Shown here one piece after another: positions 1 to 39,958 of a DNA stretch of 39,958 nucleotides (positions within the stretch are counted from its first letter, which is position 1; each line of letters starts with the position of its first letter). This DNA is from an uncultured Mycoplasmatota bacterium (GTDB lineage Bacteria > Bacillota_I > Bacilli_A > RF39 > UBA660). Made by a program: the position numbers and the translations under genes. A model generated the notes under the pieces. That model saw nothing but the letters and a program-made list of their open reading frames with translations, did not search any database and was not told where the DNA came from. The stretch covers positions 1 to 39,958 of the forward strand of contig CANPPW010000012.1 in the NCBI GenBank assembly GCA_947576095.1, read 5' to 3'.

Positions 1-5
1 AGAGG

Positions 6-26
6 CAATCGTTCAGTGAACGATTG
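6..26. repeat. 10-bp perfect inverted repeat at window edge
   Basis: Arms CAATCGTTCA and TGAACGATTG flank a single G. A GC-rich patch containing GGGC-TT-GCCC follows at 28-37. The patch is richer in G and C than its surroundings and sits where the neighbouring gene loses its N-terminus, so it may be an interspersed palindromic element or a recombination site at a contig break. No T-tract follows, so a terminator is unlikely. Confidence 0.5.
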
Positions 27-54
27 AGGGCTTGCCCCGAGGTAGTTCATTAAT

Positions 55-855
55 ATGCAATCTAATCAAGTGATTTGCAAAAGCTGGTCTTCTTTATATT
101 ATGATATTTTAATGGATGCTGGATTTGATGCAAGTAGAGTAAAAATTTCAGGCAGAACGAATACTGGAGTGCATAAATGGGTAGAGATTGATTTTGGGAG
201 CGATGGAATTTTAATCGCTGATGGTACGAATCTGTTTTCAGGGATGACTGATTTAACTAGAGCAAAATCGGGAATGCCAACACAAGGTTTTTTCCTTAAT
301 AAGGGTGAATTGATTAAAAATTGGTATAGTCTTAAGAATGCAGATTTTGTAAAAGAAAAAAATAGGAATATGAGTGAGCAACTTAGATGTGTTGATACCA
401 GCTTAGGGTATACACAAGAGGGAATGTATTTTCAGGAAGTATTGGAACAATTAAAAAATGATTTTAAAGATCCTAATTTAGTAAGTCAAGTATTGGGAAA
501 CGAAATGCAGGGAAATACTGAACAAGTATTAAATTATTTTGTACAATTATCTGAACCTAGTATGGGGGGGAGTGAGGCATATGGATATTATAAACAACTT
601 AAAAAAATATTTCATATGGATTCAAGTGGATCTCCTATTCACATAACGTTGTTAAGTCATTTGGAAGTGGATGGTAAATATACACTAATGCCTTGCATTT
701 CAGCAAAAAAAGAGAATGGACAATATGCGTATTATTTATACTCGGAGAAAAGTGGATTATTTCAACATAATGCAGATACTCTCCAACAATTAGAAAATTT
801 AGGATATAGATATTTTGTAGGTGATTCTGTATATAATGGATATTTTAGGAGGTGA
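55..855 (+). CDS. Transglutaminase-like protein, 5'-truncated
   Basis: The protein begins directly in a transglutaminase/cysteine-protease-like core. C8 (VICKSWSSLYYDIL), H40 (GVHKWVEIDFG) and D56 (ILIADGT) are spaced as in the Cys-His-Asp triad of that superfamily. The usual N-terminal part before the catalytic Cys is missing. In-frame stops lie at 25-27 and 43-45, and ATG 55 has no convincing Shine-Dalgarno site. Residues 110-266 match nothing I recognise and may be the effector or substrate-binding part. It is followed after 5 nt by a well-initiated small gene. The fold is inferred from the triad only; the substrate is unknown. The visible ORF is probably the 3' part of a longer gene, cut by a rearrangement or by the assembly edge. 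Confidence 0.6.
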   Translation: MQSNQVICKSWSSLYYDILMDAGFDASRVKISGRTNTGVHKWVEIDFGSDGILIADGTNLFSGMTDLTRAKSGMPTQGFFLNKGELIKNWYSLKNADFVKEKNRNMSEQLRCVDTSLGYTQEGMYFQEVLEQLKNDFKDPNLVSQVLGNEMQGNTEQVLNYFVQLSEPSMGGSEAYGYYKQLKKIFHMDSSGSPIHITLLSHLEVDGKYTLMPCISAKKENGQYAYYLYSEKSGLFQHNADTLQQLENLGYRYFVGDSVYNGYFRR

Positions 856-860
856 TATAA

Positions 861-1157
861 GTGATTGAAAATGTAAGATTGCTTGCTAACCAAAAGTATA
901 ATATGATTGAAAAAAGTGATTTGAATCCAGAAGAAAAAATGCAACAATTAAGAAAAATTAAAAATCTTCAGAAAGCGTTAGAAGATGATCAATGTTTTTT
1001 TAAAATAGATATTGACACAGCGATTTCAATATTATACTATTTAGGAATTGAAAAAAGTGAATTAATGAATTACTATAAAAAGTTAATAGCACCATCTCAA
1101 TATAAAGTCTCTAAAGGGTTATATGATTTGATTGATGAAGAAAAGAGAGTACTATAA
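861..1157 (+). CDS. Small hypothetical protein, GTG start
   Basis: A 98-residue, mostly helical, charged protein with no signal peptide or membrane segment. The GTG start at 861 is supported by a strong AGGAGGTGAT site at 848-857 that overlaps the stop of the transglutaminase-like gene, so the two are probably translationally coupled. I do not recognise the family. The context suggests a partner (immunity, regulator or chaperone) of the upstream protein, but that is inference from position only. An intrinsic terminator about 70 bp downstream ends the unit. Confidence 0.65.
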   Translation: MIENVRLLANQKYNMIEKSDLNPEEKMQQLRKIKNLQKALEDDQCFFKIDIDTAISILYYLGIEKSELMNYYKKLIAPSQYKVSKGLYDLIDEEKRVL

Positions 1158-1227
1158 AATGGAACCTAATTTTTTAAAAGTAATATATATCAATTAATAA
1201 AAAAGGAAGAAGGAATTATTCAAGCAT

Positions 1228-1250
1228 AAAAGGACTTTTTCCTTTTTTTT
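1228..1250 (+). terminator. Intrinsic terminator
   Basis: Stem AAAAGGA / TCCTTTT with a 5-nt loop, then a T-run at 1247-1250. It ends the 55-1157 unit. Confidence 0.65.
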
Positions 1251-1285
1251 GCTTTATCAATGTTATAATAAAAAAAGGTGATTAT

Positions 1286-1999
1286 ATGAAAAAAAATATA
1301 AATTCTTTAAATTCTCTTTTTATTGCACATAGAGGACTTCATAATGGATTTGATGTTATAGAAAATACAATTCCCGCATTTCGTAAAGCTCTTCAAAAAA
1401 ACATTCCCATTGAACTGGATGTTCATATTTTAAAAGATGGTAATATTGTTGTCTTTCATGATGACACATTAAAAAGACTTTTTGGAATAGATAAAAAGAT
1501 TAAAGAATTTACATATGAACAGTTATGCCAGTATACATTTCCAAACACCAATGAACATATTCCTTTATTTTCAGAGGTTCTTTCACTTATAAATGGAAAA
1601 GTTCTTTTAGATATTGAATTAAAATATGATCAAAGGATAGGAAAATTAGAAAAAAAAGTAAGTAAAATGCTAGATCATTATAAAGGTCCCTTTATAGTAA
1701 AATCATTTCATCCCTTATCCGTTTTATGGTTTCGCATTCATAGAAATCATTATCAAAGAGGCCAACTTGCAGAAGATGTCAGAAAAAAAAGAAAATTCGG
1801 ATATGTACTTACCTATATGTTTTTTCATTGTCTTACGAAACCAGATTTTATAGCATACAAAAAAAATGATGCTCATTTTAAAAGAGTACAATCCCTTAGA
1901 AAAAAGGTTCCTCTTTTACTGTATACGATAAAAAGTCAAGAAGAATATCATCAATATAAAAATTATGGTGATGGATATATTTGTGAAAATATAATATAA
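1286..1999 (+). CDS. Glycerophosphodiester phosphodiesterase (GDPD family)
   Basis: A 237-residue single-domain GDPD TIM barrel. GDPD enzymes hydrolyse glycerophosphodiesters to glycerol-3-phosphate and an alcohol. The hallmark residues are present: H15-R16 in IAHRGLHN, E26-N27 in IENTIPAF, E43 and D45 in ELDVHILKDG, and H58 in VFHDDTL. There is no signal peptide, so it is probably cytoplasmic, and its length matches small cytosolic members (UgpQ/YqiK-like). The start has AAAAGGTGATT just upstream. It stands alone between two terminators, facing a convergent small gene. The substrate (phospholipid head groups or teichoic acid fragments) cannot be read from sequence. Confidence 0.9.
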   Translation: MKKNINSLNSLFIAHRGLHNGFDVIENTIPAFRKALQKNIPIELDVHILKDGNIVVFHDDTLKRLFGIDKKIKEFTYEQLCQYTFPNTNEHIPLFSEVLSLINGKVLLDIELKYDQRIGKLEKKVSKMLDHYKGPFIVKSFHPLSVLWFRIHRNHYQRGQLAEDVRKKRKFGYVLTYMFFHCLTKPDFIAYKKNDAHFKRVQSLRKKVPLLLYTIKSQEEYHQYKNYGDGYICENII

Positions 2000-2022
2000 A
2001 AAAGATCTTTATTGATCTTTTT
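1998..2022. terminator. Bidirectional terminator between convergent genes
   Basis: Stem AAAAAGATC / GATCTTTTT with a 6-nt loop. A/T tails on both sides serve the GDPD gene and the minus-strand gene whose stop codon lies in the loop. Confidence 0.7.
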
Positions 2023-2215
2023 GTAGTATATTTTGTTTTGCAGAATTTTCTTTATGATTTGCTGTAGAGTCATATTTTCCATATCCATCGAGATTTACCC
2101 CAGCCTCTTTTAGTAAATATAATAACTCTTCATTAACGTGTAGTATTCTTTTTTGAATATGGTCTTTCACTTGTTTTAAAATATTAATTTTTTTTCTGAT
2201 TTCCTCTGCACGCAT
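2009..2215 (-). CDS. Small hypothetical helical protein
   Basis: A 68-residue basic protein rich in Lys, Ile and Leu. Residues 1-40 look like one long amphipathic helix (MRAEEIRKKINILKQVKDHI), followed by a polar tail. There is no signal peptide. A good AAGGAGA ribosome site 7 nt before the ATG and a TATAAT-like box (2236-2241 on the plus strand) support real expression. It is monocistronic and convergent with the GDPD gene. I do not recognise the family. Confidence 0.6.
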   Translation of the reverse strand: MRAEEIRKKINILKQVKDHIQKRILHVNEELLYLLKEAGVNLDGYGKYDSTANHKENSAKQNILQKDQ

Positions 2216-2372
2216 ATAATCGTCTCCTTATCATTATTATATCATACCTTCTAGTTTAGTATGCGATGAAGTTTATATTTTACACATGAAAATGTAAAGG
2301 TATAAAAAATATGTTATCCATTTGTATAAATAAAAAGAAAAAAAAACAATATGATTAATTAGGTGATCATCT

Positions 2373-2594
2373 ATGGTACGAGTATTTTTCTTTTTACTTG
2401 GTTTCAGTTTGACTTTGATTGGATCTCTTTATACGATTTGTTATTTAAATTTAATGACAATTGGGTATAATTTTAAAGAATATGGGGAATTTATAATTAG
2501 AAGTCCAGAATGTACACAAGCCATACTTGGTCTCATAATTTTAGCACTGACAATATTTTTACCAGGAGGAGAGAAAAATGAACTATATTTATGA
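2373..2594 (+). CDS. Small membrane protein, two TM helices
   Basis: 73 residues with hydrophobic segments at about 4-27 and 48-66, joined by a short loop with one Cys. The start is preceded by TTAGGTGATCATCT. The 3' end overlaps the next gene by 17 nt, so the two are probably co-translated. It resembles small conserved membrane proteins of spore-forming Firmicutes, some of which are sporulation-linked, but I cannot name a family. Confidence 0.6.
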   Translation: MVRVFFFLLGFSLTLIGSLYTICYLNLMTIGYNFKEYGEFIIRSPECTQAILGLIILALTIFLPGGEKNELYL

Positions 2595-3207
2595 TATTTT
2601 ATTAAATTTTAATACGTCTTTATATGATTTTTACGAATGGAATGATAATGATGATATCACACATATTCGTAAAATGCCCGTTTTTAAAGTAAATACACAA
2701 ATGATAGAAGATATAAAACATCATAAAATAGAAGTAGAAAGTAAGTTTTTAAATAAAATTAAAAGTAAAACAGAAATGTTTCAAAAAAAATCAATTAAAC
2801 AAATTGAATATGCCTGCCTATTTACAAACGGGAAAGAATGTATTGCAGTTTTATTACAAGCAAATATGATTACATTAAAAAGTCGTCTTTTATTAGATGA
2901 AGAGGAAGATGTACTAGATATGAGTGCAACAATGGAAGAAATAGGTATATCTTATAAAAAAATAGGAAATATTTTCTATTGTCCATTTCAAACGAGAAAA
3001 GAATCAGAAATGAAAAAGTATATCCAAAAAGAATTATCTAAAATAACAGATGATGGTTTAGAATATTTATATTATGAATGCTTTAATGAAAGACCAGGAG
3101 AAGGAATTTCATTAAAATGTAAGATCAAAGAAAAATTAACATATGATTTTGATAATACAGCAAAAAAATTATATGATTTTTTCAAATTATTGAGAACAAA
3201 AAAATGA
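2578..3207 (+). CDS. Hypothetical protein, possibly DUF3603-like
   Basis: A 209-residue soluble acidic/basic protein opening with MNYIYDILLNFN, then FYEWNDNDDITHIRKMPVF. That opening pattern recalls what I remember of DUF3603-type proteins of Bacilli, but this is weak memory, not a search. The ATG lies inside the 3' end of the preceding membrane-protein gene, with GGAGGAGA at 2565-2572. It has no membrane segments. A convergent terminator follows. Role unknown; it probably works with the upstream two-helix protein. Confidence 0.6.
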   Translation: MNYIYDILLNFNTSLYDFYEWNDNDDITHIRKMPVFKVNTQMIEDIKHHKIEVESKFLNKIKSKTEMFQKKSIKQIEYACLFTNGKECIAVLLQANMITLKSRLLLDEEEDVLDMSATMEEIGISYKKIGNIFYCPFQTRKESEMKKYIQKELSKITDDGLEYLYYECFNERPGEGISLKCKIKEKLTYDFDNTAKKLYDFFKLLRTKK

Positions 3208-3226
3208 TTATTTAAAATAACCATTT
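3200..3226. terminator. Imperfect bidirectional terminator
   Basis: AAAATG-A-TTATTT pairs with AAATAA-C-CATTTT, with one A/C mismatch. It lies across the abutting stop codons of two convergent genes. Confidence 0.5.
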
Positions 3227-3723
3227 TGTACATACTTTGTTTCACTTACTACAATGAAAGCTTTTTCATCAATTTGTTTGACTAAACATTTAAGATGATT
3301 TAGCTTTTTTTTGTCTATCTCTACAAAAAGCATATATTTACTAACATCAGGCTCATGGTTGTTTACTTCAATGACAGATACTCCATATCCTTGATTACGT
3401 ATTGTTTCAATTAATCCACGATCTTTATGACTTGTTACTATTTGTACACCTAAATTACCACTGATAAATGTATCTGATAAAAGACCACCTAAGAAAGTAC
3501 CTGAAGCGAATCCACCAGCGTAAGAAATTGGAATTAAAAAACTTGTCATATCTGTATTAAGTGCTTCTCTAACAATTAAAAACCATATGATTACTTCACA
3601 AAATCCAGTTAAACTGGCCAGCCCTTTTTTGCCTTTAATGGTTAAAATAGTACGAATGGTACCTAAAGACACATCCATAATACGAGCACAGAATATTTTT
3701 ATACATAATAGAAATAAAGCCAT
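3208..3723 (-). CDS. UPF0316 / DUF2179 membrane protein (YebE-like)
   Basis: 171 residues with three hydrophobic helices in the first about 95 residues and a soluble C-terminal DUF2179-type domain. The stretch IKIFCARIMDVSLGTIRTI, followed by a GFCEVIIWFLIV helix, is characteristic of the UPF0316 family. The C-terminal half has a repeated beta-alpha pattern (VSVIEVNNHEP..YMLFVEIDKKK) like the DUF2179 domain of YitT proteins. The ribosome site is AGAAGGTGAT. The gene ends base-to-base against the convergent neighbour. The molecular function of the family is not established. Confidence 0.85.
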   Translation of the reverse strand: MALFLLCIKIFCARIMDVSLGTIRTILTIKGKKGLASLTGFCEVIIWFLIVREALNTDMTSFLIPISYAGGFASGTFLGGLLSDTFISGNLGVQIVTSHKDRGLIETIRNQGYGVSVIEVNNHEPDVSKYMLFVEIDKKKLNHLKCLVKQIDEKAFIVVSETKYVQNGYFK

Positions 3724-3862
3724 ATAATCACCTTCTAATTGTATTATATCATATTTTTATAATAAGAAAAGCATAAAATATATTTTAGTAAGGTATTTAT
3801 AGTAGGGAATATAGTCTAGCTGGAAGATATAATTTTTTAATATATATTTAAATAAAGTACAA

Positions 3863-3891
3863 TTGACTAAAAGTAAAAATCATACTATACT
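3863..3891 (+). promoter_or_regulatory. SigA-type promoter for the 3956 gene and asnS
   Basis: TTGACT (3863-3868), a 17-bp spacer and TATACT (3886-3891) form a near-consensus promoter. It lies inside the long open frame that starts with TTG at 3863, which shows that the real start of the following gene is the downstream ATG at 3956. Confidence 0.7.
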
Positions 3892-3955
3892 TATAAAAAC
3901 CAGTAGTTATATTTTTTATTTCAATAAACTATATAGAATGATTAATAGGAGAATT

Positions 3956-4303
3956 ATGAAATTAATTGAAATCTTTTTTACCATGGCAATTATGACTATA
4001 CAAACTGTTTTACAAGTGCCTAATAAAAATCAGTCGTCATTGTTCTTGCAGCAGATGGCAAGTGGAATTTGTAATACAGCCAAACAAACATATGTCGAAT
4101 CACTTATAACCGATCATCCTTTATCTTTAGGAATAGAATATGATGTTTCGCTTTTACATGTAAGTGGAATAAAACCTATAAGTGGGAGTTTTATAATAAA
4201 TGAAAATGGCAAGATTTTATTAAAGCAAGTAGAGATAGAGGGGTATATATGTAATGGGGAAGAAGATAAAATAAATTGTTATAAAGTAGAAGGTAGGAGA
4301 TAA
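3956..4303 (+). CDS. Small membrane-anchored extracytoplasmic protein
   Basis: 115 residues starting MKLIEIFFTMAIMTIQ, a hydrophobic N-terminal anchor, then a small beta-rich domain ending in IEGYICNGEEDKINCYKVE. The ATG at 3956 is chosen because AGGAG lies at 3947-3951 and a strong promoter occupies the longer frame upstream. The C-terminal pair of Cys residues flanking a short turn recurs in the minus-strand lipoprotein on the other side of asnS, so the two look like paralogues. The pattern also recalls pilin-like minor proteins, but no prepilin cleavage motif is obvious. It ends one base before the asnS start, so the genes are co-transcribed. Function unknown. Confidence 0.6.
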   Translation: MKLIEIFFTMAIMTIQTVLQVPNKNQSSLFLQQMASGICNTAKQTYVESLITDHPLSLGIEYDVSLLHVSGIKPISGSFIINENGKILLKQVEIEGYICNGEEDKINCYKVEGRR

Positions 4304-4304
4304 T

Positions 4305-5687
4305 ATGGATGTAAAAAAAATATATGAAAATATAGATGCTTTGATGCATAAGAAGGTAACTGTAGAAGGGTGGGTACGAAACCACCGAAAACAAAAAGAA
4401 TTTGGATTCATTGATTTTTATGATGGTACCTATTTTAAAACCATCCAAATCGTATATGATAATTCTTTACATGATTTTGATGAAATTACTAAAATTCATA
4501 TTGGTAGTGCTGTTCGAATTGAAGGAGAAATTATTCCATCTCCTAAAGAAGGGCAAAAATTTGAAATGCGAGCATTAGAGGTATCACTAGAAGGTGATTG
4601 TCCTGTAGACTATCCTTTGCAACCCAAAAGACATACGAGAGAATTTTTAAGAGAAATTGGATACTTAAGGCCTAGAGTGAATTTATATAGTGCTGCTTTT
4701 CGTATTCGAAGTTTAGCAGCTCAAGCAATACATAAGTATTTTGGTGAAAGAGATTATGTATATGTACATACTCCAGTTATTACAGGAAGTGATTGTGAGG
4801 GAGCAGGAGAAATGTTTTCTATTACAACGCTTGATTTAGAAAATATTCCCAAAAATGAAGAGGGAAATATAGATTATAAAAAGGATTTTTTTGGGAAACA
4901 AACATCACTTACTGTATCAGGACAATTACAAGCAGAAGCTTTTGCTTTAGCTTTTAAAAGGGTTTATACATTTGGTCCCACTTTTAGAGCAGAAAATTCT
5001 AATACTAAAACACATGCATCAGAGTTTTGGATGATCGAACAAGAAGTTGCTTTTTGCGATTTAAATGGTATTATGGATGTTGAAGAAGATATGCTTCGCT
5101 ATATTATTCGTTATGTTTTAGAAAATGCTAAAGAAGAAATTACTTTTTTAGATTCTTTTGTTGAAAAAGGTTTAAAGGATAAATTACAAATTGTATTGGA
5201 TAAAGATTCTGTAAGAATTACTCATAAAGAAGCGATTCATATTTTAAAAGAATCTGGTAAAAAGTTTGAATATAGTCCAGAATATGGTGAAGATTTAGCA
5301 AAAGAACATGAAAAATATTTAACAGAGGAACACTTTAAAGCACCTGTATTTGTTAAAGACTGGCCAAAAGATATTAAAGCATTTTATATGAGAATGAATG
5401 ATGATCAAAAAACAGTTGCGGCTGTTGATTTATTAGTGCCAGGTGCTGGTGAATTAATGGGTGGAAGTCAAAGAGAAGAAAGAATAGATTATTTAACCCA
5501 AAGAATGGATGAGATGCATGTATCGAGAGAAGAATTAGACTGGTATATTAATTTAAGAAAATTTGGTGGATGTAAGCATAGTGGATTTGGTATGGGATTT
5601 GAAAGATTGCTCATTTATTTGACTGGTATTGAAAATATTAGGGACGTGATCCCGTTTCCAAGAACACCTGGTAACTGTGAATTTTAA
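4305..5687 (+). CDS. asnS: Asparaginyl-tRNA synthetase
   Basis: 460 residues, normal for bacterial AsnRS. It charges tRNA-Asn with asparagine using ATP, in the cytoplasm. An N-terminal OB-fold anticodon-binding domain (about 17-100, VTVEGWVRNHRKQKEFGFID) precedes a class II catalytic core. Motif 2 is FRAENSNTKTHASEFWMIEQ; motif 3 is GFGMGFERLLIYLTGIENIR, followed by DVIPFPRTPGNCEF. The ending NCEF and the absence of the AspRS GAD insertion favour Asn over Asp. The start is set by AGGTAGGAGATAAT, which overlaps the preceding stop, so translation is probably coupled. A strong bidirectional hairpin follows. No T-box leader is visible upstream. Confidence 0.97.
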   Translation: MDVKKIYENIDALMHKKVTVEGWVRNHRKQKEFGFIDFYDGTYFKTIQIVYDNSLHDFDEITKIHIGSAVRIEGEIIPSPKEGQKFEMRALEVSLEGDCPVDYPLQPKRHTREFLREIGYLRPRVNLYSAAFRIRSLAAQAIHKYFGERDYVYVHTPVITGSDCEGAGEMFSITTLDLENIPKNEEGNIDYKKDFFGKQTSLTVSGQLQAEAFALAFKRVYTFGPTFRAENSNTKTHASEFWMIEQEVAFCDLNGIMDVEEDMLRYIIRYVLENAKEEITFLDSFVEKGLKDKLQIVLDKDSVRITHKEAIHILKESGKKFEYSPEYGEDLAKEHEKYLTEEHFKAPVFVKDWPKDIKAFYMRMNDDQKTVAAVDLLVPGAGELMGGSQREERIDYLTQRMDEMHVSREELDWYINLRKFGGCKHSGFGMGFERLLIYLTGIENIRDVIPFPRTPGNCEF

Positions 5688-5716
5688 TAATATGGTATTC
5701 TATTTTTGTAAATAAA

Positions 5717-5766
5717 AAATCCAATTGTAAAGTATTTTATTTGGCGATTACTTTACCTTTGGATTT
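5717..5766. terminator. Strong bidirectional terminator
   Basis: Two-part stem: AAATCCAA plus GTAAAGTA pairs with TACTTTAC plus TTGGATTT around a 15-nt loop. Flanking A- and T-runs suit both asnS and the convergent lipoprotein gene. Confidence 0.8.
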
Positions 5767-6123
5767 TTATTTTTCTATTTTTTTACATTTCATATGATCA
5801 GTTGTTCCAGAACAAGTGTGTCCATCTATGATTACATCATCTAAGCGAATTTGTGATAAATCTGAATCTGCTTTATCAGATAAAATTGTATAAGTTCCAC
5901 CATCTACTTTTAATTCAGCCTTTTCTAATGATAAAATATCGATTGGTGTTCCAATTGGTATGGTGAGTTTATCAAGTGTATAATTGTATCTAATACTAGC
6001 AATCACACTTTTGGCATTTCTTGTAGCAATCCTTGCTCTTGCATCATCTTCTTTTTTTCCTACACCTAAACATCCACTTGTAAGAAATAAGCATAATAAA
6101 CTGATTCCAACTCCTTTTTTCAT
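5767..6123 (-). CDS. Small lipoprotein, paralogue of the 3956-4303 product
   Basis: 118 residues with a lipoprotein signal peptide, MKKGVGISLLCLFLTSGC; the lipobox Cys is C18. The mature part starts with a polar helix (KKEDDARARIATRNAKSVI), then beta strands, and ends with GHTCSGTTDHMKCKKIEK. The C-x(8-9)-C ending matches the small anchored protein upstream of asnS. Ribosome site AAAGGAGGA is well spaced from ATG. Probably exposed on the outer face of the membrane with a C-terminal disulphide (inferred). Function unknown. Confidence 0.7.
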   Translation of the reverse strand: MKKGVGISLLCLFLTSGCLGVGKKEDDARARIATRNAKSVIASIRYNYTLDKLTIPIGTPIDILSLEKAELKVDGGTYTILSDKADSDLSQIRLDDVIIDGHTCSGTTDHMKCKKIEK

Positions 6124-6225
6124 TTTGTCCTCCTTTATTATATTATATAATAAATTTAATGAAAGTAAAGATTTGTTGAATAAAATGGCAAAAACAGTAT
6201 CAACTTAATAATAAGGAGGAAATAT

Positions 6226-6774
6226 ATGAAAAAATTATGGATATTACTAGTTATGCCATTTTTGCTTTTGGGTTGTACTCTTGGGGAGGACATGACCAAT
6301 ACCCCAACAAAACAGGTAGAATCAATGCTTAGTAAATATCAAACATTAGATGAGGATGTCCTAAGAAATTTAGATAATGTAGTAGCCGAAGAGGAAACAT
6401 TTAATACAAAACAAAGAGATAAGTATAGAGAAATTATGAAAAAGCATTATCAGGATTTGATATATGAAATTAAGGATGAAAAAATTGATGGAGATGATGC
6501 TACAGTAGAAGTTGAAATCGAAGTAAAAGATTATACTAAAGCTTTAAAAGATGCTGAGGAGTATCGTAGAAATCATGAATCGGAATTTTATGATGCAGAT
6601 GGTAAATTTGATCGATCTCTTTATATGGATCATAAATTAAAAGAATTAGAAAAGAGTAAAGAAAAAGTAACATATACCCTAGAGTTAGATTTAACTAAAA
6701 AAGATGGGAAATGGTTATTGGATAAATTAAGCAAAACAGATAAAGAAAAAATACATGGTGTTTACGAGGATTAA
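6226..6774 (+). CDS. Hypothetical lipoprotein
   Basis: 182 residues. The signal peptide MKKLWILLVMPFLLLGC has an LLGC lipobox, so the mature protein is lipidated at C17. The mature part is highly charged: a helical stretch (about 45-75), a beta segment (ATVEVEIEVKDY), then KVTYTLELDLTKKDGKWLL, a strand-turn-strand typical of NTF2-like/DUF4878-type lipoproteins in Firmicutes. The assignment to such a fold is by pattern only. It is preceded by AAGGAGGAAATAT and followed by an intrinsic terminator, so it is monocistronic. Confidence 0.75.
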   Translation: MKKLWILLVMPFLLLGCTLGEDMTNTPTKQVESMLSKYQTLDEDVLRNLDNVVAEEETFNTKQRDKYREIMKKHYQDLIYEIKDEKIDGDDATVEVEIEVKDYTKALKDAEEYRRNHESEFYDADGKFDRSLYMDHKLKELEKSKEKVTYTLELDLTKKDGKWLLDKLSKTDKEKIHGVYED

Positions 6775-6795
6775 TCATTTTTTATCATATATCAG

Positions 6796-6823
6796 AGATT
6801 GGTAATTATTTATCAATCTTTTT
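6796..6823 (+). terminator. Intrinsic terminator
   Basis: AGATTGGTAA / TTATCAATCT (one G-U pair), 4-nt loop, then TTTT. Confidence 0.7.
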
Positions 6824-6886
6824 AGTATGCAAATATTTTCTTTTTTCCTATTAAAATGATATAATAAAAAAAAGTAGGTGAAAAGT

Positions 6887-8083
6887 ATGTATCGAAAAAC
6901 ATATATTGAAATTAATATAGATTCTTTAAAGGACAATGTTCAAAATATAATTAAAAATTATCCTGATTATTCCTATTATATTGGTGTTGTGAAAGGAAAT
7001 GTTTATGCACATGGTAGTTATACTGTGAAAGCTCTTATTGAAAAAGGAATCAATTATTTAGCTGTATCTTCTCTAGAAGAAGCTTTGCAAATTCGTAAAT
7101 ATGATAACAATATTCCTATTTTATGTTTAGAACCTATTTCATTATATTATATAAAAAAGGCAGTTGAAAATAACATTACACTTACTGTTTCTAGTTTTAT
7201 TTATATGAAAGAACTTTGTAAAATTGGTATAAATAAAAATGTAAAAATTCACTTAAAAGTAAATACTGGAATGAATCGACTTGGATTTAAGGATGCTTTA
7301 GAAGTAAAAAAAGCCTATGATATGTTAGAGGAAAACTTTTTTGTAGAAGGAATTTATACACACTTTATTACAACAGGAATCAGTGATCCTATTTGGGATC
7401 AACAATTGGAAACTTTTAATAAACTCACAGAAAAAATAAATCTAAAAAACATTCCTATTATTCATATGGGAAGAAGTTTAACTCTTTTAAATCACCCTAA
7501 AATTCCTTTTTGCAATGGGATACGATTAGGGATAATCATGTATGGATATAACCAAACGCCAAAAAGCGATTCTTCTTTTAAAGGTAAGATCAGAAAACTA
7601 AAAGCAAATTGGCGAATTAAAAAATATCATATTAGTAAGACATTTTTAACAAGTAAAGTTCAATTAAAAAAGGCTTTTTCGTTATATACAGAAATCATGG
7701 AAATTCAAAAAATAAATAAAGGGGAACATGTGGGATATGGCCTTTCTTATACAGCAGAAAAAGATACTTTTATTGCAGTTGCTCCTATTGGTTATGCAGA
7801 TGGGTTTATAAGAAAAAATACTGGTAGAAAAGTTTTTATTGAAGGAAAAATATATCATATTGTAGGTTCTGTTAATATGGGAATGATTCAAATAGAAGTA
7901 GATGAGCATGTGAAAATCGGGGACATGGTAGAATTAATTGGGGAAAATATAACACCTGATTATGTCGCAAAATATTTAGGGACGACACCCTATGAGGTTT
8001 TATGTACTTTATCTGATATGTTACCTAGAGTGTATAAAGAAAAAGGGAAAATTATCCACATAAGTGAGGGGGAGATGCAATGA
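6887..8083 (+). CDS. Alanine-racemase-family PLP enzyme (divergent)
   Basis: 398 residues, fold-type III PLP racemase of the Alr family. The PLP lysine is K36 in VVKGNVYAHG (Alr usually has KANAYGHG). LKVNTGMNRLGF carries the conserved Lys and Arg, GIRLGIIMYGY the pyridine-contacting Arg, and GYGLSYTA the catalytic Tyr region. Several positions differ from true Alr. The HxANS phosphate/substrate motif reads HMGRS, and the CMDQ motif reads NMGM. About 35 extra basic residues follow MYGYNQTPKSD. These changes suggest another substrate (for example aspartate or serine), which is inference. ATG 6887 is preferred over GTG 6878 because AGGTG lies inside the longer reading. The stop overlaps the next start by 4 nt, so racemase and ATP-grasp ligase are coupled. 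Confidence 0.82.
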   Translation: MYRKTYIEINIDSLKDNVQNIIKNYPDYSYYIGVVKGNVYAHGSYTVKALIEKGINYLAVSSLEEALQIRKYDNNIPILCLEPISLYYIKKAVENNITLTVSSFIYMKELCKIGINKNVKIHLKVNTGMNRLGFKDALEVKKAYDMLEENFFVEGIYTHFITTGISDPIWDQQLETFNKLTEKINLKNIPIIHMGRSLTLLNHPKIPFCNGIRLGIIMYGYNQTPKSDSSFKGKIRKLKANWRIKKYHISKTFLTSKVQLKKAFSLYTEIMEIQKINKGEHVGYGLSYTAEKDTFIAVAPIGYADGFIRKNTGRKVFIEGKIYHIVGSVNMGMIQIEVDEHVKIGDMVELIGENITPDYVAKYLGTTPYEVLCTLSDMLPRVYKEKGKIIHISEGEMQ

Positions 8084-9288
8084 ATGTAGAAATTTTAATT
8101 ATAGGCACAGATATTAATGCCTATACAATGGCAAGATGTGTACATGAAAAATATGGGAAAAAGGTAAATTTACTTGGAAAAGAAGAATTAAAATTTACAA
8201 GTTTAAGTTCTATTACCAATATTTCTTATGAACCTCATCTTTGGGATACAGAAGTATTTAAAAAAGTTTTGGAGGCTTATGCAAAAAAAAGAAAGGGAAA
8301 AAAGATACTTTTAATTGCAACCAATGATTTTTATGTAAGGTTGATTATGGAATGTGAAACATTTTTAAAGCAATGGTATATCTTTAATTATCCAAAACTT
8401 GACATCGTAGATACATTCCTTCGTAAAGATTTATTTTATCAGGCATATTGTGAAAAATTAGATATTCCTAAATCATATATATATTCTTGTAAAGAGCGAA
8501 TTTTGAAAACTGATTTTTTATATCCTGTAATTGTGAAACCTAGTAATGGGGTTACCTATTATAAACATAAATTTACAGGGCAGAGCAAAGTTTATAAAAT
8601 ATATGATGAGGAGCATTTAAAAAAAGTAATTGAACAAATAGAAGATTCTGGGTATGACGATACACTTATGATTCAAGAATTTATACCAGGAGATGATTCC
8701 GCTCTGTTTGATAGTATTTTCTATTGCGATAAAACGGGAAAAGCGACTCTTGCTTCTTTTGCTCAAATTGCCCTGCAGGAGCATACACACACAGGGGTTG
8801 GAAACTGTACAGTGTTAGTAAATGGATATAGTGAATATGGTAATTACGAAGAGCAAATTCAAAAAATGAAAACATTTCTAGAAGAAATTGGTTATACGGG
8901 TTATGCTGAATTTGATTTGAAATATGATAAAAGAGATGGAAAATACAAAGTTTTGGAAATCAATCCAAGGCAGGCAAGGTGTAGTTATTATTTGACAGCA
9001 TGTGGATATAATTTAATCGAATATTTAGTAGATGATCTAATAAACAATAAACAAAAAGAGTTTACGATGATTCAAAATAAAGTTCTTCTTAGCTTTGTTC
9101 CAAAAAACATTATTATCAAAAATGTGGAAAATGAAAAATTAAAAAAAGAAATTATGAAATTAATAAAAGAAAAAAAAGTGTATAATACACTGAATTATTC
9201 TAAAGATAAGAGTATTCTTAGAAAAGTATATCTTTATCTTAGAAGTATCAATTATAATAAAAAATATAAAGAAAAAAATTGGTGGTGA
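8080..9288 (+). CDS. ATP-grasp ligase, D-aspartate-ligase-like
   Basis: 402 residues with an ATP-grasp architecture. An N-terminal Rossmann-like domain (VEILIIGTDINAYTMARCVH) is followed by an ATP-grasp core with the nucleotide Lys in YPVIVKPSNGV, IQEFIPGDDS, and the metal-binding EINPRQARCSYY. This layout resembles Enterococcus faecium Aslfm, which ligates D-Asp to the peptidoglycan stem-peptide lysine to start the cross-bridge. The 4-nt overlap with a racemase gene fits: the racemase would supply the D-amino acid that this enzyme attaches. The exact amino acid is not readable from sequence. Other carboxylate-amine ATP-grasp functions remain possible. Confidence 0.8.
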   Translation: MNVEILIIGTDINAYTMARCVHEKYGKKVNLLGKEELKFTSLSSITNISYEPHLWDTEVFKKVLEAYAKKRKGKKILLIATNDFYVRLIMECETFLKQWYIFNYPKLDIVDTFLRKDLFYQAYCEKLDIPKSYIYSCKERILKTDFLYPVIVKPSNGVTYYKHKFTGQSKVYKIYDEEHLKKVIEQIEDSGYDDTLMIQEFIPGDDSALFDSIFYCDKTGKATLASFAQIALQEHTHTGVGNCTVLVNGYSEYGNYEEQIQKMKTFLEEIGYTGYAEFDLKYDKRDGKYKVLEINPRQARCSYYLTACGYNLIEYLVDDLINNKQKEFTMIQNKVLLSFVPKNIIIKNVENEKLKKEIMKLIKEKKVYNTLNYSKDKSILRKVYLYLRSINYNKKYKEKNWW

Positions 9289-9292
9289 TAGT

Positions 9293-9361
9293 ATGTCGGA
9301 TTTTTGTTTATGTATAAATAGAAAGACATTTAGTAAAATAAATTTGGGAGATATCATATGA
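9293..9361 (+). CDS. Possible 22-residue leader peptide
   Basis: ATG at 9293 is preceded by GGTGGTGATAGT, which overlaps the end of the ATP-grasp gene. It encodes MSDFCLCINRKTFSKI plus six more residues and stops in TGA, which overlaps the ywzB ATG as ATGA. That position is ideal for translational coupling. It could be a bona fide small protein, a coupling leader, or chance. Two Cys in CLC are the only notable residues. Confidence 0.35.
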   Translation: MSDFCLCINRKTFSKINLGDII

Positions 9362-9558
9362 GTGTAAAAGCATTATTATATTGTGTTATCGTTCCTCTTG
9401 TTATTTGGGCTTTAGATAGCATAAATATCAATCAGATTTTTAAAAAAAATAGATATTATGCATCTAGAGTGTTATATTTATTATGTACAATATCTCTTTC
9501 TTATTTAACTGTTAATTTTTTTTATGACTTTTTTGTAAATAGTATGATTTCCTCTTAA
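9358..9558 (+). CDS. ywzB: DUF1146 / YwzB-family small membrane protein
   Basis: 66 residues, two membrane helices (about 4-22 and 38-60) separated by a basic NQIFKKNRYYASRVLY loop, as in Bacillus YwzB (DUF1146). In B. subtilis ywzB lies in the same neighbourhood upstream of spoIID, and it precedes spoIID here too. It starts in an ATGA overlap with a 22-codon reading frame; GGGAG lies 5 nt before the ATG. It ends before an intrinsic terminator. Function of the family is unknown. Confidence 0.85.
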   Translation: MSVKALLYCVIVPLVIWALDSININQIFKKNRYYASRVLYLLCTISLSYLTVNFFYDFFVNSMISS

Positions 9559-9607
9559 TGAAAAGGGAAAAGATATTAAAGAGTTAATTTCTTATAATTT
9601 ATTTTTG

Positions 9608-9636
9608 GAGAAGAAAATTTGTCTTCTCTTTTTTTG
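9608..9636 (+). terminator. Intrinsic terminator after ywzB
   Basis: GAGAAGA / TCTTCTC with a 7-nt loop and an 8-nt T-run. It separates ywzB from spoIID. Confidence 0.85.
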
Positions 9637-9705
9637 ACAAAAAAATCCTTATTCTTATTATAATATAAATAAAAGAAGTAAATACTATATAATGGAGATA
9701 AAAAT

Positions 9706-10617
9706 ATGAAAAAAATTTTGTTTTTAGTACTTTTAATGATTATGATTCCATATCTAATTGTTTCTATTTTTATAAAAGATGATGAAGTTAAATTTTTATT
9801 TAAAAAACAAAAGAATATTCGAATCAAACAAAGCAGTGGAGAAATTATTACAATGCCATTTGAAGAATATATAACAGGCGTTTTGGCAGGTGAGATGCCT
9901 ACTAATTTTCATATTGAGGCTTTAAAGGCACAAGCTGTTGCGGCAAGAAGTTATGCCCTCGTCCAAATGAATAAACATCAAAAAGAGAATTTTGATGTGG
10001 TGGATACTGTTATGAATCAAGTATATTTAGATGAAAATACATTAAAGAAAAAATGGGGGAATTCTTACATGAATAATATCAATAAAGTCAGAAAAGCCGT
10101 GCTTGAGACAAAAGGACAATATTTAGATTATGAGGGTCAAGTTGTGGAAGCTTTCTTTTTTTCTACATCTACAGGGAAAACTGAGAATGTAGAGGAAGTT
10201 TTTAGTGAAAAGCTACCTTATTTGCGTAGTGTAGATTCCTCTTTTGATCAAGAAGTATCTCCAGTTTTTGAAAGCAAAACTTCCTACCAAATAGAAGATT
10301 TTTGCCACAAATTGGGGGTAAATGTGATCAACCCTATATCCGTAAAAGTTGAAAAAACAACCAGTACTGGTAGAATTAAAAACATCAGAATTAATAATAA
10401 AGTATTTACAGGAAATGATGTTGCCTATAAATTAGCCCTCCGTTCCAGCTATTTTTCTATTTCACAAAAAGAAAATACTATTTTCATTTCAACCAAAGGA
10501 TATGGCCATGGTGTTGGTATGAGTCAGTATGGTGCTTTAGCACTTGCTAAAAAAGGTTATACTTATGATTCGATTTTAAAACATTACTATACCAATGTAC
10601 AAATAAAAAAAATATAA
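9706..10617 (+). CDS. spoIID: Stage II sporulation protein D (lytic transglycosylase)
   Basis: 303 residues. SpoIID cleaves glycan strands in the septum and at the engulfing membrane, releasing denuded glycans, in a complex with SpoIIM and SpoIIP. An N-terminal membrane anchor (3-23) is followed by the SpoIID domain. The catalytic Glu is E63 in VLAGEMP; then come LKAQAVAARSYA, FFFSTSTGKTENVEEVF, and the C-terminal GYGHGVGMSQYGA signature. The length fits the family. A TTGACA-like and TATAAT-rich region lies at 9634-9665, and ATACTAT at about 9683 could be a SigE -10, but neither is decisive. spoIIQ follows after 54 nt, as in Bacillus. Confidence 0.96.
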   Translation: MKKILFLVLLMIMIPYLIVSIFIKDDEVKFLFKKQKNIRIKQSSGEIITMPFEEYITGVLAGEMPTNFHIEALKAQAVAARSYALVQMNKHQKENFDVVDTVMNQVYLDENTLKKKWGNSYMNNINKVRKAVLETKGQYLDYEGQVVEAFFFSTSTGKTENVEEVFSEKLPYLRSVDSSFDQEVSPVFESKTSYQIEDFCHKLGVNVINPISVKVEKTTSTGRIKNIRINNKVFTGNDVAYKLALRSSYFSISQKENTIFISTKGYGHGVGMSQYGALALAKKGYTYDSILKHYYTNVQIKKI

Positions 10618-10671
10618 AAAAATGTATAAAAAGAAAAATACAGGTCATTACTAAAATAGAGGTGAAAAAAT

Positions 10672-11304
10672 ATGACAAAAAGAAGGATTAAAAGACCTGT
10701 CATTTATGGGATTTATGCATTTGTATTTGCTCTTATGATTGGTGCTGTTTACTTAGTAGAAAGTAAAATGAACCAGACTTCCTTTAATCAGGATCAAAAT
10801 TATGATTATGTTTCTGATACGATAACAGAAGAAGATATTCCTGTTGTTGATACAAAAGAAGTTGTTATAAGACCTTATACAGATACAGAAATTACAATCA
10901 AGAAAGATTATTATGATTATAAGGCTGATGCCACTAAACAAGAAAATTCAATTATTTATTATGAAAATACATACATGCAAAATAGTGGAATCTCTTATGG
11001 TGGTAAAGATTCATTTGATGTAGTAGCTATTTTAGATGGTACTGTAAGTGATGTGAAGGATGATGAACTTCTAGGAAAAATAGTAGAAATAAAGCATAAC
11101 AATGATGTAATTAGTGTATATCAGAGTTTAGGTGAAGTGTCTGTAAAAAAAGGAGATGCAGTGTCACAGGGCCAAAATATAGGGAAAAGTGGAACATCAA
11201 ATATTTCGAAAGACTTAGGAAGTCATTTACATTTTGAATTGATTGTAAAAGGTCAAACAGTAAATCCAGAAGAATATTATGATAAAAACATAAGTGAACT
11301 ATAA
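10672..11304 (+). CDS. spoIIQ: SpoIIQ-like LytM/M23 protein with a degenerate metal site
   Basis: 210 residues: N-terminal transmembrane helix (about 11-28), a Tyr/Asp-rich linker, then a LytM/M23 domain (about 95-205). SpoIIQ anchors in the forespore membrane and binds SpoIIIAH across the septum to hold the engulfment complex and feeding channel. The first zinc motif (normally HxxxD) is replaced around NSGISYGGKDSFDVVA, with no His or Asp in the ligand positions. The second motif, GSHLHFEL, is retained. The Bacillus SpoIIQ is also non-catalytic, whereas clostridial homologues keep a full site, so this one groups with the Bacillus type. Position between spoIID and spoIIID supports the name. 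It ends at a strong terminator. Confidence 0.9.
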   Translation: MTKRRIKRPVIYGIYAFVFALMIGAVYLVESKMNQTSFNQDQNYDYVSDTITEEDIPVVDTKEVVIRPYTDTEITIKKDYYDYKADATKQENSIIYYENTYMQNSGISYGGKDSFDVVAILDGTVSDVKDDELLGKIVEIKHNNDVISVYQSLGEVSVKKGDAVSQGQNIGKSGTSNISKDLGSHLHFELIVKGQTVNPEEYYDKNISEL

Positions 11305-11324
11305 AAGGAGCTAGGCTCCTTTTT
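11303..11324 (+). terminator. Intrinsic terminator after spoIIQ
   Basis: AAAAGGAGC / GCTCCTTTT with a 3-nt loop and T-run. Confidence 0.85.
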
Positions 11325-11372
11325 AGGTCTAAAAAATCTTTTTTTTCAATATAATTGGTTAGAGGTGGTTAT

Positions 11373-11642
11373 ATGTACTTTCCGATTGCAGAGAGAGTCT
11401 TAAAAGAAGCCGATTATATGATAAAAACAGGCCATACAATTCGAAAAACTGCACAACATTTTAAAATGAGTAAAAGTACTGTACATAAAGATTTACATGA
11501 AAGACTTGCGAAAATTGATGGAGAAAGATATAAAAAAATAGAAGGGATCTTATTTTATCATAAACAAATTAGACATGTTAGGGGAGGGGAATCTACAAGG
11601 AAAAAGTATCAGAATTTACTGAAATCTTCTACCACTTTATAA
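11373..11642 (+). CDS. spoIIID: Sporulation transcription factor SpoIIID
   Basis: 89 residues. SpoIIID is the mother-cell DNA-binding regulator that modulates SigE-dependent genes. The helix-turn-helix TIRKTAQHFKMSKSTVHKDL is nearly diagnostic, followed by the basic C-terminal helix with YHKQIRHVRGGESTRKKY. ATG 11373 is chosen because AGAGGTGG lies at 11361-11368 and the encoded start MYFPIAERV aligns with the family; the longer TTG reading would begin before the ribosome site. It sits 47 bp upstream of mbl, the same order as in Bacillus. Confidence 0.96.
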   Translation: MYFPIAERVLKEADYMIKTGHTIRKTAQHFKMSKSTVHKDLHERLAKIDGERYKKIEGILFYHKQIRHVRGGESTRKKYQNLLKSSTTL

Positions 11643-11689
11643 CTATTTATGATATAATATAAGACATTAAGTAGAAAAGAGTGATTCAT

Positions 11690-12679
11690 ATGTTTGCAAA
11701 GGATATTGGAATTGATCTAGGAACAGCAAATGTACTTATATATATAAAAGGCCAAGGTATTGTATTAAATGAACCTTCTGTAGTTGCGATTGATGCAGAA
11801 ACTAAAAAACCTTTAGCATTTGGTACAGAAGCAAGGAATATGTTAGGAAGAACACCTGGTGATGTGAAAGCAATAAGACCGATGAAAGATGGTGTGATTG
11901 CTGATTTTGAGGTTACAGAAATGATGCTAAATCATTTTATTCGAAAAGTAAATGGAAGAAGTTTCTTTTCAAGACCCCGTATTTTAATTTGTTGTCCATC
12001 AGAAATTACAGGTGTAGAAAAAAACGCGATTAAAGAAGCTGCGGAACGAACTGGTGCAAGAAAGGTTTTTTTAGAAGTGGAACCTAAAGTCGCAGCAGTA
12101 GGTGCTGGAATGGATATTTCAAAACCAAGTGGAAATATGGTGATTGATGTTGGTGGAGGAACGACCGATGTAGCGATTCTGTCTTTGGGTGGGATTGTAA
12201 ATAGTGCCTCTATTAAAGTAGCTGGAAATGTATTTGATGCAGATATTATAAAATATATTAAGGATAAATATAAATTGATGATCGGAGATCGTACAGCTGA
12301 GGATATTAAACTTACGATTGGCAGCGTGTTTCCTGGTGCTAAAAATGAAAAAATGGAAGTAAGAGGAAGGGATTTGGTTACAGGACTTCCTCATACCATT
12401 ACCATTTGTTCTGATGAAATTGAGGAAGCATTACGTGAAAGTGTATATATGATCATTCGCACCGCTAAATCTGTTTTGGAGCAAACACCACCTGAATTAT
12501 CAGCAGATATTATTGACAAAGGAATAGTCATTACAGGTGGAGGAGCTATGATTCATGGATTTGATCAATTACTTACGCACGAGTTAAAAGTACCTGTATT
12601 TATTGCTGAAAGTCCATTAACTTGTGTGGCTGAGGGAACTGGTATATTACTTGAAAATGTTCATTTATTAGAAAAATAG
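11690..12679 (+). CDS. mbl: MreB-family actin-like cell-shape protein Mbl
   Basis: 329 residues. It is an actin-like ATPase that guides side-wall peptidoglycan synthesis on the inner membrane face. Motifs: phosphate 1 IGIDLGTANVLIYIKG, phosphate 2 VIDVGGGTTDVAILSLGG, adenosine motif VITGGGAMIHGFDQLL. MFAKDIGIDLGTANVL and the position immediately after spoIIID match Bacillus Mbl rather than MreB. ATG 11690 is preferred over the in-frame GTG 11681 because GAAAAGAGTG acts as the ribosome site and the product then starts MFAKDIG as in the family. TATAAT at 11653-11658 is a likely -10 element. A terminator follows. Confidence 0.95.
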   Translation: MFAKDIGIDLGTANVLIYIKGQGIVLNEPSVVAIDAETKKPLAFGTEARNMLGRTPGDVKAIRPMKDGVIADFEVTEMMLNHFIRKVNGRSFFSRPRILICCPSEITGVEKNAIKEAAERTGARKVFLEVEPKVAAVGAGMDISKPSGNMVIDVGGGTTDVAILSLGGIVNSASIKVAGNVFDADIIKYIKDKYKLMIGDRTAEDIKLTIGSVFPGAKNEKMEVRGRDLVTGLPHTITICSDEIEEALRESVYMIIRTAKSVLEQTPPELSADIIDKGIVITGGGAMIHGFDQLLTHELKVPVFIAESPLTCVAEGTGILLENVHLLEK

Positions 12680-12695
12680 AAGAAATTCAGACGAT

Positions 12696-12727
12696 AGAAT
12701 AGAAAATCAAAATGCTATTCTTTTTTA
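12696..12727 (+). terminator. Intrinsic terminator after mbl
   Basis: AGAATAG / CTATTCT with a 12-nt loop and a T-run. Confidence 0.65.
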
Positions 12728-12764
12728 ATTTGCAAATGTGAAAAAAAGGAACCTAGGTGAAACG

Positions 12765-12793
12765 TGGACATAAAGATAAAATCATGTTAAAAT
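12765..12793 (+). promoter_or_regulatory. SigA-type promoter for the tagO-like gene
   Basis: TGGACA (12765-12770), 17-bp spacer, TAAAAT (12788-12793), 16 bp before the ATG. Confidence 0.55.
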
Positions 12794-12809
12794 AACTTTA
12801 GGTGGTTTT

Positions 12810-13904
12810 ATGGAATACTTATTTGAACGAATATTTTTAATGGTCTTTATTACATTTCTTTTTGTAGCAGGTATCATTCCTTATATAAGAAAATTAGCCT
12901 TTAAAATAGGTGCGATAGATGTACCTAGAGATCGTCATATTCACAAAAAGAAAATGCCAAAATTAGGTGGTTTAGCTATATTTTTTGGATTTTTATTAGG
13001 ATATATGATATTTGGAACACATAGTTCTATTATGAATGCAATTTTAATTGGGAGTTTTTTGATTATACTAACTGGTGTATTAGATGATATGATTGAGTTA
13101 GGTCCACTAACGAAATTAGTAGGACAAATAGGGGCTGCTTCTGTAATTGCTTTTTATGGTCAAATTTTATTGCATGATGTTAGTGCTTTTGGTTTTTATA
13201 TAGATTTTGGTATTTTATCTTATCCTATAACGATTTTATTTATTGTTGCATGTATTAATTGTATTAATTTAATAGATGGATTAGATGGATTATCAGGAGG
13301 AATTAGTTCTATTTATTTTTTAACGATTGGAATCATTGCTACAATGCAAGGAAAATTTGGACTTGATTTTGTACTTGCCTTTATTATGCTTGGTTCTACA
13401 CTTGGCTTTTTGGTACATAATTTTTATCCAGCTACTATTTTTGCAGGTGATTCGGGATCAATGTTTATGGGATTTATCATATCCGTAATTGCTTTATTAG
13501 GTTTTAAAAATGTTACAATGACTTCATTTATTATTCCTCTTTTAATTTTAGCGATTCCTATTTTAGATACTATATTTGCTATATTGAGAAGAATGATTAA
13601 AGGTGAAAATATTGCAAAAGGGGATAAATTCCATATTCATCATCAACTTTTAAATCGTAATTTCTCTCAAAAAACAACCGTTCTTATTATTTATATTATG
13701 GATATGTTATTTGCATTTGCCTCTATTGTTTATGTGTTAAAAGATCGGACACTTGGTTATTTTATTTATGGATTACTTTTGATTATTATTGTTGCATTTG
13801 TTTTAAAAACTAATGTGATTGCTGATAGAGAAACGTTGAAAAGTAAAATTGGTGAGAAAATGAAGGCAACAAAAGTAAGAAGTCATAATTATAGAAAAAA
13901 ATAA
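12810..13904 (+). CDS. tagO: Undecaprenyl-phosphate GlcNAc-1-phosphate transferase (TagO/WecA type)
   Basis: 364 residues, about ten or eleven membrane helices, MraY/WecA superfamily. It transfers a sugar-1-phosphate from a UDP-sugar to undecaprenyl phosphate, the first step of wall teichoic acid or related polymers. Signatures: DRHIHKKKMPKLGGLAIFFG near the N-terminus, GVLDDMIELGP (metal-binding Asp pair), NLIDGLDGLSGG, FAGDSGSMFMGF, and the cytoplasmic GDKFHIHHQLLNR, a WecA/TagO-type HIHH motif. These distinguish it from MraY. The short 5' region with AGGTGGTTTT directly precedes ATG. No teichoic acid genes are adjacent, so the pathway is inferred. Confidence 0.9.
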   Translation: MEYLFERIFLMVFITFLFVAGIIPYIRKLAFKIGAIDVPRDRHIHKKKMPKLGGLAIFFGFLLGYMIFGTHSSIMNAILIGSFLIILTGVLDDMIELGPLTKLVGQIGAASVIAFYGQILLHDVSAFGFYIDFGILSYPITILFIVACINCINLIDGLDGLSGGISSIYFLTIGIIATMQGKFGLDFVLAFIMLGSTLGFLVHNFYPATIFAGDSGSMFMGFIISVIALLGFKNVTMTSFIIPLLILAIPILDTIFAILRRMIKGENIAKGDKFHIHHQLLNRNFSQKTTVLIIYIMDMLFAFASIVYVLKDRTLGYFIYGLLLIIIVAFVLKTNVIADRETLKSKIGEKMKATKVRSHNYRKK

Positions 13905-13944
13905 GAAATTTTTATAAAATTTCTATAATAGTATTGGAGAATTC

Positions 13945-13982
13945 AGCATCTTTTCCAATTTGGAATGGGTGCTTTATTTTTT
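13945..13982 (+). terminator. Intrinsic terminator
   Basis: AGCATC pairs with GGTGCT outside and TTCCAA with TTGGAA inside; TTTATTTTTT follows. Confidence 0.65.
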
Positions 13983-14003
13983 ATGGAGTTTGGAGGATAG
14001 AAT

Positions 14004-15587
14004 ATGTTACCAACATTTAAAGATTTACCTCTTGAAAAGGAGATATTACAATCAATTGATAAAAAAGGATTTTTAGTTCCTAGTGATATACAGTTAAAAA
14101 TGATTCCACATATTATAAAAGGAGAAGATGTGGTGGCAAAGTCACCAACAGGAACAGGAAAAACATTAGCTTATGTATCAGCAATATTATCTAAAATGAA
14201 AAAATCAGGTATTGTACAAAGTATCATTTTAGTACCTACTCGTGAATTAGCACTTCAGGTTACTGAAGAATTTATATGTTTAGATGAAAAACAGTACTTT
14301 AATGTTTTACCAATATATGGAGGCTCCTCTGTAGCTTCGCAAATATCTGCGTTAAAAAAAGGGGGAGATGTTATAGTGGGAACCCCTGGTAGGGTTATCG
14401 ATCTTATGAAACGTGGCACTTTAAAATTAAATCAGTTAGATTTTTTTGTACTAGATGAAGCCGATGAAATGTTAAATATGGGGTTTGAAGAAGATATTCA
14501 GTATATTTTTGATAAAACCAATCTCCAAAAACAGGTTTTGTTATTATCTGCAACTATGCCTGATTGTATTTTAAAGATGGCTAGTAAATATATGAAAAAA
14601 GGGTATCAGCATGTGTTAGTAGAGGAGAAAAGTGCAACATCTAGTACTATAAAACAGTTTTATTATTTGGTAAATTCTAAAATGAGAACGGAAGCTATGT
14701 GTAGAGTATTAGATGAAAAGAATCCTAAAAGTGCTATTATTTTTTGTCAAACGAAAAAAGATTGTGATTTTCTTTTAATGGATTTGTTATCTAGGGGCTA
14801 TAGGGCAGATGTCATGCATGGTGATATTCCTCAAAGCAGCCGAATTCAGGTTTTAGAGCGATTTAAAAAAAGAGCATTTCAATATCTAATTGCTACTGAT
14901 GTAGCGGCAAGAGGAATTCATGTGGATCATATTGATTTAATCGTTAATTATGAAGTACCAAAGGATATGGAGTCTTATATTCATAGAGTGGGTAGAACAG
15001 GAAGAGCTTTTACAAATGGTGAAGCAATTAGTTTTGTAACGCCAAAGGAATTTGAGTTTTTAAGAGATGTTATGAAGCGTGCTCAATGTACAATTATGAA
15101 ACAGGAATTACCAAGTAAAGAGCAGGTTCTTGAAAATATATATCAAAGATTAATGGCAAATGCTGCTGCTTGTAAGCAATATGACGATTGTTTTGTTTTT
15201 GTAAGGGATATGAATAAAGAGCAGCTTCTTCGCCTTTCGGCTTCTTTATTAAAAATCACTGCTGAAAAGCAAATGGGGGCACATTTTGATAGGGAGATTA
15301 CAATTAGGAAAGATCGTAGGAATTTTGTACATAAGGATGCAACGCGTATTTTTTTAACTGTTGGAAAAATGGATGGCTTAAAGAAAGGAAGTCTTTTGGA
15401 TTTTTTAAAGGAACAAACACAAATTCGTAAAGAAAATTTTAAGAATATAGATATACTAGGGCAGTTTACCTTTATTGATGTTGAAAATAAAGTAGTTGAT
15501 ACATTTTTAAAAAGGATTAAAAATAAAAAGTTTAAAGGACGTATTATAAGAGCAGAAAAATCGAAAAGAAAAAATAATAATTTGTAA
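14004..15587 (+). CDS. DEAD-box ATP-dependent RNA helicase (DbpA/CshA type)
   Basis: 527 residues. It unwinds RNA using ATP, probably in ribosome assembly or mRNA turnover. Motifs in order: Q-motif region FLVPSDIQ, Walker A SPTGTGKTLAY, PTRELALQ, GTPGRVIDLM, DEAD in VLDEADEMLNMGFEE, SAT in LLSATMP, DVAARGIHVDHID and HRVGRTGRAF. The C-terminal about 75 residues (FLTVGKMDGLKKGSLLDFL onward) look like the DbpA-type RNA-binding domain that recognises 23S rRNA hairpin 92 in DbpA/YxiN, ending in a basic tail. Monocistronic: GTTTGGAGGATAGAAT before ATG and a terminator after. Confidence 0.93.
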   Translation: MLPTFKDLPLEKEILQSIDKKGFLVPSDIQLKMIPHIIKGEDVVAKSPTGTGKTLAYVSAILSKMKKSGIVQSIILVPTRELALQVTEEFICLDEKQYFNVLPIYGGSSVASQISALKKGGDVIVGTPGRVIDLMKRGTLKLNQLDFFVLDEADEMLNMGFEEDIQYIFDKTNLQKQVLLLSATMPDCILKMASKYMKKGYQHVLVEEKSATSSTIKQFYYLVNSKMRTEAMCRVLDEKNPKSAIIFCQTKKDCDFLLMDLLSRGYRADVMHGDIPQSSRIQVLERFKKRAFQYLIATDVAARGIHVDHIDLIVNYEVPKDMESYIHRVGRTGRAFTNGEAISFVTPKEFEFLRDVMKRAQCTIMKQELPSKEQVLENIYQRLMANAAACKQYDDCFVFVRDMNKEQLLRLSASLLKITAEKQMGAHFDREITIRKDRRNFVHKDATRIFLTVGKMDGLKKGSLLDFLKEQTQIRKENFKNIDILGQFTFIDVENKVVDTFLKRIKNKKFKGRIIRAEKSKRKNNNL

Positions 15588-15613
15588 ATATGGGCAGTAA
15601 GCTCATATTTTTT
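15586..15613 (+). terminator. Intrinsic terminator after helicase
   Basis: AAATATGGGC / GCTCATATTT (one G-U pair), 5-nt loop, then TTT. Confidence 0.7.
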
Positions 15614-15711
15614 GATTTCGAGATTTTATGACTATAAGCAAAAATAATTATTGAGAATTTTGTAAAATTATGGTAGGATAAATACAGTAAATAAATGATA
15701 GGATGTGGGTT

Positions 15712-16419
15712 ATGGTTAGTTTCATTATTTGTGAAGATAATAAAAAAATGAATGAGAATGTTGTGAATATAGTAGATAAAATTATGATGAAAAATAAGAT
15801 GTCATATAAAAAATATATATTTTTTGATTATGATAGTTCATTTATGACAGTGATGGAAAGAAAAATCCCCAATAAGATTTATATTTTAGATATTGAAACT
15901 CCTACCTCATCTGGTATTGATATTGTAAGAAAAATAAGGGAAAAGGATTTGCATAGCATTATTATTTTCCTAACTTCTCATGATGAATTAGGATATATTA
16001 TTTTAAAACAGGAATTTATGTTTTTATCTTTTATATGTAAATTTGATGATTATGAACAGAAACTCTCAGAATCTATAAAGAAGGCTTTAAAAATAGTTGG
16101 TCAAAAGCTTGTTTTATCGATTACAGATAGTGGTGTGATATATAATATTCCCATTGATGATATTTTATATATTACACGTGATAGTGTAGATAGAAAGTGT
16201 ATTATTAAAACAGATTATACTGAATTTAGAGTAAATAGAAGTTTATCGGAGATGTTAGTAGAGGTTGGATCAAAATTTAAACAGTCTCATAGGGCATGTA
16301 TTATTAATATGGAACGATTTCGAAAAATGGATAAAAGAAAAAAATTAATTACCTTTGATTCTGGAGATACAATTGATCTGGTAAATGATGACTTTAAAAA
16401 GGAGTTGGCGAAGAGATGA
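15712..16419 (+). CDS. agrA: AgrA-like LytTR response regulator
   Basis: 235 residues. A receiver domain (1-120) with acidic pocket E8-D9, phospho-acceptor D60 in YILDIETP, Thr in FLTSHDE and K110 is followed by a LytTR DNA-binding domain (about 130-235) including FKQSHRACIINMERF. This is the AgrA/ComE arrangement. ATG 15712 is preferred to ATG 15703 because the GATAGGATG site is spaced for 15712. The stop overlaps the following kinase gene as ATGA. TTGAGA (about 15652) with a weak TAGGAT 17 bp on may be its promoter. It presumably activates the convergent agrBD operon on phosphorylation, but I found no clear LytTR repeat pair. The 3' end contains the AAAAAGGAG site reused by both kinase copies. 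Confidence 0.88.
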   Translation: MVSFIICEDNKKMNENVVNIVDKIMMKNKMSYKKYIFFDYDSSFMTVMERKIPNKIYILDIETPTSSGIDIVRKIREKDLHSIIIFLTSHDELGYIILKQEFMFLSFICKFDDYEQKLSESIKKALKIVGQKLVLSITDSGVIYNIPIDDILYITRDSVDRKCIIKTDYTEFRVNRSLSEMLVEVGSKFKQSHRACIINMERFRKMDKRKKLITFDSGDTIDLVNDDFKKELAKR

Positions 16420-18649
16420 TAAAAGTACTCCAAGACTTAATTGGTGCAGGCGTTATGTCATTAATTGCATTTTATATATTTTCAAAATTGTGCAAGAAGG
16501 AAATAGACTGGAAGAGTCGGAAAACGTATGAATTCTTGTTAATATATATGATAGTAATTATTGTTTCATATATAGGGACAAGTAAGTTTTTTAAAAATAT
16601 GATAAATTTTATTTGCTTTGTAGTATTAACAAAATATATGTTTAAAAAGAATATAAATAAAACAGTTTTGCTAAGTTTACTTACTTTAGGAATAGTAGCA
16701 ATATCAGAAATGATTTATGTATTTATACTAGTAGGAATTGTAAAAGTAAATGCAGAAATATTGCAAACAGATTATTTTGTTTCATGGTTAACTAATATGA
16801 TGATAGCTGCTATAGGGTGGGTAATAGTAAGAAATAGTAGAATGATAGATTTCCTAAATAAAAAGGTAGAGAATATAGATTCTCAAAATAGAATGATAGT
16901 AATTATGTTTGCTATATTGTCATTACTATCATTAACAATAGTAATATACTATATTTATTTTAAAGTTAATTTTGTACAATCAGTTATTTTAGCTATAGCA
17001 CTTATTTTGATATTGTTATTTTTAGTGTTTAATGTAATTAATGAAAAAGAAGAGTATGCGAAATTACAGATAAAATATAACTTAATAAACCAAAACTTAG
17101 ATACATATGAAAGAGTGTTGCGCTCTCAAAAAAAACAGAATCATGAAAATAGTAATAATTTAGCAGTGTTAAGAGGTATGATACAAAATGGCAAAGAGTC
17201 AGCAATAGAAGCCCTAGAATATATAGATAGTTTGACAGGGAAACGATTGAATGATGATCAAGAATTATTAATGGAGATTCAGGATGTTCCTACAGGAGGT
17301 TTGCAGGGATTATTGTATCAAAAATTATTATTGATGAAAGAAAAAAAGATAAACTATAATCTCCAGGTTAGTAAACTCATAATTGATATGCCATTTCATA
17401 AAATAAAATCCAATAAAAAAAAGAATTTATATACTATAGTAGGGGTATATTTAGATAATGCTATTCAAGCTGTCGAAAAGTACCAAGAAAAATTAATTAG
17501 TATTTATCTATATATGGAAAATCATTCTATGATTATTACTATATCTAATAATTACGAGGGGTATTTAGATATTACAAATTTTGATGAAGAAGGTTATACT
17601 GATAAAGGAGATGGACATGGATATGGTCTTTGTTTAGTAAAAAATATTATTGATAAAAATAAAGACTTCTGTAATGAAAGGATTATTAATGGTAGTATTT
17701 TCTCGCAAAAGTTGATAATGAAAATTTAGAGAATAATAAAAAGGAGTTGGCGAAGAGATGATAAAAGTACTCCAAGACCTAATTGGTGCAGGCATTATGT
17801 CATTAATTGCATTTTATATATTTTCAAAATTGTGCAAGAAGGAAATAGACTGGAAGAGTCGGAAAACGTATGAATTCTTGTTAATATATATGATAGTAAT
17901 TATTGTTTCATATATAGGGACAAGTAAGTTTTTTAAAAATATGATAAATTTTATTTGCTTTGTAGTATTAACAAAATATATGTTTAAAAAGAATATAAAT
18001 AAAACAGTTTTGCTAAGTTTACTTACTTTAGGAATAGTAGCAATATCAGAAATGATTTATGTATTTATACTAGTAGGAATTGTAAAAGTAAATGCAGAAA
18101 TATTGCAAACAGATTATTTTGTTTCATGGTTAACTAATATGATGATAGCTGCTATAGGGTGGGTAATAGTAAGAAATAGTAGAATGATAGATTTCCTAAA
18201 TAAAAAGGTAGAGAATATAGATTCTCAAAATAGAATGATAGTAATTATGTTTGCTATATTGTCATTACTATCATTAACAATAGTAATATACTATATTTAT
18301 TTTAAAGTTAATTTTGTACAATCAGTTATTTTAGCTATAGCACTTATTTTGATATTGTTATTTTTAGTGTTTAATGTAATTAATGAAAAAGAAGAGTATG
18401 CGAAATTACAGATAAAATATAACTTAATAAACCAAAACTTAGATACATATGAAAGAGTGTTGCGCTCTCAAAAAAAACAGAATCATGAAAATAGTAATAA
18501 TTTAGCAGTGTTAAGAGGTATGATACAAAATGGCAAAGAGTCAGCAATAGAAGCCCTAGAATATATAGATAGTTTGACAGGGAAACGATTGAATGATGAT
18601 CAAGAATTATTAATGGAGATTCAGGATGTTCCTACAGGAGGTTTGCAGT
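16395..18649 (+). repeat. Tandem direct repeat, about 0.91 kb, of the AgrC sensor region
   Basis: The segments 16395-17307 and 17737-18649 are aligned at a constant offset of 1342 bp. By eye I see only two base differences (16437 and 16452). The repeat begins in the last codons of agrA, so each kinase copy carries the same AAAAAGGAGTTGGCGAAGAG leader. After 17307 the copies diverge, except for a short shared patch to about 17377. Confidence 0.9.
16416..17729 (+). CDS. agrC: AgrC-like sensor histidine kinase, copy 1
   Basis: 437 residues. A six- to seven-helix membrane sensor (about 1-215) is followed by a GHKL kinase region. The phospho-acceptor is H243 in KKQNHENSNNLAVLRG, the N-box is YLDNAIQAVEKYQ (N348) and the G-box is GDGHGYGLCLVKNIID. 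This matches the AgrC family of peptide-pheromone receptors. It overlaps the agrA stop by 4 nt. Its first about 297 codons are almost identical to the next gene, copy 2, while the kinase half differs. Copy 1 is intact and is presumably the functional receptor. Confidence 0.9.
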   Translation: MIKVLQDLIGAGVMSLIAFYIFSKLCKKEIDWKSRKTYEFLLIYMIVIIVSYIGTSKFFKNMINFICFVVLTKYMFKKNINKTVLLSLLTLGIVAISEMIYVFILVGIVKVNAEILQTDYFVSWLTNMMIAAIGWVIVRNSRMIDFLNKKVENIDSQNRMIVIMFAILSLLSLTIVIYYIYFKVNFVQSVILAIALILILLFLVFNVINEKEEYAKLQIKYNLINQNLDTYERVLRSQKKQNHENSNNLAVLRGMIQNGKESAIEALEYIDSLTGKRLNDDQELLMEIQDVPTGGLQGLLYQKLLLMKEKKINYNLQVSKLIIDMPFHKIKSNKKKNLYTIVGVYLDNAIQAVEKYQEKLISIYLYMENHSMIITISNNYEGYLDITNFDEEGYTDKGDGHGYGLCLVKNIIDKNKDFCNERIINGSIFSQKLIMKI

Positions 18650-19090
18650 CCCTGGTACATCAGAAATTATTATTGATGAAAGAAAAAAAGATAAACTATA
18701 ATCTTCAGGTTAGTAAACATGTTAAAGGCAATATATTTAAATGTATAAATTTAGATGATTATGCAGCTCTATGTCAGGTTTTAGGAATTTTTTTAGATAA
18801 TGCGATTGAAGCTGTGGAAAATTATGATCAAAGATTAGTAGGAATATATATATAAGAATAGAAATGAAATTGCATTAAAAATATCAAATAATTATTTTGG
18901 AATTATTGATGTAGTCAATATGGATAAAATGGGCTATAGTACTAAAGGAGAATTACGGGGATATGGTTTAGATAATGCAAATGAAATTTTAGAAAAAACT
19001 CGCATTTTATCTTGTAATAAGGTTTTTGATGGAAATATTTTTTCTCAAATATTAAAAATAAACCTCAAAAGTCAAAGTAGAGGGTCATAA
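17758..19090 (+). pseudogene. agrC2: AgrC-like sensor histidine kinase, copy 2, frameshifted
   Basis: Residues 1-297 repeat copy 1 with one visible change (V12I). The kinase half is distinct (SLVHQKLLLM, NIFKCINLDDYAALCQVLG, N-box FLDNAIEAVENYD). The frame stops at 18855 after GIYI inside ATATATATATA (18844-18854). In the +1 frame the rest of the kinase continues to TAA at 19088-19090: NRNEIALKISNNY, MGYSTKGELRGYGL (G-box), VFDGNIFSQILKI. Adding one AT unit would restore a full kinase, GIYIYKNRNEIAL. It is therefore either a recent pseudogene, a slippage-variable gene, or a sequencing error. As read, the product keeps the sensor, the phospho-acceptor His and the N-box but lacks the G-box. Confidence 0.85.
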
Positions 19091-19120
19091 TTTATTTAAA
19101 TATTAAACTAATTATAAAAT

Positions 19121-19162
19121 AAAAAAAGAATAAACTATTTATCATTCGTTTATTCTTTTTTT
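19121..19162. terminator. Strong bidirectional terminator between agrC2 and agrD1
   Basis: A perfect 15-bp stem, AAAAAAAGAATAAAC / GTTTATTCTTTTTTT, with a 12-nt loop. It serves both converging transcripts. Confidence 0.9.
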
Positions 19163-19169
19163 GAACAAA

Positions 19170-19292
19170 TTATTTTAGTAAACTTTTTGGACATTTTGGT
19201 TCATCCATATACCAAATCCAACATGCTTGACTACCAGTAGTAGCGGCTCCTCCCCCTAAAAATGATAAGATAGATGCAAATAAATTTTTCAT
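19170..19292 (-). CDS. agrD1: AgrD-like autoinducing-peptide precursor 1
   Basis: 40 residues. AgrD is cut and cyclised by AgrB to a thiolactone pheromone. The amphipathic leader MKNLFASILSFLGGGAATTG is followed by the core SQACWIWYM and the tail DEPKCPKSLLK. The tail aligns with the DE-x-x-x-P-K-x-L tail of staphylococcal AgrD. The ring would be CWIWYM, or CWIWY if cleavage is one residue earlier. AGAGGGGAA precedes the ATG. It is separated from agrD2 by an agrB remnant, and the strong terminator follows it. It is too short for default gene callers. Confidence 0.88.
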   Translation of the reverse strand: MKNLFASILSFLGGGAATTGSQACWIWYMDEPKCPKSLLK

Positions 19293-19334
19293 AAAAATTC
19301 CCCTCTTTCTATTTTTTCATCTATGTTTAAATTA

Positions 19335-19456
19335 TTAATTTAAACCATTATTAATAATATATGCCTTATAATGATTATAAGGTACATTGGATAATTTATA
19401 TACAAGTGGAGATGTCATAGCTGTTTGCACATATAAGATCTCCAATGAAAGCATTT
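19335..19456 (-). pseudogene. agrB 3'-end remnant
   Basis: About 122 bp matches the last 40 or so codons of the intact agrB at offset 339, including the stop codon and the 42-bp spacer to agrD. A one-base net change (GGAGATCTTATATGTG here against GGAGCTTTATGTG) breaks the frame, and homology ends at about 19456. The 19457-19485 stretch is junction sequence without a match. It is a by-product of the agrD duplication and has no coding function. Confidence 0.8.
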
Positions 19457-19508
19457 GGTCAAATACATATTGGACAAAATAAGATTGTTTATTCTTTTTT
19501 TGAACAAA

Positions 19509-19631
19509 TTATTTTAGTAAACTTTTTGGGCACTCTGGTTCGTCTAAGAATATAATAACACATGCTTGACTACCAGTAGTAGCGGCTCCTCCCCCTAAAA
19601 ATGATAAGATAGATGCAAATAAATTTTTCAT
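19509..19631 (-). CDS. agrD2: AgrD-like autoinducing-peptide precursor 2
   Basis: 40 residues. The leader is identical to AgrD1 up to SQAC; the core is then CVIIFL and the tail DEPECPKSLLK. All the strong differences fall in the five residues that follow the ring Cys, plus one tail change (K to E). It lies 42 bp after the intact agrB, the usual agrBD arrangement. No complete terminator stem lies between agrD2 and agrD1 (only the T-rich arm is repeated), so transcription probably continues into agrD1. Confidence 0.88.
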   Translation of the reverse strand: MKNLFASILSFLGGGAATTGSQACVIIFLDEPECPKSLLK

Positions 19632-19673
19632 AAAAATTCCCCTCTTTCTATTTTTTCATCTATGTTTAAATTA

Positions 19674-20288
19674 TTAATTTAAACCATTATTAATAATATA
19701 TGCCTTATAATTATCATAAGGTACATTGAATAATTTATATACAAGTGGAGATATCATAGCTGTTTGTACACATAAAGCTCCAATGAAAGCATTTCTTAAA
19801 AACATATCTTGAATGAAAATAGTTAAAAATACAAATACAATAGAAATAATAGTAGAGATAAATTTATATGTATCTCTGCGTTTTTGATTAATAATAGGTC
19901 TTTTATGAGTATCCGCTGGAGCATTTTGGTAAACTCTGATAATGCAGTAAATTCCTATCGCTATTCTTATATATAAAGAAAAATTTACAGTTAATGATAA
20001 ATACATACTAACCATAAAAATTACAAAAGAACTTACTAAACAAATCCAACTCTTAGAGGCGTGTAATCCAAAAGATGGCATGCGAATAATATTATAAATT
20101 AATAAAAAAATAAATAATGGTTTCGCAACACCTAGTAAGAATGCGATTCCAAAAATAATAATTGTTTTTGTAATTAAAATATAAATAGCTTCTAGACCAT
20201 ATTGAATCTCTTCTAGTTTTTCTTCTGAGTAGTTAAGATTAGATTCTTTTATGATTTTCATACACTTTCCAATAATTTTCCCTCTCAT
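19674..20288 (-). CDS. agrB: AgrB-like peptide-processing membrane protease
   Basis: 204 residues with about five or six membrane helices. AgrB cleaves the AgrD tail and forms the thiolactone. The catalytic pair is H76 and C83 in FGLHASKSWICLV, with the seven-residue spacing known in Staphylococcus aureus AgrB (H77/C84). The basic loop RVYQNAPADTHKRPI is typical of the family. The start is set by GAGGAGAAAAT. It is the first gene of a minus-strand operon agrB-agrD2-agrD1, convergent with agrA-agrC. It is the only complete agrB in the window and should process both precursors, because their leader and tail are the same. Confidence 0.93.
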   Translation of the reverse strand: MRGKIIGKCMKIIKESNLNYSEEKLEEIQYGLEAIYILITKTIIIFGIAFLLGVAKPLFIFLLIYNIIRMPSFGLHASKSWICLVSSFVIFMVSMYLSLTVNFSLYIRIAIGIYCIIRVYQNAPADTHKRPIINQKRRDTYKFISTIISIVFVFLTIFIQDMFLRNAFIGALCVQTAMISPLVYKLFNVPYDNYKAYIINNGLN

Positions 20289-20484
20289 ATTTTCTCCTCT
20301 ATTAACAAGTATATTATCACATCAAAAATTTATTCATTGGTTTTAGTTTGTATTGATTTAAAAATTTAACGTTTCGATTTGAAAAAATAAATTTTATAAA
20401 ATATAAAAAGAAAAATTAAGACATAAAAAATAGATTTTTAAACATGAATTTATAAATGTATTCCCAATTTTATATAAAATAAAA
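20289..20484. other. AT-rich divergent intergenic region
   Basis: This is the region upstream of agrB (minus) and of the csp transcript (plus). TATACT with an AATAT extension lies about 20 bp upstream of agrB on the minus strand as a possible -10. An AACGTT palindrome at about 20369-20374 is the only LytTR-like half-site I see. No gene is visible. Confidence 0.4.
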
Positions 20485-20555
20485 ATGCCTCTGCGGTTGT
20501 CGATATTTGGCGAGTACAAATGATTGAAAAGAAGGCAGATGCGGAGGTAAAATAA
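20485..20555 (+). other. Structured or mini-ORF leader upstream of csp
   Basis: A GC-richer patch in AT-rich DNA. TGCCTCTGC (20486-20494) can pair with GCGGAGGTA (20541-20549) over 9 bp including G-U pairs; TCTGC can alternatively pair with GCAGA (20535-20539). The patch also reads as two tiny overlapping frames, MPLRLSIFGEYK (20485-20523) and MIEKKADAEVK (20520-20555), joined by ATGA. Cold-shock genes often carry long regulatory leaders, so a role in csp control is plausible, but this is inference. Confidence 0.35.
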
Positions 20556-20591
20556 GGGTGTAACAAAGATTACTAGAAGGGAGATGTTAGT

Positions 20592-20804
20592 GTGAGAGGT
20601 AAAGTGAAATGGTTCAATAATGAAAAAGGATTTGGTTTTATTGAATATAAAGATGGAGAAGACATTTTTGTTCACTATTCTGCGATTTTAACAGAAGGGT
20701 ATAAAACACTAGTAGAGGGGCAATATGTTGAATTTGATCTTGTTAAAACCGACAAAGGCTTACAAGCTAAGAATGTTGTGGAAATAAAGACTGCTTTGGT
20801 ATAA
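20592..20804 (+). CDS. csp: Cold-shock protein (CSD family)
   Basis: 70 residues, a single cold-shock domain that binds single-stranded RNA or DNA as a chaperone. RNP1 is [11 protein letters not shown]2 is DIFVHYSAI, and the start [13 protein letters not shown] is typical. It begins with GTG, preceded by AGAAGGGAGATGTTAGT. The leader upstream has possible structure. It lies just ahead of hpf. Confidence 0.95.
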
Positions 20805-20828
20805 GTAGTTTTTTTGTTCCCACAATCT

Positions 20829-20860
20829 AACATATTTTTTATAAAAAAATATGTTATAAT
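20829..20860 (+). promoter_or_regulatory. Inverted repeat and extended -10 promoter before hpf
   Basis: Perfect 12-bp arms AACATATTTTTT / AAAAAATATGTT with a 3-nt loop overlap TGTTATAAT, an extended -10 element. No good -35 is seen. The repeat may end the csp transcript, act as an operator, or both. Confidence 0.5.
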
Positions 20861-20882
20861 ATAAAATAGAGAGGAGGATGTT

Positions 20883-21407
20883 ATGAATATTAACATTCAT
20901 GGTAATAAAATTGATATTACCCCAGCTATAAAAGATTATATTGTAGAAAAAATAGGCAGATTAGAAAAATATTTTGATGCAAAAGATATATCTGCTACAG
21001 TTTCTTGCAAAGTAAATGGAATCTATCAAACCGTTGAGGTAACTATACCCGCTAAGAAAATGATTTTAAGGGCAGAGGTAACTTCAAAAGATTTATATGA
21101 TGCCATTGATACTGTGTCTGATAAACTGGAAAGACAAATTCGAAAAAATAAAACAAGAATGAAAAAGAAAAATAGTAAAGATCCTATAATTGATTTTAAT
21201 TTAGATTTCGAAAGTGATATTGATATAGAAAAAAATATAGTCAAGAGAAAAACACTTGAAATGAAACCAATGAGTGAAGAGGAAGCTATCTTACAAATGG
21301 AGCTCATTGATCATGATTTTTTTGTTTTTAAGAATGCAGAAACGAATGATATGATGATTTTATATAAGCGAAAAGATGGCGATTATGGAATTATAGAAAC
21401 AAAATAA
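20883..21407 (+). CDS. hpf: Ribosome hibernation promoting factor, long form
   Basis: 174 residues, within the long-HPF range. The N-terminal HPF/RaiA domain (1-95, MNINIHGNKIDITPAIKDYI) binds the decoding centre. The C-terminal domain (about 118-174, EEEAILQMELIDHDFFVFKN) drives 100S dimer formation. It comes just ahead of secA, the order known from Bacillus (yvyD-secA). GAGGAGGATGTT precedes ATG, and an intrinsic terminator follows. Confidence 0.96.
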   Translation: MNINIHGNKIDITPAIKDYIVEKIGRLEKYFDAKDISATVSCKVNGIYQTVEVTIPAKKMILRAEVTSKDLYDAIDTVSDKLERQIRKNKTRMKKKNSKDPIIDFNLDFESDIDIEKNIVKRKTLEMKPMSEEEAILQMELIDHDFFVFKNAETNDMMILYKRKDGDYGIIETK

Positions 21408-21427
21408 AGGTGTAATCACCTTTTTTT
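21406..21427 (+). terminator. Intrinsic terminator after hpf
   Basis: AAAGGTG / CACCTTT with a 4-nt loop and a T-run. Confidence 0.85.
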
Positions 21428-21501
21428 GGTTTTCACTAAAATTTACTAGGTTTTTTATAGTATTTTTGATAGAATATAAATTAAGGAAGAAAGGTGAAAG
21501 A

Positions 21502-23994
21502 ATGAAATTTTTAAAAAAGATTTTTAACCATGAATATAAAGAATTAAATAGATTTGAAAAAATTGCAGAAGAAATACTAGCACTTGATGAAAGTATTAGT
21601 AAATTGAGTGATAAAAAATTAAAGGATAAAACAAAGGAGTTTAGAAAAAGGCTAGAAGATGGGGAAACCCTTGAAGATATCAAAGTGGAGGCTTTTGCTG
21701 TGGCAAGAGAAGCTGCTTACAGAGTGATTGGAGAAAAGCCATACTTTGTTCAAGTGGTAGGCGGACTTGCTATCCATTATGGAAATATAGCTGAAATGAA
21801 AACTGGAGAAGGAAAAACTCTAACTTCCACTATGCCTGCTTATTTAAATGCTTTGGAGGGAAAAGGAGTCCATATTATTACAGTAAATGAATATTTAGCT
21901 GGTCGTGATGCAGAATGGATGGGAGAAATTTATAGATTTCTAGGTCTTACAGTAGGTGTAAATTATAGAGATTTATCTCCTGAGGAAAAGAAAAATGCTT
22001 ATAGTTGTGACATTATGTATTCTACCAATAACGAGATTGGCTTTGATTATCTAAGAGATAATATGGTAGTTCGTAGTGAAGATCGTGTACAAAGGCCACT
22101 TAATTTTGTTATTATTGATGAAGTAGATTCCGTTCTAATTGATGAAGCAAGAACACCACTTATTATATCTGGTGGTCAAATGCAAAATTATAACTTATAT
22201 CAAAAAGCAGATCAATTTGTAAAGGCGTTGCATGAAAATAAAGGATATATTTATGATGAAAAAACTAAGGTAGTTACGTTGGATGATGAGGGAATCGCAA
22301 AAGCAGAAAAAGTATTTCATGTAAATAATTTATATGATATTGACCATACAGTACTTGTTCATCATATTAATCAAGCTCTAAAAGCCAATTATTCTATGAA
22401 AAAAGATTTTGATTATGTAGTAAAAGAAGATAAAGTTGTAATTGTTGATCCTTTTACAGGCCGTCTGATGCCTGGAAGATCTTATTCAGATGGATTGCAC
22501 CAGGCCCTTGAAGCAAAAGAGGGGGTTACAATTAATGAGGAAACAAAAACACTAGCTACTATAACTTTTCAGAATTTATTTAGAATGTATAATAAAATTG
22601 CAGGTATGACAGGTACTGCTAAAACTGAAGAGGAAGAGTTTAGGGATATCTATAATATGTACGTCATTGAAATTCCTACTAATAAACCAGTAATTCGTAA
22701 AGATTATGGAGATTTAATTTTTGCGACTCAAAAGGGAAAATATAAAGCTATTGTCAATGAAATTGCTGAAAGACATGAGAATGGACAACCTGTTTTAGTT
22801 GGGACAGTTGCTGTAGAGACAAGTGAACTGATTAGTGATATGTTAAGAAAGAAAAAGATTCCTCATGAAGTTTTAAATGCTAAAAATAATGCTCGAGAAG
22901 CTGAAATTATTGCTAAAGCAGGTAGCAAAGGAGCAGTTACGATCGCAACTAATATGGCAGGTCGTGGAACTGATATTAAGATTAGTGACGAAATTAAAGA
23001 ATTGGGTGGTTTATGTGTAATTGGAACAGAAAGGCATGAATCAAGGCGTATCGATAATCAGTTAAGGGGGCGTGCGGGTCGTCAGGGTGATCCTGGTTTT
23101 TCACAGTTTTGTGTTTCTTTTGAAGATGATTTAATGGTTCGATTTGGAACAGATAAGGTAAAATCTTTGTTAAAGACAGCAGGTTTTGATGATGATGTTT
23201 CTATTCGAAATAAAATGCTTTCTTCATCGATTGAATCGGCTCAAAAAAGAGTAGAAGGAAATAATTTTGATACTCGAAAACAATTATTAGAATATGATGA
23301 TGTTATTAATAAGCAAAGAAGTATTATTTATGCTAGAAGAAATGAAATTTTAGATAGTACTTCTATTCATGAAAATATTCTAGATTCTTTTTATAACTTC
23401 ATTGGTGATTTAGTAGATAGTCATATATTACCAGAGGGATATTTAACAGAAAATGATAAAAAAGAAATTATTGAATTTGTGAATAGTCAGTTGGTTAAAA
23501 CACCTATTTTATATGAAGAAATAGAAGCGATGGAGACAGAGGCATTATTACAACATATTTATCATAAAGTAGTAGAGTTGTATGATCAAAAACTAGAAAA
23601 GATTCCATCAGAAATCAGTGATGAATTTGAAAAGGCAATTGCATTACGTGTGATAGATACCCATTGGATGGAGCACATTAACACACTTGCGATTTTAAGA
23701 GAAGGAATCTATTTAAGAGGGTATGCACAGGAAAATCCACTTAGGGCCTATACAACTGAAGGCTTTGAACTATTTGAAAATTTATTAAGTACAATTGATA
23801 AGGAAACAACTCTTTTCCTTATGAATGCTGAGGTTACACAAAATACAGAACGGAAACAAGTAGAAAAGGGAGAAGCTGTGACAGATGAGACCAAAACAAA
23901 AAAGAGAACTCCTAAGAAAGTAGAAAAAATAGGACGAAATCAATTATGTCCTTGTGGGTCTGGTAAGAAATATAAACAATGCTGTGGTAAGTAG
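21502..23994 (+). CDS. secA: Preprotein translocase ATPase SecA
   Basis: 830 residues, normal for Firmicutes SecA1. It drives Sec-dependent export at SecYEG. Features in order: Walker A in EMKTGEGKTLTS, DEVDSVLIDEARTPLIISG (Walker B/DEAD-like), the preprotein cross-linking region, ATNMAGRGTDIKI and GRAGRQGDPG of the second nucleotide-binding fold, the helical scaffold, and a C-terminal zinc-binding SEC-C motif QLCPCGSGKKYKQCCGK. ATG 21502 is preferred over the in-frame TTG 21466 because AAGGTGAAAG lies at 21491-21500. prfB, which often follows secA, is not here; an integrase remnant follows instead. Confidence 0.97.
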   Translation: MKFLKKIFNHEYKELNRFEKIAEEILALDESISKLSDKKLKDKTKEFRKRLEDGETLEDIKVEAFAVAREAAYRVIGEKPYFVQVVGGLAIHYGNIAEMKTGEGKTLTSTMPAYLNALEGKGVHIITVNEYLAGRDAEWMGEIYRFLGLTVGVNYRDLSPEEKKNAYSCDIMYSTNNEIGFDYLRDNMVVRSEDRVQRPLNFVIIDEVDSVLIDEARTPLIISGGQMQNYNLYQKADQFVKALHENKGYIYDEKTKVVTLDDEGIAKAEKVFHVNNLYDIDHTVLVHHINQALKANYSMKKDFDYVVKEDKVVIVDPFTGRLMPGRSYSDGLHQALEAKEGVTINEETKTLATITFQNLFRMYNKIAGMTGTAKTEEEEFRDIYNMYVIEIPTNKPVIRKDYGDLIFATQKGKYKAIVNEIAERHENGQPVLVGTVAVETSELISDMLRKKKIPHEVLNAKNNAREAEIIAKAGSKGAVTIATNMAGRGTDIKISDEIKELGGLCVIGTERHESRRIDNQLRGRAGRQGDPGFSQFCVSFEDDLMVRFGTDKVKSLLKTAGFDDDVSIRNKMLSSSIESAQKRVEGNNFDTRKQLLEYDDVINKQRSIIYARRNEILDSTSIHENILDSFYNFIGDLVDSHILPEGYLTENDKKEIIEFVNSQLVKTPILYEEIEAMETEALLQHIYHKVVELYDQKLEKIPSEISDEFEKAIALRVIDTHWMEHINTLAILREGIYLRGYAQENPLRAYTTEGFELFENLLSTIDKETTLFLMNAEVTQNTERKQVEKGEAVTDETKTKKRTPKKVEKIGRNQLCPCGSGKKYKQCCGK

Positions 23995-24063
23995 TAGGTT
24001 TTATAAGGGTTTGTGAAAGCTTTAGAACCTAAAAAAATCATAAATTGACCATAAAAGTTGAAA

Positions 24064-24150
24064 TTTTTCCTCATTTTTTCCTCGTTTTTTTGAAAATGAG
24101 GAAAAAAATCCCAAAAAGCCAGTAAAATCAAGGAATTTTATGAGGAAAAA
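24064..24150. repeat. Att-like repeats: four copies of TTTTTCCTC / GAGGAAAAA
   Basis: Copies at 24064-24072 and 24075-24083 (plus) and at 24098-24106 and 24142-24150 (inverse). The first and third lie in 14-bp perfect arms TTTTTCCTCATTTT / AAAATGAGGAAAAA. Position just before an integrase gene resembles integrase arm-binding sites. This is inference. Confidence 0.45.
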
Positions 24151-24169
24151 ATATGAGGACAATATTTTG

Positions 24170-24201
24170 ATGTCAACATTCTTTCAAATGTTGACATTTT
24201 T
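24170..24201 (+). terminator. Intrinsic terminator downstream of secA
   Basis: ATGTCAACATT / AATGTTGACAT (11 bp), 6-nt loop, then TTTT. Confidence 0.7.
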
Positions 24202-24236
24202 CGTTTACTAAAAAGTTTAGTAAAGGAGAAATTTTT

Positions 24237-24683
24237 ATGGCAAAATTACAAGTTAAGAAAAGAGGAGATGTATATCAATATGTATTTGAAGTTGCACCAG
24301 TTAATGGAGTGAGGAAGTGGAAATCAAAATCAGAGTTTAAAACAAAATCCGAAGCTAACAGAGAAGGAGTAAAAGATTATAACGAATATATACAAACTGG
24401 TCAAAGTTTTGTTCCTACTAAAATATCTTATTCAGATTATTGGATGCAACAATACTGTCAAATAAATTTGCAATATCGTACAATTGAAAGTTATGCAACA
24501 AAAAGTTTAAGAAATGGTGTAGAAATTAGAGATGTAGCAGATATTTTAGGTCATAGTAAAATGGAGGCAACAGAGAATTATTATATTTCTTCAACAGAAG
24601 AAACACTTAAAGAAGCAAGTGAAAAGTTTGAACAAACTACTCAATCAAAAACTATAAATGAAATTATAAAATTTAAAAACTAG
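24237..24683 (+). pseudogene. Tyrosine recombinase (integrase), internally deleted
   Basis: 148 residues, against about 380 in phage/ICE integrases. Residues 1-83 are an arm-binding N-terminus (MAKLQVKKRGDVYQYVFEV) leading into the SAM-like core-binding start. The frame then jumps in frame to the very end of the catalytic domain, VADILGHSKMEATENYYIS, which holds the HxxS box and the Tyr nucleophile. The first catalytic Arg and the HxxR motif are gone, so it cannot recombine DNA. AAAGGAG precedes the ATG. It marks the left side of a decayed mobile element placed after secA. Confidence 0.85.
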
Positions 24684-24694
24684 CGTTTACATAA

Positions 24695-24723
24695 TTGATC
24701 AAAACTACCAATATCGGTATAAT
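24695..24723 (+). promoter_or_regulatory. SigA-type promoter with operator-like palindrome
   Basis: TTGATC (24695-24700), 17-bp spacer, TATAAT (24718-24723). The spacer holds ACCAATATCGGT, a near-palindrome that may be an operator. It serves the HTH-Fic fragment. Confidence 0.6.
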
Positions 24724-24743
24724 ATATAAAGGAGTAAAAAGTT

Positions 24744-25076
24744 ATGGAATTCATGACTACAAAGGATGCAGTAAAAAAGTGGAATATTAGTGAAAGAAGA
24801 ATAAGACAATTATTACAAGATGGTAGAATTGAAGGTGTTGTTAAAAACGGTAATAGTTGGAATATTCCTGCTGATGCTGTAAAGCCAGCAGATAAAAGAA
24901 TTATTAAAGCAGAAACTATAGATTTTATTATTGATTTGGATAAAAGCTATTTTGATGAAGTAGATAAATTAAAGCAGGAACTCGATAGTAAAAGACCCTT
25001 ACCAAAAGAAATATTGAAAGGATGGTACAGTTTTATAAAACATATAAAGATGATGAGATTGCGACACCACTGGTGA
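24744..25076 (+). pseudogene. HTH-Fic protein, N-terminal fragment
   Basis: 110 residues. An N-terminal excisionase-like winged helix (TTKDAVKKWNISERRIRQLL then GRIEGVVKNGNSWNIP) is followed by DLDKSYFDEVDKLKQELDSK and PLPKEIL. That order is what I know from Fic proteins with an N-terminal HTH. After codon 92 the frame runs into the start of a YhcG gene in another frame (GWYSFIKHIKMMRL), so the rest of Fic is missing here. The matching Fic C-terminus lies at 26675-26892. Ribosome site AAAGGAG is intact, so a short HTH protein could still be made. Confidence 0.7.
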
Positions 25077-25789
25077 CGCAATTAAGTTGGACAAATAATT
25101 TGCTTATTTTAAGTGGTTCTAAATCAATAGAAGAAAGACAATTTTAATTGAAATTATCTATTAAGGAAAATTATTCAAAAAGAGAATTAGATAGACAAAT
25201 AACTTCTGCTTATTATGAACGATATTTATTATCAGAAGGTAATGCACTTCCAACTACAAATAAAACTATTGATGAAGATGATTATCCAGATACAAGAATT
25301 TTAGATTTTTATAGTTTAGAGTTTTTAGATTTACCTAAGGAGTATTCAGAAAGTGATTTAAAAAATGCTATAGTAAAAAATTTAAAGGATTTTATTTTAG
25401 AAGTTGGAAAAGATTTTACTTTTATTGGCGATGAGTATCGCGTTCAAGTTGGTAATCATGATCTATTTATTGACTTGTTATTTTTTAATCGTGAACTATC
25501 TTGTCTTGTTGCTTTTGAACTAAAATTAGGAGAATTTAAAGCAGAATATTTAGGAAAAATGAATTTATACTTGGAAGCATTAGACAGAGATGTTAAAAAG
25601 AAAAATGAAAATCCAAGTGTTGGAGTAATATTATGCAGTTCTAAAGATAAAAACATAGTTGAATATTCTCTTAGCAAGAATATGTCACAAACTTTAATAT
25701 CAGAGTATAAACTAAAATTAATTGATAAAAAATTATTAGAGAACAAATTAAATGAAATGAAAAAAATTTTAGAAAATAATGAGGAATAA
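25022..25789 (+). pseudogene. YhcG-like PDDEXK nuclease (DUF1016), N-truncated with a stop
   Basis: The frame from 25022 reads MVQFYKTYKDDEIATPLVTQ, then SWTNNLLILSGSKSIEERQF, a TAA stop at 25145-25147 and LKLSIKENYSKRELDRQIT. In the family, FYLK is expected where F-stop-LK stands, so a Tyr codon has become TAA. From TTG 25148 a 213-residue stretch remains open. It includes the PDDEXK nuclease region (HDLFIDLLFFNRELSCLVAF then ELKLGEF). The normal N-terminal domain of about 100 residues is lost at the junction with the Fic fragment. YhcG proteins often accompany restriction or Fic genes. Probably non-functional, unless TTG restarts or the stop is read through. Confidence 0.8.
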
Positions 25790-25809
25790 TCTTAAATTGG
25801 GAGGAAATT

Positions 25810-26673
25810 ATGAATATCGAATTTATTAATGATGCTTATACTGAAGATGGACTAAAATTACCAATAGTTCATTTTAACAGTAAAGAAAAAGATATATGTG
25901 TAATATTTATTCATGGAATGTGTCAAACGATAATTGATAATTATTTCGCTACTGTTTGTGGTAATATTTTATCAGAAAATAATATTGGTTTTCTTTATGA
26001 ACATAATAGAGGTCATTCAATAGAAAATGATATAGTTATGAAAGATGGAACATTTAAAAGATGTGGATGTATGTATGAAATTTTTGAAGATTCAATTTAT
26101 GATATTGATTTAGCAATTAATAAAGCTCAAGAATTAGGTTATAAAAGATTTATTTTGATGGGACATAGTTATGGATGTAATAAATTAATTTACTATTATT
26201 ATAGGAAAAAGCCAAATATTTTAGGATTAATTCTTGCCAGTGCTCCTGATATGATAGGACTTCAATTATTACGCCAAAAAGATTATAAAGAACTTATTAA
26301 AGAAGCAAAAGAAAACATTGATAATGGAGATTCCAACAAAATCTTAAGCAATTTGATTGAAGATTATATGTATATGAGTTCTGGGACTTATTATAATTGG
26401 TTTCACGAAAATTCTAATTTAGATAATTTACCAGTTATGAATAATTCAAAAAATTGGTATCAATTTGAAACAATAGATGTACCAATATTAACATTTTCAG
26501 GTTCTAATGAAACCGATAACTATTTACATTTAGATTCACTAAAAGAAAAGGCAAAAAGTTGTAATGATTTTGAGTATATGTATATAAATGATACAGACCA
26601 TTTTTACAATGAGAAAGAATTAGAGATAGGAAATATAATTTTTAATTGGATAAAAAAATTAAAAATTGACTAG
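25810..26673 (+). CDS. Alpha/beta hydrolase
   Basis: 287 residues, alpha/beta-hydrolase fold. The oxyanion strand turn is VIFIHGMCQT, the nucleophile elbow is MGHSYGCNK, an acid is plausible around TFSGSNETDNY, and the C-terminal His is in NDTDHFYNEKE. It resembles DUF1749/serine-hydrolase-type proteins; the substrate is unknown. GGGAGG lies well before the ATG and the frame is intact, unlike its neighbours. It sits between the two halves of the Fic gene, so it arrived by insertion or by the same rearrangement. Its stop codon is immediately followed by the Fic remnant. Confidence 0.82.
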   Translation: MNIEFINDAYTEDGLKLPIVHFNSKEKDICVIFIHGMCQTIIDNYFATVCGNILSENNIGFLYEHNRGHSIENDIVMKDGTFKRCGCMYEIFEDSIYDIDLAINKAQELGYKRFILMGHSYGCNKLIYYYYRKKPNILGLILASAPDMIGLQLLRQKDYKELIKEAKENIDNGDSNKILSNLIEDYMYMSSGTYYNWFHENSNLDNLPVMNNSKNWYQFETIDVPILTFSGSNETDNYLHLDSLKEKAKSCNDFEYMYINDTDHFYNEKELEIGNIIFNWIKKLKID

Positions 26674-26892
26674 GGTATCATTTTCAGATGGTAATGGAAG
26701 AACTTCAAGACTACTTATGAATTTGAATTTAATGAATCATGGATATAACCCTGTGATAATAAAAAAGAAGATAGACTAGAATATTATGAGGCATTAGATA
26801 AAGCTCATACAACTGCTGATTATACAGATTTCGTTAAATTAATAATAAAGTTAGAAATAGAAATGTTAAATAAATATTTAGAATTATTGTAG
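26674..26892 (+). pseudogene. Fic domain C-terminal remnant
   Basis: The frame from 26675 reads FSDGNGRTSRLLMNLNLMN then HGYNPVIIKK, the end of the HPFxxGNGR AMPylation motif and the helix after it. A missing A in an A-run at about 26760-26768 shifts the frame; the rest (RLEYYEALDKAH, ADYTDFVKLI) is in the next frame, to TAG 26890-26892. The motif His is absent (VSF where HPF is expected), so the fragment has no catalytic ability. It pairs with the N-terminal fragment at 24744. Confidence 0.82.
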
Positions 26893-26905
26893 GGGGAGTG
26901 AATTT

Positions 26906-27547
26906 ATGGCATTTGATTATAAAAAGGAGTATAAAGAATTTTATATGCCGAAGAATAAACCTAGTATAGTTAAGGTTCCTAAAATGAATTATATCGCAGT
27001 TAGGGGGATGGGGGATCCTAATAAAGAAAACGGAGAATATAAAAAATCAATAGAACTATTATATGGTATTGCATATACAATAAAAATGAGTCATAAGGGA
27101 GCACATAAAATAAATGGATTTTTTGAATATGTTGTTCCTCCGCTTGAGGGGTTTTGGTGGCAAAATGATTTAAAAGAAATGATTGATTATAATAACAAGG
27201 ATGCTATGAATTTTATATCATTGATTAGATTACCTGATTTTGTTACAAAAGAAGATTTTGATTGGGCTATAGAACAAGCGACTCAAAAGAAAAAGAGAGA
27301 TTTTTCCCAAGTGGAATTTTTAACTTATGATGAGGGTATTTGTGTGCAATGTATGCACTTAGGTTCTTATGATAATGAACCAGCAACCATTTATTTGATG
27401 CATACATATATGAAAGATCATGGTTATGCATTAGACATCACTAATACTAGGTTCCATCATGAAATATATTTAAGTGATCCAAGGAAATGCAATGTAAATA
27501 AATTAAAAACAGTTATAAGGCATCCTATTAGAAAAATAAAGCAATAA
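26906..27547 (+). CDS. GyrI-like small-molecule-binding protein
   Basis: 213 residues, matching the stand-alone GyrI-like family found in Firmicutes. MNYIAVRGMGDPN near the N-terminus and the C-terminal beta pattern HEIYLSDPRKCNVNKLKTVI are typical; KINGFFEYVVPPLEGFWW is the central conserved block. The fold binds drugs or hydrophobic ligands in BmrR/Rob-type regulators, but this protein has no DNA-binding domain. GGGGGAGTG before the ATG supports the start. No partner regulator is adjacent, and the ligand is unknown. Confidence 0.85.
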   Translation: MAFDYKKEYKEFYMPKNKPSIVKVPKMNYIAVRGMGDPNKENGEYKKSIELLYGIAYTIKMSHKGAHKINGFFEYVVPPLEGFWWQNDLKEMIDYNNKDAMNFISLIRLPDFVTKEDFDWAIEQATQKKKRDFSQVEFLTYDEGICVQCMHLGSYDNEPATIYLMHTYMKDHGYALDITNTRFHHEIYLSDPRKCNVNKLKTVIRHPIRKIKQ

Positions 27548-27754
27548 CCAAATTGTAATGATGAAAGAAGACTTTCAAGAAAGACTTTACTATAATAGAA
27601 TGTATTGTGTATAAGTAACAATATGCTATAGGGATAAGATATGAATTTACAAAATTTAATATAAAAAATAATAATTATAGAACTAAAATTGAACTATTCT
27701 AAAATAGATATACTATAGAAAAATTTAAATGGAAGTGATATGATAAAATTTAAT

Positions 27755-27782
27755 AAAGGATTGTTAGCAAAACATCCTTTTT
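27755..27782 (+). terminator. Intrinsic terminator
   Basis: AAAGGATTGTT pairs imperfectly with AACATCCTTT (one bulged T); a T-run follows. Confidence 0.55.
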
Positions 27783-27880
27783 AAGTTGTAAAAAAAGAAT
27801 TCTTAAAAGATAAATTTACTAGTTAACTTACATACAGTACAAGTAACATATAAAAGTACCTTTAAATCCATAAAATTAGA

Positions 27881-27910
27881 TTGATTCGTGTACCATATGC
27901 ATGATATACT
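27881..27910 (+). promoter_or_regulatory. SigA-type promoter
   Basis: TTGATT (27881-27886), 18-bp spacer, TATACT (27905-27910), 16 bp before the ATG at 27927. Confidence 0.5.
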
Positions 27911-27926
27911 ACAAAAGAGGTGAATT

Positions 27927-28259
27927 ATGAAGAGTTATCATATTTTTGAATTATATGTAGTATGGATAGAAGATAGAGCCTTTATTTGTAAGTATAATCC
28001 ATATAAAAATATATATCGTGAAATTTTAACAAATACTATGATTGATGGTGATTCTAATATACAGGTAGAAAGTTTAACAGCATATTACTCTCCTTTAGAG
28101 TTAGCAGCAGATTATATTGTTACAAAACCGCTTAAAATAAATAAAAAACAGATATTAGAACAATGTATTTTTATAAATACTATGCAAAAGAGCCAAGAAC
28201 TACAGGAAAAAAATGGAACTTTGGAACAGTGCAAGGAATACAAATTAACACAATTATAG
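27927..28259 (+). CDS. Hypothetical protein
   Basis: 110 residues, no signal peptide or membrane helix. Features are a conserved-looking start (YHIFELYVVWIEDRAFICKY), an NPYKNIYREIL segment, and a helical charged C-terminus. AAGAGGTGAATT precedes ATG and a good promoter lies upstream, so it is probably real. I do not recognise the family and context gives no clear role. Confidence 0.6.
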   Translation: MKSYHIFELYVVWIEDRAFICKYNPYKNIYREILTNTMIDGDSNIQVESLTAYYSPLELAADYIVTKPLKINKKQILEQCIFINTMQKSQELQEKNGTLEQCKEYKLTQL

Positions 28260-28349
28260 TCCTATAAAAAAATTTGGTTCATTTTAGCAATCTTATAGAT
28301 ATAATTGTTTTATTATGAAAGTAGTATAAATGTTATGAGAAAGACAAAA

Positions 28350-28796
28350 ATGGAATATAAATTAAAAGATGCTACATATGAGCATATGGATTTGTTAATA
28401 CAGTATAAATTAAATACTATATTTGAATATGCTCCAAAATTAGATGAAGAAGAAAAAAAGCAAATTTGCTTTTATGTAAATAGTGAAACTGCAAAATGGC
28501 TTTATGATTATCGTATGATAGAACATCATAAAAAAATAATTGGTGCAGTGTTAGTCCGAAACAATTTAGATGGAGTTTTGCTTGATGAAATATTCATTGA
28601 AAGACGATATCGTAATCTTGGAATCGGAACCAAAATAATCAAGCAAATTTTATTGACTTATCCAGTTGTGTATTTGTATGTTTATAAAGAAAACGTTAAG
28701 GCATTTCGTTTATATAGAAGATTAGGATTTAAGGTGTTTGATGAAACAGAAACGAGATATTTTATGAAATATATATCTTTTGAATCATATGAATAA
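28350..28796 (+). CDS. GNAT-family N-acetyltransferase
   Basis: 148 residues from ATG 28350 (MEYKLKDATYEH). In-frame alternatives are ATG 28335 and TTG 28305, neither with a better ribosome site. The acetyl-CoA motif is FIERRYRNLGIGTKIIKQIL, followed by the beta5-alpha4 end YKENVKAFRLYRRLGFKVF. It uses acetyl-CoA to acetylate a small molecule or protein amine; the substrate is unknown. It is the gene before lrgA. Confidence 0.85.
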   Translation: MEYKLKDATYEHMDLLIQYKLNTIFEYAPKLDEEEKKQICFYVNSETAKWLYDYRMIEHHKKIIGAVLVRNNLDGVLLDEIFIERRYRNLGIGTKIIKQILLTYPVVYLYVYKENVKAFRLYRRLGFKVFDETETRYFMKYISFESYE

Positions 28797-28820
28797 AAAG
28801 TTAAATTTGGGAGGAAATTT

Positions 28821-29183
28821 ATGGATATTGTTACTTCATTTGGAATTGTTTTATTATTTTCTTTATTAGGTGAAATATTAAAATACATAATTCCATTACC
28901 CATTCCTGCAAATATTTATGGAATGATTTTATTATTTTTTGCTTTGAATTTTAAACTTGTAAAGTTAGAAAAAATAAATACAGTAGCACAATACCTTATC
29001 ACAATCATGCTTATATTTTTTATAATGCCAGCAGTAAGTATTATGGACTCATTTGATTTATTAGCTGAAAATTTTATTACTATATTGATTGCTATAATCA
29101 TTCCAACAATTTTAGTTGTGATATCTACGGGTCTTGTGACACAAGGAATAGAAAAATCTTTAAAAAAATGGAATAGGAAGTGA
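28821..29183 (+). CDS. lrgA: CidA/LrgA-family holin-like protein
   Basis: 120 residues with four membrane helices and the family sequence LPIPANIYGMILLFFAL in the second. LrgA/CidA proteins form membrane pores that modulate murein hydrolase export, cell lysis or pyruvate uptake. The ribosome site is GGGAGGAAATTT. The stop TGA lies directly next to lrgB, so the two are co-translated. Confidence 0.9.
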   Translation: MDIVTSFGIVLLFSLLGEILKYIIPLPIPANIYGMILLFFALNFKLVKLEKINTVAQYLITIMLIFFIMPAVSIMDSFDLLAENFITILIAIIIPTILVVISTGLVTQGIEKSLKKWNRK

Positions 29184-29189
29184 ATGAAA

Positions 29190-29903
29190 ATGATAAAAGT
29201 ATTGATGCATTCAGAATATTTTGGATTTTGCCTAAGTATTTTTTTGTTTCTTATAAGTGTAAAGTTACAAGAAAAAATTAAAGAAAAAAATAAAACACTA
29301 GCAATGCTTGCGAATCCATTGCTAGTTTCATCAGCAGCTATTATATTGATATTAAAAGTTTTAAAAATATCGTATGATCAATTTTATATAGGCGGGAAAT
29401 ATCTATATTATTTTCTAACACCGACTACCATATGTTTAGCTGTTCCTTTATATAAGAATTTAGAAAAAATAAAAAAGAATTTTTTAGCTGTAATATGTGG
29501 AATTTTGGCAGGCTGTTTTACAAATATCATTTCAGTTATTTTGATTGTGAAAATTTTTTCTTTCAATAAAGATATATTAGCATCATTACTATCTAAATCA
29601 GTTACAGCACCTATTGCTCTTGGTATTAGTAATGAAATTGGTGGAATATCCGCTCTTACTGTATTCGTTGTTATTTTAACTGGTTTTTGTGGGGCCATAC
29701 TAGCTCCAATATTGTTTAAATTATTGAATATCAAAAGTCCTATCGCACAGGGAATTGCATTTGGAACATCTGCACATGGTTCGGGAACTGGTGTTGCCGC
29801 TACTTTTGGAGAAGAATGTGCAGCAATGAGTGGCCTAGCCATGAGTATAAATGGAATTCTTACTGTATTTGTAATTCCCATAGTAATAAAATTTATTGTA
29901 TAA
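29190..29903 (+). CDS. lrgB: CidB/LrgB-family membrane protein
   Basis: 237 residues from ATG 29190, which is spaced 9 nt from AGGAAG; ATG 29184 directly after the lrgA stop is the other option. About seven membrane helices. Conserved segments: FFLTPTTICLAVPLYKN-like TPTTICLAVPLYKN, SKSVTAPIALGISNEIGG, and FGTSAHGSGTGVAA, a family hallmark. It works with LrgA in the membrane. No LytSR two-component genes are adjacent, so control is not visible here. Confidence 0.92.
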   Translation: MIKVLMHSEYFGFCLSIFLFLISVKLQEKIKEKNKTLAMLANPLLVSSAAIILILKVLKISYDQFYIGGKYLYYFLTPTTICLAVPLYKNLEKIKKNFLAVICGILAGCFTNIISVILIVKIFSFNKDILASLLSKSVTAPIALGISNEIGGISALTVFVVILTGFCGAILAPILFKLLNIKSPIAQGIAFGTSAHGSGTGVAATFGEECAAMSGLAMSINGILTVFVIPIVIKFIV

Positions 29904-29937
29904 AAAATGAATAAAAGTTTTAGGAGTGATGGAGATT

Positions 29938-30498
29938 ATGGATTTTAGCGGAAACCATTTATTAAATTTTTTTTCTTACAATGAAGTTATTCATTTATAT
30001 AAAATGGATGATTTCATGGAAAAAGCAAAAACAGTTGTTTTTGAAATATTTAAAGATAAAGTGGATAAGAGTGGCAGAGCATATATAGAACATTTGATTC
30101 GAGTTTCGAATAAACTTCAGCATCCGAAAGAAAAGGTGGCGGGACTTCTACATGATACATTTGAGGATACAAGTATTACCTATAAAGATTTACTAGATAT
30201 TGGTTTTCCTAAGGATATATTAGATATTGTTCAAATTGTAACCAAGGAAAAAGTTACTAAATATCCAATATCTTTAGAAGAAAAGCTACATATATATTAT
30301 AAAAAAATAGATAGTATCATAAATAGTGGCAATATTCATGCTATTCGTTTAAAAGAAGCTGATATGTCTGATAATTATGATAGTAATCGATTAAAAAAAT
30401 TACCCAAAGAAAAACAAATTTGGTTTCATAAAAAATATGGTACACAAATAGAGAAACTGCATAAAAGAATTGAGAAAGAAAAAGAAGGATGTATTTGA
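29938..30498 (+). CDS. HD-domain phosphohydrolase, RelA/SpoT-hydrolase-like
   Basis: 186 residues from ATG 29938. AGGAG precedes it by 11 nt; ATG 29929 and GTG 29926 are upstream alternatives. The HD signature is GLLHDTFEDTSITYKDLL, preceded by RAYIEHLIRVSNKL (first His) and followed by RLKEADMSDNYDSNRL (last Asp). This order is the one in the (p)ppGpp hydrolase domain of SpoT/Rel and MESH1-like small hydrolases. There is no synthetase or regulatory domain. The substrate could be (p)ppGpp or another nucleotide; this is inference. Confidence 0.8.
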   Translation: MDFSGNHLLNFFSYNEVIHLYKMDDFMEKAKTVVFEIFKDKVDKSGRAYIEHLIRVSNKLQHPKEKVAGLLHDTFEDTSITYKDLLDIGFPKDILDIVQIVTKEKVTKYPISLEEKLHIYYKKIDSIINSGNIHAIRLKEADMSDNYDSNRLKKLPKEKQIWFHKKYGTQIEKLHKRIEKEKEGCI

Positions 30499-30730
30499 TT
30501 TTATATATATAATAATTGAAATTTTTTTTGAAAAAATAATCTTTTGTTTCAATGCATGATGCTTTATCTTTGTGGCATCCTATTGATGAGGATGAAATAT
30601 GTATATGATATATTTTAATCCTTATGATCAGGACCCTAAGCAATATTTAAAAAGTGCAAAAAACTATTGCATAAATATGGTATTGATGATAAAATGTAGA
30701 TAATTTATTGAAAAGAAGGAGGCCCATAAA
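30499..30730. other. Intergenic with possible coding debris
   Basis: Short open frames (MHDALSLWHPIDEDEICI, YFNPYDQDPKQYLKSAK, then KLLHKYGIDDKM in another frame) suggest a decayed gene, but none has support for expression. Confidence 0.25.
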
Positions 30731-31276
30731 ATGAGCAAAAATAAAATTTTGGTGATAGTACTAACAGTTGTATCAGCTTTATTAATGGGAGTTACAAATG
30801 TAAAGGCAGAAACTCCAAATGAGGAGATGTATAATTACTTTAAAAATGCGACCTATACAATAGGTGGAGAAGAATATAGGATAAACTCTGAACAACTTGT
30901 TGTTTTAGAAAGATATTTAAATACACATACATTAACAAAGGAACAAGTTACCTTAGTAAAAGGAAATATTGAAAAAGCTGCAGAAATTTTAAAAATGGCA
31001 GGAACGATTCATATTGACAGTTTGACTGTAGAATATAAGAGTAAAATAGAGGTATATGTACAAGAAGTTGCAACAGCTTTAAATTTAACAATAAAATATA
31101 CATCTGTTGATAATTCTATTAATATATATGAAAATGGTCAAAAAATAGATGTAATTACTCTTGGAAGAAAAAAATTGGTTCAGACAGGTCATTCTTATAT
31201 TTCTTACATTGCTCTTTCAGCTGCTGTTTTTGTAGCTGTTGCAGGGATTATACTAAAAAACAAACATGCAAAATAA
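30731..31276 (+). CDS. Sortase-anchored surface protein with LVQTG signal
   Basis: 181 residues. A Sec signal peptide (residues 1-26, cleavage probably after VKA), an extracellular domain of about 120 residues with helical and beta stretches, then LVQTG at 149-153, a hydrophobic helix and the basic tail KNKHAK. That is the complete three-part cell-wall sorting signal, with Val replacing the usual Pro of LPXTG. The next gene overlaps it by 11 nt and encodes a sortase, so a dedicated enzyme-substrate pair is likely. AAGAAGGAGG precedes ATG. The role of the exposed domain is unknown. Confidence 0.8.
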   Translation: MSKNKILVIVLTVVSALLMGVTNVKAETPNEEMYNYFKNATYTIGGEEYRINSEQLVVLERYLNTHTLTKEQVTLVKGNIEKAAEILKMAGTIHIDSLTVEYKSKIEVYVQEVATALNLTIKYTSVDNSINIYENGQKIDVITLGRKKLVQTGHSYISYIALSAAVFVAVAGIILKNKHAK

Positions 31277-31910
31277 AAAAAACGATAGAATAAAAAAAAT
31301 AGGCAAAGCAACTGTTAGTAATATAATGGTTGCTTTCCTATTTGTATTAGCCATGTATATTTGCACAAATATATTTTTAGGTGAAACACTCACAAAAGCA
31401 ATGGCACTTATCAATATAATATCTGTACAAAAGAGCAATATAGAACCAGTAAAGGTAAGTATAAACGAAGCAGGAACAAAATTAAAATCTTATCCAGCAT
31501 ATGGAGATAAGTATGGTACCATAAAAATAGATAAAATAGGAGTGTTTCTTCCTCTATATTATGGGGATTCATTAGATATTTTAAAAAAGGGGATAGGTCA
31601 TTCTAGTGGCTCTTATTTTCCTGGTGAGGGAGGATCTATTATTTCTATGGGACATGATACAGCAGGATTTTTAAAATATTTATATACTATAAAAGTTGGG
31701 GATCAAATTCTGATTGAGACAAATTATGGAAAGTTTACATACGAAATTTATCAAACGAAAATTGTAAAACAAACACAAACAGATGCTGTATATGTTCAAA
31801 GTGAAGAAGAAATTTTAATGCTTTATACTTGTTACCCATCGAATAGTATTGGACATGCAACTCATAGGTTTATTACATATTCTAAATTAATAGATAAGGA
31901 GATATATTAA
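31266..31910 (+). CDS. Sortase, probably class D
   Basis: 214 residues, N-terminal membrane anchor (about 18-38) and a sortase beta barrel. The catalytic residues are H130 in SMGHDTAGF, C189 in LYTCYP and R201 in HATHRFITYSK. The LYTCYP box and short length suit class D. Sortases cleave a five-residue motif and attach the protein to a lipid II or wall nucleophile. The ATG lies within the substrate gene (11-nt overlap), and a membrane-protein gene starts 1 nt after the stop. Confidence 0.9.
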   Translation: MQNKKNDRIKKIGKATVSNIMVAFLFVLAMYICTNIFLGETLTKAMALINIISVQKSNIEPVKVSINEAGTKLKSYPAYGDKYGTIKIDKIGVFLPLYYGDSLDILKKGIGHSSGSYFPGEGGSIISMGHDTAGFLKYLYTIKVGDQILIETNYGKFTYEIYQTKIVKQTQTDAVYVQSEEEILMLYTCYPSNSIGHATHRFITYSKLIDKEIY

Positions 31911-31911
31911 A

Positions 31912-32754
31912 GTGGCCAAAAAGATAGTATCATATATTTTATCATTTTTATGTGTAGGCTGTGTTGTTACATCTATTTTATTTTTTATAGTAACACATAC
32001 CATATTAGATAGATCTTATGTAGAAGAGCAATTAGAAAAGATAAACTATTATGAACAATTAGAAAAAACGATTCAAGAGGGATTTGGTAATCATATTGTG
32101 CAGTCAGGAATGGACGAGAGTGTATTTGATGGAATTTATAGCAAAGAAAAAATAAGAGGGGATATGAAATGTATATTAGATGTTATATATGATCATCAAA
32201 CATGCAACATCGATACCACTTCTATTTATCAAAAATTAGATGAAAATATAAGTCATTATATATTAAACAAAAATATACATTTAACATTGACTTTGAAAGA
32301 ACAAATCGAATCTTTTAAAAACACAATAATAGAAACATATAAAAATTCAGTTTTATATTCTATGCGTACTGTAGATGGATTGGGAAAAGTGATATACAAA
32401 GTGAAACAGATTATTCCTCTTTTACAGTGTATTATATATTCTCTTCCGTTTGTCATAATTATATCATTAATAATAATCAATAGAAAAAGTATTTCTAGAG
32501 TGATGCATTATATGAGTATAATATTATTTGCAAGCGGAGGGATTTGTTTCGTCGCAGATTTATATAATATTATTTCTCTAAAAATAGAAGATACCATTAT
32601 ACTCAATGATAATATATCTATATTTTTACAAGTTGTTATTAAAGATATATTAACAAAGCTGAATATAGTGGGATTTGTAAGTATTTTATTAGCTCTTTTA
32701 ATGACAATTCTATCAGTCATAATGGATAAAGAGCCAGTATTCAAGAAGTCATAA
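31912..32754 (+). CDS. Membrane protein in the sortase operon
   Basis: 280 residues from GTG 31912, preceded by AAGGAGATATATTAAA. An N-terminal helix (about 5-27) is followed by an extracytoplasmic stretch of about 140 residues with two Cys (MKCILDVIYDHQTC), then three helices (about 168-188, 198-216, 243-268). I do not recognise the family. The operon position suggests it helps the sortase or its substrate, for example in assembly, export or anchoring. Confidence 0.65.
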   Translation: MAKKIVSYILSFLCVGCVVTSILFFIVTHTILDRSYVEEQLEKINYYEQLEKTIQEGFGNHIVQSGMDESVFDGIYSKEKIRGDMKCILDVIYDHQTCNIDTTSIYQKLDENISHYILNKNIHLTLTLKEQIESFKNTIIETYKNSVLYSMRTVDGLGKVIYKVKQIIPLLQCIIYSLPFVIIISLIIINRKSISRVMHYMSIILFASGGICFVADLYNIISLKIEDTIILNDNISIFLQVVIKDILTKLNIVGFVSILLALLMTILSVIMDKEPVFKKS

Positions 32755-32888
32755 ATATATGCCAAGAATGATTTATATAATAACTGTACTTGAATATTTT
32801 TAGTGATTACTATATAATAGAACTAATTTAGTATGCGAGTTCTATGAAAGTAGTTGATACAAGTGGAACTTTAGAAAGTAGGAAAAGA

Positions 32889-33686
32889 ATGAACGAAACA
32901 AAAAAATTATATTCTATATTAATTGTTATAGTAGTAATTATAGGAATTTTTATTGCTTCAGCGATATCTAGTCATATCAAAGGGCAGAAATATGTTGAAA
33001 TAGTAAATCATAATTTTGAAAGCAAAGAAAGCCATTTGGTTTACTTAGGAAGACCAACCTGTGGATATTGTAGTCTTTTAAAACCATATTTAGATACATA
33101 TTCAAAAAAATATCATTTTACATTTGATTATATAAATACTGATAATGTTACAAAATCGCAACTCAATACGATTCTGAAGAAATTTAATTTATCATCAGAT
33201 ACATTTGGTACGCCTTACTTAGCTGTTGTTAAGAATGGAAAAAAAGTGGCAGAACAAAATGGTTACGTTCCAGAAAATCAATTGTTTGATTTTCTAAAAG
33301 AACATAAATTTATTGAGGAAGATAAAAAGTTATACTTAAATTATATAGATTATGATCAATATAAGGAACTTTTAGAAAAAGGAGATAAAGAACTTTTTGT
33401 ATTTGTACAAACTGGGTGTAGCCATTGTGAAAATGCTAAACCAGTATTAGAACAAATTGCTGAAGAGTACAATATGACAATTCATGTATTTAATATTAGT
33501 CAATTCGAAGATGAGCAACAACAAAAAGATTTTACAAATTCACTTTCATATTATAATGAACATGAATGGGGAACACCACTTATGTTAGTTGTAGAAAATA
33601 AAGAGGTAAAAGCAAGTAAGGAAGGATTTGAAAGTAAAGATTCTTACATCAATTTCTTTAAGGAACAGGGATTTATAAAGGAGTAG
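32889..33686 (+). CDS. Membrane-anchored protein with two thioredoxin-like domains
   Basis: 265 residues from ATG 32889 with AGGAAAAG just before; ATG 32844 has no clear ribosome site. A helix (about 8-30) anchors two thioredoxin folds outside the membrane. The first has GRPTCGYCSLL (CGYC); the second has QTGCSHCENAKP (CSHC). Each is followed by a cis-Pro-like FGTPYL or WGTPLM. Both CxxC pairs are intact, so it can be an oxidoreductase for exported protein disulphides, or a bacteriocin-like PedC-type protein. The first option is favoured by the Cys-containing extracytoplasmic protein upstream, but that is inference. Confidence 0.8.
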   Translation: MNETKKLYSILIVIVVIIGIFIASAISSHIKGQKYVEIVNHNFESKESHLVYLGRPTCGYCSLLKPYLDTYSKKYHFTFDYINTDNVTKSQLNTILKKFNLSSDTFGTPYLAVVKNGKKVAEQNGYVPENQLFDFLKEHKFIEEDKKLYLNYIDYDQYKELLEKGDKELFVFVQTGCSHCENAKPVLEQIAEEYNMTIHVFNISQFEDEQQQKDFTNSLSYYNEHEWGTPLMLVVENKEVKASKEGFESKDSYINFFKEQGFIKE

Positions 33687-33692
33687 GATAAA

Positions 33693-34145
33693 ATGCAAAG
33701 TGTTGTGTATCAAAAAGTAAGTGAATTTAAAAAAAAGTATCCATTAACTATATCTTGGCGATTACGTCAGCATTCTAAAGTAATTGATTTGCACTTAAAT
33801 CCAGGTGAAGTTGTAAAATATGCTTTTGCAGCCCAGAAAAATGATAATCCTTTAGATATTATTACGACCAATGTGGTAGCTCTTACAAATAAAAGGATTC
33901 TAATTGGTCAAAAAAGGTTATTTTTTGGATATTTTTTTACAGCAATTACTCCTGATATGTTCAATGATTTGAAAGTATCAATGGGAATTATTTTTGGGAA
34001 AGTATATATTGATACTGTCAAAGAATTTGTGCCTTTTTCTAATATTCAAAAAGAGGCTCTCCCAGAGATAGAAACGTGTATTACAGAATATATGATGGAA
34101 GAAAAGAAAAAATATGGTCAATTAAATACTCATGCAAACGGATAA
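33693..34145 (+). CDS. PH-like domain protein (bPH family)
   Basis: 150 residues, no signal peptide. The stretch TTNVVALTNKRILIGQKR, then KVYIDTVKEFVPFSNIQ, has the strand-turn pattern of bacterial PH-like (bPH) domains. A polar helix precedes it. It starts after 6 nt with AAGGAGTAGG, downstream of the thioredoxin gene, and ends just before the rluB start, so these three genes probably form one operon. Function unknown. Confidence 0.6.
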   Translation: MQSVVYQKVSEFKKKYPLTISWRLRQHSKVIDLHLNPGEVVKYAFAAQKNDNPLDIITTNVVALTNKRILIGQKRLFFGYFFTAITPDMFNDLKVSMGIIFGKVYIDTVKEFVPFSNIQKEALPEIETCITEYMMEEKKKYGQLNTHANG

Positions 34146-34161
34146 AGTAGAAGGTGATAGT

Positions 34162-34878
34162 ATGGAAAGAGCAAGCAAAGTGATAGCACGAGCAGGGTAT
34201 TGTTCTAGAAGAAAAGCTGAACAATATATTAAAGAGGGGAAAGTCGAAGTAAATGGAAAAATTATTGATATTGGAACTAAAGTGAATCCCAATGATTTAA
34301 TTCGAATAGACGGCTCTTTCTTATCTAAAGAAGAAAAAGAATACATTTTACTTTATAAACCAAGAGGTATTGTCACCACTACAAGTGATGATAAAAATAG
34401 AAAAACGGTAATAGACCTTGTACAATCTACAAATAGAATTTATCCAGTAGGGAGACTTGATTATGACACAACAGGACTTCTTCTTTTAACAAATGATGGA
34501 GATCTTTCTCATTTGTTAATGCATCCTAAAAGTTGTATAGACAAAACCTATATTGTTAAAATCAATGGTTTATTTCCTCCTGTTATGCTAAAAAAAATAT
34601 GTAATGGTGTAGTCATTGACGGAAGAAAAACAGCTAAAGCACATGCTAGAGTAAAAAAATATGATAAAAAAACCAATACATCTATTGTAGAACTTACAAT
34701 TCACGAAGGTAGAAATCACCAAGTAAAAAAAATGTTTAATCAATTGGGCTATCAGGTTTTGAAGTTAAAACGTGAGACATATTCCTTTTTAACACTGGAA
34801 GGTTTATCTTCTGGAGAATATAGACATTTGACGCCAAAAGAAATAAAAAAATTATATAATGAAGTATATAAAAAATAA
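34162..34878 (+). CDS. rluB: Pseudouridine synthase RluB/RsuA family
   Basis: 238 residues. An N-terminal S4 RNA-binding domain (MERASKVIARAGYCSRRKAE, KEGKVEVNG) is followed by the RsuA/RluB catalytic domain with the Asp motif GRLDYDTTGLLLLTNDGD and the C-terminal HEGRNHQVKKMFNQLGYQVL. It makes pseudouridine in 23S rRNA (RluB) or 16S rRNA (RsuA); the former is favoured in Firmicutes. ATG 34162 is preferred over ATG 34132 because AAGGTGATAGT lies directly before it. A terminator ends the operon. Confidence 0.92.
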   Translation: MERASKVIARAGYCSRRKAEQYIKEGKVEVNGKIIDIGTKVNPNDLIRIDGSFLSKEEKEYILLYKPRGIVTTTSDDKNRKTVIDLVQSTNRIYPVGRLDYDTTGLLLLTNDGDLSHLLMHPKSCIDKTYIVKINGLFPPVMLKKICNGVVIDGRKTAKAHARVKKYDKKTNTSIVELTIHEGRNHQVKKMFNQLGYQVLKLKRETYSFLTLEGLSSGEYRHLTPKEIKKLYNEVYKK

Positions 34879-34904
34879 AATTCTACCAATGTGTAGAATT
34901 TTTT
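34877..34904. terminator. Bidirectional terminator
   Basis: AAAATTCTAC / GTAGAATTTT with a 6-nt loop; it serves rluB and the convergent ferredoxin gene. Confidence 0.8.
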
Positions 34905-34918
34905 AATATATATAATAA

Positions 34919-35149
34919 TTATGCAGCTTTTTCCTCAGAGTCTTCTAATTGTATAATAGCATTTGTAGGGCAACCCTCTTTTGCATCTATGGCACTTTCC
35001 AGATCTTTTTTTAAAACAGTATCTACAATTGCTTCAGCAAAACCATCGTCCCCAATTTCAAATACTTCTGGACAAATCGCTGCACAAGCTCCACAACCAA
35101 TACAAGCATCTTTATCGACTTCAAATTGATATTTTTCCTTTTCTTTCAT
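34919..35149 (-). CDS. fer: Ferredoxin, single 4Fe-4S cluster
   Basis: 76 residues. It carries electrons through one [4Fe-4S] cluster with ligands in CIGCGACAAICPE and the distant EGCPTNAI, the arrangement of Bacillus-type Fer. A further Cys in CAAIC is present. The ATG at 35149 is chosen for its GTAGGAGGGAT ribosome site; the longer frame upstream is not coding-like. It is monocistronic and divergent from the 35276 gene. Redox partner unknown. Confidence 0.9.
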   Translation of the reverse strand: MKEKEKYQFEVDKDACIGCGACAAICPEVFEIGDDGFAEAIVDTVLKKDLESAIDAKEGCPTNAIIQLEDSEEKAA

Positions 35150-35275
35150 ATTTATCCCTCCTACATCATTATAAAAAAAAAGAGTGAAATGTGCAACAAC
35201 AATTTCAAAAAAAAGTAAATACAGTTTTAAAATATGACAAAATATGATATGATGATAATAGCGGAGGTGAGATAG

Positions 35276-36067
35276 ATGCCTAGTAGGATGGATCGATATC
35301 ATTTTGAAGAGATGACCAGTAGCAAAAGAACAAAAAGAAATGAAGATCTTTATAAGAGTATTTATGAAACAGGGGAATATTCCAATATTGAAGGAATTGC
35401 TTCTATCTCTAAAAAGGGTGAAATTAATTTAGAAAAATTAAAAGAAATGCTCCGACAAAGAGAAGAAAAAGAAAATGAGAAAAAGTATAGAACTACAGAA
35501 ATAACTCCTATCAGAGAGACAAAACAAGATGATGAAGATAGAACCTATGATATTAGGGATGTGCTTGTGAAAGCGAAAACAGAAACAAAAGAAGATAATC
35601 GTTATAGAAGTCTGGATCATGCCCATTATGAGTTTTTACAAAATTTAAAGTCTAAAGATCTAAAAGGTTTAAAAGAAGATCCAGAAGAGGAGAGGGCTTT
35701 AAGAACTTTAATAGATACAATTACCAGTACGAGTACCATTAATAAACTAGGTGATAATGAACTTTCACTAGAAATGTTATCGGAATTAAAACCAACGGGA
35801 AAAACGATAGCAGATAATGAATCATTACACAGATTAATTGAAACAGAAATAAAGAAAAATAAAGAGTTAGAATTAGAGAATACAGAAGAAAGAGATATGG
35901 ATCAAACATTTTTCACAACTGGACTTAGAAAAGAAGATTTTGAAGCTTTAGAAGATTTACAACAAGTGCAAAAAAAAGAACATAAATTTTTACGGGTATT
36001 GTTTTATATTTTAGGTATTGTTCTATTTATTATAGCAGGATATTTTATTTTCAAACTTTGGCAGTAA
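35276..36067 (+). CDS. Tail-anchored cytoplasmic hypothetical protein
   Basis: 263 residues. The N-terminus MPSRMDRYHFEEM and the block NEDLYKSIYETGEYSNIEGI look conserved; I recall similar openings in uncharacterised Firmicutes proteins. A long charged, coiled-coil-prone middle (about 40-235) leads to one C-terminal helix (239-261) with a very short tail, so it is probably tail-anchored facing the cytoplasm. The start has GCGGAGGTGAGATAG. Its 3' end overlaps the convergent gerAB end by 17 bp. Role unknown; a membrane scaffold is an inference. Confidence 0.7.
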   Translation: MPSRMDRYHFEEMTSSKRTKRNEDLYKSIYETGEYSNIEGIASISKKGEINLEKLKEMLRQREEKENEKKYRTTEITPIRETKQDDEDRTYDIRDVLVKAKTETKEDNRYRSLDHAHYEFLQNLKSKDLKGLKEDPEEERALRTLIDTITSTSTINKLGDNELSLEMLSELKPTGKTIADNESLHRLIETEIKKNKELELENTEERDMDQTFFTTGLRKEDFEALEDLQQVQKKEHKFLRVLFYILGIVLFIIAGYFIFKLWQ

Positions 36068-36974
36068 AAATAGAAACTATTTTCTTTCCATAATAGAGAA
36101 TATAAGTTTTTATATAAACAAAACAAAGCGAAAGACAGATAATCATATCAATAATCCATTGAATGGATAAAATAGATTCTAGTTTGTTCATAAAACCTAA
36201 TAATTTTACATTTCGTAATAAGTGAAATTCTGGATAACGGTAAAGTAGCATAAGTCTAGGTCCTAGCACTGTTAATATCAAAAATATATTGATAAACAAA
36301 ATGATACTTGTTAAAAAATAAAACCATTTTGTTTTTTTTATGATTTTTTTTCTAGGTGTAATTTGATGAAATGGAACTAACAAAAGCAAAAATAAAGGGA
36401 CAACTGCTGTGATAGCATATTTTACACTTCCTATTATGATGTGAGTGGGTTTGGTCTCAAAAATAGGGGTTAAATGATAAAAATTGATTTGATTATATAA
36501 TCCACTAAATTTTATCATCAGTAAGGCTAAAGAAAGTAGCAAAAATAAAAGACAGGCTCTACTAATTGTTTCAATTCCTTTTAACCCCATAAATATAATA
36601 GTAAAAAGAAAAAGACAGGCGATAAAAAATATTGGGGTTCCTCTTAAATATTGTGTATTTGTAAAAGCGATTAATTTTGTAAATAATAGACCAAAGAAAT
36701 AACAAATACCTATAATGATAAATGTATTGAGGATAAAACCACTTCCTTTTTTCATAAATTGATCAATACCTATAATAATATTCTTATGTTCATTTTTTTT
36801 TGCTATTTTTAAATAGATAGAAAGAAGAAAATACCCTAATATACTTCCTATAATGACTATCCATATTGCATCTGCTTTACATGTAATTAAAAATGGAAGT
36901 AGTAGGGTAATAAAAGTACTGCGATAAATAAAATACAGCATAGAACCATATCCAGAAATATGTACTTTATTCAT
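36051..36974 (-). CDS. gerAB: Spore germination permease, GerAB family
   Basis: 307 residues from ATG 36974, set by GAAGGTGATG; the longer readings begin inside that site. About ten membrane helices; spore germination proteins of this APC-type family bind the germinant. Conserved parts include FIYRSTFITLLLPFLI early, LRGTPIFFIACLFLF, VVPLFLLLLVPF and YRYPEFHLLRNV. It overlaps gerAC by 8 nt and is the last gene of the operon. Its 3' end overlaps the convergent tail-anchored gene. A small hairpin (AAAATAG/CTATTTT at 36067-36083) lies in its 3' coding end and may terminate the opposing transcript. Confidence 0.9.
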   Translation of the reverse strand: MNKVHISGYGSMLYFIYRSTFITLLLPFLITCKADAIWIVIIGSILGYFLLSIYLKIAKKNEHKNIIIGIDQFMKKGSGFILNTFIIIGICYFFGLLFTKLIAFTNTQYLRGTPIFFIACLFLFTIIFMGLKGIETISRACLLFLLLSLALLMIKFSGLYNQINFYHLTPIFETKPTHIIIGSVKYAITAVVPLFLLLLVPFHQITPRKKIIKKTKWFYFLTSIILFINIFLILTVLGPRLMLLYRYPEFHLLRNVKLLGFMNKLESILSIQWIIDMIICLSLCFVYIKTYILYYGKKIVSIFTAKV

Positions 36975-37995
36975 GATATACATCACCTTCTTTATCTTTG
37001 ATTTTAAAATTCATATGATTTTCAATGATTAAATCAGTAAAATAATCTGTTTTTAAATTTTTATTTTTTTTAGAAAGTAAAGCACCATATCCAAAAATAT
37101 CACTATTTAACTGTTTGCTTTCATTGATACTGTTTTTTAATATTTTTTGTAATTCCCATTCTACTTTTTTTAACAATTGCTTTTCATTTTTTATTGTTTT
37201 TCCACAAGTATTTTCCTTTACAGAAATATTTCCTGTTATATAATTATCAATTTTCTTACCATTTGTTTTTGTTTTAACATGGATACTTCCTAATTCTACG
37301 ACACTTTTATTCTCTTTACAAGCAATATTTAATACGATATGATTTGCATGATTACTTAAAATGGCAATCCCTATCATATTTTCAGAAAAGGCTTTCAGTT
37401 TATCTTTTTTTAAAATAGCAAGATTAGATGCAATTACCCTTTCTTTGGAAATGGTAACAGTATTTAATGTAGGCTCTTTTCCTTTTTCTAGAAGTGTATC
37501 TACAAGTTCAGTCAGTGTATCTGTTTTATCAGAAAATTCAATCTCATCATTATATTTAAAGATATTGGTAATTGTATTATAGTCACTATTATTACTTTCT
37601 AAAAGTGTTTCTAAAATCTGTTTAGAGGAAACGTTATGTGCAAGAAATAAATAAAAGTTGTTTTGAATGGAATCATTTTTGATAAAATAATTTAAAATAG
37701 GTTCTAATCCTTCCTTTGCAAGATCATCTGATATAATAATTGTTTGTACATGGTTTAAATATAAATTTTCAGATAAATTTAAGTTTAGATTGGCAAATGC
37801 TGTTGTGAGCGAAGTACCAGTTCCATTTTGTAAAATTGTTTCATTTTCCTCTTTTCCAACAATGAGACTGGAAATGATATACTGATTATCTTTTTTATCA
37901 ATTCCTAGAACTGTGCTGATGGATATTTCATTTAATTCTTTATAGTCACAGCTTGTTAATAAGAAAAGAATACACAAAAGAAACCATTTTTTCAT
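36967..37995 (-). CDS. gerAC: Spore germination lipoprotein, GerAC family
   Basis: 342 residues. Lipoprotein signal MKKWFLLCILFLLTSC with a TSC lipobox (C16), then DYKELNEISISTVLGIDKKD, the typical family start. The mature part sits on the outer face of the spore inner membrane and completes the GerA receptor. It begins in an ATGA overlap with gerAA and runs into gerAB, so all three are co-translated. Confidence 0.93.
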   Translation of the reverse strand: MKKWFLLCILFLLTSCDYKELNEISISTVLGIDKKDNQYIISSLIVGKEENETILQNGTGTSLTTAFANLNLNLSENLYLNHVQTIIISDDLAKEGLEPILNYFIKNDSIQNNFYLFLAHNVSSKQILETLLESNNSDYNTITNIFKYNDEIEFSDKTDTLTELVDTLLEKGKEPTLNTVTISKERVIASNLAILKKDKLKAFSENMIGIAILSNHANHIVLNIACKENKSVVELGSIHVKTKTNGKKIDNYITGNISVKENTCGKTIKNEKQLLKKVEWELQKILKNSINESKQLNSDIFGYGALLSKKNKNLKTDYFTDLIIENHMNFKIKDKEGDVYHE

Positions 37996-39452
37996 TTTTT
38001 ACCTCCTAATTTAATTTTATTTTTAGTAGTTAAATAGCTAGGTCTTTCTTTATCTTGATTTTTAGGAATGCGAATGAAACTATCTTTTAAACCAATTACG
38101 TTAAGGGGACTAATAGGAGAAAGATAATCTGTCCCCATAATTTTTAAATTAGCAAGTTTTATGACTAGAATCATTAAACAGACTGTAAATCCAATAATAC
38201 CAAAAAAAGTACTAAAAAGGATAAATAAAATTCTCCAAAAACGAATACCATTAATCATATCGATATCACTGAATAGAAGACCACTGATGGATGTAACAGC
38301 TACTATAATTACTGCAATTGGAGATACAATTCCAGCACTTACTGCTGCATCACCAAGGACAAGCCCTCCTACAATACTCATAGCAGTTCCCATAGCACTG
38401 GGTATACGAATGTCACATTCTCTTAGAATCTCAAATATAATAAGCAATAGAAGAATTTCAAAGGATGTTGGAAAGGGGACCGCTAACCTTTGATGATATA
38501 AAGAAATAAGTAATTTTTCTGGTAGGATACTAGTATTAAATGTCATCACACTAATATAAAGTGCAGGAATTAAAATGGTCATTAAAAATGCAGTTAAGCG
38601 TAGAAATCTAGTTAAATTTACATTGGCAGGATTTTGATAATAATCTTCTGGATTATGAAAAAAATCTATAAAAAGTGCAGGAATAATGAGTGCATAGGGA
38701 CTGTTTTCTACAAGGATAACAATTTTACCATTTAAAAGTGATTGACAAACTAAATCAGGTCTTTCTGTACTAATCACTTTAGGAAAGGTCGATTTTTGTT
38801 TTGTAATCAGAAACTCTCGAATATTGCCACTATCTAAAATTCCATCTACATCTATTTTTGAGAGTTTATCTATAATTTTGTTTACTTTTTCCATTTCAGC
38901 AATATCATGTATATAAAGAGTACTTACTTTTGTTTTGGTTCTTTTTCCGACAAAGGTATCTTTGACAACAAAATTAGGATCTTTAATTCTTTTTCGAACG
39001 AGTCCAATATTCATTGCATGTGTTTCTGTAAAACTATCCTTAGGTCCTCTGATAATTCCTTCGGAAGATGATTCAGAGATACCTCTTGATAAATCTTGTC
39101 TACTTTCTAAAACAATGGCTTTTTTATACCCATCTACTAATACAATTGTAAATCCAGATGATAGATAGTAGGGAATGTCTTCTTCTTTTTCGAGAATCAT
39201 GAGGGAATCATTGGGAATTATATTTTGTAATGTGTCAAATAAATTATGAAAGATATTTCCTTTTGTTTGCTTGATATCATAGGTCATACTATGTACAATA
39301 AATTCACTAATAGTAGCACCACTACTAACACCTTCTATGAATAGATAGGCTACTTTATGATTTTTTATAGTAAGATTTCTTATTTTTAAATCACTAGATT
39401 GGTGAAAGGTTTCAGATATTTTTTGTATCAATATTTCAATATTTGGATTCAT
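37992..39452 (-). CDS. gerAA: Spore germination receptor subunit, GerAA family
   Basis: 486 residues from ATG 39452, set by TAAGGTGATAATT. A soluble N-terminal part (about 1-260) precedes four to five membrane helices. Family motifs: FVEGVSSGAT-like LFIEGVSSGATISEF, RQDLSRGISESSSEGIIRGP then KDSFTETHAMNIGLVRKRI, and EILRECDIRIPSAMGTAMSI. It forms the oligomeric ion-conducting part of the GerA germinant receptor. The gene order is A-C-B, unlike A-B-C in Bacillus subtilis gerA. Expression in the forespore is expected; a SigG-like promoter lies upstream. Confidence 0.94.
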   Translation of the reverse strand: MNPNIEILIQKISETFHQSSDLKIRNLTIKNHKVAYLFIEGVSSGATISEFIVHSMTYDIKQTKGNIFHNLFDTLQNIIPNDSLMILEKEEDIPYYLSSGFTIVLVDGYKKAIVLESRQDLSRGISESSSEGIIRGPKDSFTETHAMNIGLVRKRIKDPNFVVKDTFVGKRTKTKVSTLYIHDIAEMEKVNKIIDKLSKIDVDGILDSGNIREFLITKQKSTFPKVISTERPDLVCQSLLNGKIVILVENSPYALIIPALFIDFFHNPEDYYQNPANVNLTRFLRLTAFLMTILIPALYISVMTFNTSILPEKLLISLYHQRLAVPFPTSFEILLLLIIFEILRECDIRIPSAMGTAMSIVGGLVLGDAAVSAGIVSPIAVIIVAVTSISGLLFSDIDMINGIRFWRILFILFSTFFGIIGFTVCLMILVIKLANLKIMGTDYLSPISPLNVIGLKDSFIRIPKNQDKERPSYLTTKNKIKLGGKK

Positions 39453-39469
39453 AATTATCACCTTATTTT

Positions 39470-39500
39470 TAATATGATCCAAAAATATAAAGTGTAAACA
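39470..39500 (-). promoter_or_regulatory. Possible SigG-type promoter for the ger operon
   Basis: On the minus strand TGTTTA (39495-39500), an 18-bp spacer and CATATTA (39470-39476) resemble the forespore consensus TGAATA / CATACTA. The match is partial at the -35. Confidence 0.35.
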
Positions 39501-39958
39501 TAGTTCTTATGAATAATCTATTATATATAAGAGTTACTTAGATAATAGAAATATTTTTAGGTACTTAAGTGATAAGATTTTTATAATAATATAAGACAGA
39601 GAAACAGAGTAAAACAATAAAAAAGGAAAACATATAAAAAATATCAAAATGATATAAAAGAAGTAGTAATTTTAAAGAATAAAATAATTTAATCATCAAA
39701 CAATAATCAAAAATAACTATTCAATTTACATTTGGCAAATAATTTAGAAAGAATTAAGGTTTTTACAATATATTTTTGAATATTTATTAAATCTTTATCT
39801 TTTCTTAAATTTCTTTTTTCCGTTTTATTGATTATTACATACTACCCTCATTATGTAGTTATTATATCAAATTGTTTGTGAAATATTTTTACTTTTTTTA
39901 TCTATTAAATTTTGATAAATTTGCGAATGTATAAGTTTTATTGTATAATAATTTTCAT
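39501..39958. other. AT-rich intergenic DNA to the window edge
   Basis: No reading frame, RNA gene or clear terminator is visible. A short ACTAC/GTAGT hairpin lies around 39842-39860. The final CAT could be a minus-strand start, but the frame stops after six codons. Confidence 0.5.

Follow-up and report, generated by a model that had tools for sequence, protein, structure and literature searches.

The window, a complete contig of 39,958 bases, holds what its gene content identifies as an agr-type quorum-sensing locus in which the pheromone gene agrD and the receptor gene agrC are both duplicated in tandem. We read this locus, with a confidence slightly better than even, as one passing from one pheromone specificity to another, with its genes turning over through tandem duplication, gene conversion and loss. 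The parent genome comprises 1.16 Mb in 38 contigs, and is related to other reduced genomes of uncultured Bacilli.

On the plus strand lie a LytTR response regulator resembling AgrA (15703–16419), the intact receptor histidine kinase gene agrC1 (16416–17729, 437 aa) and its tandem copy agrC2 (17758–18855). The minus strand, read from the agrB side, carries intact agrB (19674–20288), agrD-B (19509–19631), a 3′-end remnant of agrB duplicated together with agrD (19335–19481), and agrD-A (19170–19292). The regulator exceeded the cut-off of the Pfam LytTR model (PF04397, 42 bits, cut-off 22.6), fell slightly below that of Response_reg (28.7 bits, cut-off 30.2), and matched the NCBIfam AgrA model with an E value of 1e-10, yet far below that model's staphylococcal cut-off. 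AgrC1 was recognized by HATPase_c_5 (49.3 bits, cut-off 22), and AgrB, a 204-aa AIP-processing membrane endopeptidase, by Pfam AgrB (PF04647, 110 bits, cut-off 23). The AgrB, AgrD, AgrC1 and LytTR regulator of an agr-type locus are each present, and their order, with regulator and agrC converging on agrD and agrB, is the usual one among some 100 relatives. A second agr locus with AgrB was not found elsewhere in this genome. Downstream of secA, a short ORF (24237–24683) looks, by eye from its translation, like a tyrosine recombinase reduced to its two ends, joined to each other, and is perhaps an integrase remnant.

The agr system of S. aureus has the same components: AgrB, an AgrD with an amphipathic leader, ring Cys and acidic DE tail, the AgrC kinase and a LytTR regulator. 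It occurs in four specificity groups, and between these the core varies along with the sensor, the remainder being conserved (PMC12312760, PMC10482373). Each S. aureus strain has one agrD and one agrC, whereas the window has two of each; the window locus also differs in its convergent agrC and agrD, in a ring predicted to contain six residues instead of five, and in having no known exotail.

Both 40-aa AgrD precursors of the original prediction are present as ORFs, the minus-strand ORF at 19170–19292 encoding MKNLFASILSFLGGGAATTGSQACWIWYMDEPKCPKSLLK and that at 19509–19631 encoding MKNLFASILSFLGGGAATTGSQACVIIFLDEPECPKSLLK. Their identity as AgrD is supported by TIGR04223 (AgrD family cyclic lactone autoinducer peptide), whose curated cut-off of 19 bits is exceeded by both agrD-A (32.9 bits) and agrD-B (28.8 bits); the narrower staphylococcal Pfam AgrD model was not reached (17 and 18.3 bits, cut-off 22.7). 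Aligned with congeners, both show the leader, ring Cys and acidic conserved tail of an AgrD. The leader is the same in the two precursors and the tail almost entirely so, as had been proposed, but the five core residues after the ring Cys, WIWYM in agrD-A and VIIFL in agrD-B, do not all differ: four of the five do, and core position 2 is Ile in both. Each precursor has Cys plus five residues before Asp-Glu, which would depart from the five-residue thiolactone ring of staphylococcal agr proper. Cleavage by AgrB ahead of the Asp, as happens in S. aureus, would yield the six-residue thiolactones cyclo(CWIWYM) and cyclo(CVIIFL). A six-residue ring, [CVLVTL], has been described for Clostridium acetobutylicum (PMC12312760).

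A single intact AgrB was found, in agreement with the proposal that one AgrB serves both precursors, and its His76/Cys83 dyad has the spacing of His77/Cys84 in S. aureus (PMC10482373). Because the precursors have the leader, Asp-Glu and tail in common, this AgrB probably processes both, as inferred from AgrD processing reviewed in PMC10482373. The AgrD leader could be removed by either of two CAAX-type proteases (PF02517) whose genes lie outside this locus; MroQ has been described as a CAAX-type protease (PMC12312760).

Between agrC2 and agrD-A lies a symmetrical, terminator-like AT-rich hairpin (19119–19162), identified by folding. On the minus strand it stands 3′ of agrD-A, with 15 pairs ending in T's (−13.1 kcal/mol, z −3.25). 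Only its first arm is left 3′ of agrD-B, so that the hairpin is intact only after the distal agrD, which suggests that agrB and the two agrD genes are probably one transcript read from the agrB side. A scan for consensus promoters and terminators, the latter G+C-based, found nothing above shuffled sequence and did not pick up the 19119–19162 hairpin. An alignment of five congeners likewise gave nothing clear in the way of a common AgrA-type operator upstream of agrB.

At the DNA level the agrD pair is a mosaic. The copies are identical over 152 bp up to the ring Cys codon, a tract that takes in the leader, the RBS and the 3′ end of agrB, and then diverge in an island of 30 nt (+73 to +102, counted from the ATG) with 14 differences, past which the next 43 bp are again identical. 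The island spans the core and the first five tail codons, among which those for Asp30 and Cys34 differ silently. Differences affect 10 of the 15 core nucleotides and 5 of 210 elsewhere (Fisher p = 1e-10), a concentration that is not chance. None of the 24 leader codons differs, and third positions differ in 3 of 11 tail codons as against 0 of 24 in the leader (p 0.025). The agrB remnant matches AgrB residues 157–204 (65% identity, E 1e-12); at about 90% similarity farther out, it turns identical near agrD.

The focused change that had been ascribed to a tandem copy is thus present in so far as the differences centre on the core, but the history implied for it, a recent clean duplication followed by core substitutions, does not hold. 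Such a duplication with point selection only was rejected because silent changes lie inside the island and none in the leader, and because the agrB remnant has diverged outside the identical run. Identical flanks around a divergent block with silent tail changes point instead to gene conversion or to insertion of a core block by recombination, and recombination or gene conversion accounts for the mosaic better than point selection alone. The pattern fits older or imported cores whose flanks have been homogenised. Selection may act on the core as well, since a second tandem agrD pair, in a congener (G005), is likewise core-centred (5/15 core nucleotides versus 5/175 outside, p = 3e-4) and every one of its core changes alters the amino acid; this pair has its own agrB remnant.

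The receptor duplication, absent from the original prediction, also contains an identical tract that ends sharply, as the agrD pair does. AgrC1 has about six membrane segments, an NHEN box, an N box and a G box. agrC1 and agrC2 share an identical run of 854 bp that spans the entire sensor, and two SNPs fall within their first 40 bases; the sensors share 204 of 205 residues, whereas the ATPase (catalytic) domains are only 45% identical. The reverse holds in the family: when 72 single-copy relatives were compared in pairs, the catalytic domain was better conserved than the sensor in 99.96% of them, and where catalytic domains were 40–50% identical no sensor pair exceeded 33%. An identical sensor beside a 45% identical catalytic domain therefore needs recombination, and the sensor tract must have been copied recently. 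A milder case is the tandem agrC of another relative (G049), with the sensor 95% and the ATPase domain 90% identical. An origin of the AgrC2 catalytic domain from an unrelated kinase was not supported: of all proteins in 386 family genomes, AgrC1 from the same genome matches it best (54%), with other AgrC proteins next, and in a tree it falls inside the genus, with weak support.

AgrC2 is open for 365 residues and breaks off in an AT-dinucleotide run ahead of the ATP-binding G box. It keeps the dimerisation region, the NHEN box and the N box, lacks the G box, and scores 18.3 bits against HATPase_c_5, below the cut-off of 22. A remainder of the catalytic domain follows out of frame (18857–19090), its translation resembling the AgrC catalytic domain of congeners. 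Frameshifts and reversible mutations of agr are known in S. aureus (PMC6686034); decay, phase variation and sequencing error are accordingly all possible for agrC2, and the break could be an error or reversible. Two independent AgrD–AgrC channels were rejected as the present state, the sensors being identical and agrC2 truncated. Two signals but a single type of sensor are thus probably present in the cell, from which it would follow that at most one signal is well matched, unless the sensor is promiscuous.

These observations bear on a different explanation, in which a dual-signal system is kept by selection, the second peptide being a standing antagonist or cross-strain signal from the same cell and truncated AgrC2 modulating signalling through mixed dimers with AgrC1. 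With neutral decay, discussed below, it is one of the two chief rivals to our reading, and we consider it unlikely. Both precursors are intact, carry the same processing signals and are probably co-transcribed; the two tandem pairs of the genus keep different cores within alike flanks, as would be expected if selection opposed homogenisation there; and AgrC2 retains the dimerisation region and NHEN box. AgrC2 is nevertheless broken, and tandem agrD is rare, in 3 of about 105 genomes, which argues against a stable system in the family.

The 854-bp perfect repeat is hard for short reads, and in a 38-contig assembly of one genome the copy order, or which core stands in which slot, could be an assembly choice. 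The wider proposal that two strains with different agr types were joined in one chimeric contig has in its favour a MAG-like genome with 38 contigs and long perfect repeats. We regard it as very improbable: the junctions are unique, the diverged agrB remnant is joined by about 50 bp missing from the other copy, and the starts of agrC1 and agrC2 differ by two SNPs. Diverged tandem copies in other genomes, moreover, cannot be collapsed repeats.

An AgrD model matched in 195 of 386 family genomes, and 100 loci were annotated in addition to the window and some further loci. The loci were taken in order of AgrD score, with the genus of the window among them, so the rates below are rough. Tandem agrC adjoining agrD occurs in 8 of about 105 genomes (the window, G003, G249, G068, G097, G189, G085 and G049), and the rarer tandem agrD in the window, G005 and G034; within the genus, an agr locus is present in five genomes, and in three of these it contains a tandem. 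In G068, G097, G189 and G049 both agrC copies are full length and diverged, and hence are not collapsed repeats. Those of G003 and G085 are partly cut by a contig end or frame. The two copies in G249 (locus L055, 7713–9079 and 9724–11090) are 98.9% identical with the same frame break, and may be a very recent duplication or an assembly repeat; they may be an artefact of the kind that a chimera would produce.

The tandem agrD of G034 is less clear, its agrB being on another contig. This genome has three agrD genes (L050, L051) with cores LGFIF, IGLVF and FGFIF, two of them in tandem without an adjoining agrB and the third beside agrB on the other contig, which begins with sequence similar to that at the end of the first locus. 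In seven further loci (L086, L091, L093, L098, L109, L132 and L143) the contig stops within a few hundred bases of agrD. Such contig ends may reflect repeats or strain variants that break assembly, in which case tandem copies are undercounted.

Broken copies also invite a neutral account, in which the extra agrC and agrB–agrD copies are dying, ordinary gene conversion acts at the flanks, and only one pheromone matters. The agrB copy is a 3′ remnant only and agrC2 is truncated, tandem copies in G085 and G249 are also broken, and G005 likewise has an agrB remnant. Both agrD ORFs of the window are fully open with conserved processing residues, however, and core-centred differences in two separate pairs are unexpected under neutral drift; we therefore rate neutral decay as unlikely.

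Across the family, 98 of 108 AgrDs have a Cys and five further residues ahead of Asp-Glu. The 98 contain 95 distinct cores, and the flanking Asp-Glu is almost invariant, which bears out the view that the core is the part that changes; in this comparison, made between species only, ring-sequence variability is great. Variants of the ring were also observed. In seven loci (L103, L106, L112, L124, L137, L144 and L145) Ser replaces the ring Cys, for example SWLGWF before DEAEMPESLIK, so a lactone rather than a thiolactone is likely. Three others (L127, L133 and L135) have Cys plus six residues before Asp-Glu, a core one residue longer, with predicted seven-residue rings.

Core and sensor diverge together weakly (partial Mantel rank r 0.12 with ATPase distance held constant, p 0.001 by permutation). 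In the two single-copy pairs with sensors 80–86% identical the cores are identical, and among the pairs listed with sensors at most 58% identical the cores are all different, even where the ATPase domain is 96% identical. As core identity tracks the AgrC sensor, the core appears to be the specificity-bearing part. Two single-copy species (L040 and L044) have AgrC ATPase domains 96% identical, sensors 48% identical, and the cores IVVFV and LWIFV; as read from these identities, this is an exchange of sensor and core with the kinase unchanged.

Duplication of agr and of pheromone genes has precedents, on which the window locus appears to be a variation. C. botulinum has several agrD per genome, in agrBD1 and agrBD2 (PMC12312760, PMC3673130), but every one of these has its own agrB, whereas two tandem agrD genes accompany one AgrB here. 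In Rap-Phr of Bacillus, duplicated and diverged phr genes can serve as a promiscuous intermediate for specificity shifts, and short peptide genes were suggested to favour the duplication route (Even-Tov et al. 2016, PMC5199041). Like the window, Rap-Phr shows tandem or intragenic pheromone duplication, diverged mature peptides and one receptor, and is proposed to be transient; the agrD pairs of the window and G005 likewise combine, within a single locus, duplicate signal genes and mature peptides that are predicted to have diverged. The chemistry is unrelated, however, the Rap receptor is intracellular, and in the window the receptor is also duplicated, with its sensor converted. No report of tandem agrD, and none of AgrD in RF39, was found in the open-access literature, which leaves out most subscription journals.

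In the transition that we favour, duplication would place a second signal gene beside the first, gene conversion or recent recombination would copy the sensor-coding tract between agrC1 and agrC2, agrC2 would lose its ATP-binding part, and recombination would homogenise the agrD copies except for their cores. One peptide would then fit the present sensor, and the other would be left over from the past, act as an antagonist or signal to other strains. A more specific form, which we put forward tentatively, makes the locus a snapshot of a switch in agr specificity, in which the duplicate pheromone brings a new core and gene conversion spreads one sensor, repeatedly in the family.

The two cores by themselves are of less interest than their combination with two receptors that have one sensor, and than the recurrence in the family. 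By what route a signal peptide and its receptor can both change, with function kept throughout, is an old question for agr groups. Those of staphylococci are already fixed; here single-copy, duplicated, converted and broken stages coexist, and since they stand side by side in one reduced-genome family, the steps become readable and testable. The family also supplies about 100 natural core–sensor pairs with predicted six-residue rings. If the snapshot of a switch is true, the lineage would change pheromone type without a stage of mismatch between signal and receptor.
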